Of a stretch of DNA of 64,000 nucleotides, positions 1 to 64,000 are shown in pieces (within the stretch, counting starts at the first letter, position 1; the number at the start of each line of letters is the position of its first letter). Origin of the DNA: Terriglobales bacterium (GTDB taxonomy: Bacteria > Acidobacteriota > Terriglobia > Terriglobales > Acidobacteriaceae); NCBI GenBank assembly GCA_025980765.1, contig JAICXB010000017.1:1-64000 (forward strand), in the 5' to 3' direction. The notes beneath the pieces are model-generated. The model did not search any database, was not told the DNA's origin, and saw only the letters and a list, made by a program, of their open reading frames with translations. The position numbers were made by a program, and so were the translations under genes.

Positions 1-667
1 GCCCAGTTTCAGCGGCGTGCAGTGCGGTCGAGATGGTCTCCAGGTCGCGCATTTCGCCCACCAGAATCACGTCGGGATCCTGGCGCAGGCTGGCGCGCAG
101 CGCCGAGGCAAACGACGGAGTATCGACTTCGACCTCACGCTGGTTGACGAAGCCGCGTTTGTCGCGATGCAGAAATTCGATGGGATCTTCGATGGTGATA
201 ATGTGTTCCGGGCGGGAGGCGTTCACCCGATCCAGCATCGCCGCCAGTGTGGTCGATTTTCCCGAGCCGGTCACGCCTGTCACCAGAACCAGTCCGCGGG
301 ACTCGTCGCAGATCTTCTCGATGATCTTGGGTAAATACAGTTCTTCCAGCGCGCGAATTTTGGTAGGAATCACGCGGAGAACCAATCCCACATTGCCGCG
401 CTGCTGAAAGACGTTTACGCGGAAGCGTCCGAGTCCGGCGACGCCATAGGCCATGTCGAGCTCGGCCGTCTCTTTGAACTTCTGTTTCTGCCGATTGGAC
501 ATCATGCTGAAGGCCATGTTCAGCATGTCTTCGGCGGAGATGCGCGGTTGGTCAGTGAGCGACACCAGGTCGCCGTCGATGCGGATATGCGGAAAATTGC
601 CGACCTTCAGGTGCAGGTCCGACGCTTTGCGCTCCATCGCAATCCGGAGCAAGTCATCGATATTCAT
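1..667 (-). CDS. pilT: Type IV pilus twitching ATPase PilT (partial, C-terminus beyond window)
   Basis: Hexameric ATPase that powers type IV pilus retraction at the inner-membrane base. The minus-strand frame is open to the window edge. It begins MNIDDLLRIAMERKASDLHL, the usual PilT N-terminal domain opening, and contains the Walker A stretch VTGVTGSGKSTTLAAMLD, the Asp-box IITIEDPIEFLH, the His-box region and the Walker B-side DPDVILVGEMRD. An AAGGA motif lies nine bases before the ATG. About 222 residues are visible of a family length near 360, so the gene is cut by the window and not truncated biologically. PilB-type extension ATPases have a longer N-terminus, so PilT is preferred. Confidence 0.93.
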   Translation of the reverse strand, partial: MNIDDLLRIAMERKASDLHLKVGNFPHIRIDGDLVSLTDQPRISAEDMLNMAFSMMSNRQKQKFKETAELDMAYGVAGLGRFRVNVFQQRGNVGLVLRVIPTKIRALEELYLPKIIEKICDESRGLVLVTGVTGSGKSTTLAAMLDRVNASRPEHIITIEDPIEFLHRDKRGFVNQREVEVDTPSFASALRASLRQDPDVILVGEMRDLETISTALHAAETG

Positions 668-695
668 TGGGTATGTCCTTATGACTCAAACAGAT

Positions 696-880
696 GGTGG
701 GAGCCCCCTGCTTCAGCAGGGGGAAGCTGGACTTCGGTCCAGCGGGGAAAATGACGAGTTTAGAAAAGGGCTTTAGCCCAGGCTTGATGCCCAGCGCTAA
801 AGCGCGATGTCAAAAATCGCATTTCGCTTCCCGGAGCGCTCAAGCGCTCCTACCCCCGCATAAATGCGGGGGCTCCCACC
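696..880. repeat. Stem-loop array bounded by a 13-bp perfect inverted repeat
   Basis: The arms 696-708 and 868-880 are perfect 13-base complements (GGTGGGAGCCCCC / GGGGGCTCCCACC). Between and overlapping them are five local hairpins: 704-723 (8-bp stem, TTCA loop), 768-779, 794-805, 833-850 (8-bp stem, CA loop) and 853-872 (8-bp stem, TAAA loop). A 68-codon open frame across it is a by-product of the repeat. The layout resembles REP/BIME-type non-autonomous elements. No transposase is present. This occupies most of the gap between pilT and the NADH dehydrogenase. Confidence 0.75.
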
Positions 881-985
881 GAGCTTCGCGCAAAACTTAG
901 CATGCGCGCAATATCGAGGCAATCAGGCCCGCTACTTAGTGGTTAACTTTAGTCACATCTTGCCGCTCGCATCATCTAAAGGGGC

Positions 986-2326
986 ATGAACAGCCACACT
1001 CAGAGCTCGAAGCCAGCCGATGTGCGGCCCCATGTGGTGATCATCGGCGGCGGCTTTGCCGGTCTGAACGCCGCGCGGGCATTCAAGGGCAAGGACGTCC
1101 GCGTGACCCTCCTCGACCGCAAGAACCATCACACCTTCCAGCCACTGCTCTATCAGGTGGCTTTGGCCGCGCTGTCGCCGGCTGAGATCGCCTCGCCGAT
1201 CCGCACCGCAGTACGCGGGCAGAAGAACGTCGAGGTGCTGATCGGCACTGCCGACGGCTTCGAGCTGGACCGCCGCGTGGTCCGTCTCAAAGAAGGAATT
1301 GAGGTCAGCTACGACTATCTGATCGTCGCCACCGGCGCAACGCATTCCTACTTCGGTCATCCAGAGTGGGCGAAAATTGCTCCTGGGCTGAAATCGCTGG
1401 AGGACGCCACGGAGATCAGGCGGCGCATCCTGCTGGCTTTTGAACTCTCCGAGCGTGAGTCGCTTTTGGAAGGTATCCAGCGCCCGATAAATTTTGTGGT
1501 GGTTGGAGCAGGTCCTACCGGCGTGGAACTTTCCGGCGCAATTGCCGAGATATCGCAGCACGTGCTGAAGACCGATTTTCGCGGCACCGATCCGCGCCGC
1601 GCCCGCGTGATCCTGCTCGAGGGCGGCCCGCGCGTACTGGCAAGTTATAGCGAGGATCTGTCCGCCAAGGCGCAGAAGCAACTGGAAGAGCTGGGGGTTG
1701 AAGTCCACACCAGCACCATGGTCACCAACCTCGAGCCGGGAGTCGTCCATGTCGGCGAGAAGAAGATCGATGCCGCAGTGATTCTCTGGGCGGCGGGCGT
1801 ACAAGCCTCGCATCTGGGAAAGGCGCTTGGTTCTCCGACCGACCGCAGCGGACGCGTACTCGTAGATGATCGGCTCAATATTCCTGGGCATCCCGAGGTT
1901 TTCGTGCTCGGTGACCTGGCACATTTTGAGCAGGATGGAGCGCCGCTTCCCGGAGTCGCGCAGGTTGCAATCCAAACGGGAAAATACGCGGCGGCGGAGA
2001 TCGTGCGGCGCATCGGCAATCAACCCAGCCGCGTTTTCCATTATCACGACAAGGGCAGCATGGCGACGATTGGACGCGCGCGCGGCATTGGCCAAATCGG
2101 GAAAACCCACCTCTCCGGCTTTCCAGCCTGGTTCGCCTGGCTCTGCATTCACCTCGTCTTCCTGATCGGATACCGCAACCGCGTCGCAGTGCTGCTCGAC
2201 TGGATGTGGCAATACCTGAGCTGGCAATCCGGCGCCCGCCTCATCACCGGTAGCGACAATTTGCCCGGATGGCACCAGCACCATGCCGCAGAAGAGAAAT
2301 TGCCCGAAGAACAAAAGGTAGGATGA
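986..2326 (+). CDS. ndh: Type II NADH dehydrogenase (NAD(P)/FAD-dependent oxidoreductase)
   Basis: Single-subunit, non-proton-pumping NADH:quinone oxidoreductase of the inner membrane face. The 446-residue protein opens with a Rossmann FAD motif, VIIGGGFAGLNAAR (about residues 14-28), and has a second NADH-binding Rossmann motif, VVVGAGPTGVELSGAIAEI (about 170-190). The FAD-site motif VFVLGDLAHFEQDGAPLPG follows near residue 305. The C-terminal amphipathic or hydrophobic segment WFAWLCIHLVFLIGYRNR is typical of the membrane-anchoring tail of NDH-2. Length matches the family (400-450). The ATG is preceded closely by AAAGGGG. It sits alone between two repeat-rich gaps. Confidence 0.9.
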   Translation: MNSHTQSSKPADVRPHVVIIGGGFAGLNAARAFKGKDVRVTLLDRKNHHTFQPLLYQVALAALSPAEIASPIRTAVRGQKNVEVLIGTADGFELDRRVVRLKEGIEVSYDYLIVATGATHSYFGHPEWAKIAPGLKSLEDATEIRRRILLAFELSERESLLEGIQRPINFVVVGAGPTGVELSGAIAEISQHVLKTDFRGTDPRRARVILLEGGPRVLASYSEDLSAKAQKQLEELGVEVHTSTMVTNLEPGVVHVGEKKIDAAVILWAAGVQASHLGKALGSPTDRSGRVLVDDRLNIPGHPEVFVLGDLAHFEQDGAPLPGVAQVAIQTGKYAAAEIVRRIGNQPSRVFHYHDKGSMATIGRARGIGQIGKTHLSGFPAWFAWLCIHLVFLIGYRNRVAVLLDWMWQYLSWQSGARLITGSDNLPGWHQHHAAEEKLPEEQKVG

Positions 2327-2360
2327 GACAATTTTGCTTCGCCTCCTCTAATCGCAATGT

Positions 2361-2590
2361 CTTACTAACTGAAAATTCCCTGTTCTTCGGAAAAACAGGG
2401 AATTCTGCAGGGAATTTCCTGTCTCACGCTTCAAGATTCTAAGATTTTGCCCAAAATTCGCGAATTCCGCCGAACAGCAGGGAATTAGCAGGGAATTCTT
2501 GATTGCAGGCCTAAGTCTTTGCTCTTCTAGAGGCTAGAAGCTAAAAGCTAGTAACTGTTCAAAGAACAGGGAATTTAGCAGGGAATGGAG
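2361..2590. repeat. CAGGGAATT-rich repeat block
   Basis: This gap carries at least six copies of a CAGGGAATT-like word, in direct and inverted orientation, around a core that includes TGCCCAAAATTCGCGA at 2448-2463. The same 16-mer and the same CAGGGAA words recur between murG and murC (22806-22821), so this is a dispersed family. Bases 2591-2833 hold no recognisable gene. Confidence 0.6.
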
Positions 2591-2833
2591 TGATTCTGAG
2601 GTGACCCCCTCGGATGAGACAGAGACGAAAGTCCCCGGTTGCCGCTCGCTGAGATTTCCTCGACGAACGAAGGTGGTTGATTGCAGCATGCCTTTGGCTG
2701 AGGAAGCGGAGGCGAGTCCGCCTCAGGCGGACTGGAGGGCAACTCGCCAAGGGATGACCGGCGGAAGCAAATCGCAGATCACGCTTGTCTGCTAAATTGT
2801 CTCCTTCCACTTCGTCCGGGGCTTCCGCAAAAC

Positions 2834-4132
2834 ATGCGAATTCACAAATCAGTTGTTCTATGTCTGTTTCTCTCCCTGATCTGCTCGTTGTCAGCCTTGG
2901 CGCAAACTACAGCGCTGCACTGCTCCAAGTTGCTCGACGTCCGTTCGGGCAAGTATGTGAACGACGCCCTCATTCTGATTGCCGACGGCAGGATCGGAAG
3001 CTTCGGGCCTGCGGCCAGCGTCAGAGTGCCGGCGAATGCACATGCCATCGACGTTCCCGGCACGTGCTTGCCGGGGTTGATCGATGTGCACACACATCTC
3101 ACTGACGATCCCGAATCGGGATTTGGGTATGCCGAATTGGGAATCTCAGTTCCGCGCGAGGCCATCTATGGCGCGAAGAATGCCCGCAAGACGCTGCTGG
3201 CGGGCTTCACCACGGTGCGCAATGTCGGCGCGTCGGGATACACAGACGTCGCGGTGCGGGATGGCATCAACGCAGGCGATATCCCCGGGCCGCGCATGCT
3301 GGTTTCCGGTCCGCAGCTGAGCATCACCGGCGGACACTGCGACAACAACCTGCTGCCATTCGAGTATCACAAAACCGCCGATGGCGTCGCGGATGGGCCA
3401 TGGGCGGTGCGCAAGAAAGTTCGTGAAGCCATCAAGTACGGCGCTGATTTGATCAAGGTCTGTGCCTCGGGCGGAGTGACTTCCAAGGGCGATCTTCCCG
3501 GCGCCGAGCAATACACACTCGAGGAGATGAAGGCCATTGCCGATGAGGCCCACCGGCTGGGCCGTAAAGTGGCCGCGCACGCACATGGCACACAAGCAAT
3601 TAAGGACGCGATTCTCGCGGGCATCGACACCATCGAGCACGCCAGTCTGATCGACGATGAAGGCATCGCGCTGGCCAAACAGCATCATGTCTGGCTCGAT
3701 ATGGATATCTACGACGACGATTACATCCTCGCCGAGGGACCGAAGCACGGTATGCTGCCGGAGTCGATCGCAAAAGAACGCTCGCTCGGCCTGCTACAAC
3801 GCCAGAATTTCCGCAAAGCGTTTCTCGCTGGAGCGCCCATGGGATTCGCGACTGACGCCGGCAACTTCCCGCATGGCGATAACTGGAAGCAGTTTCCCAA
3901 AATGGTTGAATGGGGCATGAAGCCGATCGACGCGATCCGTTCCGCGACCGTCAACGCTGCGCAGATCATTGGCTGGTCGGACCGAGTGGGCGCAATCGAT
4001 AAGAACTACTTCGCCGACATCATTGCCGTGGATGGAGATCCTTTGGCGGACGTGAGCTCGCTTGGCAGGATCCGCTTTGTAATGAAAGGCGGAGAAATTT
4101 TCCGCAATGACTACTCAGGTCACACGCCCTGA
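2834..4132 (+). CDS. Secreted metal-dependent amidohydrolase
   Basis: Amidohydrolase-superfamily enzyme of the imidazolonepropionase/Xaa-Pro dipeptidase-like group; the substrate cannot be read from sequence. Residues 1-24 form a signal peptide ending in ALAQ, so it is exported. Metal ligands are visible: the HTH pair at about 86-88, Lys208 in LIKVCASGG (possible carbamylated lysine), histidines around 249-251 (AAHAHGT), His269 in IEHAS and Asp341 in FATDAGN. The length of 432 residues is normal. It converges on the M20 peptidase gene, the two 3' ends overlapping by 18 bases. Confidence 0.87.
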   Translation: MRIHKSVVLCLFLSLICSLSALAQTTALHCSKLLDVRSGKYVNDALILIADGRIGSFGPAASVRVPANAHAIDVPGTCLPGLIDVHTHLTDDPESGFGYAELGISVPREAIYGAKNARKTLLAGFTTVRNVGASGYTDVAVRDGINAGDIPGPRMLVSGPQLSITGGHCDNNLLPFEYHKTADGVADGPWAVRKKVREAIKYGADLIKVCASGGVTSKGDLPGAEQYTLEEMKAIADEAHRLGRKVAAHAHGTQAIKDAILAGIDTIEHASLIDDEGIALAKQHHVWLDMDIYDDDYILAEGPKHGMLPESIAKERSLGLLQRQNFRKAFLAGAPMGFATDAGNFPHGDNWKQFPKMVEWGMKPIDAIRSATVNAAQIIGWSDRVGAIDKNYFADIIAVDGDPLADVSSLGRIRFVMKGGEIFRNDYSGHTP

Positions 4133-5143
4133 ACAATTCGTGCTGAGGCATTTCCCGCCGAGCAACTGCTCCGCTACTCTCACATAAAGCTCGACCGAAT
4201 CGCACAGCTCTCTCTTCGAGATGAATTCGCCGTCGGTATGGGCCACGTGAATCGATCCCGGTCCCAGCAATACAGGTTCGCCCCAGTTGCTCAATGCCGG
4301 AATATCGGTGGTGAATGCCGCAATCATCTCGGGGACTCCTTGTACGGTGCGCAGCCTGATAAATGGAATTTCCAGCGCGAATTCGGCAATTGCCAGCCCC
4401 TCCACCGCGCGCTCAATCTCCTGGCGTAGTTCCCGGGTAGGGCCAACCAGCCGATACAGCAATTGAGCACGTGCAAAATCGGGAATCACATTCGGCGCGC
4501 GGCCGCCTTCGATCTGTCCAACATTCATGGTCGCCTGACCAATTTCAGGATTATTGGGCAGCGGCATCTTGATCAGCCGATGCAAAGCCTCCACCAATTT
4601 CTCAATGGCCGATTCGCCCAGATGCGGATAAGCGGAATGCGCCATGCGCCCATTGGCGGTGAGTTGCACGCGCAATGTTCCTTTGGATGCACTCCCGATC
4701 TTGCTTTCGGTCGGCTCGCCGTTGATCATGAAGCGCGAGCCCGGCGGCCGCAGGTTGGCGACCTTCGCGCCCTGGCTGTCTCGCTCCTCGCCTACGAGAA
4801 ATAACAGGGCAACGCTGGAATGGGTGGCGCGCAAGCGCTCCGCCGCCGCGATTTGCGCCGCGATGATCCCTTTGGCGTCGCAGGAACCGCGTCCGTAGAT
4901 ATTGTTCTCATCTTCGGAGGAAGAGATGAACGGCGGGACGGTATCCATGTGCGTGGAAAACACCAGATCGGGCTTGCCGTCGAGCGCCGCGTAGACATTG
5001 AACCGCGGTCCTTCGACCGCCATCTTTTCCGTTTTGTATCCGAGTTGCGATAAATGGTGGAAAAGATACTCGCCGACCGCCGCCTCGTTGCCGGTAATTG
5101 ACTCGATGTCGATGAGTTCGCGCGTCAGGCGGACGAGATCCAT
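4115..5143 (-). CDS. M20-family metallopeptidase / deacylase
   Basis: Zinc-dependent hydrolase of the ArgE/DapE/CPG2 family. The 342-residue chain shows STHMDTVPPF (His65, Asp67), GRGSCDAKG (Asp89, bridging ligand), LVGEERDSQGA (catalytic Glu119 and ligand Glu120) and NGEPTESKIG (Glu143). The lid/dimerisation domain follows from about residue 155. Candidates include acetylornithine, succinyl-diaminopimelate or acetyl-lysine deacylase; the motifs do not decide among them. No biosynthetic neighbours help. No signal peptide is seen, so it is cytoplasmic. Confidence 0.85.
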   Translation of the reverse strand: MDLVRLTRELIDIESITGNEAAVGEYLFHHLSQLGYKTEKMAVEGPRFNVYAALDGKPDLVFSTHMDTVPPFISSSEDENNIYGRGSCDAKGIIAAQIAAAERLRATHSSVALLFLVGEERDSQGAKVANLRPPGSRFMINGEPTESKIGSASKGTLRVQLTANGRMAHSAYPHLGESAIEKLVEALHRLIKMPLPNNPEIGQATMNVGQIEGGRAPNVIPDFARAQLLYRLVGPTRELRQEIERAVEGLAIAEFALEIPFIRLRTVQGVPEMIAAFTTDIPALSNWGEPVLLGPGSIHVAHTDGEFISKRELCDSVELYVRVAEQLLGGKCLSTNCSGRVT

Positions 5144-5171
5144 GCAGACGAGAATACCGCAAACAAAAAAT

Positions 5172-5246
5172 CGGGTGATCGGGCCATCGGGTCATCGGGT
5201 GATTTGAATCACTTCGCCCGATGACCCGATCACCCGATGGCCCGAT
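5172..5246. repeat. ATCGGGTGA-type tandem and inverted short repeat
   Basis: About eight degenerate copies of an 8-9 base unit (ATCGGGTG, ATCGGGCC, ATCGGGTC) run into the reverse-complement series CCGATGACCCGATCACCCGATGG, making an imperfect hairpin around TTTGAATCAC. It lies between the divergent M20 peptidase and hydrolase genes, where both promoters would be expected. Confidence 0.7.
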
Positions 5247-5287
5247 CTCGTGTTCCCGGTGTGAAAGAATGAAGCCGAGGCCACCCC

Positions 5288-5983
5288 TTGCCCAGCGAAA
5301 TCCGCTCGTTGTTTATTCCCGGTCCGGGTGGACGCCTGGAAGCTCTGCTCAACGTCGGCGAAGCAGATGCGCGATATTGCGCGCTGGTATGCCATCCTCA
5401 TCCGCTCTATGGCGGGACGATGCACACCAAAGTTGTGTATCACGCGATGAAAGCACTCAACAGTTTCGGATTTCCAGTGCTGCGCTTCAATTTTCGCGGT
5501 GCAGGTCTGAGCGAGGGCAAACATGATGAAGGACGCGGGGAACGCGACGATGTTCGAGCGGGTCTGGACTGGTTGACGCGCGAGTACTCGAGTTTGCCCG
5601 TCATCTTTGCCGGATTTTCATTCGGCGCGGCGACGGGTCTGAAGGTTTGTTGTCCGGACGAGCGCGTAGTCGGGCTGATCGGATTGGGCACGCCAGTCGC
5701 AGCCGAAGGGCGCGTGTACGCCTATCGATTTCTCGCTGGTTGCACGAAGCCCAAGCTCTTCGTCAGTGGAATGCGCGACCAGTATGGACCAGTGGAACAG
5801 CTCCGCTCTGTGTTCGCCTCTGCGGCGGAGCCGAAGGATCTCGTGCTGGTGGAAGACGCCGATCATTTCTTGGAGGGACATCTGCCGAAGATGCGGGATG
5901 CCATCGAAGATTGGGTGCGCCGCGAATTCCGCGGGGTTAACACGAAGGTCACAAAGGAAAACATCAAGTACACGGAGACTTGA
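5288..5983 (+). CDS. Alpha/beta hydrolase (dienelactone hydrolase-like)
   Basis: Small serine hydrolase of 231 residues with a TTG start; CCGAGG is about seven bases upstream. CHPHPLYGGTMHTKVV and FNFRGAGLSEG are the conserved opening motifs, GFSFGAATG holds the nucleophile Ser, RDQYGP the acid Asp and DADHFLEG the catalytic His. The fold is that of the COG2945-type predicted hydrolases. The last ~14 residues (from VNTKVTKEN) are encoded by the left arm of an inverted-repeat element, so the native C-terminus has probably been replaced or extended by an insertion. Confidence 0.82.
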   Translation: MPSEIRSLFIPGPGGRLEALLNVGEADARYCALVCHPHPLYGGTMHTKVVYHAMKALNSFGFPVLRFNFRGAGLSEGKHDEGRGERDDVRAGLDWLTREYSSLPVIFAGFSFGAATGLKVCCPDERVVGLIGLGTPVAAEGRVYAYRFLAGCTKPKLFVSGMRDQYGPVEQLRSVFASAAEPKDLVLVEDADHFLEGHLPKMRDAIEDWVRREFRGVNTKVTKENIKYTET

Positions 5984-6029
5984 TCATTTCCGTGACCCTG
6001 TATTTTCCTTTGTGACCTCCGTGTTAACC
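5935..6029. repeat. 27-bp terminal inverted repeat element spanning the hydrolase stop codon
   Basis: Arms 5935-5961 and 6003-6029 match at 26 of 27 positions (GGTTAACACGAAGGTCACAAAG and its complement). The interior holds a further small inverted pair, TCAAGT/ACTTGA. The left arm lies in the 3' end of the hydrolase coding region, and the right arm ends eight bases before the glycerate kinase start. The transcript would fold into one long hairpin between the two genes. There is no T-run, so it is not a classic terminator. Confidence 0.8.
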
Positions 6030-6036
6030 TCCGGCA

Positions 6037-7329
6037 ATGCGTGATCTCGCACGCCAGATCTTCCTCGACACTCTGAAAGGAATCGCGATCCCGCGAATTT
6101 TCAAGCAGAAAATCGAGTACTCGCGCGGCGTGTTGCGAATCGAGCAGGATCTTTATGACTTGAGCTCTTATGCGCGTGTGCTGGTCATCTCCATGGGCAA
6201 GGCCGCTCACGCAATGCTTGAAGTTCTGCTGGCGCAGACCGGGCCTACGCTGGAAGGAATCGTGGTGTGCTCGCAGCCACCCCAGGCGCAGCAGCCCGGT
6301 TTTCGTTATTTTCAGGGCAGACATCCGCTCCCCAACGAAGAATCGCAGCACGCGGCCCGAGCGGTCTTAAAGTATGTGTCGGGCGCGAGCGAATCCACAC
6401 TGGTGATCTATCTCATCAGTGGCGGGGCATCGGCGATGGTGGAGGCGCCCCATGATGCGGAAATTTCTTTAGACGACCTGATCCAGACCTATCGGGTACT
6501 GGTGGATTCGGGCGCGACCATTGGCGAGATCAATGCCATTCGCAAACATCTTTCCGCGATTAAAGGAGGACGCCTGGCCCAGGCCGCATATCCAGCACAG
6601 CAGGTAAGCATCATGATCAGCGACGTCCCGGAAAAATCATTGGACGCACTGGCCTCAGGGCCAACGATGCCGGATTCCAGCAGAGAAGAAGATTGTTACC
6701 GCATCGCTGCCGAGCACGGGATCACTTCGAGATTTCCCAACAGCATTCGAAGTCTGTTTGAGCAGCATAGGCTGCAGCCCACGGCTAAGGCCGATGATCC
6801 AGCGTTTGTGCGTGCTCGCTGGTGGCCCATTCTCTCCAGCGCCTCGGCAGCGCAAGCCGCTGCCGGATTAATTTCCCAGCATGGATTCGCGGTTGAAATT
6901 GACAATACACCGGACGATTGGCCCTATGAGCTCGCCGCAGATTACCTGCTGACGCGCTTGCGCGAATTGAAAAAGGGAGTATCGCGCGCCGCTCTGGTTT
7001 CGGCTGGCGAACTCACGGTCAAAGTTTCCGGCAACAATGGTGTTGGGGGCCGCAACCAACAGTTTGCGCTGCAATGCGCAGCCACCATTGCGGGAGAAGA
7101 CATCGTCGTACTCAGCGCGGGAACTGATGGGATTGATGGAAACAGCGTTGCCGCGGGAGCCATAGTGGACGGAACCACTCTCTCGCGTGCGACACAGTTA
7201 GGGATCGATCCGGCAGCAGCGCTGCGATCTTTCGATGCGTTTCCGATTTTCGAGAAGCTGGGAGACGCAGTCATTACCGGGCCAACGGGGAATAATGTGC
7301 GCGACGTGAGGATATTGCTTGCGTATTAG
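6037..7329 (+). CDS. Glycerate 2-kinase (MOFRL family)
   Basis: Phosphorylates D-glycerate to 2-phosphoglycerate, feeding glycolysis. The 430-residue protein has the GckA-type N-terminal domain (SMGKAAHAML near residue 52; YLISGGASAMVEAP near 125-138; KHLSAIKGGRLAQ near 170) and the C-terminal MOFRL domain with GNNGVGGRNQQFALQ near 330-345 and SAGTDGIDGNSVAAGA near 362-378. Length fits the family (about 430-450). The glcDEF genes 1.5 kb downstream make a glycolate-glyoxylate-glycerate route plausible, although glyoxylate carboligase is not in the window. Confidence 0.9.
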   Translation: MRDLARQIFLDTLKGIAIPRIFKQKIEYSRGVLRIEQDLYDLSSYARVLVISMGKAAHAMLEVLLAQTGPTLEGIVVCSQPPQAQQPGFRYFQGRHPLPNEESQHAARAVLKYVSGASESTLVIYLISGGASAMVEAPHDAEISLDDLIQTYRVLVDSGATIGEINAIRKHLSAIKGGRLAQAAYPAQQVSIMISDVPEKSLDALASGPTMPDSSREEDCYRIAAEHGITSRFPNSIRSLFEQHRLQPTAKADDPAFVRARWWPILSSASAAQAAAGLISQHGFAVEIDNTPDDWPYELAADYLLTRLRELKKGVSRAALVSAGELTVKVSGNNGVGGRNQQFALQCAATIAGEDIVVLSAGTDGIDGNSVAAGAIVDGTTLSRATQLGIDPAAALRSFDAFPIFEKLGDAVITGPTGNNVRDVRILLAY

Positions 7330-7365
7330 CCGTTGCGAGGCTTTGAAAACAATGGTATTTCAAGT

Positions 7366-7546
7366 TGTCATTCTGAGCCGAAAGGCGAAGAACCTCCTGC
7401 GAAACTTACGGACCTAAACTTCGGATGCGGGGCTCTTCAAGCAGAAGTCAGGTTTTCGGGACGCGGCCAAGAAGCCTCACCGTATTGCATCATCCTATAC
7501 ATCTCGCAGGAGGTCCTTCGCTCGCTGCCGCTCTCTCAGGATGACA
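7366..7546. repeat. TGTCATYCTGAG...CTCAGGATGACA element
   Basis: The ends TGTCATTCTGAG (7366-) and CTCAGGATGACA (-7546) are imperfect inverted repeats continuing inward as CGAAG(G)ACCTCCTGCGA. The 72-codon frame over it is a shadow. A solo right end, ATCTCAGGATGACACCTGA, is found near 25801 before ftsA, and a relative with long arms lies at 8542-8720. It fills the gap between the convergent glycerate kinase and MBL genes. Confidence 0.65.
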
Positions 7547-7575
7547 CCTGAAAACTGATGCTCACCAGATCCCAA

Positions 7576-8460
7576 TCACTTAAAGATTTTCGTCTTGCCT
7601 TCTTCCAACGCGAGTACGCGATCGCTTACTCCGGCCTTGGCGGCAGCTTCTCGCAAGCGTTTTAACGGCTCATCGAATGGCTCATAGGACAAACGAAATG
7701 TGCCGTAGTGCATTGGAACCATGAAGCGGGAGCCGAGATCGAGGAAGCCTTGGAGCGCGTCTTCCGGACTGGTGTGCACGTTGCGATAGTGAGCGGGATG
7801 ATAGGCGCCAATGGGGAGCAGCGCCACTTCCGGATGGAGCCGCTTACCGATTTCGCGGAAGCCGTCGAAATACGCAGTGTCGCCGGCGTGATAAATGGAA
7901 TGTTTGGCTGAGCGCACCACATATCCGCCAAAGCCGCGATGAAAATCGCGCAGCAAGCGCGCTCCCCAATGTTGCGAAGGCGTGTGCGTGATCGTCAGCT
8001 TGTCATCGCTGAACTCCTGCCACCAATTCATCTCGACGATGCGGCTGAAGCCGAGCCGCGCGACGATGTCGCCAACGTTTTTTGGAACGACGATGGTAGG
8101 GGCCTGGCCGCAATATCGGCGCGTGAGCCGCGCGATGGCGCGTAGCGATGGCCGATGGAGGTGATCGAAATGCGCGTGGCTCACCAGCACCAGGTCCAAC
8201 GGCGGCAGATCGCGCAGCCGCACTCCCGGCTTCCGCTGCCGTTTCAGCACAATCAACCAGCGGGCAAAATTGGGATCGATGGCAAGACTTCGTCCGCCGA
8301 TCTGAATGAAGAAGCTGCTGTGCCCAATAAAGGTAACGCCAAGCTCGCGAGTGCTCGCGAGTTGCGGAAGATGCGAGCTGCCGGTGCGCCGCGTCATGGC
8401 CGAGGTGCGCACCAAATTCCCAAATTGGCCAGCTTTGCGGCGGATAGTGACGTTGAGCAT
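7576..8460 (-). CDS. MBL-fold metal-dependent hydrolase (UlaG / NAPE-PLD-like)
   Basis: Metallo-beta-lactamase-fold hydrolase of 294 residues. The signature metal motif is VSHAHFDHLHRPS (about residues 92-104), with further ligands in TPSQHWGAR, YHAGDTAYFDGF and VPMHYGTF. The spacing and HAGDT...PIGAY pattern resemble the L-ascorbate-6-phosphate lactonase/N-acyl-phosphatidylethanolamine phospholipase D branch. No signal peptide. Substrate unknown. The gene stands alone, with repeat elements on both sides. Confidence 0.82.
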   Translation of the reverse strand: MLNVTIRRKAGQFGNLVRTSAMTRRTGSSHLPQLASTRELGVTFIGHSSFFIQIGGRSLAIDPNFARWLIVLKRQRKPGVRLRDLPPLDLVLVSHAHFDHLHRPSLRAIARLTRRYCGQAPTIVVPKNVGDIVARLGFSRIVEMNWWQEFSDDKLTITHTPSQHWGARLLRDFHRGFGGYVVRSAKHSIYHAGDTAYFDGFREIGKRLHPEVALLPIGAYHPAHYRNVHTSPEDALQGFLDLGSRFMVPMHYGTFRLSYEPFDEPLKRLREAAAKAGVSDRVLALEEGKTKIFK

Positions 8461-8541
8461 ATAGGCTCTAATTATTAGACGTTTGCGAATCGAGATGAGA
8501 TGCAGTCTGTGGTAACGCGCGAGTCGGCAGCCTGTAAAAAG

Positions 8542-8720
8542 CTGTCATCCTGAAGCGCTTCTTTTGCGCGAAGGACCTCCCGCGATCTGTCGGACGCAAT
8601 TGCCGCTGTGTGGCTCCTCAGCCAGAACCGCAACAGGATGGGCCGAGGAGTCAGAGACGCCGGTTCCATCCGATGGCCTCGCGAGATCCTTCGCGCAAAA
8701 GAAGCGCTTCAGGATGACAG
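8542..8720. repeat. Element with 34-bp perfect terminal inverted repeats
   Basis: 8542-8575 and 8687-8720 are perfect 34-base reverse complements (start CTGTCATCCTGAAGCGCTTC). Inside lie about 110 bases without a credible gene. The ends share TGTCATCCTGA with the elements at 7366-7546 and 25801. Perfect arms suggest recent movement or gene-conversion-like maintenance. Confidence 0.8.
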
Positions 8721-8821
8721 AGCTTATTGTTTTGCACCAGAGTCTTCATACCTCATGAATCATGCTCGATTAATCGTGCGGTGATACTTGTCTTGCCCCG
8801 AACTCGCTGCGCGGTTGCTTT

Positions 8822-10153
8822 TCAATAGCATTCATCCAGCACCTCAATCACGTGTTTCACTGGCAAATTCAGGCCGGCGCGATCCATGCCGGCGCGCAAC
8901 TGCAGCATGCATCCGACATTTGCGGTGACCACCAGTTCCGCCGATGTGCTGCTCACATCGTTCATCTTTGCATCGAGAATCTTCATCGAGAGCTCATTTT
9001 GGGTCACGTTGTAGCTGCCGGCGCTGCCGCAGCATTGGTCGGAGTGCGGCATCTCTTCCAGTTCGATGCCCACGGCCCGAAGCAGTTCGCGGGGAGGGTT
9101 GCGGATTCGCTGTCCGTGCGCGAGGTGACATGGATCCTGGTAGGTGGCCTTGAGCTTCATCTGGCGCTCCGGTGGACGCAGCCCGATACTACTTAGAAAT
9201 TCCGTAACATCTTTCACTTTCTCCGCGAAGCGCTCCGCATCGGAGCATTGGCCATCTTCGCGCAAGAGATCCCCATATTCCTTCAGCGTCGATCCGCAAC
9301 CGGCGGCATTGGTGACCACTGCATCGAAGCGGTCATCGAGCATGGCCGCGATGTTCTGCCGCGCCAGCGCGCGAGCCTCATCGCGAAAACCCGCATGGGC
9401 CTGCAGTGCCCCACAGCAGTTTTGGCCTGCGGGCACGCAGACTTCGATCCCGTTCTTTGTGAGAACCCGGACCGTCGCTTCGTTCAGCGCGGAAAACGCG
9501 ACACTGGCAATACATCCGGCATGAAAGGCTACGCGAGCCCGCCGCTCGCCCGATGCGGGAAATACTTGGCCAAATTGCTCAAAGAAAAAGCGGTCATCCA
9601 CACGCGGCTGCAGGCGGTCGAGTTCGGCCATGCCAATCAGCTTCAGAGCGCCGCAGTGCTGGGCCAGCGATTGCAATCCGGAACGCTGATAAAAGCGCAG
9701 CAGAGTTGCAATCTGGGAAAGGCGCTTGCGATCTCCGAGCACATGGCGATAGAAGAAGCTGCGGATCTGCCGAGCCAGCCATGGCCGCTGATAATGCTGT
9801 TCGATTTGCGCGCGAGCACGTTCGACTATGTGCCCGTACTGCACACCGGAGGGACAAGCACTTTCACAGGCACGACAATCAAGACAGCGATCGATGTGAG
9901 TAACAAACGATTCCGCAATTGGCAGCCGTCCGGCATCGACCTGCAGCACCTGATAGATGCGGCCACGCGGAGAATCCATCTCCATGCCCAGAACGCGATA
10001 CGTCGGGCAGTGATTGAGGCAAAGGCCGCAATGCACGCAGGTTGCGTAGAGCTCCCAGGTTGGGCGGTCCGGTCCGGCAAAATTCGATTCGCCCATCTGC
10101 AGGGAATGACCGTGCTCTTCTGCAGTTTGGATCGCGCTGTCCTGATGGCTCAT
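8822..10153 (-). CDS. glcF: Glycolate oxidase iron-sulfur subunit
   Basis: Electron-transfer subunit of the membrane-associated glycolate dehydrogenase GlcDEF. Two 4Fe-4S motifs are visible: CVHCGLCLNHCPTYRV (about residues 38-53) and CLDCRACESACPSGV (about 89-103). Two CCG domains follow, with NCCGALQAHAG and DQCCGSAGSYN. Length 443 is typical. Its start overlaps the stop of glcE by four bases, so it is the last gene of a glcD-glcE-glcF operon read leftward. Confidence 0.92.
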   Translation of the reverse strand: MSHQDSAIQTAEEHGHSLQMGESNFAGPDRPTWELYATCVHCGLCLNHCPTYRVLGMEMDSPRGRIYQVLQVDAGRLPIAESFVTHIDRCLDCRACESACPSGVQYGHIVERARAQIEQHYQRPWLARQIRSFFYRHVLGDRKRLSQIATLLRFYQRSGLQSLAQHCGALKLIGMAELDRLQPRVDDRFFFEQFGQVFPASGERRARVAFHAGCIASVAFSALNEATVRVLTKNGIEVCVPAGQNCCGALQAHAGFRDEARALARQNIAAMLDDRFDAVVTNAAGCGSTLKEYGDLLREDGQCSDAERFAEKVKDVTEFLSSIGLRPPERQMKLKATYQDPCHLAHGQRIRNPPRELLRAVGIELEEMPHSDQCCGSAGSYNVTQNELSMKILDAKMNDVSSTSAELVVTANVGCMLQLRAGMDRAGLNLPVKHVIEVLDECY

Positions 10154-11520
10154 TCAACCAGGAATCTACCACGGTTGAGAATGTTATTTGGATCGAAAGC
10201 GCGTTTGATTTTCCGCATCAGCGCAATGTCGGAGGGAGTGGAGCCCCAGAGATCGAATTGTGGCTTGGCTTCAAGAGGACAACGCATCACCACGGCTGAG
10301 GCCCCTCGCGACAGCCGCGAGCGGAAATGGGAAGCGGCGCTGGCAAACTGCGTAGCTCCGGGCGGATCGACGGCAAGCGGAAGAAAAGCTATGACAAGGG
10401 TTCCCACTGTAACGCGAGCAATGGTTGAGGCCACGAAGTTATAGTCGGTTGCGGCGCCCTGAGCTGCCTCGATCACGTTCTGCGATTCCGCTAACGGAGC
10501 GCTCACGTGAAAGATCATTCCATTTCGGTGTCGCTCGATCGCTGTTGCTTCGAAGCCAGCAACAGCCCGCCAGAAGGCCATCTGCTCCGCTTCAGTCAAA
10601 TCGCGCGGAGAAGCGAAAGCAAGCTCCTTGCGGCAGCGCGCCAACAGGCGATCACTGCCGGCGAAGCGGAGCGCCAGCATCCAACGTTTCTTTTGCTGCG
10701 AAGGCGCTTCAGGAGCCCAACTGTCTGGATCTCTCGGAGCTCTGTTCGTAAGGTATTCCGATGCAGTTGGATTGATCAGTTCGGCGGAAATCGGCGCCAG
10801 TGGCGAGCGAAGCAGCCAGTCCCGCACCTGGATCGCTTGGGCAACCGAATCGAATTCGGTGATGAATGTGGCGGTTTGCTGAGCAAGCGGGAAAAGTTTG
10901 AAATTGGCGGAGACGATTACGCCCAGAGTTCCGAAGCTGCCGATCATCAGCTTCATCAGGTCATAACCAGCAACGTTCTTTACCACGCGACCGCCACCCC
11001 GGCCTTTCACGCCGTCTCCGGTAACGAAATTCACGCCAATGCAGAAATCACGCGGCGCGCCAAAGCCGGCCCGCAGAGGACCACTTTCGTTGGCGGCCAA
11101 AGCGCCTCCGATCGTGGCTCCTGCCGGCGCTTCCAGCGCGAGCAATTGCCTGTGCTGCGCGCAGGCGGTGCTGACTGAATCCACCCTCGCCCCACTCTGC
11201 ACTGCAATAGTGAGATCGCCGGGATCGTAGTTTTCGATTTTGTCGAGCCGTTCCGTCGAGAGCACGATGTCGATCCTCTCGATCGTTTGGCCAACCTGTT
11301 GCCGCGTCCCTCCGCCGAAGGAAACGACTGTCCAGTTCTGTTCGTTGGCAATCTTGAGGAGAGCGGGAATCTGTTCTGCGCTGCCGGGTCGAGCAACGGC
11401 AGTCGGAAGAACTCCATCGATCGAGTAGCGTTGCAAATCGGAGACGAAAACCGCTTCGGGCCCGAGAAGCTGTTCTAACTGCGGCACGATGTCGTGCCGA
11501 ATGGAAATTCCGGAGCTCAC
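10150..11520 (-). CDS. glcE: Glycolate oxidase FAD-binding subunit GlcE
   Basis: Second flavin-domain subunit of glycolate dehydrogenase. The 456-residue chain shows the FAD_binding_4 (PCMH-type) pattern: VARPGSAEQIPALLKIANEQ, VVSFGGGTRQQVG, GATIGGALAANESGPLRAGFG and GRGGGRVVKNVAGYDLMKLMIGSFGTLG. The C-terminal CPLEAKPQFDLWGSTPSDIALMRKIKRAFDPNNILNRGRF is characteristic of GlcE. It overlaps both glcD (four bases) and glcF (four bases), indicating coupled translation. Confidence 0.9.
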   Translation of the reverse strand: MSSGISIRHDIVPQLEQLLGPEAVFVSDLQRYSIDGVLPTAVARPGSAEQIPALLKIANEQNWTVVSFGGGTRQQVGQTIERIDIVLSTERLDKIENYDPGDLTIAVQSGARVDSVSTACAQHRQLLALEAPAGATIGGALAANESGPLRAGFGAPRDFCIGVNFVTGDGVKGRGGGRVVKNVAGYDLMKLMIGSFGTLGVIVSANFKLFPLAQQTATFITEFDSVAQAIQVRDWLLRSPLAPISAELINPTASEYLTNRAPRDPDSWAPEAPSQQKKRWMLALRFAGSDRLLARCRKELAFASPRDLTEAEQMAFWRAVAGFEATAIERHRNGMIFHVSAPLAESQNVIEAAQGAATDYNFVASTIARVTVGTLVIAFLPLAVDPPGATQFASAASHFRSRLSRGASAVVMRCPLEAKPQFDLWGSTPSDIALMRKIKRAFDPNNILNRGRFLVE

Positions 11521-12971
11521 CGCAACTCCGCCCCCGAGGCCACGGGTGCGTCGAGGCTGGCATGGCCCGGCATCACGGTTTCACGGCAGGTGCGTATGGA
11601 GGGCAAGAGTTTCTGCGGGTTCAGTACCGAATCGGGATTGAAGCACTTACGGAGACGGGCCATTACTTCGAGTTCCGAATCGGAGAACAGGCTCGACATC
11701 AGGTCCTGCTTTTCCATACCGACTCCGTGTTCCCCGGTAATCGAGCCACCCACGGAAATGCAGAATTCCAGGATCTCGCGACCGGCTTCCAGGGTGCGTC
11801 GGGTTTGCTGCTCGTCGCGCGCGTCAAAGAGAATGAGTGGATGGAGATTGCCGTCTCCGGCATGAAAGATGTTCCCGATGGTGAGCGAATGCTTTTTGCC
11901 GACCTCTTCGATCTTGCGCAGTGTTTCCGGGACGCGGGTGCGGGGGATAACGCCGTCCTGCACGTAATAAGAAGGAGAGACGCGGCCGATGGCTCCGAAT
12001 GCGGTCTTCCGGCCTTTCCACAGAAGCTGGCGCTCGTTCTCGTCTTTGGCCCGGCGCACCTCGCGAGCGCCGGCGCGGCGGCAAACTGCGGAGACGATCT
12101 CCGCCTGCTCGTCAACGGCTTCGCGCAGACCTTCTAGCTCGATCAAGAGCACGGCAGCCGAATCCAGTGGGTATCCGGCATGAACGTAGGCTTCCACGGC
12201 GCGCAGCGTCCAGCCATCGAGCATCTCGATGGCCGCGGGAGTGATGCCTTCAGTGGTGAGAGCGACGACGGTATTGGCGGCGTCCTGTACGTCGTCATAG
12301 ATGGACAGCAGGGTCGCTACCGATTCGGGAAGCCGGCAGATTTTCACCGTGATGGCAGTGGCGATGCCGAACGTGCCCTCTGATCCGACGAAAACTCCGG
12401 GGAGGTCGTAACCCGCAGCATTTGCCGATTTGCTACCGAGCTGTGCAATCCGGCCATCTGGCAGCACGACTTCAATGCCGGTCACGTGATTGACAGTGAC
12501 GCCGCTTACCAGAGTATGCGGTCCGCCGGAATTCTCCGCGACGTTGCCGCCAATGGTGCAGGCCTTCTGGCTCGAAGGATCGGGAGCAAAATAAAATCCC
12601 TGCGGCGCGAGGGCGGCGCTGAGGTCGAGATTCACCACTCCCGGCTGCACGGTGGCGCGAAGGTTCGCGACATCGATCTCCAGGATGCGGTTCATGCGGG
12701 CCAGGGAGAGCACGATACCGCCCCGTCGAGCAATCGCGCCTCCACTTAGGCCAGTTCCGGCGCCACGGGGGATTACTGAGAGTTGCTCGCTGCAGGCCAG
12801 CTTCATAATTGCGGAGACCTGCTCGGTATTCTGAGGAAACACCACGAAGTTCGGCATTCCTCGCGCTAGTGAGCCGTCATACTCGTACAGCATGAGGTCT
12901 TCGGCGCGATCCAGAACAGAATCGCGCCCGACGATCTTTTTTAACTTGCTCGCGATTCCGAAGGAGAACAT
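11517..12971 (-). CDS. glcD: Glycolate oxidase catalytic FAD subunit GlcD
   Basis: Oxidises glycolate (and D-lactate-like 2-hydroxyacids) to glyoxylate. FAD motifs are PNFVVFPQNTEQVSAIMKLA, VIPRGAGTGLSGGAIA, IGGNVAENSGGPHTL and GYDLPGVFVGSEGTFGIAT; the oxidase C-terminal domain ends with CFNPDSVLNPQKLLP, and GNIFHAGDGNLHPLILFD carries active-site histidines. The open frame extends to 13127, but the extra 52 residues are unlike the family. ATG 12971 (MFSFGIASKLKKIVGRDSVL) gives 484 residues, the usual length; ATG 12998 is the alternative. Neither has a strong ribosome site. First gene of the glc operon. Confidence 0.9.
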   Translation of the reverse strand: MFSFGIASKLKKIVGRDSVLDRAEDLMLYEYDGSLARGMPNFVVFPQNTEQVSAIMKLACSEQLSVIPRGAGTGLSGGAIARRGGIVLSLARMNRILEIDVANLRATVQPGVVNLDLSAALAPQGFYFAPDPSSQKACTIGGNVAENSGGPHTLVSGVTVNHVTGIEVVLPDGRIAQLGSKSANAAGYDLPGVFVGSEGTFGIATAITVKICRLPESVATLLSIYDDVQDAANTVVALTTEGITPAAIEMLDGWTLRAVEAYVHAGYPLDSAAVLLIELEGLREAVDEQAEIVSAVCRRAGAREVRRAKDENERQLLWKGRKTAFGAIGRVSPSYYVQDGVIPRTRVPETLRKIEEVGKKHSLTIGNIFHAGDGNLHPLILFDARDEQQTRRTLEAGREILEFCISVGGSITGEHGVGMEKQDLMSSLFSDSELEVMARLRKCFNPDSVLNPQKLLPSIRTCRETVMPGHASLDAPVASGAELR

Positions 12972-13233
12972 AGGTGGGAATTGGTGGGATTTTATCATCG
13001 CTGCCAGTGGCGATATAAGCGGTCGGCGACACAGGGGTGACACAAACCATCCATCGACGTTCGCCAAGAGCACAGAGCGAATGTGCGAGGTCGCACAAGG
13101 GTCCTGGTTCGGCATCTTCCAGGCCAAGTGCTCCGATCCGAAGGATCCTCGGCTTTGCGGGGCGGGGTAACCCGGGGCTCCGTAATGCTGCTTGCAAATG
13201 CGAGCAGCTTACATTGCATCCAAAGAAGTGCCG

Positions 13234-14304
13234 ATGAAGATTTTCGACGATCGTGCTGCCCGCGTGCTGCTCACATCCGTCCTGTTCGGATTGGGATTGT
13301 TGTTTCTGTGGATGGCCTGGCGCACGATCATTGCTTTTATCTTCGCCATCTTCTTCGCCTATCTGTTGGAGGCACCGATTTGCGCCATGCAAAGGCGCCT
13401 TCGACTCTCGCGCGGGATCTCCATTGCCGCAGCTTACGTTGCTTTGTTCCTGCTCATTGGAGCGTTGCTGGCTCTGGCTGCGCCTCGGGTGATGAGGGAT
13501 ACCGCGACCTTCGTGCACCAATTGCCATCATTGACGGAAAACCTGAAATCCGGCCAGATTGCCTACCAGGTTGGCGGGCAGCGGGGGTGGAGCGTGGAAA
13601 CTCAGCAGCGGCTGCAGAGTTTTATCGTCTCCCATCGCGATGAAATTATCGGCATCAGTTCCGGATTCCTCTCCCGTGCGGCGGTATTGGCAAAAAATTC
13701 ATGGTGGCTGCTGCTGATACCCATACTGGCGGTTTTTTTCCTGAAGGACGGTCCCACTATGGGCCGCGACCTGATCGAATCCGTGCGCGGCGCACGCAAT
13801 CGTCGCGCTGTTTCTTTCGCTGCCAGTGAGATGAGTGAGATGCTGGGCCACTATATTCGCGCCCAACTCTTGCTGGCCGTGCTGGCGATGTTTGTGCTTA
13901 CGCTGGCATTGTGGATCTTCCGCATGCCATACGCCTTTGTGCTGGGGCCCGCGGCCGGCGCCCTCGAATTTATTCCGGTAGTTGGACCGATTATTGGCGG
14001 CGCTCTGGTGCTCGGCGTAGGCTTCCTCGCCAACTACACTCATCTGCTGTGGGTGCTTCTGTTTCTGTTGCTCTGGCGCGGTACCCAGGATTATGTGAAT
14101 TCGCCGAAAATTATGGGTGGAAAACTCGAGATGCACCCGCTGGCAGTGCTGTTCGGCGTACTCGCCGGAGCCGAGGTCGCGGGGGTCATTGGCGTCTTCC
14201 TTTCGGTTCCTGTATTGGCTGCCTTGCGCATCTTGTGGCGCACGTGGCGCATGCTCAAGAGTTCCCCGGATGAAGCAGCGGCGGATATTGTGCGCGTGGC
14301 TTGA
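13234..14304 (+). CDS. AI-2E family transporter (UPF0118 permease)
   Basis: Polytopic inner-membrane protein of 356 residues. Several hydrophobic segments are evident near residues 9-45, 60-80, 145-160, 195-260 and 270-340. The conserved C-terminal block GTQDYVNSPKIMGGKLEMHPLAVLFGVLAGAEVAGVIGVF and the motif GPAAGALEFIPVVGPIIGG identify the family. Members export autoinducer-like or small molecules, or act as Na+/H+ antiporters; function here is unknown. ATG 13234 is chosen over 13192 because MKIFDDRAARVLL is the normal family opening. Confidence 0.85.
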   Translation: MKIFDDRAARVLLTSVLFGLGLLFLWMAWRTIIAFIFAIFFAYLLEAPICAMQRRLRLSRGISIAAAYVALFLLIGALLALAAPRVMRDTATFVHQLPSLTENLKSGQIAYQVGGQRGWSVETQQRLQSFIVSHRDEIIGISSGFLSRAAVLAKNSWWLLLIPILAVFFLKDGPTMGRDLIESVRGARNRRAVSFAASEMSEMLGHYIRAQLLLAVLAMFVLTLALWIFRMPYAFVLGPAAGALEFIPVVGPIIGGALVLGVGFLANYTHLLWVLLFLLLWRGTQDYVNSPKIMGGKLEMHPLAVLFGVLAGAEVAGVIGVFLSVPVLAALRILWRTWRMLKSSPDEAAADIVRVA

Positions 14305-14453
14305 CCTCCGTCGTGCCTTATCAGTTTCCGTCTCGTTAGCGGCGATTCGGGTGCCCGCAGCTCTGACGAGAAATGATGATGAGAATTCATAAAACAGCGC
14401 CCGCCGCTACCGCAGCGGGTTCTGCTTTTGGTGCAGAGAACAGTGAGATGGAG

Positions 14454-14681
14454 TTATGCCAGTCGTGGGAGCCGACCCGATTCCGGGGTGTGACTGCGGA
14501 TCCAGGCCGCTACCGGCGTGCGCAGGATAAAATGCATGCGAATGTCTTCGTGATCCAGGGTCCGCCATTCTCCACCGTTGACTCGGAACTGCACCATACC
14601 GTCCAGCATGCGGTAATCGTTATACGTGTCAGGAAACTCCAGCCGGAGCGTTGGCAGATAGGCATCCATCGGGGTACCCAA
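14454..14681 (-). CDS. Small hypothetical protein
   Basis: A 75-residue frame (MGTPMDAYLPTLRLEFPDTY...) rich in aromatic and acidic residues, read in the same direction as the DUF58 gene and starting 54 bases after its stop. The composition is protein-like and different from the shadow frames over it. I do not recognise a family. The ribosome site is weak. It may be the last gene of the DedA-DUF58 transcript. Confidence 0.5.
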   Translation of the reverse strand: MGTPMDAYLPTLRLEFPDTYNDYRMLDGMVQFRVNGGEWRTLDHEDIRMHFILRTPVAAWIRSHTPESGRLPRLA

Positions 14682-14735
14682 TTGGATGCAGCTGAGAAAG
14701 CGACGAGAGCTGCTGGGCCGAGTTGCTGCCGACGT

Positions 14736-16121
14736 TCAGCGTTTTTCGCCAATAAAGATGAAGTAAGAGTTGGTCCAAAGCTGGGTGGGAATGGATCCCC
14801 GCTGCCGCGCGGTGATAATGAGGTTGTAGGCGTTCCCGCTAGATAGACTTTCCAGCACCAGCGGCTCAGCAGGCTCGATTACCGCCAGGTACCGCAAGAA
14901 ACCCAGCGCATCCTGCGGGCCAGCAAATCCGGGAGCACAGAAGCTTAAGTCAGTGGACCCATCGGCAAAATGCCAGGCCAGCGATGCGCCCAATCGAACC
15001 GACGCCTCGTAAGCATCCTCGCTCACGCATCCCGGAGCGGGATTATCAAAAACGATCCTCAATTTGCGTTCATCTTCTCGAGTAAATTCGCGCACCATCA
15101 CTGTCTGCGCTCGCGCCGTGGCTTTCCAATCGATGTGGCGGGCCGGATCTCCGGCAGAAAATTCGCGAAGACGGTAAAGATCGTAGCCGCGTCCGGCAAC
15201 GAACACTTCGAATTCTCCGCGCAGCGCCGGCAGGATCGTGAGGAACTCCTCTGTGGGCTCGACTGCGGGTAAGACAATCAATTCGCGCTCAAAAGGCACG
15301 ATCCTGGTCTTGGTTAGAAACGAGAATGGAAACCGGGTGGCCAGGCCGAGTCCATTCTGCACGTAGCGGCCTCGCCGCAAAAAATTCAGTTCCACTGCGG
15401 CGGATTCTGAGCGCTGACGTCCCAAATAGGGAAAGTAGACTGGATGACCTAAGATGGCCGGCTCGCTGCGCCGGGGAGCCAGCGGCCGAAGTTGAAGGTC
15501 AGGGATGCGAAACCATTGTCGCTCCGGTGGCCGGAAGGGCGGAATTCCCAATGTTGCCGGCTGCCACTTCCATTTGCGTCGGGCTGGCGGCTTTTGTGGA
15601 ACCACGCTCACCGAGAATGAGGGTATCCGCCCCTGATTGCGAAGGTACACGGTGCTGATGAAAGGCTTGCCCGCAAATACGTGCTCGGGAATGACGACGT
15701 CGAGCTTCAATCCAAGCAGAACAACAGTGGAGGCAATGCCCGACACCAGCACCGCCGCCAGCATCGCCGCCACGACAATGAACAGCAGGTTATTGCCGGT
15801 GTTAAGCGCGGCGATTGCGATGATCATTACCACCGCGAGATAAACCAGGCCTTCGCGGGTGAGGTCGTATCGCACCGCGACGCGCACGCGCTCCAACGCA
15901 ACCCGTTTTGCCAAGTAGGGAACTGTGGTAAGACCGACAATACCAGCGGTAAGCAGCGCGAGCGATGCGGTAATCGCTGTTCCCCAGAGATTCCCCTCAT
16001 CGCGAAAGCTGGAGGACAAAATCGCGAATCCAAACGAGAAGACGAGCCCAAGCAGCGCAATGAAAAACCGCAGCCAGGCTTCGCGATCTATTTCTCCGAG
16101 GAATTTAGTGATACGCGACAA
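14736..16121 (-). CDS. DUF58 domain-containing membrane protein
   Basis: DUF58 proteins usually partner MoxR ATPases and carry a vWA-like domain. Two pairs of transmembrane segments lie near residues 14-65 and 85-135. The DUF58 signature is visible as EFEVFVAGRGYDLYRLREFS followed by GDPARHIDWKATARAQTVMVREF and RKLRIVFDNPAPG. The frame runs up to 16268, which would overlap the DedA-like gene by 97 bases. TTG 16121 has AGGA eight bases upstream and gives 461 residues, so it is preferred. No MoxR gene is next to it. Confidence 0.82.
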   Translation of the reverse strand: MSRITKFLGEIDREAWLRFFIALLGLVFSFGFAILSSSFRDEGNLWGTAITASLALLTAGIVGLTTVPYLAKRVALERVRVAVRYDLTREGLVYLAVVMIIAIAALNTGNNLLFIVVAAMLAAVLVSGIASTVVLLGLKLDVVIPEHVFAGKPFISTVYLRNQGRIPSFSVSVVPQKPPARRKWKWQPATLGIPPFRPPERQWFRIPDLQLRPLAPRRSEPAILGHPVYFPYLGRQRSESAAVELNFLRRGRYVQNGLGLATRFPFSFLTKTRIVPFERELIVLPAVEPTEEFLTILPALRGEFEVFVAGRGYDLYRLREFSAGDPARHIDWKATARAQTVMVREFTREDERKLRIVFDNPAPGCVSEDAYEASVRLGASLAWHFADGSTDLSFCAPGFAGPQDALGFLRYLAVIEPAEPLVLESLSSGNAYNLIITARQRGSIPTQLWTNSYFIFIGEKR

Positions 16122-16171
16122 ATGGGTGCATCCTGGCAGAGAGGGGACATGCCGGATCTCTATCAACGAAT

Positions 16172-16624
16172 TTAGCCGGTTCTTCTCTTCCTCCACAAGA
16201 CTAGCGCGCCTAAAAGCACGAGAACGGCAATGGTTACATCGACGATCTGGAGCCGGGTCAAGAGCCATCGCCAGCGGCTACCAAAGAAGTATCCCAGCGA
16301 CGCGATGACTGAAACCCACACTGCAGCGCCGAGGAAATTGAAAGTAAAGAACTGCTTCCAGGGCATCTTGAGGACGCCTGCCATCGGGCCGGCAATGATG
16401 CGCATGCCAAAAAGAAACCGCGCGAAAAAGATCGTTAACGAGCCGTAGCGGCGAAAAAAGCGCTCGCCGCGCTCCAGATGCTCCTGCGAAACGTGAAAGA
16501 ACCTGCGTTGCAGCGTGGTTTCTCCCGGAACGGGAATGCCGGCATTCTCCAGTAGCAGCACCGCCGCCACAGTCCAGTAGCCGTACTCCACGAAGTACCA
16601 GCGCAGCAGCTCGAAGGGGTGCAT
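16172..16624 (-). CDS. DedA-family membrane protein with internal deletion
   Basis: DedA (SNARE-associated, VTT) proteins act in membrane lipid handling. The N-terminal helix and motif LLLENAGIPVPGETTL (to about residue 37) are followed directly by RRFFHVSQEHLERGERFFRRYG, then the conserved FFARFLFGMRIIAGPMAGVLKMPWKQFFTFNFLGAAVWV and a last helix. In normal members about 45 residues, including the GxxxGDxxGYxxGR segment, separate ETTL from the FFHVS-type helix. They are missing here in frame, so the protein is 150 instead of about 200 residues. Probably non-functional or altered. Confidence 0.75.
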   Translation of the reverse strand: MHPFELLRWYFVEYGYWTVAAVLLLENAGIPVPGETTLQRRFFHVSQEHLERGERFFRRYGSLTIFFARFLFGMRIIAGPMAGVLKMPWKQFFTFNFLGAAVWVSVIASLGYFFGSRWRWLLTRLQIVDVTIAVLVLLGALVLWRKRRTG

Positions 16625-16626
16625 GG

Positions 16627-16722
16627 AATGAAGAATTGGGTAATTGGGTATTTTGCAGTTGAACGGCAGAAGGCTGCGTTTTTCAATTACACAATTACAA
16701 ATTGCTCAATTACCAACATTTT
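16627..16722. repeat. AATTGGGTAATT / AATTACACAATTAC inverted repeat
   Basis: GAATTGGGTAATTGGGTA (16630-) pairs imperfectly with TCAATTACACAATTACAAATTGCTCAATTACC to the right. The same short AATTACCCAATTAC words recur between ftsA and ftsZ (27117-27222), so it is another dispersed family. It lies in the short gap between the hydrolase gene and the DedA-like gene on the minus strand. Confidence 0.55.
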
Positions 16723-17563
16723 TTCCGCCTCGCAAATAGCGCAACAGGACGGCATTAAACTCCTCCGGCATCTCCTCGTATGGCAAATGGCCCAGTCCTT
16801 TGATGATCGCCATCTCTGCGCCGAGGGCTTCCTTGAGTTTCAGTCCAGAGTCGAGTTCGACTACCCGGTCACAGTCGCCCCAGATGAGCAGGGTTGGCAC
16901 TCTTGAGATGCCGGGCAGCTTCTCGCGCAGGGCCTCAATATCGGCAGCGAGGGTCTTCAGGATCGCCAGAATGAATTTAGCGGTGCCGCGCTGGCGCAGG
17001 GGTCGCGCATAGCCGATGCCCGTGCCTGCAGCCATGCGGCTGCCATCGGCATACATGCGGCCGATACCGTAGTTCCACGCGCGAGCCGGGAGAAACGGCA
17101 CACAGCGCATGAAAACTCCGCCGAGGAAGCTCAGATAAAACCTCAGTACTCGCTCGTATTGTCCGGCGAATGGATTGGCCGGCGAGATCAGCACCATGCG
17201 ACGCAGGCGATGCGGAGCCAACGCCGCCATTTGCATGACGACAGAACCTCCGTAGGAGCTGCCCACGATGTCGGCCGAAGCGAGCCCGGCAATATCCATG
17301 AACTGAGTCAAGCGATGAGCGGTGGCGCTCAATGAGGCATCCAGCCCGCGTACCCGGACGGAATATCCGAGATTCGCCAAATCTGGCGCGTACACGCGAA
17401 AGTGGCGGGCAAGCTCGGCAAAATTCAATCGCCATGAGAACGAGGATGCGGCAACTCCGTGGACCAGCACCAGCGGAGGCCCGCTACCACCGGCCAAATA
17501 CCGCATCCGGGCGCCCACGACATCTGCCCAGAGCTCTTCCGCGCCGGAAAAAACTGGCCTCAA
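16706..17563 (-). CDS. Alpha/beta hydrolase
   Basis: Serine hydrolase of the alpha/beta fold. From the TTG at 17563 it has 285 residues: oxyanion HG motif LVLVHGVAASSFSWRLNF, nucleophile elbow VGSSYGGSVVMQMA, acid IWGDCDRVVELD and catalytic His in KGLGHLPYEEMPEEFN. AGAGGA lies five bases before the TTG. The frame continues to an ATG at 17635, but those 24 residues are encoded by a palindromic repeat (TGAGAGACGCGGCATGCCGC region, about 17593-17622) and are unlikely to be native. Substrate unknown. Confidence 0.82.
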   Translation of the reverse strand: MRPVFSGAEELWADVVGARMRYLAGGSGPPLVLVHGVAASSFSWRLNFAELARHFRVYAPDLANLGYSVRVRGLDASLSATAHRLTQFMDIAGLASADIVGSSYGGSVVMQMAALAPHRLRRMVLISPANPFAGQYERVLRFYLSFLGGVFMRCVPFLPARAWNYGIGRMYADGSRMAAGTGIGYARPLRQRGTAKFILAILKTLAADIEALREKLPGISRVPTLLIWGDCDRVVELDSGLKLKEALGAEMAIIKGLGHLPYEEMPEEFNAVLLRYLRGGKNVGN

Positions 17564-17690
17564 GCAGGTCCTCTTACACGGGCGAATTTCTGCGTGAGAG
17601 ACGCGGCATGCCGCATCTCTCACAACGTCAGGCAACTCTGTTCCAGCAGCTTACGTCCAAGTTCCTGTATCGCCTCTGTCGCTTCTGTTT

Positions 17691-17725
17691 GGGGAGCCCG
17701 CAATCTGCGGACTCCCCGTTTTTTT
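17691..17725 (+). terminator. Hairpin with T-run
   Basis: GGGGAG-C-CCGCA, loop ATC, TGCGG-A-CTCCCC, then GTTTTTTT: a 12-bp stem with one C/A mismatch followed by seven T on the plus strand. No plus-strand gene ends here. It lies between the minus-strand GGT stop and the hydrolase start, and may act as a barrier to plus-strand transcripts or be a bidirectional hairpin. Confidence 0.55.
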
Positions 17726-17794
17726 GGTGCAGCGCTTGCGATGCCGGTGGACCCATCCGCTACCGCGGATGGTACTGACGAGTTGCCCACGCGT

Positions 17795-19456
17795 TCAGTG
17801 GCTATCGAACTGCGGTATCTCCGGCTCGGCCGAGCCGTCGGCTCGCGGATCTGAAGCGGCGTAATTCATCTTCTTCGACGAGTCGTGCAGCACTGCCTGG
17901 CCTCGTCCCATGAGAGCCGAATAATCTTTGCGAACTTGCAGGTCCTGACCTTTGGCGCGCAGTTCATCGATGACGTTCTGCTTTACCCGACCTTCGATTG
18001 GAATGTGACACAGGCTGCGGCCGACGGTAAATCGCGGCGCCGAGAGTGCGCCCTGAATGTTCATGCCGTAATCGACAATGTTCGACACAAATTGTGCGTG
18101 CGCTAGCGGCTGATTCGCGCCTCCCATGATGCCGAAGCCGATGTGCTGGTCTCCCTTTTCCATGAAAGCCGGAATGATGGTATGGTAGGGGCGCTTGTGC
18201 CCGGCAAGCACGTTGGGGTGGTTGGGATCGAGCACGAAAAGCGCTCCGCGGTTCTGAAGTGGGAATCCCATGCCGCGCACCACCACGCCGGAGCCGAATG
18301 CTGAATAGTTGCTTTGGATCCAGGAAGCGATGTTGCCCTCGCGATCGACCACCGACAAATAAGTCGTGTCGCTCCCGGGCGGGGTTCCCGCCGAGACATC
18401 GCAATGCGCCTTATTGGGATCGATGAGCTTGGCGCGCTCGGCTGCGTATTCCTTGGAAATCAATCCTTTTACCGGCACCTTGGAGACACGCGGATCGGCG
18501 AGGTAGCGGGCCAGATCGGAATACGCCAGCTTCATGGCCTCGATTTTCTTCTGGAGTTCAGCCGCGCCTTCGGGTCCATCGGGCGCAGCGGGAGTCTGTT
18601 CCATCATGTTCAGCATCTCCAGCGCCGCCATCCCCTGACCATTCGGGGGAAGCTCATAGATACGCCAGCCGCGATAATCGATCGAGATCGGTTCCACCCA
18701 CTCCGGCGTGAACTGAGCGAGATCATCGGCGGTCATAGTGCCGCCAAGCTCGTTGGATGTGGCGAGAATGGCTTTGGCAATTGTTCCGCGATAGAAGGCG
18801 TCAGGGCCTTGCTCCGCGACCAGGTGCAACGCTCCAGCGTAGTCGGGATTGCGGAAGACCTCTCCCAATCCGGGAGCGCGGCCATTGGGCAGGAACACGC
18901 GCTTGCCCTCGGCAGTAAGGGCGGGATTCTCCCAGTAATCGTGGATGATCTCCGGGACGGCGTATCCGTTCTCTGCGTAGTAAATGGCTGGCTGGAAGAG
19001 CTCCTTCCAAGGCAATTTGCCGAATCGTTTATGCATTGCCGCCCATCCTGCGACCGCGCCGGGAACAGTGACGGTATCAATGCCGTGTGATGGCATTTTG
19101 GTAATGCCTTTGCTGCGCAGGTGCTCGGGCGTAAGCCCTTGCGGCGCCCATCCGCTGGAGTTCAATCCTGTCAGCTTGCCGCTGCCGGCGTCCCAATACA
19201 TCGCGAACAAATCGCCGCCCATGCCATTCATCATGGGTTCGGTGACCGAGAGAACCGCGTTCGCGGCGATGGCTGCATCTACTGCTGAACCGCCCCGCGC
19301 CAGCATTTGCGCGCCGGCTTGCGATGCAAGATAGTGACTCGTGGCTACAATGCCGTTCGGCGTAATTACCATGGAACGGCCATAATTCCGGTCCTGCGCT
19401 GAAAGGGCCAAAGCAGTGAGGGCTCCCAAGAAAAGAAGAGTAATCGTTCGCATCAT
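17795..19456 (-). CDS. ggt: Gamma-glutamyltranspeptidase
   Basis: Periplasmic N-terminal-nucleophile hydrolase that transfers or hydrolyses gamma-glutamyl groups of glutathione-like substrates. The 553-residue precursor has a signal peptide (about 1-20, ending ALSAQ). The autocleavage nucleophile lies in GSDTTYLSVVDREGN (Thr364/365; most members have TTHLS). GGSAVDAAIAANAVLSVTEP, MNGMGGDLFAM and the C-terminal GFGIMGGANQPLAHAQFVSNIVDYGMNIQGALSAPRF blocks are all conserved. Both subunits are complete. It stands alone on the minus strand. Confidence 0.93.
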   Translation of the reverse strand: MMRTITLLFLGALTALALSAQDRNYGRSMVITPNGIVATSHYLASQAGAQMLARGGSAVDAAIAANAVLSVTEPMMNGMGGDLFAMYWDAGSGKLTGLNSSGWAPQGLTPEHLRSKGITKMPSHGIDTVTVPGAVAGWAAMHKRFGKLPWKELFQPAIYYAENGYAVPEIIHDYWENPALTAEGKRVFLPNGRAPGLGEVFRNPDYAGALHLVAEQGPDAFYRGTIAKAILATSNELGGTMTADDLAQFTPEWVEPISIDYRGWRIYELPPNGQGMAALEMLNMMEQTPAAPDGPEGAAELQKKIEAMKLAYSDLARYLADPRVSKVPVKGLISKEYAAERAKLIDPNKAHCDVSAGTPPGSDTTYLSVVDREGNIASWIQSNYSAFGSGVVVRGMGFPLQNRGALFVLDPNHPNVLAGHKRPYHTIIPAFMEKGDQHIGFGIMGGANQPLAHAQFVSNIVDYGMNIQGALSAPRFTVGRSLCHIPIEGRVKQNVIDELRAKGQDLQVRKDYSALMGRGQAVLHDSSKKMNYAASDPRADGSAEPEIPQFDSH

Positions 19457-19700
19457 CGACAGTCACTCCAGAAAGTGACAGCGATTGTACTGTTCCATCG
19501 GAGCAGGCGCTAACAGAAGTTCGGTCCACAACTCGAGTGAGTACCACATTTCCACTTTTCCTCGTGATGCACATGCCTGCATTCGTTGACTCGCTTGCTC
19601 GATGTCTCTAGAGTTGCGGAAGCCTCCCCCATTAGCATTGGGTAGAGATGTGGGATGCACGTCTCTACCCTGCATCAGGAGTGCTCAGGAGTGCTTTAGG

Positions 19701-20876
19701 ATGTCTGAAGAAGTACTAAGCCTCGAGACGGAGCTGTTTCCAGAAATGGCGCAGGAAGCATCGTCGATTAGCGGAACTGGAATCCTCGCGTCACAGCAGA
19801 TCCGAGAGCTTCTGGAGCGGCAGCAGGTGTTCACTCGTGTGAGTGAGGGGATCGCGGAAGCGCAAATCCAGCCTGCCAGCCTCGATCTACGCCTGGGAAC
19901 CGTCGGATATCGCGTGCAGGCCAGCTTCTTGCCCGGCCAATCTTCGACCGTAGAGGAACGCATCAAGGACTTGCAAATGGTTCGGGTCGATTTGACGCGG
20001 GCCGCCGTTCTGGAGAAGGGTTGCGTTTATATCATCCCGCTGCTCGAAGAGCTGAAGCTGCCGGAAGGCATGTCGGCCAAAGCAAATCCTAAGAGCACCA
20101 CCGGACGTCTGGATATTTTCACCCGGTTGATCGCCGATTACGGAACCGAGTTCGAACGCGTCCCCGCGGGATATCGGGGCAAGCTGTATGCCGAAATTGT
20201 GCCGCGCACTTTTACGGTCATTGTGCGCAGCGGAATGCGGCTCAATCAGATCCGTTTCATTAAGGGAAAGCCCAGATTCCATGACAGCGTGATCACCGCC
20301 CTCGACGAAGAGAAGAACCTCGTTTATCTGGACGAGGACAGTCCGGTCAAGGCCCAGGTCGACAGTGGTCTGAGGATTTCAGTAAACCTGCAGGGAAGCG
20401 AACCGTCAGAGATCGTCGCCTACAAAGCGAAACGAAATGCGCCGGCGGTCGACCTGGAAAAGATCGGTCATTACGATCCGGAGGAATTCTGGGACGCGAA
20501 GTCCAGGATCAGCGACAAGGGACTGATACTCGACCCGGGCGACTTCTACATTCTCGCGTCGAAGGAAAGAATTCGCGTGCCACCCGATCACGCGGCAGAG
20601 ATGGTGCCCATCGATCCTTCCATTGGCGAATTCCGCATCCACTATGCCGGTTTCTTCGATCCGGGTTTCGGCTATGGCTCCAGCGACATCAAGGGCACGC
20701 GAGCGGTGCTCGAGGTGCGCGCCCATGAGGTGCCATTCTTAATCGAGCATGGCCAAATCGTCGGGCGCTTGACCTACATGAGGCTTCTGGCTGAGCCGGA
20801 CAAGATCTACGGATTGAATATTGGCTCGTCTTACCAGCGGCAGTCGCTAACACTGAGCAAACAATTCAAGCGGTGA
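19701..20876 (+). CDS. dcd: 2'-deoxycytidine 5'-triphosphate deaminase (two-domain DCD type)
   Basis: Deaminates dCTP to dUTP for thymidylate synthesis. The protein has 391 residues, about twice the ~190 of the usual enzyme. The N-terminal half holds a DCD_N-type domain with SLDLRLGTVGYRV and AKANPKSTTGRLDIFTRLI (like the SSxGR substrate motif). The C-terminal half repeats the dUTPase-like fold (GEFRIHYAGFFDPGFGYG..., VLEVRAHEVPFLIEHGQIVGRL). This fused form is known from some alphaproteobacteria and acidobacteria. ATG 19701 is used; the frame extends to 19602, but a GGAG sits ten bases before 19701. Confidence 0.85.
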   Translation: MSEEVLSLETELFPEMAQEASSISGTGILASQQIRELLERQQVFTRVSEGIAEAQIQPASLDLRLGTVGYRVQASFLPGQSSTVEERIKDLQMVRVDLTRAAVLEKGCVYIIPLLEELKLPEGMSAKANPKSTTGRLDIFTRLIADYGTEFERVPAGYRGKLYAEIVPRTFTVIVRSGMRLNQIRFIKGKPRFHDSVITALDEEKNLVYLDEDSPVKAQVDSGLRISVNLQGSEPSEIVAYKAKRNAPAVDLEKIGHYDPEEFWDAKSRISDKGLILDPGDFYILASKERIRVPPDHAAEMVPIDPSIGEFRIHYAGFFDPGFGYGSSDIKGTRAVLEVRAHEVPFLIEHGQIVGRLTYMRLLAEPDKIYGLNIGSSYQRQSLTLSKQFKR

Positions 20877-20939
20877 GCGGGAGAGGAGCGGCGATGCAGG
20901 TTTGAACAGCCTGCTCGTTTCTCGATTTGCTCTATCGGG

Positions 20940-20960
20940 GTATATATCGACGGTATATAC
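20940..20960. promoter_or_regulatory. Palindromic operator/promoter of vapBC
   Basis: GTATATA (20940-20946) and TATATAC (20954-20960) form a perfect 7-base inverted repeat around a 7-base spacer, 18 bases before the vapB ATG. TATATA-type cores are typical VapB operator half-sites, and the right arm can double as a -10 box. Confidence 0.6.
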
Positions 20961-20978
20961 TTAGCGATGGAGGGCCTC

Positions 20979-21224
20979 ATGGCAACAAAAACGATTGCAA
21001 AATTGTTTCGTAATGGGCGAAGTCAGGCCGTCCGGCTGCCTCGAGAGTTTCGCTTCACAGGCAATTGCGTATCTATCCGCAAAGTGCGGGATGGAGTTCT
21101 TTTGGAGCCTATGACGTTCAACGCTGAGGAATGGTTCAGGGAACTTGACGGCATGGGCCCTACGCCTCTAAATGTCAAAGATCGCAAGCAACCCAAGACT
21201 CCCCGCCGCAAAATATTCGAATGA
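20979..21224 (+). CDS. vapB: VapB antitoxin (SpoVT-AbrB fold)
   Basis: DNA-binding antitoxin of 81 residues. The swapped-hairpin AbrB domain is read as ATKTIAKLFRNGRSQAVRLP followed by REFRFTGNCVSIRKVRDGVLLEP, and the basic, proline-rich C-terminal tail (KQPKTPRRKIFE) is the toxin-wrapping part. ATG 20979 is preferred over 20967 because GGAGG lies six bases before it. The stop overlaps vapC by four bases (ATGA). A palindrome just upstream fits autoregulation. Confidence 0.88.
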   Translation: MATKTIAKLFRNGRSQAVRLPREFRFTGNCVSIRKVRDGVLLEPMTFNAEEWFRELDGMGPTPLNVKDRKQPKTPRRKIFE

Positions 21225-21634
21225 CCTACCTCCTCGATACGAATGCCTGCATTGCTCTTATTAAAGGAAGTCCCGAGAATGTTCGGCATCGGTTTCAATT
21301 AGCCTTGGCCAGGGGCGCTCATCTTGCGGTTCCCTCCGTCGCAGTATTCGAGCTGTGGTATGGAGTAGCAAAGAGTTCCCGCGCAGAGAAGAACAAAAAT
21401 CAATTGTTGTCCTTTCTGGCCACTCCGGTTGAGGTGACTGCTTTCGACGAGGAAGATGCCAGAGCGGCCGGAGTTCAGCGCGCAGCTCTGGAATCAATCG
21501 GCCGGCCGATTGGCGCTTACGACCTGCTGATTGCAGGGCAGGCTCTGCGTCACGGCTGGACTTTGGTGACAGCAAACGCCTCGGAATTCGCTCGGGTGAA
21601 AGGTCTTTCCTGGGAGGATTGGGCAAGAGCGTGA
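21221..21634 (+). CDS. vapC: VapC toxin (PIN-domain ribonuclease)
   Basis: Mg-dependent RNase, probably cutting tRNA or rRNA loops. The 137-residue PIN domain shows the acidic residues: Asp6 in LLDTNACIALI, Glu in VAVFELWYG (about residue 44), Asp in IGAYDLLIAGQAL (about 102) and a last acidic or Asn position in VTANASEFARV. It is translationally coupled to vapB. Complete and apparently intact. It lies 25 bases before murG, so read-through into the cell-wall genes is possible. Confidence 0.9.
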   Translation: MTYLLDTNACIALIKGSPENVRHRFQLALARGAHLAVPSVAVFELWYGVAKSSRAEKNKNQLLSFLATPVEVTAFDEEDARAAGVQRAALESIGRPIGAYDLLIAGQALRHGWTLVTANASEFARVKGLSWEDWARA

Positions 21635-21659
21635 GATCTGTGACAAGTGAGCCACTCGA

Positions 21660-22721
21660 ATGCGCGCAGCGATCGTAGGCGGCGGAACCGGAGGCCACGT
21701 AATTCCCGCTCTGGCTATCGGCCGCGAGCTAAGCGATCACTATGCCGCCGAGCTGATGTTTATCGGCACTCCGCGGGGCATGGAGACGCGCCTGGTGCCG
21801 CAGGCCGGATTTGAACTTCGCCTCATCCAGGTGGGCGCGCTCAAAAATGTTAGTCTGGCGCGACGAGTGCGAACGCTCACAAGAATTCCTTATTCCGTAT
21901 ATGTTTGCCGCCGTATGTTTGCCGAGTTTCGCCCTGATGTGGTGATTGGGGTTGGCGGATACGCCTCCGGACCGGGCATGCTCGCGGCAATCCTCATGCG
22001 CGTTCCCACATTGGCATTCGAGCCCAACCTTGTTCCCGGATTCGCCAATCGGATGGTTGCACGCTACGTCTCGGCTGCCGCCGTCCATTTTGAGGAAACA
22101 CGGAAGTTTTTTCGCAATCCGGCGGTCACCGGAGTTCCAGTTCGGAACCAATTCTTTAACATCGCTGAACGGGTATTCTCTCCGCCTGCTTCGCTGCTGG
22201 TTTTTGGAGGCAGCCAGGGAGCGCGGGTGTTGAACCAGGCGATGATCGACGCAATTCCTGAATGGAAGGGGCTCGGCGTTCACGTGCGCCATCAGACCGG
22301 AGAACGGGATTTCGAGAAAATCGAAGCGGCCTACAAGGAAGCCGGATTTCCCGCGCAGGTCAGCCGTTTCATTGACGACATGCCATCCGCCTTCGCCCAG
22401 GCTGATCTGCTAGTATGCCGCTCTGGGGCCAGCACAGTGGCGGAAATTACCGCCGCCGGCAAGCCCGCCGTGTTTGTTCCGTTCCCGTTCGCGGCCGACG
22501 ATCACCAACTTCGCAATGCCGAGGCTTTGGCAAGAGCAGGCGCGGGCCGGCTCATCCCGGAATCACAACTCAGTCCTGAGCGCCTGACCGCCACCGTCGC
22601 CGAACTGCTCTCCAGCCCGGAGACTCTGGCCCGGATGTCCATGAATGCTCGCACACTGGCTCATCCGAATGCCGGACGCGAGATTGCCCGCATGGCAGCC
22701 GACCTCGCCGGAGTCGCGTAA
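21660..22721 (+). CDS. murG: UDP-GlcNAc:undecaprenyl-PP-MurNAc-pentapeptide GlcNAc transferase
   Basis: Makes lipid II at the inner face of the cytoplasmic membrane. The 353-residue GT28 enzyme has the first G-loop AIVGGGTGGHVIPALAIGREL, the second loop IGVGGYASGPGMLAA, the third loop LLVFGGSQGARVLNQA and the donor motif VCRSGASTVAEITAAGKPAVFVPFPFAADDHQLRNAEALARAGAG. Length normal. It opens the dcw block. murC follows after an unusually long, repeat-rich 400-base gap. Confidence 0.95.
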   Translation: MRAAIVGGGTGGHVIPALAIGRELSDHYAAELMFIGTPRGMETRLVPQAGFELRLIQVGALKNVSLARRVRTLTRIPYSVYVCRRMFAEFRPDVVIGVGGYASGPGMLAAILMRVPTLAFEPNLVPGFANRMVARYVSAAAVHFEETRKFFRNPAVTGVPVRNQFFNIAERVFSPPASLLVFGGSQGARVLNQAMIDAIPEWKGLGVHVRHQTGERDFEKIEAAYKEAGFPAQVSRFIDDMPSAFAQADLLVCRSGASTVAEITAAGKPAVFVPFPFAADDHQLRNAEALARAGAGRLIPESQLSPERLTATVAELLSSPETLARMSMNARTLAHPNAGREIARMAADLAGVA

Positions 22722-22740
22722 AATTTTGATAGAGACGGCC

Positions 22741-22960
22741 GCTTTCCTGAGAACAGGGAAAAAAGCAGGGAAATTTGCGGGAGAGGTTACTGAATCTTCA
22801 AATTCTGCCCAAAATTCGCGATTTTCGTGTTTTGCTGAGGAAACGAACAGGATAAGAACAGGAAAGCTTGCAAAATAACCGTTAAGGCATTCCAAATCTG
22901 AGAGTTACAGAGGAATTTCCGGAAGAATCAAGAAATTCTCAGGAAAGGAACAGGGAAGCC
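22741..22960. repeat. CAGGGAA-rich repeat block between murG and murC
   Basis: Several AACAGGGAA and AACAGGAAA words surround TGCCCAAAATTCGCGA (22806-22821), which is identical to 2448-2463. It separates two genes that are usually adjacent. Bases 22961-23123 hold no recognisable gene and include several short G/C-rich complementary words that could fold. Confidence 0.6.
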
Positions 22961-23123
22961 GCGAGATTTCCACAGCCCAGGTGAATGCAGGTGTGCAGGC
23001 CGCTTCCTCCGGAGGTATTGGACAGCCCTGCGGGGCATAGCCGTCTCCCCATCGTGGTTCACAGGTAAGAGGCGGGTCGCCGCGGCAACCGTCTCTGCCA
23101 GCAACTGTGGTTCGCTAAAAAGT

Positions 23124-24536
23124 ATGTTTGCCAAAGTCCAAAGAATACATTTCGTGGGCATCGGCGGAATCGGAATGAGCGGGATCGCCGAGGTGCTATT
23201 GAACCTCGGATACAAGGTCTCCGGCTCCGATTTCAAGGATTCGTCCGTAATCCAGCGGCTGGCCAGCCTTGGCGCCATCATCTTCATCGGACATCGCGCG
23301 GAGAACGTCACCGGCGCCGAGGTCGTGGTCACCAGTTCGGCAATCGCGCGCGACAATCCCGAAGTGGGAAGCGCGCGCGCGCAGCACATTCCCGTAATCC
23401 CGCGAGCGGAGATGCTGGCCGAGTTGATGCGGCTGAAGTATGGCATCGCGATCGCCGGTATGCATGGCAAGACCACAACCACCTCGATGATTGCAGCGGT
23501 GTTAGCTGCCGGCGGGCTTGACCCAACGGTTGTTGTCGGCGGCCGCGTTGATGCGATGGGATCGAACGCGCGGCTGGGGAAATCGCAGTATCTGGTTGCC
23601 GAGGCCGATGAGAGCGATCGCTCGTTTTTGAAGCTTTCTCCCATTCTCTCGGTGGTGACCAACATCGATCGCGAGCACATGGACTGTTATCGCGATATGT
23701 CCGACGTGGAGCAGGCGTTCGTCGACTTCATGAATCGGGTGCCGTTCTACGGGGCTGTGATCGCGTGCCGCGAAAATGAGCGCCTCCGCGCTCTCCTCCC
23801 GCGTGTTGAGCGCCGGGTAATCACTTATGGATCCCATGAAGGCGCGGACTTCCGTTGCGTGCTGCTGGATTGCGCCACCGCGGGAACCGCGGGAGCTCCG
23901 CGCAGTCATTTCGAAGTGCTGCAGCGCGATAAAGCCATCGGCCGCTTCGAACTGCATATTCCCGGTGAGCACAATGTGCTCAATGCGGCCGCAGCCGTCG
24001 CCGCGGGTATTGGACTGGATGTTCCCGCCGCGAAAATCGCTGAAGCTCTGGCGCAATTTCGCGGGGTGGATCGGCGCTTTCAGCTCAAAGGCAAAGCTGC
24101 CGGCGTGACCGTCGTAGATGACTACGGCCACCACCCCACCGAGATTCGCGTCACGCTCGCCGCCGCCCGCCAGTGCGGCTTTTCGCGCATTCACGTCATC
24201 TTCCAGCCGCATCGCTTCACGCGTACGCGCGATCTCACAGACGAATTCGGAAGCGCCTTCTCCGCTGCCGATACCCTTCAGGTGCTCGACATCTATGCCG
24301 CCAGCGAAGATCCAATTCCGGGAGTCACCGCTGAGATGCTGGTGGAACGCATTTGCCGGAGCGGAACTCGCGCAAGCTATGCCAAATCGTTTCCGGATGC
24401 AGTGACTCAAGCAGCGGCGACCGCGGCCGAAGGCGACCTCGTCCTTACGCTGGGTGCGGGAAGTGTCTACCAAATCGGTCCGCTGGTGCTTGAAGAGCTG
24501 AACAAGCGGAACTCATCGTTTGAAGCCGTCGGATGA
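23124..24536 (+). CDS. murC: UDP-N-acetylmuramate-L-alanine ligase
   Basis: Adds L-Ala to UDP-MurNAc in the cytoplasm. The 470-residue Mur ligase has the N-terminal Rossmann motif HFVGIGGIGMSGIAEVLLNLGY, the ATP loop GIAIAGMHGKTTTTSMIA, EADESDRSFLKLSP, NIDREHMDCY, the central domain motif IPGEHNVLNAAAAVAAG and VVDDYGHHPTEIRVTLAAAR. All ligase motifs are present. murB and ddl, often next to it, are absent here; ftsQ follows. Confidence 0.95.
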   Translation: MFAKVQRIHFVGIGGIGMSGIAEVLLNLGYKVSGSDFKDSSVIQRLASLGAIIFIGHRAENVTGAEVVVTSSAIARDNPEVGSARAQHIPVIPRAEMLAELMRLKYGIAIAGMHGKTTTTSMIAAVLAAGGLDPTVVVGGRVDAMGSNARLGKSQYLVAEADESDRSFLKLSPILSVVTNIDREHMDCYRDMSDVEQAFVDFMNRVPFYGAVIACRENERLRALLPRVERRVITYGSHEGADFRCVLLDCATAGTAGAPRSHFEVLQRDKAIGRFELHIPGEHNVLNAAAAVAAGIGLDVPAAKIAEALAQFRGVDRRFQLKGKAAGVTVVDDYGHHPTEIRVTLAAARQCGFSRIHVIFQPHRFTRTRDLTDEFGSAFSAADTLQVLDIYAASEDPIPGVTAEMLVERICRSGTRASYAKSFPDAVTQAAATAAEGDLVLTLGAGSVYQIGPLVLEELNKRNSSFEAVG

Positions 24537-24546
24537 AAATCAAAAA

Positions 24547-24648
24547 AGCGTTTCAAGTTTCAGGTTTCGAGTTTCAAGGTTTTGCTAAGCCTGACCACGG
24601 TAGATTGATTGTTTTTTCTCAAACCTGAAACTCGAAACCTGAAACGCG
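24547..24648. repeat. GTTTCAGGTTTCGAGTTTCA inverted repeat
   Basis: GCGTTTCAAGTTTCAGGTTTCGAG on the left (from 24548) is matched by the complement of AAACTCGAAACCTGAAACGCG on the right (to 24648), with the 7-base word TTTCAGG/CCTGAAA repeated within each arm. It would form a long imperfect hairpin between murC and ftsQ. No T-run follows. Confidence 0.7.
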
Positions 24649-24752
24649 TTGCCTTCTCGCGCCCGTGGTGAAAAAGATTTTCGTTTTCCATTCTGCAAAT
24701 TTTCAAAATGCGGTTATAGTGGCGAGTAGGCGATTACTCTTCATACCATTTA

Positions 24753-25733
24753 ATGGCGCGCGACGACGCTCAGCTCAGGCAGGTGGAAATACCCACTCGC
24801 GTCGACGTTGTTTCTGATCGCGACGACGAACTCTCTTCCGAGTTCGGCGCTGGATCGTCTCTCGCCGAAACCCACTCTGAACCTCAGTTTCGACGCGCCG
24901 AGCGCCGGGTTTCCGTGCGCAAAGGTCCACTGCCCAAAAAGACTGCCGGTCGGGTGCGCATGGCGCTGGTGGCAATGGCGGCGCTTTCCATGGCCGCAGC
25001 CGCCTATGGCGGGATTTATCGCTACGGCACGCGCAATTGGAGATTTCGCATTGAATCGAGCGATGACATTGCGGTGCACGGGCTGGGCAGAGTCACCCGG
25101 CAGCAGGTGATGGATGTGCTCGGTGCTGATATCGGTCGCAATGTCTTCTTCATCCCGCTGGAGCAGCGCAGAAAACAACTCGAAGAGATTCCGTGGATTG
25201 AATCGGCCGCTGTGATGCGGCTGCTGCCGAACCGCATTGCGGTGGCAATCCAGGAGCGCACGCCGATGGCCTTCGCGCAAATCGGCAATCGCGTTGAACT
25301 GGTGGATGCTCACGGTGTGATCATGGAGATGCCGCGCAACGCGCACTACTCGTTTCCGGTGATTACCGGACTGAACGACTCCGACCCGCTTTCGATGCGC
25401 TCGTCCCGCATGAAGATTTATTCGCGGCTGACGAGTGAACTCGATGCCGGCGGCGCACATTATTCCAATGACCTGAGCGAGGTCGATCTGGGCGATCCTG
25501 ACGACGTGAAGATCACCGTCGGCGATGCTGCCGGCGCGGTGCTGGTGCATCTTGGCGGCGATCAATTTCTCGAGCGCTACAAAATTTATCTTTCGCATGT
25601 CGGAGAATGGCGGCAGCAATTTCAAAAGCTGGAGTCTGTGGATCTCAGGTATGACGGGCAGATTATCGTGAATCCCGAGGAGTCTACGCCGGGCGTGAAG
25701 ACGAGAAATACCAGAACCAAGCGCTTTCATTAG
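24753..25733 (+). CDS. ftsQ: Cell division protein FtsQ (POTRA domain)
   Basis: Bitopic divisome protein linking early and late division proteins. The 326-residue chain has a basic cytoplasmic head, one transmembrane helix near 70-92 (MALVAMAALSMAAAAYGGIY), the POTRA domain with FRIESSDDIAVHGLGRVTRQQVMDVLGADIGRNVFFIPL and IPWIESAAVMRLLPNRIAVAIQERTPMA, then the FtsQ beta domain ending SVDLRYDGQIIVNPE. Its place between murC and ftsA supports the name. Confidence 0.9.
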   Translation: MARDDAQLRQVEIPTRVDVVSDRDDELSSEFGAGSSLAETHSEPQFRRAERRVSVRKGPLPKKTAGRVRMALVAMAALSMAAAAYGGIYRYGTRNWRFRIESSDDIAVHGLGRVTRQQVMDVLGADIGRNVFFIPLEQRRKQLEEIPWIESAAVMRLLPNRIAVAIQERTPMAFAQIGNRVELVDAHGVIMEMPRNAHYSFPVITGLNDSDPLSMRSSRMKIYSRLTSELDAGGAHYSNDLSEVDLGDPDDVKITVGDAAGAVLVHLGGDQFLERYKIYLSHVGEWRQQFQKLESVDLRYDGQIIVNPEESTPGVKTRNTRTKRFH

Positions 25734-25896
25734 AGAGTGTAGAAGCAGCTTGATGTTTGATTCCTAGTAGGGCATGGCTAAGAATGTACAAAGTGTTTCC
25801 ATCTCAGGATGACACCTGAGAAATTGATGGCAATTCGATGAATCATGCTACTGAAGTCGTGCCCCGATGCGAATCTGAAGATTGAAGTAACAGAAA

Positions 25897-27111
25897 ATGG
25901 CAAAAGTAACGGAGAACATCGTTGGAATTGTGGATGTAGGCAGCGCTAAGACCTGCGTCCTCATCGGAGAAGCTACCGATGCGGGCCTGCGCTATCGCGG
26001 ACACGGCATGAGCGATTCGCGCGGCATGCGCAAAGGCGCCATTGCCGAACTCGATAAGGCGACTGCTTCCATTCAGCGCGCCGTGGAAGAGGCAGAGGAC
26101 TCGGCCGGATTCCCGCTGGAGCGCGCAACGCTCGGCATTGGCGGCCCACACATTCGCGGGGTCAACAGTCGCGGAGGCATCGTGCTCGGCTCTCGCCCGC
26201 GGGAGATCAACCGTGACGACGTACGCCAGGCGGTGGAACGCGCGCGCTCCGTCTCACTTCCTCCTGACCGGCAGACGATCCATCTGCTGCCGCAAGAGTT
26301 CATTGTGGATGAGCAGGGCAGCATTCAAGATCCTGCCGGCATGATTGGCATGCGCCTCGAAGTGAATGCGCACGTGATCACCGCGGCCACTGGAGCGACG
26401 CAAAGCCTGATTACTGCCGCCAATCGCGCCGGCCTTCACGTGGACGATGTTGTCTTCGAGCCGCTCGGCTGTGCCGATGCCACCCTGGATTGCGATGAGC
26501 GCGAGTTGGGTGTTTGCCTCGTCGATATCGGCGCCGGTTCCACCGAAGTCGTCGTTTTCTATGAGGGCGCTGTCGCCCACACCGGAGTGATTCCCATTGG
26601 CGGCGATCACTTCACCAACGATGTCGCCGTGGGCATGCGCACGCCGTTGGCCGATGCCGATAAGATCAAGCGCCTTTTTGGGTGCGCCATTGTGACCAGC
26701 ATTCCCGAAGGCAATGAAGTCGAAACGCCGTCAGTAGGTGATCGCCCTGCGCGCCTGGTGCCGCAACGCATGCTTGGGGAAATCCTCGAGCCCCGGGCGC
26801 GGGAACTGTTTGAGATGTTGCGCGAGCAGCTTCGTCAAGCCGGAGTTCTGGAAGGACTCGGCGCCGGATGCGTGCTGGTCGGCGGCGGCTCGCGGCTTCC
26901 GGCCATCGCCGAAATTGCCGAACAGGTGATGCGCTGCCCTGCGCGCCTGGGCAGCATCAATGGCATTCCCCGAATGCCGGCCGCGCTGGCACAAAGCGAT
27001 TTTGCGAGTTGCGTTGGGTTGCTCATGTACACGCATCGCGCCCGCGTTGGCCGGTGCAAGGAAGAACAGGGAGTAAAAGCAAGACTCAGAGCGTTGTTTG
27101 TGGGAGCCTAG
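25897..27111 (+). CDS. ftsA: Cell division protein FtsA
   Basis: Actin-like ATPase that tethers FtsZ to the membrane. The 404-residue chain starts NIVGIVDVGSAKTCVLIGEA (phosphate 1), with the 1C domain around ATLGIGGPHIRGVNSRG, VCLVDIGAGSTEVVVFYEGAV (phosphate 2), PIGGDHFTNDVAVGM and CVLVGGGSRLPAIAEIAEQV (adenosine loop). The C-terminal tail KEEQGVKARLRALFVGA is a short basic amphipathic segment of the membrane-targeting type. Confidence 0.94.
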   Translation: MAKVTENIVGIVDVGSAKTCVLIGEATDAGLRYRGHGMSDSRGMRKGAIAELDKATASIQRAVEEAEDSAGFPLERATLGIGGPHIRGVNSRGGIVLGSRPREINRDDVRQAVERARSVSLPPDRQTIHLLPQEFIVDEQGSIQDPAGMIGMRLEVNAHVITAATGATQSLITAANRAGLHVDDVVFEPLGCADATLDCDERELGVCLVDIGAGSTEVVVFYEGAVAHTGVIPIGGDHFTNDVAVGMRTPLADADKIKRLFGCAIVTSIPEGNEVETPSVGDRPARLVPQRMLGEILEPRARELFEMLREQLRQAGVLEGLGAGCVLVGGGSRLPAIAEIAEQVMRCPARLGSINGIPRMPAALAQSDFASCVGLLMYTHRARVGRCKEEQGVKARLRALFVGA

Positions 27112-27116
27112 AGGAT

Positions 27117-27222
27117 TTCGTAATTGTGTAATTTCGAAATTTCTAATTGAACATCAACATCAAGGATCGTTCCAGATTTTCAATTACCCGATTTCGAAAT
27201 TACCCAATTACTCAATTTGTGA
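27117..27222. repeat. AATTACCCAATTAC-type inverted repeat between ftsA and ftsZ
   Basis: TCGTAATTGTGTAATTTCGAAATTTC is followed by CAATTACCCGATTTCGAAATTACCCAATTAC, sharing the core AATTTCGAAATT (itself palindromic) and many AATTAC words. It fills most of the 128-base ftsA-ftsZ gap. Related words occur at 16627-16722. Confidence 0.6.
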
Positions 27223-27239
27223 TTTGAGGGGGCGTAGTA

Positions 27240-28562
27240 ATGGCAAAGACCAACGGAACTCAAGACGACATTCGCATCAGCTTTAATGAAGATCCGCGCA
27301 ATAACGCCAAGATCAAAGTCATCGGCGTGGGCGGGGGCGGTGGCAATGCCGTGAATCGCATGATCAACGCCAAAGTCGAAGGCGTGGAGTTCGTGGTCGC
27401 CAACACCGACCTTCAGGCGTTGCAGATGTCACAGGCGTCGGTAAAGATCCAGCTTGGCGTAAAGCTGACCAGCGGTCTCGGGGCGGGTGCGAATCCTGAA
27501 GTGGGACGCAAGGCCGCTCTGGAGGATGCCAATCAGATCATGGAAGCGCTCGAAGGCGCGGACATGGTTTTCGTGACTGCCGGACTTGGCGGCGGCACGG
27601 GCACGGGAGCGGCGCCGATTATCGCTTCGCTGGCCAGCGAGATGGGCGCGCTTACGGTTGCGGTCGTAACCAAACCATTTGCGTTTGAAGGCAAGCGCCG
27701 CCTCGCCCAGGCCGATCGCGGTTTGGCTGAGCTCATCGACTCCATCGACACCACCATCGTTATTCCCAATGAGAAACTGCTGGCCGTCGCTCAGGACGCG
27801 GGCTTTTTCGAATCGTTCCGTGTTGCCGACGACATTCTTCGCCAGGCGGTGCAGGGAATATCCGATATCATCACCATTCCCGGAATTATCAATCGCGATT
27901 TTGCCGACGTGAAAACCATCATGGCCGGCATGGGCTATGCCGTAATGGGAACGGCCACCGGACGCGGCGACCGCCGCGCGCTGGAAGCGGCCCAGGCTGC
28001 CATCGCATCGCCGCTGCTCGAAGCCGGAGCCATTGACGGGGCCCGCGGCATCCTCATCAACATCACCGGATCGAGTTCGCTGAAGCTCGCCGAGGTAAAC
28101 GAAGCTTCCACCATCATTCAAAGCGCGGCCCACGAAGACGCGAACATCATCTTCGGCGCCGTGCTCGATGAAAAGATGAAGGACGAGGTGAAGATTACCG
28201 TGATCGCTACCGGGTTCAAGAGCGACCAGCCTCAGCGCCGTGAACGCGCGATAGGCGCGGCGGCTTCGACAGTCTCCAGCAGCCGTTCGGCGCCCATGTA
28301 CCAGCCGGTGTCACCGGTTATTACTCAGCAGGCGCCGCCTACGCCTGCAGTGGTGCAGGCCAGCAATGGGTACACTAACGGGCACTCCGCGTTTGAGGAG
28401 CCCAATCCAGAGCCGGTTGCGGTCTCATTTTCTGCGCCAACCCGAGTTGTAGCGCCGGTGCGTGAACCCTCGTCCCTGGATGCGGTGCGAAACAGCGTGA
28501 GCGGCATCGATGGAGACGACCTGGATGTGCCCGCGTTCATTCGCAAGCGCATGGACACTTAG
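27240..28562 (+). CDS. ftsZ: Cell division GTPase FtsZ
   Basis: Tubulin-like GTPase forming the Z-ring. The 440-residue protein contains [35 protein letters not shown] (tubulin signature, GGGTGTG), the T7 loop [15 protein letters not shown] and the globular domain end [11 protein letters not shown] proline-rich linker of about 100 residues leads to the conserved C-terminal peptide [14 protein letters not shown], which binds FtsA and other partners. Length is slightly longer than typical because of the linker. End of the dcw block. Confidence 0.97.
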
Positions 28563-28670
28563 ATTCCATGACATACGGAGCTGCGCCCGGAAGATGAACT
28601 CTCCTTTTGCTTGGCAGGGTGGGAAAGCACGCTCTGCAAGTCATGAACTTTCCGTAGCTCTGTTTGTCTT

Positions 28671-28853
28671 CTATTGTGTGCTTACGTGTCTTGCCAGTCG
28701 CCAGTGCTCCAGGACTGCGACCAGTCCCTCTCGAGGATTAAAGGTGAGGCCCACAACCCTGTACTGCGCACGGCTAGGATCATTGAGCAGAAGTTGGAGC
28801 TCTTCGGGAGAGGTTGCGCAAAGGACCTTAATTGCTGGTTCTTGCTCGTTCAT
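28671..28853 (-). CDS. Small hypothetical protein
   Basis: A 60-residue frame (MNEQEPAIKVLCATSPEELQ...) with a protein-like composition; GGTGG sits about 12 bases upstream. No family is recognised. It is convergent with ftsZ. The rest of the 28563-29040 gap shows no other gene. Confidence 0.5.
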   Translation of the reverse strand: MNEQEPAIKVLCATSPEELQLLLNDPSRAQYRVVGLTFNPREGLVAVLEHWRLARHVSTQ

Positions 28854-29040
28854 TCTGTGTTTTCACCACCTAGTCACATTTGAAAAATCGGTGCGGCCAC
28901 TCGCTTAGATGAATTCATACGCAGAGTGGTTCCTGTTTCAGGCGTTCTTTTTGATTCGTCGCTTTCATGCGATTTCGTCCACATTTGCACGGAAAGCTAA
29001 ATTTTTGCGCGCGCAATGCTAGACTGCGCGGAGTAGGGGT

Positions 29041-29126
29041 TGGCGGAGGCTGGGTGAGTCGAACACCGTTCCTTGCGTGGAACTCCCGCTTTGCAGGCGG
29101 GTCCCGGTACCGACCGGTCAGCCTCC
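29041..29126 (-). tRNA. Allo-tRNA-like gene: 8/4 cloverleaf, anticodon GCA, long variable arm
   Basis: Read on the minus strand, 86 nt including an encoded CCA. Elements in order: acceptor GGAGGCTG; single A; D-arm CCGGT-CGGT-ACCGG (5 bp, tetraloop); GA; anticodon arm CCCGC-CTGCAAA-GCGGG (anticodon GCA, reads Cys codons); A; variable arm GTTCC-ACGCAA-GGAAC; T-arm GGTG-TTCGACT-CACC; acceptor CAGCCTCC; discriminator G; CCA. The acceptor has 8 bp and the T-stem only 4, with no linker. A 7/5 reading would need a C-C pair. The long variable arm and G73 point to seryl-tRNA synthetase, not cysteinyl (U73). tRNAs with 8/4 and 9/3 branches have been described from Acidobacteria as possible missense suppressors or regulatory RNAs. 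Confidence 0.85.
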
Positions 29127-29171
29127 CGCCACCCCTGCATAGTTGCACAAAATGCTGGCGCTCCTAGTCGA

Positions 29172-29177
29172 AGTCAA
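29172..29177 (-). promoter_or_regulatory. Possible -35 box for the unusual tRNA
   Basis: TTGACT on the minus strand lies 46 bases before the tRNA 5' end, with a weak CATTTT 17 bases further on. It is the only sigma-70-like candidate there. Confidence 0.3.
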
Positions 29178-29454
29178 CGCCCCGATCTGTGAAGAAGATG
29201 TCTTTCTTCTGGAGCGATGTTGAAAAGTAGTCCGAAATCGCTAGAAACGGTGCCAAGCGCTGTGTTTAACTATGAGCCCCTTGACCTGTGGGCAGCGAGA
29301 GAACAGTGGTTACTTTCCTCGGGGCAAAATCATCGAATGCTCGTTTTGGGCATTTGGGCTTTCTGATCACGCCGTCAATGCTGCCGTGGGCGACATCTCA
29401 GCGATGTAAACATCCCACCCAGCGCTAGGCGCTCGCGCTGAATTTCATCATCGC

Positions 29455-30126
29455 TCATTGCGTAAAGTTCAGGCTTTGCAGCCGCCAGCCGTCATCCCAT
29501 TTTTTGAAAATTGCCGTGTTGAATTCATCTCCGCTGTAAATCGCAGTGTTGCCTGTCTCGCGCTCCCTGAGTTCTACGGAGTAGTCGGCCGTAGCAAAAA
29601 GCAAACCGAGGCTGTTCATCTTCCATTTCCAATCGAAGTCCACTTGCGCAAGATTTCCATTGATCGAAATGCCGGTGACGCGGACCATCTCGCGAGTGGC
29701 CAGAGGAATAGCAAAATAGTCCCCGTCTTTTTCGTGATCCCTCGTCGCATCGACAGCCTGAAACGCTTTCTCGCCCGCGGGCGTCACATCGACGTGCCAA
29801 CCACTGCGGCCCTTGCGCGTGGTGATGAACCCGGCTTTTTCGAGGGCCGCATATTCGTTTTGGGTTTCTGGGCTCCGATCCCACTTCTGAAGATTCCCGA
29901 GATGGATCACCGCTAGTTTACTTGCGCGGAAATCAAAGCTAGCGGAGATTTTTTCGGCTGCTACGCCGCGTGCCATTCCCATGAACGACGGTCTCCATCC
30001 GTAGGCGAAAGCGAACATGCCCACAAATACAAGGCAGAGCGCTCCCAGGATGAGCGCCATAGCGCCGTTGCTCATTGAGGTGTAAGTTGTCTTTGATTCT
30101 TCCTGCTGCTGAGCTGCAGCTTCCAT
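29455..30126 (-). CDS. Hypothetical single-pass membrane protein
   Basis: From ATG 30126 (AGAGGA eight bases upstream) it has 223 residues. A transmembrane segment, MALILGALCLVFVGMFAFAYG, lies near residues 21-41; the remainder is a soluble domain, presumably periplasmic, of alternating strand-like segments (DYFAIPLATREMVRVTGISI, WRLQSLNFTQ). A glutamine-rich head precedes the helix. No family recognised. The frame reaches 30174, but those extra residues fall in the 3' end of an older reading frame. Confidence 0.7.
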   Translation of the reverse strand: MEAAAQQQEESKTTYTSMSNGAMALILGALCLVFVGMFAFAYGWRPSFMGMARGVAAEKISASFDFRASKLAVIHLGNLQKWDRSPETQNEYAALEKAGFITTRKGRSGWHVDVTPAGEKAFQAVDATRDHEKDGDYFAIPLATREMVRVTGISINGNLAQVDFDWKWKMNSLGLLFATADYSVELRERETGNTAIYSGDEFNTAIFKKWDDGWRLQSLNFTQ

Positions 30127-30140
30127 TTGTTTGATCCTCT

Positions 30141-30330
30141 TTATTTTCCCGGCGGAGGCGGTTCGCCGATCCATTTCACTACGCGGCCCACGATCTCAAC
30201 TGAGTCACTGCCGGGGGAAATGATGCGCACTGGATGGCGCAAGCTGGTGGTTCGGCAACAGTATATAAGTCTTCTTGTCTTTCGCAGCTACTTTATCGTC
30301 ACGCCGTCACGTTGCCCGCCCCGGAGTGCG
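30141..30330 (-). pseudogene. Remnant of an S24/LexA-like peptidase C-terminus
   Basis: In two minus-strand frames the translations IALRGGQRDGVTIK, VAAKDKKTYILLPNHQ and VRIISPGSDSVEIVGRVVKW resemble the last ~60 residues of LexA/UmuD-type S24 proteins (catalytic Lys strand and the closing EIVGRVV). A stop after VTIK and at least one frame change break it. The homology is read by eye only. Confidence 0.4.
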
Positions 30331-30334
30331 ATGA

Positions 30335-32548
30335 CTATTTTCGGAAAGCCACGTTGATGAGCAGCTTTTCGCCGCTAACGTCCACCACGTTGCAGAAGGT
30401 GCGATGACCCTGGCGGGTGAAATCGAGCGCGACCCGGCTGTCACCGATGCTCAGATTCCGGATTTTCAGGAAGTCGAGCCAGTCCGGCAGGATCGGGTTC
30501 ACGATATTCAATTCCTTGCGCGAAGCCGAGGGACGGATCCCCAACACCGAGGTCAGCAGCAGGAAAAATGTGCCTGAGGCCCACGCCTGCGGCGAGCAGG
30601 AGACGGGATAATGCACGGGCTCGTCGTATTCGTGGCGCTGGACTCCGCAAAACAGCTCGGGCAAGCGATAATCGCGGAAGTTCAGTGCGGCCTGATAAAG
30701 CGCGGTGAAAATTTGTTTTACCTCTTCACGAAATCCATACAGCGCCATGCCGTGCGCAGTGAGCGAGTTGTCATGCGGCCACACCGATCCGCGGTGGTAA
30801 CTCAGGGGATTGAAGACCCTCTCCGACCGGGCCATCGTGCGCCATCCCCAGCCGGACTGCATGTCATCGCGCATAAAGCGCTGCACCACGGAGCGCGCGC
30901 GATCGCGGGCAATAGCGCGGGTGAAGAGCAAGTGCCCGGGGTTGGACGAGATCACCTCCAGAGGGCGCTTCTGAGCGTCCAGTCCCATCGCGTAAAAACC
31001 TTCTTTCGCCAGCCAAAAGCTCTTCTCGATGCGGCGCGTCAGTTCGGCTGACGTTTTGCGCAGGCGATCTGCGCGATCCGTCTCGCCGAACAGTCGCAGA
31101 AGTTGCGACATGCGGTATTGCGCTTCATAGCAGTAGCCCTGCACTTCAACCAGCGCGATCGGAGGATTGGCAACACTGCCATCGCGATGAATATTCGCGT
31201 CCCATGAATCTTTCCATCCCTGGTTGGTCAGCCCCTTGGTTGAGCGGCGTTTGTACTCGATAAAGCCATCGCCATCGAGGTCGCCGTAATTTTCGATCCA
31301 ATCGAGGGCAGCGTGGGCATTCGGCAGAAGCTCCTTCACCAGCGCCTCATCGCCGGTCCAATTGAACGTTTCGCTCAGCAGGATGAGAAAGAGGGGAGTC
31401 GCGTCCACCGATCCGTAATATGGACTGAATGGCATCTCACCGGCGCGCGTCATCTCGCCCGAGCGGTACTCGTGGGGGATTTTGCCCGGATCTTCGTCCA
31501 GCCAATCATTCGACTCCTTTCCCTGATATCGCGCCAGCACCCGCAGGGTCTCGCAGGCCAATCGTGGATTCAGCAACAACGACTGATAGGCGGCGATAAT
31601 CGAATCGCGGCCAAACATCGTTGCAAACCAGGGAATTCCAGCAGCGACAATGTGCTGATCGCCAACCGGAATTTGTAACGCATGGAAGTCGGCCATGCAG
31701 GTGTTGAGCGCTTCGTCAAAGACGTCGTTGCTGCTCTCGAAGCTGGTGGACTCCTGCTCCCAGCGGCGATAAGCCTCGCGCCGATCGCGGAAGCCCTGGA
31801 CCACGGTTTTGTCGGTAGGCCGCGCCGCCTTGCCGTTGATGCGGCAACTGATCGTGTTCAACACTTCCTTGTAGCCGGAGGCAGGCACCGTCAGCCGCCA
31901 GCGAGCGGTGTTGTTGTCGATCTCATCGGGCGGGAGTTGGAAGGTGACCACGGTCTCGCGACTCACGTCATCCAGTCCGCGATAGAAAAACACCAGGGAA
32001 TCGTGCCGGTTCAGTGGACGATAGTAGTGGCCGCACTTGTGGCGCGCGCATCCGCGCACCTGAAAGACGTCGACAAAATCGGCATTGAACGCGATCTCGA
32101 CTTCGAGTTCCGCGTCCGCCTGATTGAAATTCGAGAAGGTAATTGAATCGTATAGAACGTCGGAAGCCAGGAGTTGCTGGCGGCGAATGTGAATCGTGTT
32201 CTCCGGCAGATCGAAGGAATTGATTTGCGCCAGCGATCCGGTGGTCAGCTCGATCTTCGCCGCAAAAGTTTTTTCCGTGCTCGAGGAGAGCACCATGGTG
32301 CGATGTCCGCCAACCTTCAGCTCGAGGCTGCTGAGAAAGCGCGTGTCGTCGTGAAAAAAACCCACATCCGGAGCGCCCGCCGGAGTGATGTCTCCGGAGA
32401 CGGTTGTGGACAAAAATGTTTTTCCATCAATCAGGGTGAGATTATTGACCTTCCTGGGTTCATGAACCAGGAAGCCCAACTGCGGCTCGGGATACGGACA
32501 AGCAATCTCTTCGAGCTCCTCCGGAGGAACCCGAACGGCAGTACTCAT
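30335..32548 (-). CDS. Amylo-alpha-1,6-glucosidase / glycogen-debranching family protein
   Basis: The 737-residue protein has an N-terminal GDE_N_bis-type beta domain (KTFLSTTVSGDITPAGAPDVGFFHDDTRFLSSLEL) and a C-terminal (alpha/alpha)6 domain. Motifs there include AAGIPWFATMFGRDSIIAAYQSLLL, GEMPFSPYYGSVDATPLFLILL, YKRRSTKGLTNQGWKDSWDA and NPLSYHRGSVWPHDNSLTAHG; the Asp/Glu pairs in these motifs are probable catalytic residues. It presumably cleaves alpha-1,6 branches or related glucans. It overlaps the stop of the glycosyltransferase gene by four bases, so the two are co-translated, suggesting joint glucan or trehalose-type metabolism. Confidence 0.87.
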   Translation of the reverse strand: MSTAVRVPPEELEEIACPYPEPQLGFLVHEPRKVNNLTLIDGKTFLSTTVSGDITPAGAPDVGFFHDDTRFLSSLELKVGGHRTMVLSSSTEKTFAAKIELTTGSLAQINSFDLPENTIHIRRQQLLASDVLYDSITFSNFNQADAELEVEIAFNADFVDVFQVRGCARHKCGHYYRPLNRHDSLVFFYRGLDDVSRETVVTFQLPPDEIDNNTARWRLTVPASGYKEVLNTISCRINGKAARPTDKTVVQGFRDRREAYRRWEQESTSFESSNDVFDEALNTCMADFHALQIPVGDQHIVAAGIPWFATMFGRDSIIAAYQSLLLNPRLACETLRVLARYQGKESNDWLDEDPGKIPHEYRSGEMTRAGEMPFSPYYGSVDATPLFLILLSETFNWTGDEALVKELLPNAHAALDWIENYGDLDGDGFIEYKRRSTKGLTNQGWKDSWDANIHRDGSVANPPIALVEVQGYCYEAQYRMSQLLRLFGETDRADRLRKTSAELTRRIEKSFWLAKEGFYAMGLDAQKRPLEVISSNPGHLLFTRAIARDRARSVVQRFMRDDMQSGWGWRTMARSERVFNPLSYHRGSVWPHDNSLTAHGMALYGFREEVKQIFTALYQAALNFRDYRLPELFCGVQRHEYDEPVHYPVSCSPQAWASGTFFLLLTSVLGIRPSASRKELNIVNPILPDWLDFLKIRNLSIGDSRVALDFTRQGHRTFCNVVDVSGEKLLINVAFRK

Positions 32549-33639
32549 GCAGCGGCCCCCGGAAGCGTAGCCAATTCAGGGCCATCCTGCGCGGCGGTAG
32601 CAAGATCCAGAGCCAGTTCGGTGCGGCCGGTGTAGATCTCGGTATAAAGGTCGATGTATTTCGCCACCATCACGTCCACGGAAAAATTCTCTTCTGCATA
32701 TATACGCACGCGCGCAGGAGGAACATCAAGGTTCTTCACCCGCTCCGCCATCTCGTTCACATCCGCGCAGATATAACCGGAGACGCCGTTTTGGACCACT
32801 TCGGGAACCGAGCCGGCGCGCAATGCAATCACCGGAGTTCCGCAGGCCATGGCCTCAATCATCACCAGCCCAAACGGCTCGTTCCACTGGATGGGAAACA
32901 GCATCGCCAGAGAATTGCCGAGAAGCTCGTTCTTGGCAGCAAGATCGGCTTCTCCGACGAACTCGATAAACTTGCCGTCGATATGCGGCTTGATCTCGCT
33001 TTCGTAGTAGCTCTCAAAGAGCGGTTGAATCTCGCCCGCAATTTTCAGCGGAATCCCCGTCTTCTTGGCCACTTCAATGGCCAGATGCGGCGCCTTCACC
33101 GGCGCAAGCCGTCCGATAAAACTGAGATACTGCTGCTTCTTTTCACGCAACTGGTACTGATGCATCAGAATGCCGTGATGTATGGTGCGCATCTTGGGCA
33201 TGGCTTCCAGTGACTGCTGAAAGTCGCTGATAGTGACGTACTGCACCTGCGGGTAGTAAGAGTAGAAGTCGCTCAATCCGTCTTCATGGGGATGGTGGAT
33301 GGTGTAAACGAAAGGCAAGTCGACAAATCGCGAGTTTGCCAGTCCAGGAGCGTTGTTGATGTGGATGATGTCACAATCGCGCGCAGCGTCGGCCATGGCC
33401 CAGGAAGTGTGGTTCACGTCCTTCATATTGGAAAATATTTCACCCGTAAGCGGCCATTGCGCTTTGGGATAGAGGAACTTCAGCTCGCAACTGACGTTAG
33501 ACTCGCCATTTGCGTAAACGACGACTTCGATGCCTTTGGAAGTGAGTCCTTCGGCAAGATGACCAACAAACAGCTCGGTTCCTCCATAAACTTTCGGCGG
33601 GACTGAAATGAAAGGCGGCGCAATTAGGCCGATTCGCAT
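32545..33639 (-). CDS. Glycosyltransferase family 4 (GT-B)
   Basis: A 364-residue GT-B enzyme. The N-terminal half has IGLIAPPFISVPPKVYGGTELFVGHLAEGL, a nucleotide-sugar enzyme opening also seen in GT4 proteins next to debranching enzymes. The C-terminal half has YLSFIGRLAPVKAPHLAIEVAKKTG and the E(x7)E signature EPFGLVMIEAMACGTPVIALRAGSVPEVV. Acceptor unknown. It is the first gene of a two-gene operon with the glucosidase. Confidence 0.88.
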   Translation of the reverse strand: MRIGLIAPPFISVPPKVYGGTELFVGHLAEGLTSKGIEVVVYANGESNVSCELKFLYPKAQWPLTGEIFSNMKDVNHTSWAMADAARDCDIIHINNAPGLANSRFVDLPFVYTIHHPHEDGLSDFYSYYPQVQYVTISDFQQSLEAMPKMRTIHHGILMHQYQLREKKQQYLSFIGRLAPVKAPHLAIEVAKKTGIPLKIAGEIQPLFESYYESEIKPHIDGKFIEFVGEADLAAKNELLGNSLAMLFPIQWNEPFGLVMIEAMACGTPVIALRAGSVPEVVQNGVSGYICADVNEMAERVKNLDVPPARVRIYAEENFSVDVMVAKYIDLYTEIYTGRTELALDLATAAQDGPELATLPGAAA

Positions 33640-33832
33640 GCGGATTCCTTCGCTTACAAAAAGTTAATTGTGGGAGACGACTTGCTCAGATCGTCGTTTA
33701 TTTAAGATGCGGGGAAACCGCGGCGATGTTGGCGCGCAAGTCTGTGGAAAAACGATAGATATGCAACTGTGGTCGCGAAACAAAGACGGCCAGTGGTGAC
33801 GGATTGAGCAAAGGAACAGAAAATCAACAACT

Positions 33833-33991
33833 CACGCAGATTACACGGATGCTACGGATCGCACGGATGATTCTCAAGAACATTGAGGATGCTCCCTGTC
33901 AAAGGCAGGCCATCGGAGGGGCTTCATTCGCAGCCCCGCCTTTTCAAGTTTTGGATTATCCGTGCGATCCGTAACATCCGTGTAATCCGTG
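33833..33991. repeat. CACGGATTACACGGATG terminal-inverted-repeat element
   Basis: Left arm 33833-33868 and right arm 33958-33991 are near-perfect complements: GATTACACGGATGCTACGGATCG against the complement of CGATCCGTAACATCCGTGTAATC, with one substitution and a 2-base indel further out. About 90 bases lie between. It is the main recognisable feature in the 33640-34336 gap; the rest shows no gene. Confidence 0.75.
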
Positions 33992-34336
33992 GGAGGTTTT
34001 GCTTCGGGGGTTTGGTTTTGCGAGAGCGCCCCAACATCGAGCACGGTAGCTGTTGGCTAACGTGGAACCCTTCTTAAGAAATCTACACTTAATCCCTTAG
34101 AAAATTCTTGATCGCCTCTGCCGCCTGGGCTACTCTCGTCCCACTCAAGGCTGGCGGATTCGTCAAGCCAGTCTCCCCCCTGATTCGATTGGGGCTGCAA
34201 TCAGAAGCGATACGCGAGACATAGCAGTTACAGCACATTCGATTCATCGCTCCCATGCATGCGGCTTCTTACCGACGAGCGTTCGCTCTCGAAATAACGA
34301 GGCAATTCCCTTTTGGTCCCTCTGGAGGTTGTATCC

Positions 34337-35230
34337 ATGAAGAAGGTCATCACCCTTCTGGTAGTCTGCCTTTTCGCAAGCCTAACCTTCGCGCAAGTCG
34401 CAAAACAATCGCCCGACCTGAAGCCGGATGGCAAAGGCCACGGCAATAAAGTCGACAATGGAGCCACGCGCAAGCTCCGCACCAGCAACGGCATTTCTTA
34501 TCACGGTGGTCCGGTGATGCTGGGAACGGTGACCGCGTATTACATCTGGTACGGAAACTGGTCTGGCAATACCGCAGAAAGCATTTTGCCCGACTTCATT
34601 GGGCACGAAGGTGGAAGCTCGTACTACAACATCAACACGACCTACTTCAATGGCAGCGGTCAGCATGTGTCTAACTCCATTGCATACGGCGGATCCACCA
34701 GCGACAACTACTCGCAGGGCACGGCGCTGAGCGATGCCGGGGTACAGGCAGTTGTGAGTAAAGCCATTAACAATGGCTCTTTGCCGTCCAGCTCCAGCGC
34801 TGTCTATTTCGTTTTGACCTCCAAGGACGTAAATGAAACCTCCGGTTTCTGCACACAGTACTGCGGATGGCACACTGACGCCAGCATCAATGGCAAGAAC
34901 ATCAAATACGCTTTTGTGGGAAATCCGGACCGTTGTCCATCGGCCTGTGAGGAGCAGAGCGCAAGCAGTCCGAACAACAATCCAGGCGCCGATGGCATGG
35001 CCTCGATCATCGCGCACGAGTTCGAGGAGAGCACCTCGGATCCGGACCTGAATGCCTGGTACGACTCGCGAGGCGAGGAGAACGCCGATAAATGTGCCTG
35101 GACGTTTGGCACAGAATCGACGGCCTCAAACGGATCGAAATACAACCTGACGTTGAGCAACGGCTCACGCTGGCTGATTCAGCGCAATTGGGTGAATGCC
35201 AGCGGCGGTTATTGCTCGATGAGTCACTAA
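34337..35230 (+). CDS. Secreted EXORDIUM / phosphate-induced protein 1-like protein
   Basis: From ATG 34337 (TGGAGG nine bases upstream) the protein has 297 residues and a signal peptide (about 1-20, ending TFAQ). The mature part follows the Phi_1/EXORDIUM pattern known mainly from plants: YYIWYGNWSGN, ILPDFIGHEGGSSYYNINTTY, VYFVLTSKDVNET, FCTQYCGWH, KYAFVGNPDRCPSACEEQ, GADGMASIIAHEFEESTSDP and LNAWYDSRGEENADKCAW. HEFEE could be a metal or structural site. Paired cysteines fit export. In plants these proteins are extracellular growth regulators; the bacterial role is unknown. Confidence 0.85.
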   Translation: MKKVITLLVVCLFASLTFAQVAKQSPDLKPDGKGHGNKVDNGATRKLRTSNGISYHGGPVMLGTVTAYYIWYGNWSGNTAESILPDFIGHEGGSSYYNINTTYFNGSGQHVSNSIAYGGSTSDNYSQGTALSDAGVQAVVSKAINNGSLPSSSSAVYFVLTSKDVNETSGFCTQYCGWHTDASINGKNIKYAFVGNPDRCPSACEEQSASSPNNNPGADGMASIIAHEFEESTSDPDLNAWYDSRGEENADKCAWTFGTESTASNGSKYNLTLSNGSRWLIQRNWVNASGGYCSMSH

Positions 35231-35249
35231 GGTGAAAAGACGTGGGCAG

Positions 35250-35277
35250 AGACGCGGCCGTGCCGCGTCTTTTTTTT
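35250..35277 (+). terminator. Rho-independent terminator of the EXORDIUM-like gene
   Basis: AGACGCGGC, loop CGT, GCCGCGTCT (9-bp perfect stem) followed by seven T, 20 bases after the stop codon. Confidence 0.9.
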
Positions 35278-35538
35278 CTTCCGTGATGGCTTCAAATCCT
35301 GAAGCCCACCAAAGGTAAGCGAAGGATCTGATGAGATGCGCTCGATGGAATTACCGGGTGCAGGGCTCCTCAAGCAAAATCTGCGGTCGAAGAGTTTCAA
35401 TCTGCAAAGGCGACCGAAAGATTTCGCAGAGGTCCTTCCTCCTCCCTCCTCACGATCAGCTCCGCTAAGCGGAGCCGATCGCTCCTCGTCAGGATGAGAT
35501 TCTTTATATGGGCAGGGTAAATTGGAGAATCGATTTAC

Positions 35539-36027
35539 TTATTGCTTTCCGCTTGTCTTGGCGTTCTGCGGATGAGTTGCATGGACATTACTTCGATATC
35601 TCACTGCCAACTTCCATCCCTGTTCCGAACCGCGCCAAACATCCACCACGAAGCGATCTGGCTTTTTTCTCGCGGGATCGAAGCTTTCCAGAAAATCGAC
35701 GACACAGGAGTCACTGAACGTCCGCACAGCCATGTTGCGGATTTGTGGTGGGGCGCCGGTCTGTGCAGTCAGAGCTTGGTTGATCCACTGCTGGCGAGGG
35801 AGGGGATCCATCGGCGGGGCGGAAGTGCGCTGTTCAAAATCGTCGGCCAGTAATGATGAGAGCTTTTGGCGATCTCGCGCAGCCACGGCTTGATTCAGTT
35901 CCTGTTCAAGACGGCTGAAGAGCACGACTTGGCGCGTGGCAGTCCGAATGCGTTGCGCAGATAGTATGGCGGCCAACAGAAGGATGCAGGCTGTGAGCAG
36001 GAGAGGGATGCGGGCAAAACGGGAAAT
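35539..36027 (-). CDS. NTF2/SnoaL-like (DUF4440-type) membrane-anchored protein with possible AUU start
   Basis: The soluble part (ELNQAVAARDRQKLSSLLADDFEQRTS... VVDFLESFDPARKKPDRFVVDVWRGSEQGWKLAVRY) resembles the cone-shaped SnoaL/DUF4440 fold. The only standard start in frame is TTG 35976, which would begin inside a hydrophobic segment. Upstream in the same frame lie SRFARIPLLLTACILLLAAILSAQ and no ATG, GTG or TTG before a stop. ATT at 36027 has GAGGA six bases before it and yields a proper signal or anchor helix, giving 162 residues. The fold call is tentative; the start is inferred. Confidence 0.6.
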   Translation of the reverse strand: MSRFARIPLLLTACILLLAAILSAQRIRTATRQVVLFSRLEQELNQAVAARDRQKLSSLLADDFEQRTSAPPMDPLPRQQWINQALTAQTGAPPQIRNMAVRTFSDSCVVDFLESFDPARKKPDRFVVDVWRGSEQGWKLAVRYRSNVHATHPQNAKTSGKQ

Positions 36028-36179
36028 AGAGAGTCCTCGCGGAAAAGTTGTGGAAATTATCGCATGGTCGGAAACAGGCAGAGGTGATGTTCGTTCCCCT
36101 TCAACAGGATGCGGCGTGTTACCGGGCTATGTCTTTCGTAATCTTCGATCACGGCGAGAGGACGCATATCATCACGCCC

Positions 36180-36560
36180 ATGGCCACTGCTATCTCTGTT
36201 CAGTCCCCAGTAGGCTTCGCGCGCAAGCGTCGCTGGGAGCGCCACAAGATCGATGTCCCCATTCGCCTGATCTTCTGGAACTCGCTGCACACCGCCAAGA
36301 TCGTGGACGCCCGCGGACGCGACATGAGCGAAGGTGGCATGGCGGTGTTCGCCGGCGTGGAGCTGCGCATCGGCGACATCGTCGAGATTGAGTTCACTCC
36401 TGCTTACTCCGGCCAGCCGCTGCGCGTACGCGCCGAAGTCCGCAATCGTCGCGGCTATTCCTACGGTCTTGAATTCTTAAGCGACACCAGCACGGAGCTG
36501 AGCCATGCTGCCCGGCTGCGCGAATTGCTCATCGCCTCCACCGGGCAAAACAACGCGTAG
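36180..36560 (+). CDS. PilZ domain protein
   Basis: A 126-residue c-di-GMP-binding PilZ domain. The RxxxR switch is in RKRRWERHKIDVPIRL, and the (D/N)xSxxG motif appears as DMSEGGMAVF; the strand EVRNRRGYSYGLEFL closes the barrel. ATG 36180 is chosen over upstream ATGs at 36048-36129 because MATAISVQSPVGFARKRRWER is the usual domain edge; an AGAGGA lies farther upstream than ideal. Single-domain PilZ proteins usually act on pili or flagella; pilT is in the window but 35 kb away. Confidence 0.82.
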   Translation: MATAISVQSPVGFARKRRWERHKIDVPIRLIFWNSLHTAKIVDARGRDMSEGGMAVFAGVELRIGDIVEIEFTPAYSGQPLRVRAEVRNRRGYSYGLEFLSDTSTELSHAARLRELLIASTGQNNA

Positions 36561-36739
36561 GTAGGTAGCTTCCGGCTACTAGCTTCCGGCCATCAGCCCA
36601 CATTTCTCACTAACGCTCAGTAGAGCTTCACGACCGCCGTCTCAACCCTGGTTTGCCATCGCCCCATTGGCAGGCAGCCGGAAACTGGCAGCTGGTAGCC
36701 TCACAATGCTAAGCTTTCGCGGTTGAAAGCGAGGAGCTT

Positions 36740-37168
36740 ATGTTTCAGGGATTCAAGAAATTCATCTTTCGCGGCAATGTGGTGGATTTGGCTGTTGCTG
36801 TGGTGATCGGCGCGGCGTTTGGCGCAGTCATCACTGCCCTGGTGACCAACATCTTTACGCCTTTGATTGCCGCGATTGGCGGCAAACCCGACTTCTCCAA
36901 TCTCAGCGTCACTATTAACAATAGCAAGATCATGTATGGCGCTTTTCTGAATGCGCTGATTTCTTTTCTGCTGATCGCATTGGCGGTGTATATCTTCGTT
37001 GTGGCGCCGCTGAACGCCTACAGCGAACGCAAGCGTCGCGGCCAGGTCCCGCCCGATCCCACCACCAGGAAATGTCCCGAGTGTCTCAGTGAGATTCCGA
37101 TTGCTGCGCGGCGCTGCGCCTTCTGCACGGCGCCGGTGGACGCAAGCTCAGTGCAAAGAGCGTCCTAA
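36740..37168 (+). CDS. mscL: Large-conductance mechanosensitive channel MscL with C-terminal zinc ribbon
   Basis: Pentameric inner-membrane tension valve. TM1 is VVDLAVAVVIGAAFGAVITALVTNIFTPL with the pore-constriction glycines; TM2 is YGAFLNALISFLLIALAVYIFVVAPL. The 142-residue chain carries a C-terminal extension, KCPECLSEIPIAARRCAFCTAPV, with two CxxC pairs spaced like a zinc ribbon. That tail is seen in some acidobacterial and actinobacterial MscL proteins but not in the E. coli one. The short gap before it (36561-36739) has GCTTCCGGCTAC-type repeats. Confidence 0.93.
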   Translation: MFQGFKKFIFRGNVVDLAVAVVIGAAFGAVITALVTNIFTPLIAAIGGKPDFSNLSVTINNSKIMYGAFLNALISFLLIALAVYIFVVAPLNAYSERKRRGQVPPDPTTRKCPECLSEIPIAARRCAFCTAPVDASSVQRAS

Positions 37169-37190
37169 GAGCGACTCATGATTCGGCTGG

Positions 37191-37379
37191 TCAGGCAGAC
37201 CTGCGAACGCGCTGCCAGTAAGGGTTCGCCAAAAAACAACGGTGAGCATTTTCGACGATAGTCAGCAGTCGTGGAGATGCGGCAGCGGCCAGCATCTTTC
37301 CACACCGGGCGCAGATTGAGACCAGCAGTCGGGGATCGGAATCATCCAGCTTACGAATGAAAGGCATGTTCGAAGACAT
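37191..37379 (-). CDS. Small cysteine-containing hypothetical protein
   Basis: A 62-residue frame with CARCGK and HRC motifs (MSSNMPFIRKLDDSDPRLLV...). This may be a minimal zinc-binding protein. ATG 37379 or 37367 may start it; neither has a clear ribosome site. No family recognised. Confidence 0.45.
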   Translation of the reverse strand: MSSNMPFIRKLDDSDPRLLVSICARCGKMLAAAASPRLLTIVENAHRCFLANPYWQRVRRSA

Positions 37380-37574
37380 AAATGCAACGCCAGCTTGGGA
37401 TGGATAGTTGAAGTGTTACTGTATCCCGGTCATCTGCCTGCGCCATCCGATTAAGCCCCGGTTACCCAGCATCGAACTATGCTTAGGGCGAATTAAGTAA
37501 CGCAGCACATACTTAATTCCTGCCAAGGTGATTCCCTTGCCGCGCCTTCTGCCGCTCCGACGTAGAATGCCACC

Positions 37575-37796
37575 ATGGCTCGAATGAAAGTGGGCAATGA
37601 GTTGTTGATGTTGCTGCAAAAACAAAGAGGCCTTGAACTTCTAATCCGTTATGAGCGAGACGAACAAAAGCTCAAGTTCTATTGCCAGGAATTTGCTTTA
37701 GTTACTGCAGAATTGAACAAACGAGCCGGTTCGGCCACGCGGACCGCTGAAGATGCGGAGCCGATCATTACAAAAAAATCTTCGCGTTCCGCATAG
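37575..37796 (+). CDS. Small helical hypothetical protein
   Basis: A 73-residue frame with a heptad-like helical stretch (LLMLLQKQRGLELLIRYERD) and a charged tail. It converges with the REC-PilZ gene. No ribosome site stands out; composition is protein-like but the family is unknown. Confidence 0.45.
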   Translation: MARMKVGNELLMLLQKQRGLELLIRYERDEQKLKFYCQEFALVTAELNKRAGSATRTAEDAEPIITKKSSRSA

Positions 37797-37810
37797 CTCA
37801 GCCATTGGGA

Positions 37811-38518
37811 TTACGAGATTGCTAAAGTTTGGATGCAGCGCCGCAGTTCATCCTGCTGCTCTCCGGTAAGGTCCAAGAATTCGAATCCATGGGAGCCTGC
37901 GTTCTGGTAGCGGACGGTGGCGCGAAGTTCCAGCCCCAGCTCGCATTGCGGTAAGTCAAATTTGATAGCGACCACCTGACCGGGCGCGATCTCCTGGTCC
38001 AGAGTGCCGCCCAAGCCCCCTTCGGCGAGGTCGAGCAGCCAGCCTTGCAGCGTGGGCTGGGAAGTCTCGTTGCTCTTGCCAATCTGTAATGAAAAAGGCG
38101 ATCGCACGGGGAATCGAGGAAAGCGACGCTTTGGCGGTTCTATCGCAGCCCGCTCGAGCACCCGCGCAAGAGCGCCGATCAAAGCTTGCGGTCGGTCCTT
38201 CTGGACGTATCCATCCACGATGCCCATCGCGCCTTCAGCATGCTGCGGCGGGTGGGCAGAAAACATGATGATGGGAAGCTGCGGTCGTGAGGCCTTCACG
38301 ATTTGTGCGACCTCCACTCCGTTCAAGTCGGGCATTTCGTAATCGAGCACCACTGCGTCGACGTTTTCGTCCAGCGCCATTTGCGCGCCAATGCGTGCGT
38401 CCGCCGACGTCAGCACCCGATATCCAACGGCGGACAAGAATATTTCCAGCATTGTGAGGACATATGGGGTGTCGTCAACGCACAGAACGGTTTTCGACGA
38501 AGACTCCGATGGGGACAT
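37811..38518 (-). CDS. Response regulator with C-terminal PilZ domain
   Basis: REC domain (residues about 9-125): acidic pocket VLCVDDTPYV, phospho-acceptor Asp in VVLDYEMPDLNG (about residue 58), Thr/Ser position MFSAH and Lys in GYVQKDRP. The C-terminal PilZ domain (about 138-230) has RRFPRFPVRSPFSL and the DLAEGGLGG motif. It likely links a phosphorelay to c-di-GMP-dependent motility or surface behaviour. No cognate kinase adjacent. Confidence 0.87.
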   Translation of the reverse strand: MSPSESSSKTVLCVDDTPYVLTMLEIFLSAVGYRVLTSADARIGAQMALDENVDAVVLDYEMPDLNGVEVAQIVKASRPQLPIIMFSAHPPQHAEGAMGIVDGYVQKDRPQALIGALARVLERAAIEPPKRRFPRFPVRSPFSLQIGKSNETSQPTLQGWLLDLAEGGLGGTLDQEIAPGQVVAIKFDLPQCELGLELRATVRYQNAGSHGFEFLDLTGEQQDELRRCIQTLAIS

Positions 38519-38726
38519 TCAGCCTCGACAGGTTGCTTGTGTCTTAATTCTTAAGATGACTTCATCTTGCTTAAGTCTGCTGAAAAAACAGAGATGCCGG
38601 AAGGACTTGTACGCAGGGACATGTACCAGTGTGAGTCCCCGGCGCCAGCCTCGCAAATCCTAAGGTGCGGCAACGCGGGGGCCGGAATTGCATCCAATTA
38701 GCTGAGTTCCTCGTTGAAGTTCTTTT

Positions 38727-41495
38727 ATGTCCTTCCCCGGGCCCGCGTCCTGCAGTAAAGCTTTCTCAGTCGCTCAATTCGGTTTTCTTTTGGCGTCTGT
38801 GTTGCTGCTCGTTCCCGTTCTGAATTCCCAGGTGATAGGCGGAAAGCAAGCGGTTGCTGTACCAGAAGTCACCGAGCCCTGGGCAAAGACCATCGTTTCC
38901 GTGGACCGCGCGGCGCATGCGGCCTCTCTGATGGAAGCAGACGATGATCAGGAGGCGCGCGCGTCAGCGCTGGCTAGAACGCAGCCAGCAGCGATCGCGA
39001 CCGGCAAGAGCACGCGGGAACAACTGGGCAAGGTTGCGAGACAGCAACAGAGCTCGACCTCCTCCATTGTTGGAACGGTTTTCAATGTTCCGTTTGGAGC
39101 AAATCCTCCCGATCCCATGATCGCGGCCGGCCCAAACCATCTGGTGGTGGTGGTGAATACCGTGATCGCGATCTACACCAAATCGGGAACTCTGGTCTCC
39201 CAAACGAACTTCTCTAATTTTTTCGGCGGGTTCAACATCCCCTCCTGCTGCTTCGATCCCCGCATTGTTTATGACCAGGCACATCAAATTTTTGTCTTTG
39301 TTGCTGCGGAAAAGGGTCCGCAGGCCGGCGATGCCCATATCTTCGTTGCCGTTTCTGAAACTTCCGATCCTACAGGCAACTGGAACAAGTTCGTCCTTGA
39401 CCATAGCGAGAACGGCACCTGGCCTGATTTTCCCGGGCTGGGAATATCTGACTCCGCAGTTTATATCGGCGATGACCAGCTTCCATTCACCACCGGCACT
39501 GCGGAAGCCTGGATTACCATCATTCCCACTTCGGAGCTGATCGCCGGCAGCTCGACTCTGAACGTCACCCGCTTCAAAAAGGTGAAAACCGGCTCGGGCG
39601 CTTCCGCTTTCGGAATTGAACCGGCCGTGACTTATGGGACGACGTCACAGGAATTCCTGGTAGCAAATCCTGATGGAAATTCGATTCCTCTGTTCGCCAT
39701 TAACACCGCTGGAACACCAACCTTGAGTGTAGTTAACGTTCCAGTACCGGCATTTCAAGGACCGCCGCAAGCCACGCAGCCGGGAACTACCACCACGATC
39801 CCACCGGGTGCGAACGTTCTCAGCCCTGTGTGGAGAAATAACTCGCTTTGGTTTACGCAGGGAGTTGCCGATTCCAGCGGTCAGAATCCGGTGGTGCGCT
39901 GGTATGAGCTGGATACTCCCAGCAAATCGCTCAAGCAGGTGGGCACAGAAGCCGGGGTTGGGGAAGCTTATTACGGCGCGCTGACCGTAAGACCCGACGG
40001 CGGAGTCGATCTGGTTTACTGCACCTCGAGCGCAATCCAATTCGCCTCCGCAGGGTACGCGCACCGCGATGTCACTGATCCTCCCAACACTATGTCGATC
40101 CATGGAGTGTACAAAGCCGGAGATGCGACATTCACTGCCGGCCGTTACGGTGATCTTTTTGGAATGTCTGCAGATCCGAGCGGCAGCGGAACCTGGGGCA
40201 TTGCCGAAATCGCCAGCGGCGGCGGAGCGAACCACGGAACGGCAGTGGTGAACCTGCTTTCGACACCGGCATCAGCGCCTCCGGATTTTTCGCTTATGGC
40301 GCCGCAATCCATCACGGTATCGGCGGGATCAGCCTCTGAAGCTCAAATCAGTGTTGTGGCTGCCAATGGCTTCAGCGACGAAGTCACGTTCGCTATGTCA
40401 GGTTTGCCGGCGGGGGCCAGCGCGAGCTTCACCCCGGCCACCGTCAATGGTGGAGGATCGACAAAGCTGACGGTCAGTACCACATCGGCGGTAGCTCCCG
40501 GCAATTATCCCCTCACAGTAACTGGTTCCAGCACTGGCCAGGACGGGAACCTGAGTCACTCGGCCGCACTCACGCTGGTGGTCGCGCAACCGGCGCCAGA
40601 CTTCACAATTACGCTGCAATCGCAAACCTTGGGTGTTCAAGCTGGAGCCAGCGCAACCCTCGAAATCGCGATTGCAGCCATCAATGGATTTGCCGGGAGC
40701 GTGACTTTCAATGTCGCGGGCTTGCCCACAGGCGCAACTACGAATTTCAATCCGGCGTCGGTGCCCGGCAGTGGATCGACCACTTTGACCGTTGCCGCCG
40801 ATTCGTCAACCCCGGTCGGGCAATTCCCGCTGACCATCACCGCATCAGGCAACGGTCCAGACGGTGCGATTGCGCACACGGCGGCGGTGGTACTCACGGT
40901 GACAACTGTAGCTGGGACTCCAGATTTTTCAATCGCAGCGGCTCCGCCCACCATGACTGTCAGGGCCGGACAGACAGCCTCTTATTCAGTCATTGCGTCG
41001 ACCCTCAACGGGTTTAGCGGCGCAGTCACGCTGGCCTGCGCGGGATTGCCTCCCGCGGCCAGTTGTACGTTCAACCCAAATCCACTGACGGTGACGAGTG
41101 CGGGAGCGCCAGCGACCCTGCAGATCGCGACCGCCGGACTCGCAGCGGTGTTGAGAGACGCGGTTCCCAGGCCTGGGAGCTTCGCGAGTTTGGCCACGAT
41201 GGGATTTTCCCTATTTGGAATCTGCTTGATCGGAGGGAGCACTCGGCGCAGAACTGGTCGACGCCTCACCCGGCCCAGCGCCAAGCGAGGACAACGCTCG
41301 ACAGGATTGCTTGCGATGTTGCTTACGCTCGCGCTGCTCGGATTCGGCTGCGGCACGGTAAGTAATCACAACCAGCAGAGCGGTTCCGGCGGCTCTCCTG
41401 CACCGACTACCCCGGCTGGCACTTATAGCGTGACCATTACCGCAAACTCGGGATCCTTGCAGCATTCCACCAGCGTGCAACTTGTGGTGCAGTAG
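38727..41495 (+). CDS. Large secreted surface protein with Ig-like repeats
   Basis: A 922-residue exported protein. The signal segment is near residues 10-35 (VAQFGFLLASVLLLVPVLNSQ). Residues about 110-500 form a soluble, probably beta-propeller-like domain (DPMIAAGPNHLVVVVNTVIAIYTKSGTLV; CCFDPRIVYDQAHQIFVFVAAE). At least three ~100-residue Ig-like repeats follow, each of the form PDFxxxxxxxxTVxAGxxAxxxIxVxAxNGFxGxVTFxxxGLPxGAxxxFxP. Near the C-terminus a hydrophobic segment with LTLALLGFGCGTVS resembles a lipoprotein-type Cys site before another partial repeat. Likely cell-surface or adhesin-like. Confidence 0.8.
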   Translation: MSFPGPASCSKAFSVAQFGFLLASVLLLVPVLNSQVIGGKQAVAVPEVTEPWAKTIVSVDRAAHAASLMEADDDQEARASALARTQPAAIATGKSTREQLGKVARQQQSSTSSIVGTVFNVPFGANPPDPMIAAGPNHLVVVVNTVIAIYTKSGTLVSQTNFSNFFGGFNIPSCCFDPRIVYDQAHQIFVFVAAEKGPQAGDAHIFVAVSETSDPTGNWNKFVLDHSENGTWPDFPGLGISDSAVYIGDDQLPFTTGTAEAWITIIPTSELIAGSSTLNVTRFKKVKTGSGASAFGIEPAVTYGTTSQEFLVANPDGNSIPLFAINTAGTPTLSVVNVPVPAFQGPPQATQPGTTTTIPPGANVLSPVWRNNSLWFTQGVADSSGQNPVVRWYELDTPSKSLKQVGTEAGVGEAYYGALTVRPDGGVDLVYCTSSAIQFASAGYAHRDVTDPPNTMSIHGVYKAGDATFTAGRYGDLFGMSADPSGSGTWGIAEIASGGGANHGTAVVNLLSTPASAPPDFSLMAPQSITVSAGSASEAQISVVAANGFSDEVTFAMSGLPAGASASFTPATVNGGGSTKLTVSTTSAVAPGNYPLTVTGSSTGQDGNLSHSAALTLVVAQPAPDFTITLQSQTLGVQAGASATLEIAIAAINGFAGSVTFNVAGLPTGATTNFNPASVPGSGSTTLTVAADSSTPVGQFPLTITASGNGPDGAIAHTAAVVLTVTTVAGTPDFSIAAAPPTMTVRAGQTASYSVIASTLNGFSGAVTLACAGLPPAASCTFNPNPLTVTSAGAPATLQIATAGLAAVLRDAVPRPGSFASLATMGFSLFGICLIGGSTRRRTGRRLTRPSAKRGQRSTGLLAMLLTLALLGFGCGTVSNHNQQSGSGGSPAPTTPAGTYSVTITANSGSLQHSTSVQLVVQ

Positions 41496-41775
41496 CAAAA
41501 AAAATCGGAGCCCTGGAGCGAGGTCCTTCGCGCTGTGTGAAGGACTTCACTTCAAGGCTCCAGCTTCGTCCTACCAGTTTCGGGGCGACCGAAGAAAATC
41601 AAACTCTCCCACCTTTCCAGAGGTGTCAGAAAGGTGGGGATTCCCGCCTTTGCCCGCTCCCCAACGAACGCCGGCGAGTCTCTTAAAACTCAGCTCCGCA
41701 GCCTCGAAGCCTCGTAGCTTCGACGCCAAAACTGCGGCTTAACTCCGTGTCTGCGCGGCGGCGCAGCTTCGAGGC

Positions 41776-41997
41776 TTACCCCAGCAGGGAACTGACCCTG
41801 CGCAGCGCTTCCCAGGCAAATTGAGCGCGATTGTTGGCCGGAGCGCCGGCATCGGAATGCTCGGCATCGACAGAACGTTTTTGCTCTAAGCCGAAGAATT
41901 CGCGTTCTTTCGTGGTCATCTGTCGACCCATTGCTTCCTGAAACTTGTTTTCAAAATCGATCGTCCGCCAGGGCCTTGCGCTTCTATGTGCTGACAT
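41776..41997 (-). CDS. Small hypothetical protein with strong ribosome site
   Basis: A 73-residue frame (MSAHRSARPWRTIDFENKFQ...). AAGGAG lies seven bases before the ATG, better than most genes nearby. Charged and helical; no family recognised. Divergent from the FHA activator gene. Confidence 0.6.
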   Translation of the reverse strand: MSAHRSARPWRTIDFENKFQEAMGRQMTTKEREFFGLEQKRSVDAEHSDAGAPANNRAQFAWEALRRVSSLLG

Positions 41998-42161
41998 TGG
42001 GGGTTCTCCTTGTTACGCCGTCGATATCGCAAGCCATGTGCCAATCTGAAGAAGGCGATGTCTCTGACAGCGAGTCCGCTTGTAAGCCAAGCACTTTGTT
42101 ATATTTAGCGTGGTGGACGCAGACATTAATCCACACCGGCCAGGCCATGTTTCCTGCACCA

Positions 42162-42202
42162 GCTAACCGGACGGTTAACGATGCGTTAGCCGATCGGTTA
42201 GC
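42162..42202. promoter_or_regulatory. Cluster of four GTTARC half-sites upstream of the FHA activator
   Basis: GCTAACCG (42162-42169) and CGGTTAGC (42195-42202) are perfect inverted repeats; between them are GGTTAAC and CGTTAGC. The four-fold symmetry, 94 bases before the next start, resembles a multi-site operator. Function unknown. Confidence 0.4.
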
Positions 42203-42295
42203 AAACTGGGGCTAATAGGATTCACACGCTGCACAGAAGTTCAGGATTATGCAAGGATTTGAACGGGCCACATAGCGGGAGACACCTGCAAATTC

Positions 42296-44218
42296 ATGAA
42301 CGCGAGGCTTCTAGCTCTTAACGGACCGATTGCGCAGACAACGTTTCTACTTCCGGATTCGGAAGTGACGATTGGGCGCAGTGCCTCCAATGATCTCTCG
42401 ATTCCAGACCGTATTCTGTCCCGGCAGCATTGCGCCATCAATAGGCAGGATGACAGCTACTCTATTCGCGATTTGGGCAGCCGTCATGGAACGCTGGTCA
42501 ACGGAATTCCTATTAGCCAACAGCTTCTAAAGGTTGGGGATCAAATCGAGCTCGGAAACTCCGTCTTCGTATTTCTGGCGGGTGAGGCTGAGGCACGGCC
42601 GCAGGGGAATCGCGCAGAGCTCTCCGACAGCGGTGAAATGCCGGGTGCGCAAACCCTTCTGCGGCGCGAGGACTCGGTTTACGCCAATCTTGACACCACT
42701 ACCCCGGATTTTCCCACGGGCGGACGCGTGGCCCGCGACCTGAGCACGTTATTGAAGATCGCGCACAATATCAGCGCGGTGCGTGACAGCGAATCATTGG
42801 CTTGGCAACTGCTGGGCATGGCCTTCGATGTGGTTCCTGCCGAACGCGGCGCGATGATGGCCTTCGCCAACGATCCGGAAGAGGCCACGTGGTCGATAGC
42901 CTGGGATCGTGTCATGGGACCGGGAGTGCCGGTACGTGTGAGCCGTACCGTGGTGCAGCGCGTTCTGCAGGAGCAGAGTGGATTGATGATCCGCGATATC
43001 TCCAGCACCGACGCACTGCGCGGCAGCGTCAGTTTCAGCGAATTTCCTGTGCACTCTTTAATCTGTGTACCGCTGACCATGAACGGCAGAATTTCCGCGC
43101 TGATGTATGTGGATACCAGAGATGCCAACGTGCACTTCGACGACAATCACCTGCAAATGATGACGGCGATCGCCGGTATTGCCAGCTTGGCGCTCGAAAA
43201 CATCGCTCATCTTGAGGCGCTCACACAAGAGAATCAGAACCTACGTTCGCAAATCACAATCGAACACAACATGGTCGGCGCAAGCGCGCGCATGCGCGAG
43301 GTGTTTCAGTTCATACAACGCGTCGCCCCCACCGAGTCCACGGTGCTGATCCTAGGTGAAAGTGGCACCGGGAAAGAGTTGGTAGCGCGCGCGGTGCATC
43401 GCAACAGTCCGCGCGCCAAAGGTCCGTTTGTGGCCATCAACTGCGCCGCCATCGCCGAGTCGCTGCTGGAAAGCGAGCTGTTCGGACACGAAAAAGGTGC
43501 CTTCACCGGCGCCGTAGGACAGAAAAAGGGAAAGATCGAGATGGCGAGTGGCGGCACAGTGTTCCTCGACGAAGTCGGAGAACTCGCTGCCGGACTTCAA
43601 GCAAAGTTATTGCGAGTGCTGCAGGAGCGCGAATTCGAGCGCGTGGGCGGAACGCGTCCCATCAAGATCGACATTCGCGTAGTGGCGGCGACCAACCGCA
43701 ATCTGCAGGAGGCCGTGCAGGCCGGAAGCTTTCGCAAGGACCTCTTCTATCGCCTGAACGTGGTCGCAATCGAGGTCCCACCCCTGCGGGAGCGCCGCGA
43801 AGATATTCCCGAGTTGGTTGAGCATTTCATCCAGAAGACCGCCAGAAAGTGCAACACCCGGCCAAAATCGTTGTCGCCGGCAGCCCGGTCGAGCCTGACG
43901 AACTATGACTGGCCGGGAAACGTGCGCGAACTGGAAAATGCCATCGAACGCGCGCTGGTCCTGGGCTCCACCGATTCCATTCTGGTGGAAGATCTGCCGG
44001 AGACCATCTTCGAAACCGGCGCTCCCGCAAGCGGCGCTGCGACCAAATACGCCGGCGCAGTCAAAGACACCAAAAAGCAACTCATCCTGGAAGCGCTCGA
44101 ACAAGCTAACGGCAGCTACATTGAGGCGGCCAAAGCCCTGGGCCTCCATCCCAATTCACTGTTGCGCCTGATCCGGCGTCTGGATCTCAAGCCTGAGGCG
44201 AAGCGGACCGGCAGCTAG
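42296..44218 (+). CDS. Sigma-54-dependent activator with FHA and GAF domains
   Basis: A 640-residue bacterial enhancer-binding protein. FHA domain (about 5-95): [23 protein letters not shown] and [12 protein letters not shown], binding phosphothreonine. GAF domain (about 150-320). AAA+ domain (about 330-570) with Walker [16 protein letters not shown], the sigma-54 contact loop GAFTGA, Walker [13 protein letters not shown] and arginine finger region. Fis-type HTH at the end ([20 protein letters not shown]). FHA input suggests control by a Ser/Thr kinase. The start of the next operon carries a -24/-12 type site. Confidence 0.92.
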
Positions 44219-44287
44219 CATATTGGACCGGCCATCCAAATAGTCCGGAGCAAAACCCCACCGGACGAAGCCTTGTTGAGCAGAGGG

Positions 44288-44304
44288 CTGGATACCAAAT
44301 TGCT
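44288..44304 (+). promoter_or_regulatory. Candidate sigma-54 promoter for the 44421-48073 operon
   Basis: CTGGATACCAAATTGCT: GG at 44290-44291, ten bases, then GC at 44302-44303, close to the YTGGCAC-N5-TTGCW consensus. It lies 117 bases before the start of the next gene and immediately after the FHA-type sigma-54 activator gene. Confidence 0.5.
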
Positions 44305-44420
44305 GCGCCGAGTAGGCGCTGTGACGGAGGTCACCAAAGCTTAAACCTCCGTTCGTTGACTCCAATTCGCGAGTTTCTCATACTGATTCCTCTCCCCCGG
44401 GAAATGCAACCTACTGACCT

Positions 44421-46043
44421 ATGACCTTTCTCGGGAGAATCCTGCCTGCAATCGTGTGCGCCACCTTAGGCGCGAGCGCATCCGCACAGCAGAGTGCGGG
44501 CCAGCCACAAGCGCCCTCTGCTCCTAGCCCGTCTGCCGACGAAATCATCGCGCGCAACGTGCAGGCGCGAGGCGGCGAACAGGCGCTCACTGCTATCAAC
44601 ACGATCCGTATCCTGCGGCACGTTGTCCAGAAGAGTAGCGAGTCCGGCGCGGCGCCGCACGAGTATGACCTTCTTTTCGAGATGAAGCGTCCCAACCTGG
44701 CGCGCAGCGAAGTGCGCATGGCTCAGGGTACCTATGAAATCGAGGTATACAACGGCAGCAGTGGATGGAAGACGATCGCGGGCAAGCCGGCGGTCGAGGT
44801 CCTGACCGCGAACGAAATTCAGGCGCAGCCGACCTTCTCCGATGCTGTTGAAGGCGAAGCGTTCCACTACAGAGACAAGGGATACGCCGTCACCTTACGT
44901 GGATTGACGCAATCGCAAGGCAAGCGATGCTACGGCGTACTCGTCCAGAAACCCAGCGGCATAGCTTACCGTTGCTTCGACGCGACAACATTCCTCGACG
45001 TCGAACGCCGCAATGAAAACTCGACCACGCTGCTCAGCGACTTTCGTCCAGTTAATGGAGTGATGTTCGCTTACCGCATCGAGACCAGCTCAAAGGATGG
45101 CACGTGGGTATACACCACCAAAAGCATCGAGGTAAATGTGCCGATCCCAGACGCCGATTTCCAGCAACCTGCGCCGCTGCAGGCTGCGAAGGTTGCTGCT
45201 GAGCCGGCGTCGTCGCCAAAGTCTCAGATGGTCGCAGCGGCGGCACCAACCGGAGCGCCGACGGGCGAGCAGGTGGCAGAAGCGCGTCGCCAGATAACGG
45301 AGGCGCTTGCGCACGTCCGTTCCTGCGTGCAGGCCAACATCTTTGCGCCAGCGTGCAGCTTTACCGCGCCGCCAACGCAATTGAAGATCACACATGACCG
45401 CATCGAGTTCTGGGCGCCATTTCACAGCGGCGCAAAGATGGCATACATCGATTTAAAGAACATTCCTGAGCTCAAGTCGGTTCCAGTGCGACCATTTTTG
45501 CAGCCACCGACCACGTTTTATGCGTACTTCATGTCTGCAGACAAGAAATATGACAAGGACAGCTCGAACGTGTTGTTCTGGCACCGCGGCGTGGATCCGC
45601 TCCAGTGGAGCGAGAGTGAGGCAGCGTACATGGGCGAGTTCGTCCGAGCGCTGGAAGTGTTAAAGGCGAATGCGCGCAGTCCCGTCGATGCCGAGGTCCA
45701 CGATGAACAGGAATTCAAGCAGCGTGCGGCACAATGGCGCGAATTGGCGGAGAAGCCCGCATTGCCGGATGCCGTCCATCGCGAAGAAGTTCTTGCGAAG
45801 TACGAGGTGACCGAGGAGAAGAACCCGGAGCTCGCGCTTGCGCATTTCGAGAAGGGTCTGGCAATCGAGCCGCTTTGGCCCGCAGGTCAACTGGCTGCGG
45901 CGACCATCTGCAGCGAGCTGCAGAAATGGGGATGCGCGGTCACTCACGGCCAGGAATACCTTGAGATGATGCCGAACGGCCCGCAATCTGACGTGCTGCG
46001 CGACAAGCTCATCATCTGGCAAGACAAGCTGGGAAGACAGTGA
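44421..46043 (+). CDS. Secreted hypothetical protein (lipoprotein-carrier-like N-domain, TPR-like C-terminus)
   Basis: A 540-residue exported protein. Signal peptide about 1-22 (ending ASAQ). Residues about 40-250 resemble LolA/LolB-like beta folds (ADEIIARNVQARGGEQALTAINTIRI; SGWKTIAGKPAVEVLT; FRPVNGVMFAYRIETSS). The last ~80 residues form helical pairs (PELALAHFEKGLAIEPLWPAGQLAAATICSEL) of TPR type. Function unknown. It overlaps the next gene (TGA within GTGATG), so the two are an operon. Confidence 0.72.
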   Translation: MTFLGRILPAIVCATLGASASAQQSAGQPQAPSAPSPSADEIIARNVQARGGEQALTAINTIRILRHVVQKSSESGAAPHEYDLLFEMKRPNLARSEVRMAQGTYEIEVYNGSSGWKTIAGKPAVEVLTANEIQAQPTFSDAVEGEAFHYRDKGYAVTLRGLTQSQGKRCYGVLVQKPSGIAYRCFDATTFLDVERRNENSTTLLSDFRPVNGVMFAYRIETSSKDGTWVYTTKSIEVNVPIPDADFQQPAPLQAAKVAAEPASSPKSQMVAAAAPTGAPTGEQVAEARRQITEALAHVRSCVQANIFAPACSFTAPPTQLKITHDRIEFWAPFHSGAKMAYIDLKNIPELKSVPVRPFLQPPTTFYAYFMSADKKYDKDSSNVLFWHRGVDPLQWSESEAAYMGEFVRALEVLKANARSPVDAEVHDEQEFKQRAAQWRELAEKPALPDAVHREEVLAKYEVTEEKNPELALAHFEKGLAIEPLWPAGQLAAATICSELQKWGCAVTHGQEYLEMMPNGPQSDVLRDKLIIWQDKLGRQ

Positions 46044-48073
46044 TGGGAAGGGGGATCATCGCGGCGTCCCTGTCTGTCGCGGTGCTCGGCGCGATTCTGC
46101 CGGCGAAGCTCTCGGCGCAGGAGTGCGATCCGCCGTGGAAGAACGCCACCACGTGGCAGGAGGTTGTGAAAGCCTGTAGCGACGCCGGCGGCACTTGGAA
46201 GCCTGCCCCAGGCGGCGACGTCGCGCATGGAACATGCGATATTTCCCATGATTACTGTCACAAACAAGGCTCTTCTTCGAGCGGCACGAGCGATCCGGTC
46301 GAGCTGATCAAGCAGATGCCGGCGCCAGCCAATATGCAGCAAGCGAGCCAGGAGATATTTCTGGGCGCCAGCGCGATCTGGCTGAACCAGGCGATCAAGA
46401 GCGGGAAGGAAGCGCAGGCCAGGGCAGCGCAGGAAAAAGCCGAACGCGAGCAGCGCGCGGCCGAGCAGCGCGCTGCGGAACAGCGAAAGCGCCGCGCCAT
46501 TGCCGACAAGCTGAGCACCATGCTCGACGGCAATGGGCCGAAAGGCGATCTGAACCTTGTCTTTGACGACTCGCAGCTTGGAGTAAAACACGCTGCGAAG
46601 TCGGCCGCGGGTTATGGCATCCCGGGCCTGCCTGGCGTTTACACCAACGGCGCGCGTGATAGTAGCAGCGCGGGCGCAAGCGGCAGCGTTGGCTATGGAA
46701 TTCCCGGCCTGCCCGGCGTCTACACCGTCGGCCCGCAGAGCTCAGCCGCTCAACAGGCAAACACTCAGAATTCCTACGGTATCGCCGGCTTGGGCGGCGT
46801 TGGGCTCCCACTTCAGCAGAACTCCGAGCCTGATGCTCAATCGCAGCAGCAACCTTCCGGCTACGGCATTCCAGGCTTGCCAGGTGTATACACCGGAGGT
46901 CCGCGGGAACAGGCACCGGAGCCTAACTCCCAACTTCCGAGCGGCTCGTCGCGGAGCACACCCGAGCAACCCGCCACCCGGTCAGCGGCTGATACCGGGG
47001 TCGCAGATTCATCTTTAAATCCGGCCAAGGCCGCGATGCAGATGCAAGTATCGCCATCCAGACAACAGTTGCAAACTGCCGCTGAGCAATCACAGACAGC
47101 GGCTCAGGCGAGTACTACTGAACGTGCATCAGCAGCGGCTTCGCGACCCTTCGACAATCCGTCCAGCGTCGTGGATATGCGAGGCACGACGAAAACCTAC
47201 GTCGATCCAAACATCGTAAGGGGCAATGCGTCATCGCTTGCAGCAGCACCGGCAATTGAGTCGGGGCCAGCCCCAGAGGAAGGTGCTTCGGATACAGCCA
47301 CATCAATTCCGCCTGTGCAGCCAAGACCCGCCTCCCCAGTGATTCCGGGACCAGGAGTCCAACCTTCTCATTTCGTCGAGCTCACGCGTGCACAAATGAT
47401 CGCCGAGTCAGGCATGCTCGCTCACGACGCGGAGGAGCTCTGCAAATACGTGCAGAACAGCTGTCGCGGCACAATCATCATGCAGAAGGTGAATGCCGGC
47501 GCGACTTACTGGATGCAGCGAGGCAAGGCGAAGCCGAAGCCGCGGACAATCAAGGCCAAGAGCTCGGACCGGCCGGAGATTGCCGGACTGATACCTTGCA
47601 ACCAGAAGCAGGACGGCAAGATTACCGATGAAAAGGAGCTAACGGAGGTCTACGCGACCCTTGTCTCCGCCCTTGCCAGTAAAAAGTACAAGTGCGTGGA
47701 GGCGGTGCCGGGCCAGCCAGATGTGCTGGCTGACAGCGAAGGCAATCTCATCGTTTCCGATTACGACCTCTATGCTCTGTCCTGCGCTGGCGATTCCGGC
47801 CCTGCATATGACGATCATGGAAGGTACGGGATCGCCTCTGACGCGCAGCGAAAACGTTTCGATGAGCTCAAGGCTCCGCTCAAAGACTTTCCACCGCAGC
47901 ATGGCGCAGAGCTTGAACATGGCGGGCGCGTGAAGCTGCCGGCGACGGCCTTTGAATATGATCCAACGTCATCGAGCTGCAAAATCAGATCATTGAAGGA
48001 CGAGGCTCAGGTTTCCGATTACCTGCGGCAACGCGAGATCAAGCCGCTGACGAGGGTCGCCGCCCAGCACTAG
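46043..48073 (+). CDS. Secreted repeat protein with GYGIPGLPGVYT motifs
   Basis: A 676-residue exported protein from ATG 46043 (GTG 46040 is possible). Signal peptide about 1-24. A charged coiled segment (about 110-155, AQEKAEREQRAAEQRAAEQRK) precedes three copies of GYGIPGLPGVYT and one degenerate copy (about residues 192-300), each separated by Ser/Gln-rich linkers. A long low-complexity region leads to a folded C-terminal part with several Cys (about 450-670). I do not recognise a family. It is probably extracytoplasmic and acts with the preceding gene. Confidence 0.7.
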   Translation: MGRGIIAASLSVAVLGAILPAKLSAQECDPPWKNATTWQEVVKACSDAGGTWKPAPGGDVAHGTCDISHDYCHKQGSSSSGTSDPVELIKQMPAPANMQQASQEIFLGASAIWLNQAIKSGKEAQARAAQEKAEREQRAAEQRAAEQRKRRAIADKLSTMLDGNGPKGDLNLVFDDSQLGVKHAAKSAAGYGIPGLPGVYTNGARDSSSAGASGSVGYGIPGLPGVYTVGPQSSAAQQANTQNSYGIAGLGGVGLPLQQNSEPDAQSQQQPSGYGIPGLPGVYTGGPREQAPEPNSQLPSGSSRSTPEQPATRSAADTGVADSSLNPAKAAMQMQVSPSRQQLQTAAEQSQTAAQASTTERASAAASRPFDNPSSVVDMRGTTKTYVDPNIVRGNASSLAAAPAIESGPAPEEGASDTATSIPPVQPRPASPVIPGPGVQPSHFVELTRAQMIAESGMLAHDAEELCKYVQNSCRGTIIMQKVNAGATYWMQRGKAKPKPRTIKAKSSDRPEIAGLIPCNQKQDGKITDEKELTEVYATLVSALASKKYKCVEAVPGQPDVLADSEGNLIVSDYDLYALSCAGDSGPAYDDHGRYGIASDAQRKRFDELKAPLKDFPPQHGAELEHGGRVKLPATAFEYDPTSSSCKIRSLKDEAQVSDYLRQREIKPLTRVAAQH

Positions 48074-48140
48074 ATTAGACTCCGCGACGGCGGAACAAGC
48101 TGGGCACAGCTCAGACTTGCGATAATCTGAGGAGCTGCAG

Positions 48141-48193
48141 GTGCTGGTGCGAAAGGAGGGACTCGAACCCCCACGGTTTTACCCGCCAGATCC
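48141..48193 (-). repeat. Left att-like copy of the tRNA-Leu 3' half
   Basis: 52 of 53 bases match 59481-59533; the single difference is at 48171. The match runs from the tRNA-Leu anticodon loop through variable arm, T-arm, acceptor and CCA and a few bases beyond, then stops. This is the geometry expected of the duplicated att core left at the distal end of a tRNA-integrated island. Confidence 0.85.
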
Positions 48194-48219
48194 CAAATCT
48201 CTCTTTCGACACCTTCGCA

Positions 48220-49809
48220 TCAGCCTACTTGAATCTCGCCACCCTCGCCTGGCTTGTTCTTTTTCAGGCAAAAGGAGAGAACAAACATGGCTGCAGTGGC
48301 CACTGCTAGAAGCCAGTACAAATCGATATAGGAAAGAACGGCCGCCTGTGACGAGATCATCCGAGCGAGCCTTGCAATGGCTCTCCTGTGAGCATCTGCA
48401 TATCCGACCCCGGCATGGTTGAGCTGGATTGTCAGGCCATCTACCGCGGCAAAAAACCGTGGGGATCGAGTGTGTTGCGCCAGAATCGACTGATGGAACT
48501 GCGAGCGACGCGCAATCACAGTGGCAACGATCGAAGTGCCTATGCTGCCTCCCATATTCCGCATGAAGTTTATTAGGCCAGCCGCAGAGTTGCTCTTCTC
48601 TGCGGGGAGCCCCACGTATGCAGACATTGTGATGGGAATGAACAGGAAGCCGATTGGAAGGATTTGGAAAATGCGGAGGGTGGCAGAATGGGAAAAGCTC
48701 ATCAGGAGATCGGTCGCCCGAATTGACACAAACATCCCAATCGATAAAGTCAGCCATCCGAAGGTAACGAGGTATTTTGCCGGATATCTGTTTAGCAACT
48801 GGCCAACGACTGGCAATGCGAATAACAGGAGAGCTGCACCGCCGCCAAGAACTAAACCCGCCAATTCTGCCGTGTATCCCATTTGCGTCTGGAGCAGTTG
48901 TGGCACGAGAACGTTGCTGGCGTAGAGCGCGACTCCAACAATCAACATCATCAGATTTGTGGTTGCAAAATTGAAGTTTCTGAACAGACGAACATCCACG
49001 ATGGGTTCCTTAGCGCGAAACTCCCAAATGATCAGCGCCGTCAGGCAAACCACTGCCGTGATGCCCAAAAAAAGAATTAGGTGAGAACCGAACCAGTCAT
49101 CCTCTTGTCCCTTGTCGAGGACGACCTGCAATGCAGCAATTCCAATTGCCAAAAAAGAGAAGCCTAGATAATCGAATCGTGAGAAGTCTACCGCCCGCTT
49201 GACCGAACTCGGTGGATCCTTCACCAACTGATGAACGAGCAGCAGAGCCAGGATTCCGACAGGAACATTGATGTGGAAAATCCAGCGCCATACATAATTG
49301 TCCGTAAGCCACCCGCCAACAATGGGGCCAGCCGCCGGACCCACGACAGCCGTGACCCCATATAGCGCAAAGGCCAGGCCACGCTGCTTGGGAGGAAAGG
49401 TGTCCGCCAGAATGGCTTGTGCCATCGGCTGCAAGCCGCCGCCGAAAGCTCCTTGTAGAACTCGGAACAACAGCAGAAGGCCGAGGGTTGGCGCTGAAGC
49501 GCAAAGAAAAGAGCTCAGCGTGAACATGCCGATGCAAAGCATGAAGAATTTTTTTCTTCCAAACACCTGTGTGAGCCATCCCGTAATGGGAAGCACTATG
49601 GCATTCGAGGCAAGATAGCTCGTGAGCACCCAAGTGCTCTCATCGTTGCTTGCGCCCAAGTTGCCTGCGATATAGGGCAGAGCGACATTCGCGATGCTGG
49701 TGTCGAGCACCTCCATAAAGGCAGCCATTGAAACCACCACGCCGATCACCCACGGGTTGATCTGCGGCTCGCTGAATGACTGCTCAACGGCAATGGCTTG
49801 CGTGCTCAC
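48220..49809 (-). CDS. MFS multidrug efflux transporter, DHA2 (EmrB/QacA) family
   Basis: Inner-membrane drug:H+ antiporter with 14 predicted helices in 529 residues. MAAFMEVLDTSIANVALPYIAGNLG, STWVLTSYLASNAIVLPITGWL and the motif C-like VVGPAAGPIVGGWLTDNYVWRWIFHINVPVG are diagnostic of DHA2. It pairs with the HlyD and TolC proteins encoded upstream to make an EmrAB-TolC type tripartite pump. Its start overlaps the HlyD stop by four bases. It ends 26 bases from the att-like repeat. Confidence 0.92.
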   Translation of the reverse strand: MSTQAIAVEQSFSEPQINPWVIGVVVSMAAFMEVLDTSIANVALPYIAGNLGASNDESTWVLTSYLASNAIVLPITGWLTQVFGRKKFFMLCIGMFTLSSFLCASAPTLGLLLLFRVLQGAFGGGLQPMAQAILADTFPPKQRGLAFALYGVTAVVGPAAGPIVGGWLTDNYVWRWIFHINVPVGILALLLVHQLVKDPPSSVKRAVDFSRFDYLGFSFLAIGIAALQVVLDKGQEDDWFGSHLILFLGITAVVCLTALIIWEFRAKEPIVDVRLFRNFNFATTNLMMLIVGVALYASNVLVPQLLQTQMGYTAELAGLVLGGGAALLLFALPVVGQLLNRYPAKYLVTFGWLTLSIGMFVSIRATDLLMSFSHSATLRIFQILPIGFLFIPITMSAYVGLPAEKSNSAAGLINFMRNMGGSIGTSIVATVIARRSQFHQSILAQHTRSPRFFAAVDGLTIQLNHAGVGYADAHRRAIARLARMISSQAAVLSYIDLYWLLAVATAAMFVLSFCLKKNKPGEGGEIQVG

Positions 49810-51119
49810 CGGATCCTCACATCAGGTTCTACCGACAAGCCCGGCTTCAACAGACCGTCGGCGTTAAAGCTCTGCCCCGAGATGCGATCGAAATCGATCC
49901 GTACAGGGACGCGTTGCACAACCTTGACGTAGTTGCCAGTTGCGTTTTCCGGGGGCAGGAGACTGAAAACAGATCCCGTGCCGCCTCCCAGATTGGTAAC
50001 GCGTCCGGTCCAGGAACGGCCGTAAGCATCGACTTTCACGCTTACCGGCTGGCCCACGCGCATGTGCTGGAGTTGAGTCTCCTTGAAGTTCGCCGTGACC
50101 CAGATGTCATCCAGAGGAACGGCTTCTAAGAGTTCTTGTCCAGGACCGACGTTCTGGCCAACCTCAACGGTCTTCTTGCCGACAATTCCTGTAACCGGTG
50201 AGCGGATAACCGTGTAACCGAGATTGAGCTCCGCCTGCTTGAGCTGCGCTTCGCGCTGCAGCACCGCCGCATCGTCAGCATCGGCCTTGGCGCGCGTGGC
50301 TGAAACCTGCTGCGGCGCCGTCTGCGCGCTGCGCAGGTCGGCCTTTGCCTGGAGGAGCTTTCCTTGTGCCTGCCGAAGCGCCTGCTCCGAGGCGAGGACT
50401 TCTGCCTTCGCAGATACGACTGCGGCTCGGTTCGCTACCGCAGCCGCCTGAGCATGGTCGTATTGTTGATGCGAGATGTCGTCTTTCGCCACAAGCTGCC
50501 GATAGCGCACGAGGTCGGCATCGCTCTTCGCGGCGTTCGCTTCCGCTTGTTGTGTGGCAGCTTTAGCTGACTCCAGATTCTGTCCGGCAGCAGCCACCCC
50601 GGCTTCAGCATTTCCGACTGCCGTCTTCGCAGAATCGAGGTTGCTGCGGGTCGAAACCGAAGTGATTGGCACATTCAAGTGCGCACTCGAGGCGATGGCT
50701 TTCGCATCCGCCAAGTTCGCCTGAGCTTGCGTGACCGCAACCTTGTAATCTGTAGGATCTATGGTCACGAGCACATCGCCGGCATGCACCAGTTGGCCTT
50801 CAACGAAATTCACACTCTGCACCTGGCCGTGGATCCGCGCGCTCAGTGGCATGACGTGTCCATCGATCTGAGCATCGTCAGTGCCTTCAAACCGTAAGGC
50901 ATTCCAGCCGAAATAGCAGCCAGCAATCAGGACCACCAAAGCTCCGACGACGGCAGACGCGATTTTTATGCGACGCTTTTTGTCCGGATCAGCCGACTTC
51001 GATGGTTTCTCAGCGCTGTCTACGAGCTCGGGTAATCCGACTTCGTTGATAGGAGCGGCCTCAATGTCTTCCTCCGTTTTAGGAACCAAAAGATCAGCAC
51101 TATTGGTTGGGTTTGGCAT
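49806..51119 (-). CDS. HlyD/EmrA-type periplasmic adaptor
   Basis: Links the MFS pump to the outer-membrane channel. The 437-residue protein has one transmembrane helix (about 51-73, IASAVVGALVVLIAGCYFGW), a lipoyl half-motif (GHVMPLSARIHGQVQSVNFVEGQLVHAGDVLVTIDP), a long alpha-hairpin (about 125-280, Ala/Gln-rich), the second lipoyl half and a beta-barrel domain with YTVIRSPVTGIVGKKTVEVGQNVGPGQELLEAV. Start ATG overlaps the TolC stop by one base (TAATG). Confidence 0.92.
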   Translation of the reverse strand: MPNPTNSADLLVPKTEEDIEAAPINEVGLPELVDSAEKPSKSADPDKKRRIKIASAVVGALVVLIAGCYFGWNALRFEGTDDAQIDGHVMPLSARIHGQVQSVNFVEGQLVHAGDVLVTIDPTDYKVAVTQAQANLADAKAIASSAHLNVPITSVSTRSNLDSAKTAVGNAEAGVAAAGQNLESAKAATQQAEANAAKSDADLVRYRQLVAKDDISHQQYDHAQAAAVANRAAVVSAKAEVLASEQALRQAQGKLLQAKADLRSAQTAPQQVSATRAKADADDAAVLQREAQLKQAELNLGYTVIRSPVTGIVGKKTVEVGQNVGPGQELLEAVPLDDIWVTANFKETQLQHMRVGQPVSVKVDAYGRSWTGRVTNLGGGTGSVFSLLPPENATGNYVKVVQRVPVRIDFDRISGQSFNADGLLKPGLSVEPDVRIR

Positions 51120-52606
51120 TAGTGACCTCCTAAATACTGGCTGTAGTTCGTTCGTGCGACTCCCAAAGCGCGGGCGAGCGAGAGTTTGGCGGCATTGTGG
51201 CTATACACGCTGGTGATGTACTGATCGTTGGCTCCGGCTAGCGACTGTTCGGCCTGCACCACTTCCACGCTGTCGGTGACACCTGAAGCGAAGCGATCCT
51301 TGGAACGGCGAAGATTCTCATTCGCGAGATCGACGTTGCGGCGGGCAACATCTACCTGTTCTCGCGCGGCGTTCAAGTTCAGGAAGGCAGTGCGTACGTC
51401 GTAGTCGACCTGTCCGCGAATGTTCTCCGCTTCTGCTTTCCGTTGCCGCAGCGCCGCCTCAGCCTCAGTTATCTCCGCTTTAATGCGACTACCTGTGAAG
51501 AGAGGAATCCGTACGCCTGCGGCGAAGCTGAAGTTGCCGTTCGAATGTCCGAAAGTCGTTCCAACATCGCCGTAGCTGCCGTTCATGGCTATGACCGGGT
51601 ACCGTTCACCGCGCGCGCTCGAAAGGGCTTGCTGCGCGGCCTTTTCAGAATCCAGCGCGGCACGGAAATCGCTCCGCGACGAGTAAGCGCTGTTCAGCGC
51701 CTCTTCGACCGTTGCAGGATGTATATCGGCATATGGAAGCTGATCGGCGAGATCGAATTGTTGGCCGAGCGGCAGCCCGATGGCGCGCGCCAGGTTGAGC
51801 TTTGCAATATCCAAATTGTTGCGATCGACGCTCAGGCTGTACTCTTCGGTGTGCAGTTGCACTTCGGTCCGAGTAACGTCAATCTTCGGAGCTGTGCCCG
51901 CCTGAAAAGAATCGAGCGCCTGCTTGTACAGTGCTTGCGCATTTCGCACCAGCGCTTCCTGGGCTTGAATGCGAGAGGCGGCTTCGATCGCCAGCAGATA
52001 GGCATTGCCGACGACGAGAGTGACCACATCGAGCGCGTCCTGATAACTGAGCCGAGCAGCCTGCTGGGCGGTTTGGGCCGCGCGAAAGCGTTGAATCGAA
52101 GAAAAGTTGAAGAGGGTGAGGTCAACACTTACATCCGCGCTGCTGTAGCCGTACTCGCGAACTCTCGGAATCTGCGGTAGGCTCTTGATTCCCAGAACCG
52201 CCTTGCTCGCCTGGTTCGCATTTTCCGAAACGCCTGCACTCACTTGAGGCAGTAATTGGCTGAGAGCAAGCAGGCGCTCACCGCGCGCCACGCGTTCGTT
52301 TTCCCCGCTCTCGATTGTTCCCAGGTTGTACCGGAGAGCCATGTTAATGGCGTCGCGTAATGTCAGCCGGACCGTTTCTTTGGTAGCTGCACCGCTGGGC
52401 ACGCTCCCCTGGGTCGCGGAGTTCTGACCAGAAACGCTAGAGATGGCTTGCCGAATTCCCGAATCGGAAGCATATTGCGCGTTCGCAGCGGGCGAGACTG
52501 CGAGTATTGAAATGAGCAAGGCAGTCACTGCGATGAATATGCTTCTGCAGCGAAGTTCACCATGGCGGCTCATTCCTTTTAGAACGCCGAGGAAGTTTCC
52601 AAGCAT
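51119..52606 (-). CDS. TolC-family outer-membrane channel
   Basis: First gene of the efflux operon. From ATG 52606 (AGAGAG upstream) it has 495 residues, with a signal peptide ending about AANAQ. Two OEP repeats: LRDAINMALRYNLGTIESGEN ... YQDALDVVTLVVGNAYLLAIEA and VEEALNSAYSSRSDFRAALDSEKAAQQALSSARGERYPVIAMNG ... VDYDVRTAFLNLNAAREQVDVARRNVDLANENLRRSKDRFASGV. ATG 52573 (MSRHGELR) is the alternative start. The frame reaches 52702, but that includes the -24/-12 promoter, so longer starts are unlikely. Confidence 0.9.
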   Translation of the reverse strand: MLGNFLGVLKGMSRHGELRCRSIFIAVTALLISILAVSPAANAQYASDSGIRQAISSVSGQNSATQGSVPSGAATKETVRLTLRDAINMALRYNLGTIESGENERVARGERLLALSQLLPQVSAGVSENANQASKAVLGIKSLPQIPRVREYGYSSADVSVDLTLFNFSSIQRFRAAQTAQQAARLSYQDALDVVTLVVGNAYLLAIEAASRIQAQEALVRNAQALYKQALDSFQAGTAPKIDVTRTEVQLHTEEYSLSVDRNNLDIAKLNLARAIGLPLGQQFDLADQLPYADIHPATVEEALNSAYSSRSDFRAALDSEKAAQQALSSARGERYPVIAMNGSYGDVGTTFGHSNGNFSFAAGVRIPLFTGSRIKAEITEAEAALRQRKAEAENIRGQVDYDVRTAFLNLNAAREQVDVARRNVDLANENLRRSKDRFASGVTDSVEVVQAEQSLAGANDQYITSVYSHNAAKLSLARALGVARTNYSQYLGGH

Positions 52607-52658
52607 TTTCTCTCTGTCTCCTGCGCTGTCGCGCACATTGCGCACCCTAGCCGTCGTA

Positions 52659-52678
52659 ATCGCATGAGAGCTTCCAAA
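52659..52678 (-). promoter_or_regulatory. Sigma-54 promoter P1 (efflux operon)
   Basis: TTTGGAAGCTCTCATGCGAT on the minus strand: GG at 52674-52675, ten bases, GC at 52662-52663. About 55 bases before the tolC-like start. It closely matches P2 and P3 (TTGGMANYTYTCRTGCGA). Confidence 0.75.
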
Positions 52679-52760
52679 CGAAAAGCGAGCGGGGACCATC
52701 AATAATTGCTTGCAGATGTAAGAGATAAAGAAAGGATCGGGCAGATGACTCCCGCCGAAA

Positions 52761-52796
52761 TGTCAAAAATGACGATGGAAGTTGTCGGGTGTCAAG
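52761..52796 (+). promoter_or_regulatory. Upstream activator box A
   Basis: TGTCAAAAATGACGATGGAA then GTTGTCGGGTGTCAAGG. It shares TGTCAA-AATGACGA and TTGTC-N3-TGTCAA with boxes B (54455) and C (57387). Its inner edge lies 86 bases before the GG of P1, the usual distance for an enhancer-binding site. TGTCA/TGACG form an inverted pair. Confidence 0.7.
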
Positions 52797-52800
52797 GATG

Positions 52801-53227
52801 TCAGGCTAGCTGGTAGAAACGAATCGATTTTGAAAAGATCGCCTGCTGGAGCACGAGATACGCAATCCCGGCCATCAGCAGCACCACGCCACAAGAGCGC
52901 GGTCGGCACCCCGGCAAAGCGGCTTTCTCCCATCCACGCAGTGGCGAACGGGAACAGCGATAGCCAGAACAAAAGATGCAAGTCGGCCCAAAGCATTGCA
53001 CCCGTCACGACGGTGACGGCATGCAGCATGTGATGGTGGTTGTTCCAGTAGATGCCGACATAAACGAAACTCAAGACGTAGGTGAGAAACGTCGGCACTA
53101 GCGGCGCCCACGTCTTCCACACGCGCTGCTGGGGCGCCTTCATCGCCAACACCATAATCGTGATGATAATCGCGATGATAATCGCGATCACGCCATCGCT
53201 AAACGCCTCTAACCTGCCCCTGGTCAT
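52801..53227 (-). pseudogene. TMEM175-family potassium channel, frameshifted
   Basis: DUF1211/TMEM175 membrane protein. The start MTRGRLEAFSDGVIAIIIAI carries the family FSD motif of the K+ selectivity helix; helices continue through YVLSFVYVGIYWNNHHHMLHAV and WADLHLLFWLSLFPFATAWMG. After GVPTAL the expected CGVVLLMAGIAYLVLQQAI is in a different frame, so an indel lies near 52892-52896. The second frame ends at a stop at 52801-52803. In the original frame 164 residues run on as nonsense to 52763. Probably inactive unless it is a sequencing error. Confidence 0.7.
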
Positions 53228-53525
53228 CTGTTTTTCACCCGGCGCAACCCTTATCACTTCACCGGCAGGAATACCGGAGAGTCTTTGTTCTTGACTAAGA
53301 ACACGACAAATTTTGCTGGTTTGGCATTTCTTGCGTTTCAGCCAATGATATGAACCTCGTCAGGACCTTCATAGAAGGTCTGACTTTGCTCAGGCGGCGA
53401 TACTCCCCCGCGACTTTGCGCGTGTCGCGGGTCCTCACCAGTTATTAGGGTAGTTACCGGTTCAGCGTGGAGGCCGGTTTAACCAACCGGCCCCCTAAGC
53501 GAGCTGCTAGTGGGCGATCATGGGA

Positions 53526-54307
53526 TCATGCTGCGGGTTGTGATTTCGCATTACCGATCTGACCTGTGGGCTGATTTAGCCAGGTTTCGAAGCGAGTTTC
53601 GCCAAGCCGTGCGTCGTCGCCGGGAACGAGTGTCCTCTCACTCAGCTCCACGCCGTAGTAGCGCGCGTGCGGGTCAGTGACAATTTCACGTGAATCCTTG
53701 CGCGCGGCAAGATAGATCCGCACGAGCTCATCGAGACGAAACTTTTCCGGCCCACCGACTTCACCATGCCCTTTATTGGTGAGCCCATCGCGATCCGGGC
53801 TACTGCACTGGCGACATCGTCGGCCGCCATGGGCTGGATGAGCGCAGATGGCAGGCGCACTTTATTGCCCTCGGTAGAAAAATCGGCGATGCCCTTGACG
53901 AATTCGAAGAACTGCGTCGCCCTGACAATTGAATACGGGATTGAAGATTTCTTGATCAAATTCTCCTGGGCGATTTTTGCCTTGAAGTAGCCGCTTTCGA
54001 ACAGACGCTCGCTTCCTACGACTGATAACGCAGCGTGATGTCCCACGCCTGCGGCCGCTTCATAGGCGAGGAGGTTGCGGGTTGATGTCTCAAAGAACTC
54101 CATTACGGCCGCATCTTCCCACGAGGGAGCGTTCGATACATCCACGACCACCGCTGCGCCCTTCAACGCTTCGGCGAGTCCCTCGCCGGTCATGGTGTTG
54201 ACACCGGAATTCGGTGACGCGGCTATCGCTTCGTGCCCCTGCTCACGAAGCTTGGGGACGAGCTTTGATCCGATGAGTCCACTGCCGCCGATGACTACGA
54301 TTTTCAT
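53526..54307 (-). pseudogene. NmrA-like NAD(P)-binding protein, frameshifted
   Basis: SDR/NmrA-type oxidoreductase. From ATG 54307 (GAAGGAGA upstream): MKIVVIGGSGLIGSKLVPKL (nucleotide loop), VVDVSNAPSWED, SVVGSERL and QPMAADDVASAVARIAMGSPIKGMV. The expected GGPEKFRLDELVRIYLAARKD then appears in a second frame, so one base is missing near 53759-53765. The second frame continues to LGETRFETWLNQ and stops at 53526. Frame 1 alone gives 221 residues with a nonsense tail. It carries a sigma-54 promoter and box B. Confidence 0.75.
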
Positions 54308-54356
54308 GATTGTCTCCTTCATTGTTTTGCCTCGAAATTTCCAACCACGCCTCTTA

Positions 54357-54374
54357 TCGCACGAAAGCTGCCAA
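54357..54374 (-). promoter_or_regulatory. Sigma-54 promoter P2 (NmrA-like gene)
   Basis: ATTGGCAGCTTTCGTGCGAT on the minus strand: GG at 54371-54372, ten bases, GC at 54359-54360, about 50 bases before ATG 54307. This rules out the longer frame starting at 54394. Confidence 0.75.
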
Positions 54375-54454
54375 TCGAATGTGAGCTTTGTCATCAGTAA
54401 TCACTTGCACTTGTGAGGGATAGAGAAGCGGAATTGCGGATAGCTTTCGCGGGA

Positions 54455-54490
54455 TGTCAAGAATGACGACTGGAAGTTGTCAAATGTCAA
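54455..54490 (+). promoter_or_regulatory. Upstream activator box B
   Basis: TGTCAAGAATGACGACTGGA followed by AGTTGTCAAATGTCAA. Inner edge 83 bases before the GG of P2. Same relative orientation to its promoter as boxes A and C. Confidence 0.7.
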
Positions 54491-54605
54491 TTTCATACCA
54501 GCCTCTAAAGCTAGTGCTGGCCTGTCAAAGCACGGATCGAAGGCATGCTTCAAACGTAACGGAGTCAACGGCCTTGAAGTGATACTCTACACCTAGGAGG
54601 CTCTT

Positions 54606-55289
54606 ATGAGTTCCACAGCCCCTATTCTGAGTTCCGCAGCAACCCCCATTCACTTCGCCGGCTCCGAATTTGGCGACCAGCGCCATGTCTGTGCTTTTTT
54701 TCACAATTCTGAAGAAACGTACCACGCCCTGCTGCCATTCATCAAAGAGGGGTTCGACTGCAACGATAGAGCTTTCCACGTTGTAGATCCCGATCGCCGC
54801 AAGGAGCACTTCCAGCGATTGGAATCCATCGGGATTGATACCGCTGCGGCAGAATCCAGCGGCCAACTCAAGGTGTACGGTTGGAACGAGGCCCATATTG
54901 ATCCTGATGGTCATTTCGACCAGCATCGGATGGTGGCCCTTATCGAGGAGGAACTGAAACTCGGCGTGGCGCGCGGGTTCGGGGTCAGTCGCTCCATCGG
55001 CCATATGGGATGGGCGGTGCAAGACCTGCCTGGGGTTGACGACCTTGTCGAGTATGAGGCGCGGCTGAATTACATCTTGCCGCGCTACAAAGACCCCGTT
55101 ATCTGCGTCTACGATATTTCCAAATTTAGTGGCGCCGTAGTCGTTGATATTCTACGAACGCATCCGATGGTGATCATCGGTGGGACGCTCCAGGAAAACC
55201 CTTTCTTCGTGCCACCCGATGAGTTCTTGCGGGAACTCCGCGACAAGCAAGCAGGACAGAACCAATCAGCAAGCGGGCATGCTGCATAG
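54606..55289 (+). CDS. MEDS-domain sensor protein
   Basis: MEDS (methanogen/methylotroph DcmR sensory) domains bind small hydrocarbon-like ligands in regulators. The 227-residue protein is almost wholly this domain: HVCAFFHNSEETYHALLPFIKEGF, HVVDPDRRKEHFQRL, GQLKVYGWNEAHIDPDGHFD, RSIGHMGWAVQDL, VEYEARLNYILPRYKDPVICVYDISKFSG and LRTHPMVIIGGTLQENPFFVPPDEFL. AGGAGG lies five bases before the ATG. The next gene starts within its last codons, so sensor and sigma-54 activator are coupled and probably form a two-part switch. Confidence 0.87.
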   Translation: MSSTAPILSSAATPIHFAGSEFGDQRHVCAFFHNSEETYHALLPFIKEGFDCNDRAFHVVDPDRRKEHFQRLESIGIDTAAAESSGQLKVYGWNEAHIDPDGHFDQHRMVALIEEELKLGVARGFGVSRSIGHMGWAVQDLPGVDDLVEYEARLNYILPRYKDPVICVYDISKFSGAVVVDILRTHPMVIIGGTLQENPFFVPPDEFLRELRDKQAGQNQSASGHAA

Positions 55290-57390
55290 GCTGGTGGAAG
55301 AGACCGGCTCTGAGGCGAAACAACTCAGAGCCTGCATTAACGATTTGATGGGCGTTGTGGCACTTCCTGCCATTTGGAGTGGCAGCGTTCCATCGGAAAT
55401 CGTTCGCACTCTTCTTGACGCGCTACTGAATATGCTGCGCCTGGATTTCGTGTATTTGCGTTTGACAGATTCCATCGGAGAGCCGCCGCTTGAAGTAATC
55501 CGCGGCCCTCTTTCGCATCTGGCGAAGGGCGTCTTGCAAGGGGTTCGGGAATTGCTCAAGAACTGGTCGGACGATCACCTGCAGAACTGGCCCCGGGTGC
55601 TACGGAAGACGTTTGGAGATGCAGATTTTTCCATTCTTCCTCTACCCCTGGGCCTGAAAAGTGAAGTCGGCATTCTGGTAGCGGGGTGTCAGCGAACAGA
55701 TTTTCCTTTGCAGACTGAAAGACTTCTTCTGACAGTAGCGGCGAACCAGGCGGCAGTGGGGCTGCACGGGGCGCGGCTTTTGAACGAGCAGAAGCGGGTC
55801 TCCGACAATCTTGATCAAACGCGCAAATACTTGGAGCGACAGTTGGAGCTTGAGCGCGATCGGTTGAAGATTGTCCTCGAGCTCAACAACTCGCTGGTAT
55901 CGAATCTCGAGTTGAAGCCACTGTTTTCGGCGCTTGCTTCTGGTCTTCGTAGGGTGATGGAATGCGAATTCGCCGGGATTTTCCTGCCCGAGGACGATAG
56001 TCAACTCCGGCTTCAGCTCTCTGATTTCCCAGGAACCAAGGGCCACTTTAAAGAAGGCATGCTCGTTCCGATGCGCGGTTCAGCCGCTGGCGTGGCATTT
56101 CGGACTGGCAACCCTCTCCTGCTTAAGAATTCCAATGATGCACGCGCTAACCCCGAAATTCACACTGGCCCAGACGCAGATTCCTTTCTCAGACTAGTCG
56201 AATTAGAAGGGTTTCAGTCGGGATGTTTTGTGCCGCTCAAACGAGCTGGTACTACCATCGGCGTGCTGGCGCTCACTAAGAAACGAGGGGATCCGATCGC
56301 AGAGGAAGATCTAGGATTCCTCGATTTGGTTTCAGCGCAAGTGTCGATTGCGGTCGCAAATGCACTCAGCTTCAAAGCCTTGGCCGATACAAGCGCTCAG
56401 TTGAAGCGCGAGAAGCTGTATCTCGAAGAAGAAATTCGAACGGAGCGTGGGTTCGAAGAGATTATTGGCAATAGTTTCGCGTTGCGACGCGTGCTCGAAC
56501 AAGTCGAAACAGTCGCTCCCACCGATTCCATTGTGCTGATCCAGGGAGAGACCGGCACAGGCAAGGAACTTATCGCTCGAGCCATCCACGAGCACAGCGC
56601 GCGCAAGGCCAGCACGTTCGTGAAATTCAACTGTGCTGCCATTCCGCTCGGTCTGCTAGAGAGTGAGCTCTTTGGGCACGAAAGAGGCGCATTTACCGGA
56701 GCAATCGCGCAAAAGGTGGGCAGATTCGAGCTCGCCAATCGCGGAACGCTTTTCCTGGATGAAGTGGGTGACATCCCGCTCGAGCTGCAGCCGAAGCTCC
56801 TTCGGGTTCTGCAGGAACAGGAATTTGAGCGGCTGGGAGGAACTCGGTCGATTCGCGTGAACGTCCGCCTGATCTCCGCCACCAACCGTGATCTTTCGCA
56901 GATGATGGCGGAGCGACAATTCCGGACTGATCTGTATTACCGCTTAAACGTGTTTCCCATTCAGCTCCCATCCTTGCGTGAGCGCCGGGATGACATTCCC
57001 CTGCTGGTGCGGCACTTTACCCAGAGATACGCACGAAAGATGGGCAGGCGCATTACATCGATCCCGGCTGAAGCGCTTGAGCGGCTATCAGGCTGGCATT
57101 GGCCAGGCAACATCCGCGAGCTGGAGAACTTCATTGAACGTGCCGTGATCCTCACGCGAGGCACGGAACTGTCGGTTCCGGTAACCGAGTTGGACAAATC
57201 CTTCACAGCTTCATCCAAGAAAAGTTACGAAGATGAAGAGCGCGACCGCATCATACAGGCGCTGCGCGCCTCAAACGGACGCCTCGCCGGAGTGGGAGGC
57301 GCAGCGGAACGGCTGTCCATTAAGCGCACAACTCTCCTCGCACGCATGAAGAAGCTGGGTATCGAAGCCAAACGCCTGCAACAACTTTGA
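55279..57390 (+). CDS. Sigma-54-dependent activator with GAF domains
   Basis: Enhancer-binding protein of 703 residues from ATG 55279, which overlaps the MEDS gene by 11 bases; the frame extends further to 55180. Two GAF-like domains (about 25-165 and 195-370) joined by a coiled segment; AAA+ core with Walker A GETGTGKELIARAIHEHSA, GAFTGA loop, Walker [35 protein letters not shown], and a Fis HTH (IIQALRASNGRLAGVGGAAERLSIKRTTLLARMKKLGI). It resembles FhlA. The stop codon touches box C. Likely regulator of P1-P3. Confidence 0.9.
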   Translation: MLHRLVEETGSEAKQLRACINDLMGVVALPAIWSGSVPSEIVRTLLDALLNMLRLDFVYLRLTDSIGEPPLEVIRGPLSHLAKGVLQGVRELLKNWSDDHLQNWPRVLRKTFGDADFSILPLPLGLKSEVGILVAGCQRTDFPLQTERLLLTVAANQAAVGLHGARLLNEQKRVSDNLDQTRKYLERQLELERDRLKIVLELNNSLVSNLELKPLFSALASGLRRVMECEFAGIFLPEDDSQLRLQLSDFPGTKGHFKEGMLVPMRGSAAGVAFRTGNPLLLKNSNDARANPEIHTGPDADSFLRLVELEGFQSGCFVPLKRAGTTIGVLALTKKRGDPIAEEDLGFLDLVSAQVSIAVANALSFKALADTSAQLKREKLYLEEEIRTERGFEEIIGNSFALRRVLEQVETVAPTDSIVLIQGETGTGKELIARAIHEHSARKASTFVKFNCAAIPLGLLESELFGHERGAFTGAIAQKVGRFELANRGTLFLDEVGDIPLELQPKLLRVLQEQEFERLGGTRSIRVNVRLISATNRDLSQMMAERQFRTDLYYRLNVFPIQLPSLRERRDDIPLLVRHFTQRYARKMGRRITSIPAEALERLSGWHWPGNIRELENFIERAVILTRGTELSVPVTELDKSFTASSKKSYEDEERDRIIQALRASNGRLAGVGGAAERLSIKRTTLLARMKKLGIEAKRLQQL

Positions 57391-57421
57391 CAGTCGACAA
57401 TTCTCATCGTCATTCTTGACA
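57387..57421 (-). promoter_or_regulatory. Upstream activator box C
   Basis: Minus-strand reading TGTCAAGAATGACGATGAGA then ATTGTCGACTGTCAA. It starts at the stop codon of the activator gene and lies 88 bases before the GG of P3. Confidence 0.7.
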
Positions 57422-57506
57422 TCCTGCATTAGTCCCTACCCACGGTTTTTGTCCGTATCTTCATATATCTCCAAGTGATTGACGACCGCTTCTCCGCGTG
57501 ATCGGT

Positions 57507-57525
57507 TTGGCACTTTTCATGCGAA
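57507..57525 (+). promoter_or_regulatory. Sigma-54 promoter P3 (AhpD-like gene)
   Basis: TTTGGCACTTTTCATGCGAA: GG at 57509-57510, ten bases, GC at 57521-57522; TGGCAC is the full -24 consensus. About 60 bases before GTG 57584. Confidence 0.8.
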
Positions 57526-57583
57526 TCAGAGGGTTAAACCGAACGCAAGTGCCGATTCGGAACCCAATGGCGAGGAGAACAAA

Positions 57584-58084
57584 GTGGAACCAAGTATGAA
57601 CGCCCAAAAATCTTCACCTTCGGCAATGAAGGCGTTGTGCTCGCTCTCCATGCAGGTCCAGTCCGGTCTGGGCCTGGATCCGAAGCTATTGAGTCTTCTG
57701 GAACTCCGCGCATCGCAGCTTAATGGATGCGCGTTCTGCATCGACATGCACAGCAAAGACGCCGGGGATCTTGGCGAAACGGAGCAGCGCCTTTACGCGC
57801 TCGACGCCTGGCGCGAGAGTCCATTTTTCTCTGAAACAGAGCGCGCAGCTCTTGCCTGGACCGAAGCGGTTACAAACGTCCAGCAAGGACATGTTCCAGC
57901 GGATGTGTTTGACACCGTGCGCAAACACTTCAATGACGAGCAGTTGGTGAACCTCACTCTCGGCATCGCCGTGATTAATGCGTGGAATGGCATGGGTATT
58001 GCGTTTCGCGTATCAGCCCTCCGGTCGTCGAATGGACAAGACTGCTTGACTGCGCCGAGACACTGGCACGAGACACGACCATGA
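57584..58084 (+). CDS. Carboxymuconolactone decarboxylase / AhpD-like protein
   Basis: Alkylhydroperoxidase-D-like protein of 166 residues from GTG 57584, which has GAGGAG six bases upstream and gives the family opening VEPSMNAQKSSPSAMKAL. The redox motif is CAFCIDMHSKDA (CxxC plus distal His), followed by ETEQRLYALDAWRESPFFSETERAALAWTEAVT. The frame extends to 57479, but that contains the sigma-54 promoter. A thiol peroxidase or oxidative-stress role is likely, fitting an efflux or detoxification island. Confidence 0.87.
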   Translation: MEPSMNAQKSSPSAMKALCSLSMQVQSGLGLDPKLLSLLELRASQLNGCAFCIDMHSKDAGDLGETEQRLYALDAWRESPFFSETERAALAWTEAVTNVQQGHVPADVFDTVRKHFNDEQLVNLTLGIAVINAWNGMGIAFRVSALRSSNGQDCLTAPRHWHETRP

Positions 58085-58305
58085 CACGAGACGCAAATTC
58101 GGCAGCAGCGGCGATTTTCGTTCTGGGCACCCGAGCCCTCGTGCTCGACTGCCCGCACGTTGAGTTTAATCTCGCGCCACATGTCGCTTTTCGCGCAGAG
58201 TCCCGAGGCTATGTGCACGAGGCCCTTGATTGTGACGTCAATGACCTGAAGAAAGACGCGATCACGCACCTGGCACAGCCCTCAGCCGGAATCGTATTTC
58301 GGTGA
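58081..58305 (+). CDS. Possible small protein coupled to the AhpD-like gene
   Basis: ATG overlaps the preceding stop as ATGA. It encodes 74 residues (MTRDANSAAAAIFVLGTRAL...). Codon use is acceptable, but there is no recognised family, and a longer antisense frame also covers it. Could be real through coupling or non-coding. Confidence 0.3.
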   Translation: MTRDANSAAAAIFVLGTRALVLDCPHVEFNLAPHVAFRAESRGYVHEALDCDVNDLKKDAITHLAQPSAGIVFR

Positions 58306-58381
58306 TGACCTGCGCGCACTGCGGAGCAGCAGCGCGCTGCTGCTCCGCTACGAGTTTCATTTTCTCTGAAGGATCATTGTC

Positions 58382-58939
58382 ATGTTTCGACGCAACAAAG
58401 AACAAAGGCATGAAGGCGCCGTAGAGACGCCCGATCAATTTGCATTGGCTGCAGGGCGGATGTACTGGCTCGCGCTGGTGCTCACTGATGACGAGAAGTT
58501 AGCTGGTTCACTGACTCACGACAACATTGAGCAACTGGTGACAGGCAATGCAGTGTTTGTCCATTGGATCGGGCGCTGGTCACGCCGAATCATCATTAAA
58601 GCGTGTATCGCAGCTAAGCAGGCTGACTTAGCGGTGGACCAACGCAATACCGCTTCCTGGGATGCTGCTACTGCCGACATCGAAATCGTTAACGCACAAC
58701 TGCTCCGCGAGTTCTCGATCGATTCGATTCAAAGGTCAGCCAGGTCACTGCCCTTGCTTCCGAGATTCTTGTTTGTGATGAACGTCTTGGAAGGCTATTC
58801 GCTTTATGATGCGGCTCAGCTCCTTCAGATTCCACGAAACATATGCGAAGCGGCGCTCAGGTATGCGTTCGCAGCCCTGACAGACGCGATCCACTCTCCT
58901 CAACTTTGTTCCCGGGTTGAAAGCCATAGCTTTTCGTAA
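58382..58939 (+). CDS. Sigma-70 region 4-like hypothetical protein
   Basis: A 185-residue protein; AAGGAT lies eight bases before the ATG. The C-terminal part LPRFLFVMNVLEGYSLYDAAQLLQIPRNICEAALRYAFAAL matches the helix-turn-helix layout of sigma region 4. The N-terminal half (about 20-110) has helical segments but no clear region 2 motif. Either a divergent ECF sigma or a derived regulator. No anti-sigma gene follows. Confidence 0.6.
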   Translation: MFRRNKEQRHEGAVETPDQFALAAGRMYWLALVLTDDEKLAGSLTHDNIEQLVTGNAVFVHWIGRWSRRIIIKACIAAKQADLAVDQRNTASWDAATADIEIVNAQLLREFSIDSIQRSARSLPLLPRFLFVMNVLEGYSLYDAAQLLQIPRNICEAALRYAFAALTDAIHSPQLCSRVESHSFS

Positions 58940-59097
58940 ATGTTCTGCTAATCGGCGCCGGTGGCCGTATGGTCAATGCGGTCATCCAGGATTCGTGCTG
59001 CACAAGCTCACGTCCAAACACACCACGCATGATCACTGACGTTGTCTCGCGTTGGCGGAGATAGAGGAACCTGTCGGTCTTGATTGGATTATCGGTT

Positions 59098-59480
59098 TGT
59101 ATCACTGCCATGATTGCTGTTTCTGCAATGGCCTGTCAGTTCGCGCTCTTGCGATAGGCTGTGCCCGGCGGTGTGCCTTGGACAGCCGTGATGACCGGCA
59201 ACCTGACCGGCAACCTGACCAACGAGGTATTGTCGCTGCTCGACGATTTGACCAAGGCTCGCCGCTGCTGCCGAGGTCTGGAGAGCGGTTGCGAAAGACA
59301 CTACCTCTCGTAGCGGGCTTCTTAGCCGGATGCTTGCTTGGCGCTTGCGCGGTCTCTCGAATGGGAAATTGGGCGTGGTCGCTTCCCGTCGCTCTGGCCG
59401 GAGTTGCGCTGGTACTGCCACAGGGGTGGGCACAAAAACGGGCACAGCGCAGAATGAAGAAAAACGCGATGCCCTGCAAG
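59098..59480 (+). pseudogene. Decayed DUF1275 (YoaK-like) membrane protein
   Basis: Plus-strand fragments VSAMACQFALLR (stop), AVPGGVPWTAVMTGNLT, NEVLSLLDDLTKARR and, in another frame, LRKTLPLVAGFLAGCLLGAC with WAWSLPVALAGVALVL follow the DUF1275 order. A stop, a frame change and a 12-base duplication (ACCGGCAACCTG twice near 59198-59221) disrupt it. The tail runs into the tRNA/att sequence. Bases 58940-59097 show nothing else. Confidence 0.55.
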
Positions 59481-59484
59481 GTGC

Positions 59485-59569
59485 TGGTGCGAAAGGAGGG
59501 ACTCGAACCCTCACGGTTTTACCCGCCAGATCCTAAGTCTGGTGCGTCTGCCAATTCCGCCACTTTCGC
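59485..59569 (-). tRNA. tRNA-Leu (anticodon UAG)
   Basis: Minus-strand 85-nt cloverleaf: acceptor GCGAAAG/CTTTCGC, A73 and encoded CCA, anticodon arm CCAGA-CTTAGGA-TCTGG (UAG), a long class-II variable arm (GCGGGTAAAACCGT) and T-arm GAGGGTTCGAGTCCCTC. Its 3' half is duplicated at 48141-48193, making it the integration site of the adjoining island. Confidence 0.95.
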
Positions 59570-59623
59570 CCGCTTGGGGACAAGGGTGTAGCTAGCTGCG
59601 CTGAATCGGTTGGCGCAGATACA

Positions 59624-59902
59624 TCAGAAATGCTTATACATGTCCCAAACCCACATGCCCGCCATTACCACCAGGAGTGCGACAGAGACGGCGCCGCAGA
59701 CACGCACGAAGGGTTGAATCTTGTCCATCCTTTTCAGCAGCTCCGCCTGTTCTTCCTGAAGCTGCGTTTCACCCGCGCTGAGGAAGAGCTGGTCGTCCTC
59801 ATGCATAACCAGGGTGCTCCGATAGATGAGCAGCACCACCAGGATCAGAGTGATTGCTCCCCACACGATGAGCAACATTATCATCGGCGACAGTCCAGAC
59901 AT
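59624..59902 (-). CDS. Small two-helix membrane protein
   Basis: From ATG 59902 (GAGGTG upstream) it has 92 residues: helix 1 MIMLLIVWGAITLILVVLLIY, a charged linker with LQEEQAELLKRMDKI (coiled), helix 2 VCGAVSVALLVVMAGMWVW. Family unknown. Bases 59903-60194 carry no convincing gene. Confidence 0.65.
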   Translation of the reverse strand: MSGLSPMIMLLIVWGAITLILVVLLIYRSTLVMHEDDQLFLSAGETQLQEEQAELLKRMDKIQPFVRVCGAVSVALLVVMAGMWVWDMYKHF

Positions 59903-60194
59903 GTTCACCTCGCGGTTTGAAGCTGGTCCCACAAACCGGTTGCCGGACTTACAGAGTTCCTCCGGTAGCCGCCATACAGGGGCCGTATTTGCGGGAATTA
60001 TAGCTCCCTTTTGGACGACTACCAGTGGTTTCGGTTACTTTTTTCCCGCCTTAGCCGAAAGTGTATTCGCCATAGAAGACACGGAGAGCAAGAGGATATT
60101 AACGGTCTACGAGGGCGATCGCGCCTTGCGGCTCAAGCTGATGATGGGAAAAGAAGAAGGAGCTTCATGAAGCAGAAGCTCGAATAATTTCCGG

Positions 60195-60755
60195 TTAGCT
60201 CTTGGTGTCCCGCGCTGCCTGCCAAGCTTTCTCGGCGGCAACACCGACTTTGGCAGATTGTCCTTTGGGAATGCTGAGAGACTTCCAGTCGGAGCCGCGA
60301 TAGTGTTTTGCCAATAGCACGATTTGCCCAACGTGATAGGAATAGTGGGCCATCTGGCGATTGATTGCTTGCAGTACCGTGTGTTCCTGCCCGCGGATAT
60401 ACACTTTCGCATCCAAGTCTTCGGGTTTAAGGTTCTCCATTGCATGGAAGACATACTTCCAGCCGGCTTCCCACCACTGCATCACCCGTTCCCGATTGAC
60501 GGTTTCATCCTGAATGAACTCCTGATCGCGGTTTCGATCGGGCTTCTCTCCGTCGGTGGTCAGAAAATCAGTCCAGCGCGAACGCATATTGCCGGCCATA
60601 TGCTTCACAACCAGCGCGACTGAATTGGAGTCGGGGTCGATCATCCGCGACCATTCATCATCACGAACTTGCGCAAGCGCTCCTTCGCCCAGTTTCTTGT
60701 AAGCGCGAAAGCATTTGATGGATTCGATGAGATATGCGGCGGCGATATCAGACAT
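60195..60755 (-). CDS. DUF1572 / DinB-superfamily protein
   Basis: A 186-residue four-helix bundle protein: MSDIAAAYLIESIKCFRAYKKLGEGALAQV, SNSVALVVKHMAGNMRSRWTDFLTTDGEKPDRNRDQEF and NRQMAHYSYHVGQIVLLAKHY. Histidines in VKHMAG and the AHYSYHVGQ motif are the DinB-type metal ligands. Possibly a thiol-dependent S-transferase-like enzyme; substrate unknown. Downstream of rho on the same strand, beyond an inverted repeat. Confidence 0.8.
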   Translation of the reverse strand: MSDIAAAYLIESIKCFRAYKKLGEGALAQVRDDEWSRMIDPDSNSVALVVKHMAGNMRSRWTDFLTTDGEKPDRNRDQEFIQDETVNRERVMQWWEAGWKYVFHAMENLKPEDLDAKVYIRGQEHTVLQAINRQMAHYSYHVGQIVLLAKHYRGSDWKSLSIPKGQSAKVGVAAEKAWQAARDTKS

Positions 60756-60764
60756 TGGCAGTAT

Positions 60765-60838
60765 TCACTATTCAGTAATCAGTAGTTATTCGAATGGAAT
60801 TTGAGAACGCTCCAACTGAAAACTGATTACTGACTACT
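60765..60838. repeat. CAGTAATCAGT inverted repeat
   Basis: ATTCAGTAATCAGTAGT on the left pairs with the complement of ACTGATTACTGACTACT on the right around 40 unpaired bases. It lies between rho and the DUF1572 gene and could fold in the rho transcript. Confidence 0.6.
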
Positions 60839-60844
60839 CGGTTT

Positions 60845-62095
60845 TCATAATGAACTCATGTTTGCCAGGAACTCGCCGTTGGATCGCGTTTTGCCCAACT
60901 TATCGATGAGCAATTCCATAGCTTCCACTGGCGAAAGTGGGTTGAGCACTTTGCGCAGCACCCAGATGCGTGCCAGATCGTCTTTGGGAATCAGCAACTC
61001 TTCCTTGCGCGTGCCCGAGCGTTGAATGTCAATAGCGGGGAAGACGCGCTTATCGACCAGCTTGCGATCGAGGATAATTTCCATGTTGCCGGTGCCTTTG
61101 AATTCTTCGAAGATCACGTCGTCCATGCGCGATCCGGTTTCAACCAACGCGGTGGCGATAATGGTGAGCGAGCCGCCCTCTTCGATATTACGGGCCGCGC
61201 CAAAGAACCGTTTTGGGCGCTGCAGCGCATTGGAATCCACGCCACCGGAGAGCACCTTTCCCGAAGGGGGAACGATCGTGTTGTACGCCCGAGCGAGACG
61301 GGTGATGGAATCGAGCAGGATGACGACGTCGCGCTTGTGCTCGACCAATCGCTTGGCCTTCTCGATGACCATTTCGGCAACTTGAACGTGGCGAGCCGCC
61401 GGCTCGTCGAAAGTCGAGGAGATGACCTCGCCCTTCACCGAGCGCTGCATGTCGGTGACCTCTTCCGGACGCTCGTCGATCAGCAGCACGATCAGCACGA
61501 CTTCAGGATGGTTGGTGGTAATTGAGTTCGCGATCGCCTGCAGCAGCATGGTCTTGCCGGTACGGGGTGGTGCGACAATCAGTCCGCGTTGTCCTTTGCC
61601 TACTGGCGTCAGAAGGTCCATGACGCGTGCACTGATGTTCTCGCGTACTGTTTCCTGCTTGACACGCTCCAGCGGGTACAGCGGCGTCAGATTGTCGAAC
61701 AGGATCTTATTGCGGGCTTCATCCGGCGACTCGAAATTGACGGCCTCGATCTTGACCAGCGCAAAATATTTTTCGCCTTCATGTGGCGGGCGCACTTGCC
61801 CGCTGACCGTATCGCCGGTCTTCAGGTCAAACTTGCGGATTTGCGAGGGAGAGACATAGATGTCGTCAGGACCAGGCAGGTAGTTGTAGTCAGGCGAGCG
61901 CAGAAAACCATAGCCGTCAGGCAGGATTTCCAGCACACCTTCGGCGAAGATATGGCCTTCCTTTTCGCTTTGCGCCTGCAGGATTTTGAAGATGAGGTCC
62001 TGCTTGCGCAGTCCGCTGGCTCCGGGCAGCTCGAGTGAGCGCGCGATGCGGGTAAGTTCTGTAATGTTTTTTTCTTTCAGTTCAGCGATGGTCAT
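60845..62095 (-). CDS. rho: Transcription termination factor Rho
   Basis: Hexameric RNA helicase. The 416-residue chain from ATG 62095 has Rho_N ([22 protein letters not shown]), the cold-shock RNA-binding domain ([37 protein letters not shown]), Walker [17 protein letters not shown], Walker [17 protein letters not shown], the Q-loop [15 protein letters not shown] and the R-loop [18 protein letters not shown] lies just before the ATG; GTG 62101 is an alternative. Complete. Confidence 0.96.
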
Positions 62096-62164
62096 GATCA
62101 CCTACGGGATTTGCTGCTAAGGGAGGTCGAGGAAAACTTGCGATAGTTGTCGAAAGGAATCCAG

Positions 62165-62194
62165 GGGAAAAGACGCCGCGCCGGGCGCGCGGCG
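62165..62194 (-). terminator. Terminator after rpoZ
   Basis: Minus strand: CGCCGCGC, loop GCCCG, GCGCGGCG (8-bp stem), then TCTTTTCC. It lies nine bases after the rpoZ stop, between rpoZ and rho. Confidence 0.6.
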
Positions 62195-62202
62195 GAGGCT
62201 GC

Positions 62203-62427
62203 TTAAGCAGCCCGCCGCTGCGGCTCGAATACTTCTTCTACCGAAGGCTGGTTCATTACGCGTTCCGCCTCATTGGCCCGGCCCACGCGGGAGAAAACGT
62301 CATTCATTGTTTCCTGTACGCGGGTGTTGGGTTTGTGAAACTTGCGAGTCGCCTTTGAAGCCAGCTGACACAGGAGGTAGCGATTCTGTACCGTACCCAG
62401 AGCATCATAAATTAAATCAGAGCGCAT
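62203..62427 (-). CDS. rpoZ: RNA polymerase omega subunit
   Basis: Assembly factor that folds around the beta' C-terminus. From ATG 62427 it has 74 residues: MRSDLIYDALGTVQNRYLLCQLASKATRKFHKPNTRVQETMNDVF. The NRYxLxxLASKATRKxH block is the omega core. The frame extends to 62514, but the earlier residues are not family-like; AAAGGA lies about 12 bases before 62427. Confidence 0.85.
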   Translation of the reverse strand: MRSDLIYDALGTVQNRYLLCQLASKATRKFHKPNTRVQETMNDVFSRVGRANEAERVMNQPSVEEVFEPQRRAA

Positions 62428-62621
62428 AAATTGAAGATATCCTTTCTTGTATTGAATTCTTAGACTTACAGATGCCGAATCGACAATGAAGTCTGGCAGG
62501 CGTCTGGAATTCATCCCGGCAAGCGTATGCTTACCGATTAGACGCCTGAGGGGCCCTTAAAGTCACAGGAAACTATTTCGCTTGCTTCCGACAGCGGAGT
62601 TTTATTCCGAGGAGAACTCAG

Positions 62622-62705
62622 ATGCGAAAACTAGTTGCAGAGTTGCTCAAAAAATCTCGTTCAGGCTCGAGAATCTTCCAACCAGTACGAGAAGCGGTAG
62701 GGTAA
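62622..62705 (+). CDS. Possible 27-residue leader or small protein
   Basis: GAGGAG is followed after seven bases by ATG and a basic 27-codon frame (MRKLVAELLKKSRSGSRIFQ...) ending in TAA. The ribosome site is much stronger than chance. It is 310 bases before the sigma factor gene; could be a leader peptide. The rest of 62428-63015 shows no gene. Confidence 0.4.
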   Translation: MRKLVAELLKKSRSGSRIFQPVREAVG

Positions 62706-63015
62706 CTGCTCTACGGGACAGCGTCAAGCAAAAAGTGTCCGTTCCTAAGTTACTGATTCGGTGCGGCTTCTTCCGCAGTCTATACCAGCATTCGATATCG
62801 CAATAGCCTGCGCAGCGACGAGGCATGCCCTCTCCCGCGAAAACCCGCGATGCTACTGCTCCGTGCACACGCGGATCTGCCGCATCTCGACCCAAAGTTT
62901 CGCAGCCTTTTTCTGTAACCTTCTGCACCATGCCCGGTTTTCATCAAGGAACGGACGAAAATCCCAATCGGAAGGCAAAAGCACGGATTCAATGGCGGCG
63001 CAGGCGCATTGCGCG

Positions 63016-63624
63016 ATGAGCAATACACTTCCTGACGAAGAGATCATGTTGCAGGTGCGCGAGGGCGTAAGCGAGATGCTGACGGTGCTGTTCGACCGTT
63101 ATCAGCTTCCGCTATTCAATTTTTATCTTCGGTTGACCGGCGACCGGGTTGTCAGCGAGGACCTCGTCCAGGATGTTTTCTTCCGGGTTTTGAAGTACCG
63201 GCGCAGCTATCGGCCAGGCACACCATTTCGCGCCTGGATCTATCAGATCGCCCGCAACGCTCGCATCGATTATGCCCGAAAGCACCCGCAATCAGTGGAA
63301 TTCGAGCCGGAGATGTCTCCGGCTACCACGGACAGAGACAACGCTGACGCGGAGCAACAGACCGCTCTGCTGCATCGCGCACTGCTGCAGTTGCCGGCCG
63401 ACAAACGTGAAGTTCTTCTCCTCAGCCGCTTTCAGGAGATGAAGTACGAAGACATCGCGCGCACCCTCGAGTGTGAGGTGGGAACTGTGAAAGTGCGCGT
63501 GCACCGCGCCTTGCGAGAACTACGAGACCGATTTGAAAAGCTCTCGGCTATAAAGCCGAAGGGAACATCCCAAACTGGTCTGCCCTTGCCGTTTCCCAAT
63601 CGCGAGAAAGGACGTTTGCAATGA
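63016..63624 (+). CDS. ECF RNA polymerase sigma factor
   Basis: 202 residues from ATG 63016. Region 2: VLFDRYQLPLFNFYLRLTGDRVVSEDLVQDVFFRVLKYRRSYRP and FRAWIYQIARNARIDYARK. Region 4: LPADKREVLLLSRFQEMKYEDIARTLECEVGTVKVRVHRALRELRDRF. The frame reaches 62761 but the extra residues are not sigma-like. Its stop overlaps the anti-sigma start (ATGA), giving a coupled sigma/anti-sigma pair that responds to an extracytoplasmic signal. Confidence 0.92.
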   Translation: MSNTLPDEEIMLQVREGVSEMLTVLFDRYQLPLFNFYLRLTGDRVVSEDLVQDVFFRVLKYRRSYRPGTPFRAWIYQIARNARIDYARKHPQSVEFEPEMSPATTDRDNADAEQQTALLHRALLQLPADKREVLLLSRFQEMKYEDIARTLECEVGTVKVRVHRALRELRDRFEKLSAIKPKGTSQTGLPLPFPNREKGRLQ

Positions 63625-64000
63625 GTTGCGACAAATTTGCCGAAATTCTTTCTGACTACTGCGAGCGCAGCCTCAGCGCGAAAGACCTGGCGTTTGCCCG
63701 CGAGCACCTCGAACTGTGTCCGGCATGCAAAGCCGACGTTGAGATGTGGCAAAAGCTCGCGGGGCTGCCGTCGGAGCAGCCCAGCGCCAGCTCGCGCCTG
63801 CGCTTCGAGCACATGCTCTCCGCGTATCAGGAAGGCCGATGGGAGAAATCCAGCTTTGTTCCTGAGAAGAAGAGCTGGTTTGCTGCCTGGGTGCGCAGCA
63901 GCTTCTCCGCGCCATTGACCCAGGGCGCGTTCGCACTGTGCCTGCTGCTCGTCGGATTTGTCGCGGGTGAGCGTCTCACAACGAAACCCGTGAGTACTCC
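63621..64000 (+). CDS. Zinc-finger anti-sigma factor (partial)
   Basis: Starts MSCDKFAEILSDYCERSLSA; the ZAS motif is HLELCPACKAD (HxxxCxxC). A transmembrane segment (LTQGAFALCLLLVGFVAGERL) begins near residue 99. The gene runs off the window, so the periplasmic part is not seen. It overlaps the sigma gene by four bases. Confidence 0.85.
   Translation, partial: MSCDKFAEILSDYCERSLSAKDLAFAREHLELCPACKADVEMWQKLAGLPSEQPSASSRLRFEHMLSAYQEGRWEKSSFVPEKKSWFAAWVRSSFSAPLTQGAFALCLLLVGFVAGERLTTKPVST

Follow-up and report, generated by a model that had tools for sequence, protein, structure and literature searches.

A GCA-anticodon allo-tRNA gene of probable serine type with UAU relatives in Acidobacteriota transposons

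In recoded phages, a mobile genome brings a suppressor tRNA that reads a codon unlike the host, and stop codons are reassigned. A further group, the 8/4-type allo-tRNAs, was reportedly described by Mukai and co-workers in Nucleic Acids Research in 2017. The purpose of allo-tRNAs is called speculative in the available part of PMC7609411. The same text states that UAU allo-tRNAs could not serve translation in E. coli, and that one published UAU allo-tRNA pseudogene overlaps a transposon-related gene. The gene described here is an allo-tRNA and belongs to this already published class. With the 8/4 allo-tRNAs, as they are presented in that part of PMC7609411, it has in common the 12-bp 8/4 branch, Ser-type identity and occurrence in Acidobacteria.

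The gene lies in a 64,000-nucleotide stretch of DNA, the whole of which is called the window. ARAGORN called a tRNA-Cys(gca) at window positions 29041-29126 of the minus strand. The features of the locus are as follows.

29041..29126, minus strand: 8/4 allo-tRNA gene, anticodon GCA, 86 nt including the encoded CCA (ARAGORN, fold, covariance-model family)
29119..29126, minus strand: acceptor stem, 5' strand GGAGGCUG, 8 bp (fold)
29104..29117, minus strand: D-arm, 5-bp stem with tetraloop CGGU (fold)
29085..29101, minus strand: anticodon arm, 5 bp with 7-base loop CUGCAAA (fold)
29092..29094, minus strand: anticodon GCA (ARAGORN; 27 of 29 family members have the loop core TTATA)
29068..29083, minus strand: variable arm, 5 bp with loop ACGCAA (fold)
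29053..29067, minus strand: T-arm, 4 bp with loop UUCGACU, joined without a linker to the acceptor stem (fold)
29041..29052, minus strand: acceptor stem, 3' strand CAGCCUCC, with discriminator G73 (29044) and CCA (29041-29043) (sequence, fold)
29127..29135, minus strand: 5' leader GGGGUGGCG, which can pair with G73-CCA and the trailer to give an extended stem in the precursor (folds)
29036..29040, minus strand: 3' trailer ACCCC, pairing with the leader (folds)
29127..29215, minus strand: upstream flank with a weak and doubtful similarity to the transposon-type relative L066 (alignment, shuffles)

The 8/4 cloverleaf is the minimum-free-energy fold of 90 bases in an unconstrained calculation, with all stems perfect. 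Its energy of -43.3 kcal/mol (z -2.99) was equalled by 1 of 200 shuffles. In the fold and in the pairs of the family, 8 bp and 4 bp follow one another without a linker; a single base separates the acceptor stem from the D-stem region. All 27 pairs are intact, and the T-loop, D-loop, G73 and CCA are retained. The architecture that an earlier note on this DNA had proposed from the letters (8-bp acceptor, 4-bp T-stem, D tetraloop, variable arm, G73 and CCA) is thus borne out by ARAGORN and by the fold. That note had also raised the possibility of a canonical fold with a higher score. The Rfam tRNA model left the gene unreported at the gathering score. With E values as high as 10 allowed, a search of the 401-base stretch around the gene gave 3 matches, none of them to a tRNA and all far under their own cut-offs. 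Hence, with this model silent, no canonical tRNA match is reported at the locus. Our scan for promoter consensus sequences found none at the gene, and likewise none at two canonical tRNA loci. The pairing of leader and trailer was considered as a diagnostic feature of mobile hairpins and rejected; by eye, it occurs in 4 of 5 members of the close subfamily, the window gene included, and is absent from the rest.

The host genome assembly (G000) comprises 3.50 Mb in 95 contigs and is 83.8% complete. It has 35 matches to RF00005, and two tandem nadA riboswitch matches were also seen in this genome (L281:12436-12569). A standard tRNA-Cys, the earlier note had argued, would have to exist elsewhere. 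A canonical tRNA-Cys(gca) with U73 is indeed found in the same genome, at C44:8422-8496, and its anticodon loop has the same seven bases, CUGCAAA, as the window gene. We read three host tRNA-Ser genes (GCU, UGA and CGA), all of which start with GGAG and end with CUCC followed by G73. The ends of the window gene are GGAGGCUG...CAGCCUCC-G73. Its pairs G1-C72, G2-C71, A3-U70 and G4-C69, together with G73, are identical to those of the three tRNA-Ser genes. The host Leu and Tyr genes read, which represent the other long-arm classes, start with GC and have A73; position 73 of the host tRNA-Cys is U, as opposed to G at window position 29044. When nine tRNAs for Ser, Leu or Tyr were aligned with the window gene, the four for Ser scored highest (77, 74.5, 67.5 and 64), with Tyr at 61 and Leu at 56 or below. 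The host has one SerRS match (538 bits). Recognition by SerRS is independent of the anticodon. The available part of PMC7609411 makes this point too. Ser identity of the window tRNA is therefore likely, since the acceptor stem and G73 match host tRNA-Ser and SerRS is indifferent to the anticodon. At the level of sequence, the Ser-type assignment of the earlier note holds in the acceptor pairs, the G73 and the alignment scores, and the long variable arm agrees with it.

An 8-bp acceptor, a long variable arm and a GCA anticodon would also suit a tRNA-Sec, or a selC*-type tRNA-Cys recoding UGC and UGU, and the genome encodes SelB (G000:C44:33015-34895, 376.8 bits). This explanation is largely refuted, and we regard it as extremely improbable. 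A separate tRNA-Sec(UCA) is present at C60:66415-66509 with 64.9 bits, above the cut-off. SelA was not found in the 83.8% complete genome, though SelB and tRNA-Sec are present. The discriminator is G73 and not U73, the perfect 4-bp T-stem has no bulged A51a, and the D-stem has 5 bp. With the Rfam tRNA-Sec model, the window gene was absent among the 20 matches listed for its own genome (E of 0.1 or less, with 150 of the 511 candidates scored). Finally, the nearest relatives of the window gene read UAU or UAC.

These relatives were collected by several searches. A DNA search covering 100 relatives gave a match in 1 of 99 other genomes, where the loop reads UAU. The covariance-model scan that the earlier note had proposed was run with a model built from two sequences, the window gene and that DNA-matched relative, and found 29 matches of at least 48.5 bits in 27 of 398 family genomes (up to 11 candidates scored per genome). 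Over these 29 members, in an alignment fitted to the structure, 98.3% of cells pair, compared with 80.9% after shuffling, and 23 of the 27 pairs have changed on both sides. Pairing in the anticodon stem is 93.8%, with mismatches in some members. Two members, L056 and L058, are more decayed and keep 24 and 25 of the 27 pairs. Three matches near 42 bits (L059-L061) resemble ordinary tRNA-Ser. Further members, from other families of the class, came from searches that covered 399 genomes of the class and 396 of the phylum; at most 11 candidates were scored in each genome, and a lack of matches there carries little weight. When GTDB genomes were searched with a pattern for the close subfamily, 107 stretches were returned, with 3 strong model matches and two others at 24.5 and 24.9 bits. 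In IMG/VR, the close-subfamily pattern gave 6 stretches, none matching the model, and a scan for the GCA form gave 11 stretches, none an allo-tRNA.

The anticodon of the family is mostly UAU. Its loop core, TTATA, is found in 27 of the 29 family members, and the window gene is the only copy with GCA in the family set. Compared with the common loop CUUAUAA, the window loop differs at exactly the three anticodon bases; C32, U33, A37 and A38 are kept. Differences from close relatives in the D-stem and anticodon stem are paired changes. We collected 45 tRNAs in all: the 29 of the family, nine from the class search and seven from IMG/VR, two of these seven with a canonical body. This tally omits model matches of ~45-52 bits that ARAGORN or inspection by eye identified as ordinary tRNA-Ser or tRNA-Sec, as well as L222 (50.5 bits, UGA) and L225 (49.7 bits); L213 was trimmed to its ARAGORN coordinates. 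ARAGORN read UAU in 27 of the 45, UUA in 2, UAC in 1 and GCA in 1, the window gene, and gave no reading for 14. The TTATA core lies within the anticodon arm in 38 of the 45, and CCA is encoded in 17.

Many of the relatives are cargo of IS1595-type transposons and of a few other Acidobacteriota transposons. Of the 29 regions, 17 contain a homologous transposase no more than 6 kb from the tRNA. Terminal inverted repeats flank the tRNA in 13 of the 29; eleven have CTTGAC in one arm or both, and two are of a second type. For 8 of these 13 repeat-flanked elements, the printed ends are bordered by exact 8-bp target duplications. Pfam identified DDE_Tnp_IS1595 and its zinc ribbon in both IS1595-type transposases scanned (L063 and L065), and the transposase of L074, of the second type, as IS1-like. 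The carriers measure 2.4 to 4.4 kb. Their other cargo varies and includes, according to Pfam, DUF3800, HTH plus peptidase M78, DUF5343-like and Gp49-like genes. The genome of the window itself has a second allo-tRNA, with anticodon UAU, at C47:21211-21294, and this copy is cargo inside an IS1595-type element.

Several further observations were made in and around these elements. DUF3800-VII and DUF3800-IX RNAs (Rfam) occur in allo-tRNA transposons at L063:10733-10827 and L072:7859-7923. DUF3800-type genes adjoin them at both loci, and Pfam supports the DUF3800 assignment for the L063 gene only. A long hairpin, CUCACCGUGG..GGGCGAUAACAC..GGCCC..GAGCCGUGGUGAG, lies within the ~110 bases that precede the allo-tRNA in L067, L069-L072, L076, L079, L083, L086 and L087, with apparent paired changes by eye; Rfam gave no match to it in five of these regions scanned. 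Directly 3' of the allo-tRNA, many IS1595-type elements have, by eye, a TAnAAT-like hexamer on the opposite strand. It points into the tRNA, and an antisense RNA could arise from there. Long-arm tRNAs with the amber anticodon CUA were seen near IS1595-type transposases at L363:5117-5203 and L364:1242-1328.

The codons of the transposases were then compared with a protein profile. ATA accounts for 64 of 311 Ile codons in 16 element transposases, compared with 44 of 809 in 31 window ORFs, and these ATA codons stand at fixed columns. In the cargo ORFs, 40 of 314 Ile codons are ATA (25 ORFs). The profile was made from 75 outgroup transposases, namely L065, from the element with a UAC allo-tRNA, and 74 distinct proteins from IMG/VR, plasmids and phages, identical proteins being counted once. 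In the IMG/VR loci, tRNAs were sought with both the model and ARAGORN, and model-positive loci were set aside from the outgroup. Ten plasmid and phage loci, taken with 200-base flanks, stood outside this tRNA scan. The tested group was 17 transposases beside a UAU-type tRNA, with ATA masked in the alignment; the TTATA core is present in all 17 cases, and ARAGORN reads UAU in 10, UUA in 1 and gives no reading in 6. Left out were the truncated transposase L068 (so that 16 of the 17 in the family regions were used), the short or incomplete L303, L304, L341 and L356, the unfound L359, and L363 and L364, where the model match is a weak one to another tRNA.

The profile recovered the standard residue for 58 of the 59 codons with at least 8 occurrences; ATA was the sole failure. 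Log-odds for Ile were -12.1 at ATA (65 codons), compared with +220 at ATC (206) and +42.6 at ATT (48). The mean for ATA fell below that for ATC and ATT in 17 of 17 sequences. Permuting the Ile codons reached the observed value 0 times in 100000, and 78 times in 100000 when counted by unique columns. Over all 65 occurrences, the best residues for ATA were K (17.0) and P (15.0), scores driven by a few repeated columns, with Ser outside the best five. Counted by 19 unique columns (20 sequences), the values were K 1.8, A 1.2, R 0.3, Q 0.1, S -0.5 and I -9.3. Conversely, the outgroup treated by leave-one-out gave Ile +90.3 and Ser -64.5 for 106 ATA codons in 35 of its 75 sequences. The transposases of L300, L310 and L317, which did not define the group, agree with it (Ile -5.2, 12 codons). 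Among 79 IMG/VR, plasmid and phage transposases, ATA occupies at least one of three key columns in 5 of 5 that lie beside a UAU tRNA, two of which helped to define the group, and in 1 of the 74 others, a Bacteroides plasmid transposase outside the tRNA scan.

In a second transposase family, the IS1-type L074 and L081, the ATA positions are mixed: the five shared ones comprise three polar, one mixed and one hydrophobic, and the four unshared positions are mostly hydrophobic. The L065 transposase, encoded with the UAC allo-tRNA, has 0 GTA among 26 Val codons; a tie between this absence and the UAC anticodon is suggestive only. Its three ATA codons are at columns that are mostly L or V, and once R.

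By this profile, Ile is excluded as the residue for AUA in transposases beside a UAU-type tRNA, and Ser is not singled out. The leading reading is that AUA may be a serine codon private to the transposon. The choice of Ser follows from the tRNA bodies, which are Ser-like, as the profile leaves polar and small residues undecided. Two IMG/VR loci have a tRNA-Ser-like gene with a long arm, a canonical length and a UAU anticodon next to an IS1595-type transposase (L300:5881-5975 and L317:6593-6688). Their bodies align best with tRNA-Ser (85 compared with Tyr 68 and Leu 64.5 for L300; 99.5 compared with 69.5 and 63 for L317). Free folds of both have a 7-bp acceptor and a 5-bp T-stem, with a D-arm or anticodon arm that is not a clean cloverleaf. 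The mixed ATA positions of the IS1-type elements stand against serine at AUA, as does the failure of UAU allo-tRNAs to serve translation in E. coli that PMC7609411 states.

The codon data also bear on an alternative offered in the earlier note, that the RNA is a regulator. Its tRNA-like fold would then serve a protein or RNA partner, for instance in a toxin-antitoxin system or in the processing or transposition control of the element, and decode nothing. Several properties of the family would suit such a role: 28 of the 45 tRNAs have no encoded CCA, some anticodon stems are mismatched, the TTATA core is kept, HTH-M78, DUF3800 and Gp49-like genes are among the cargo, and UAU allo-tRNAs were unusable for translation in E. 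coli according to the available part of PMC7609411. However, a pure regulator leaves unexplained why AUA is non-Ile beside UAU-type tRNAs and Ile in the outgroup. This behaviour of AUA points to decoding and weakens the regulator alternative for the family. The canonical-length tRNA-Ser-like genes with UAU at two loci, and a window loop that departs from the common one at precisely the anticodon, also speak against it. We consider a purely regulatory RNA quite improbable.

The window copy differs from its transposon-borne relatives in its surroundings. It sits in a variable region behind ftsZ, and no transposase or terminal-repeat pair was found within 6 kb. Motifs of the terminal repeats gave 1 and 2 matches in the window, within chance and far from the gene. 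Congeners did not serve to delimit an insertion, since no fetched congener sequence aligns past the end of ftsZ. Neither DNA nor covariance-model searches matched the gene in five congeners. The adjacent gene at 29455-30174, encoding 239 aa, was likewise unmatched in five congeners, and no Pfam family exceeded its cut-off there. The downstream flank could not be aligned with close relatives. For the upstream flank, the similarity was reached by 0 of 500 shuffles for L066, and by 17, 37 and 103 of 500 for L064, L065 and L068; unrelated control loci gave 29 and 40 of 500 on the upstream side, and 1 of 500 on the downstream side. In view of these controls, the flank similarity was set aside as proof of the origin of the copy.

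This isolation, with no partner transposase nearby, no counterpart in the congeners and no alignable downstream flank, is what would be expected of a relic: a silent, drifting copy left from a lost transposon, with GCA as an accident of decay. We think such a history unlikely, though still appreciable in probability. The 27 pairs, the two loops, the G73 and the CCA have all survived, and the D-stem and anticodon stem differ from close relatives by paired changes. Other members, L056 and L058, are visibly more decayed.

Our preferred account, which we place somewhat on the probable side, is that the window gene is a Ser-type 8/4 allo-tRNA with a GCA anticodon that comes from a transposon-linked UAU family and now stands alone. 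In the usual form of the family, the tRNA would have a UAU anticodon and decode AUA. The transposase of the same element places AUA at fixed columns unfit for Ile, such that the element would supply both the codon and its decoding tRNA. Correct synthesis of the transposase would then require the presence of the element's own tRNA. The window copy would descend from the UAU form by change of the three anticodon bases, the other loop bases and the stems being kept. If expressed, it would be charged by the host SerRS and would put serine at some UGC and UGU codons in competition with the canonical tRNA-Cys, and it may in this way act in the host. We infer that the best description of the gene is an orphan whose anticodon has been switched and which would place Ser at Cys codons. 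For the wider proposal, in which Acidobacteriota transposons would use a private code with AUA as Ser and the window tRNA would be a switched version letting Cys codons be Ser, the balance tilts only slightly in favour. Cys residues are often important in proteins, whereas AUA is rare in the host (the window ORFs cited above). If active, the GCA tRNA should therefore be costlier than the UAU form, and the window gene could plausibly be weakly expressed, used under a special condition or no longer functional.

If the transposases beside allo-tRNAs use AUA as a non-Ile codon, the purpose of allo-tRNAs becomes testable, and sense-codon reassignment would reach elements of a few kilobases. In contrast to the stop codons that recoded phages reassign through their suppressor tRNAs, the codon concerned in these elements is a sense codon, with a transposon as carrier. 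A transposon with its own sense codon was not found in the titles and abstract openings, among the matches listed, of literature on allo-tRNAs, AUA reassignment and IS1595. According to the available part of PMC8629427, an alternative-code screen of over 250,000 genomes left out those Pfam models that represent transposons or other mobile elements; a transposon-private AUA code would thus be invisible to that screen. The yeast CUG-to-Ser tRNA, as treated in that part of PMC8629427, is likewise a Ser-type tRNA that reads the codon of another amino acid. There, the change is genome-wide, whereas in Acidobacteriota the case is tied to a mobile element.

The selC* tRNA-Cys, as described in the available part of PMC7609411, resembles the window gene in its 8/4-type branch and GCA anticodon. 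It differs in being of Cys type, with U73 as discriminator and a T-stem that contains an unpaired A, whereas in the window gene the discriminator is G73, the T-stem is perfect and the acceptor is Ser-like. The anticodons of the 8/4 allo-tRNAs in the same text are mostly non-serine with UAU among the commonest, and UAU likewise prevails here. GCA is not named in that part of PMC7609411; the window gene has GCA and stands alone. The allo-tRNA class itself is already published, and what is new here concerns the relatives, that is, their transposon context and the behaviour of AUA in the transposases. Unlike the published 8/4 allo-tRNAs, as far as that part of PMC7609411 presents them, many of the relatives described here lie within terminal repeats and target duplications, beside transposases whose AUA codons are unfit for Ile.
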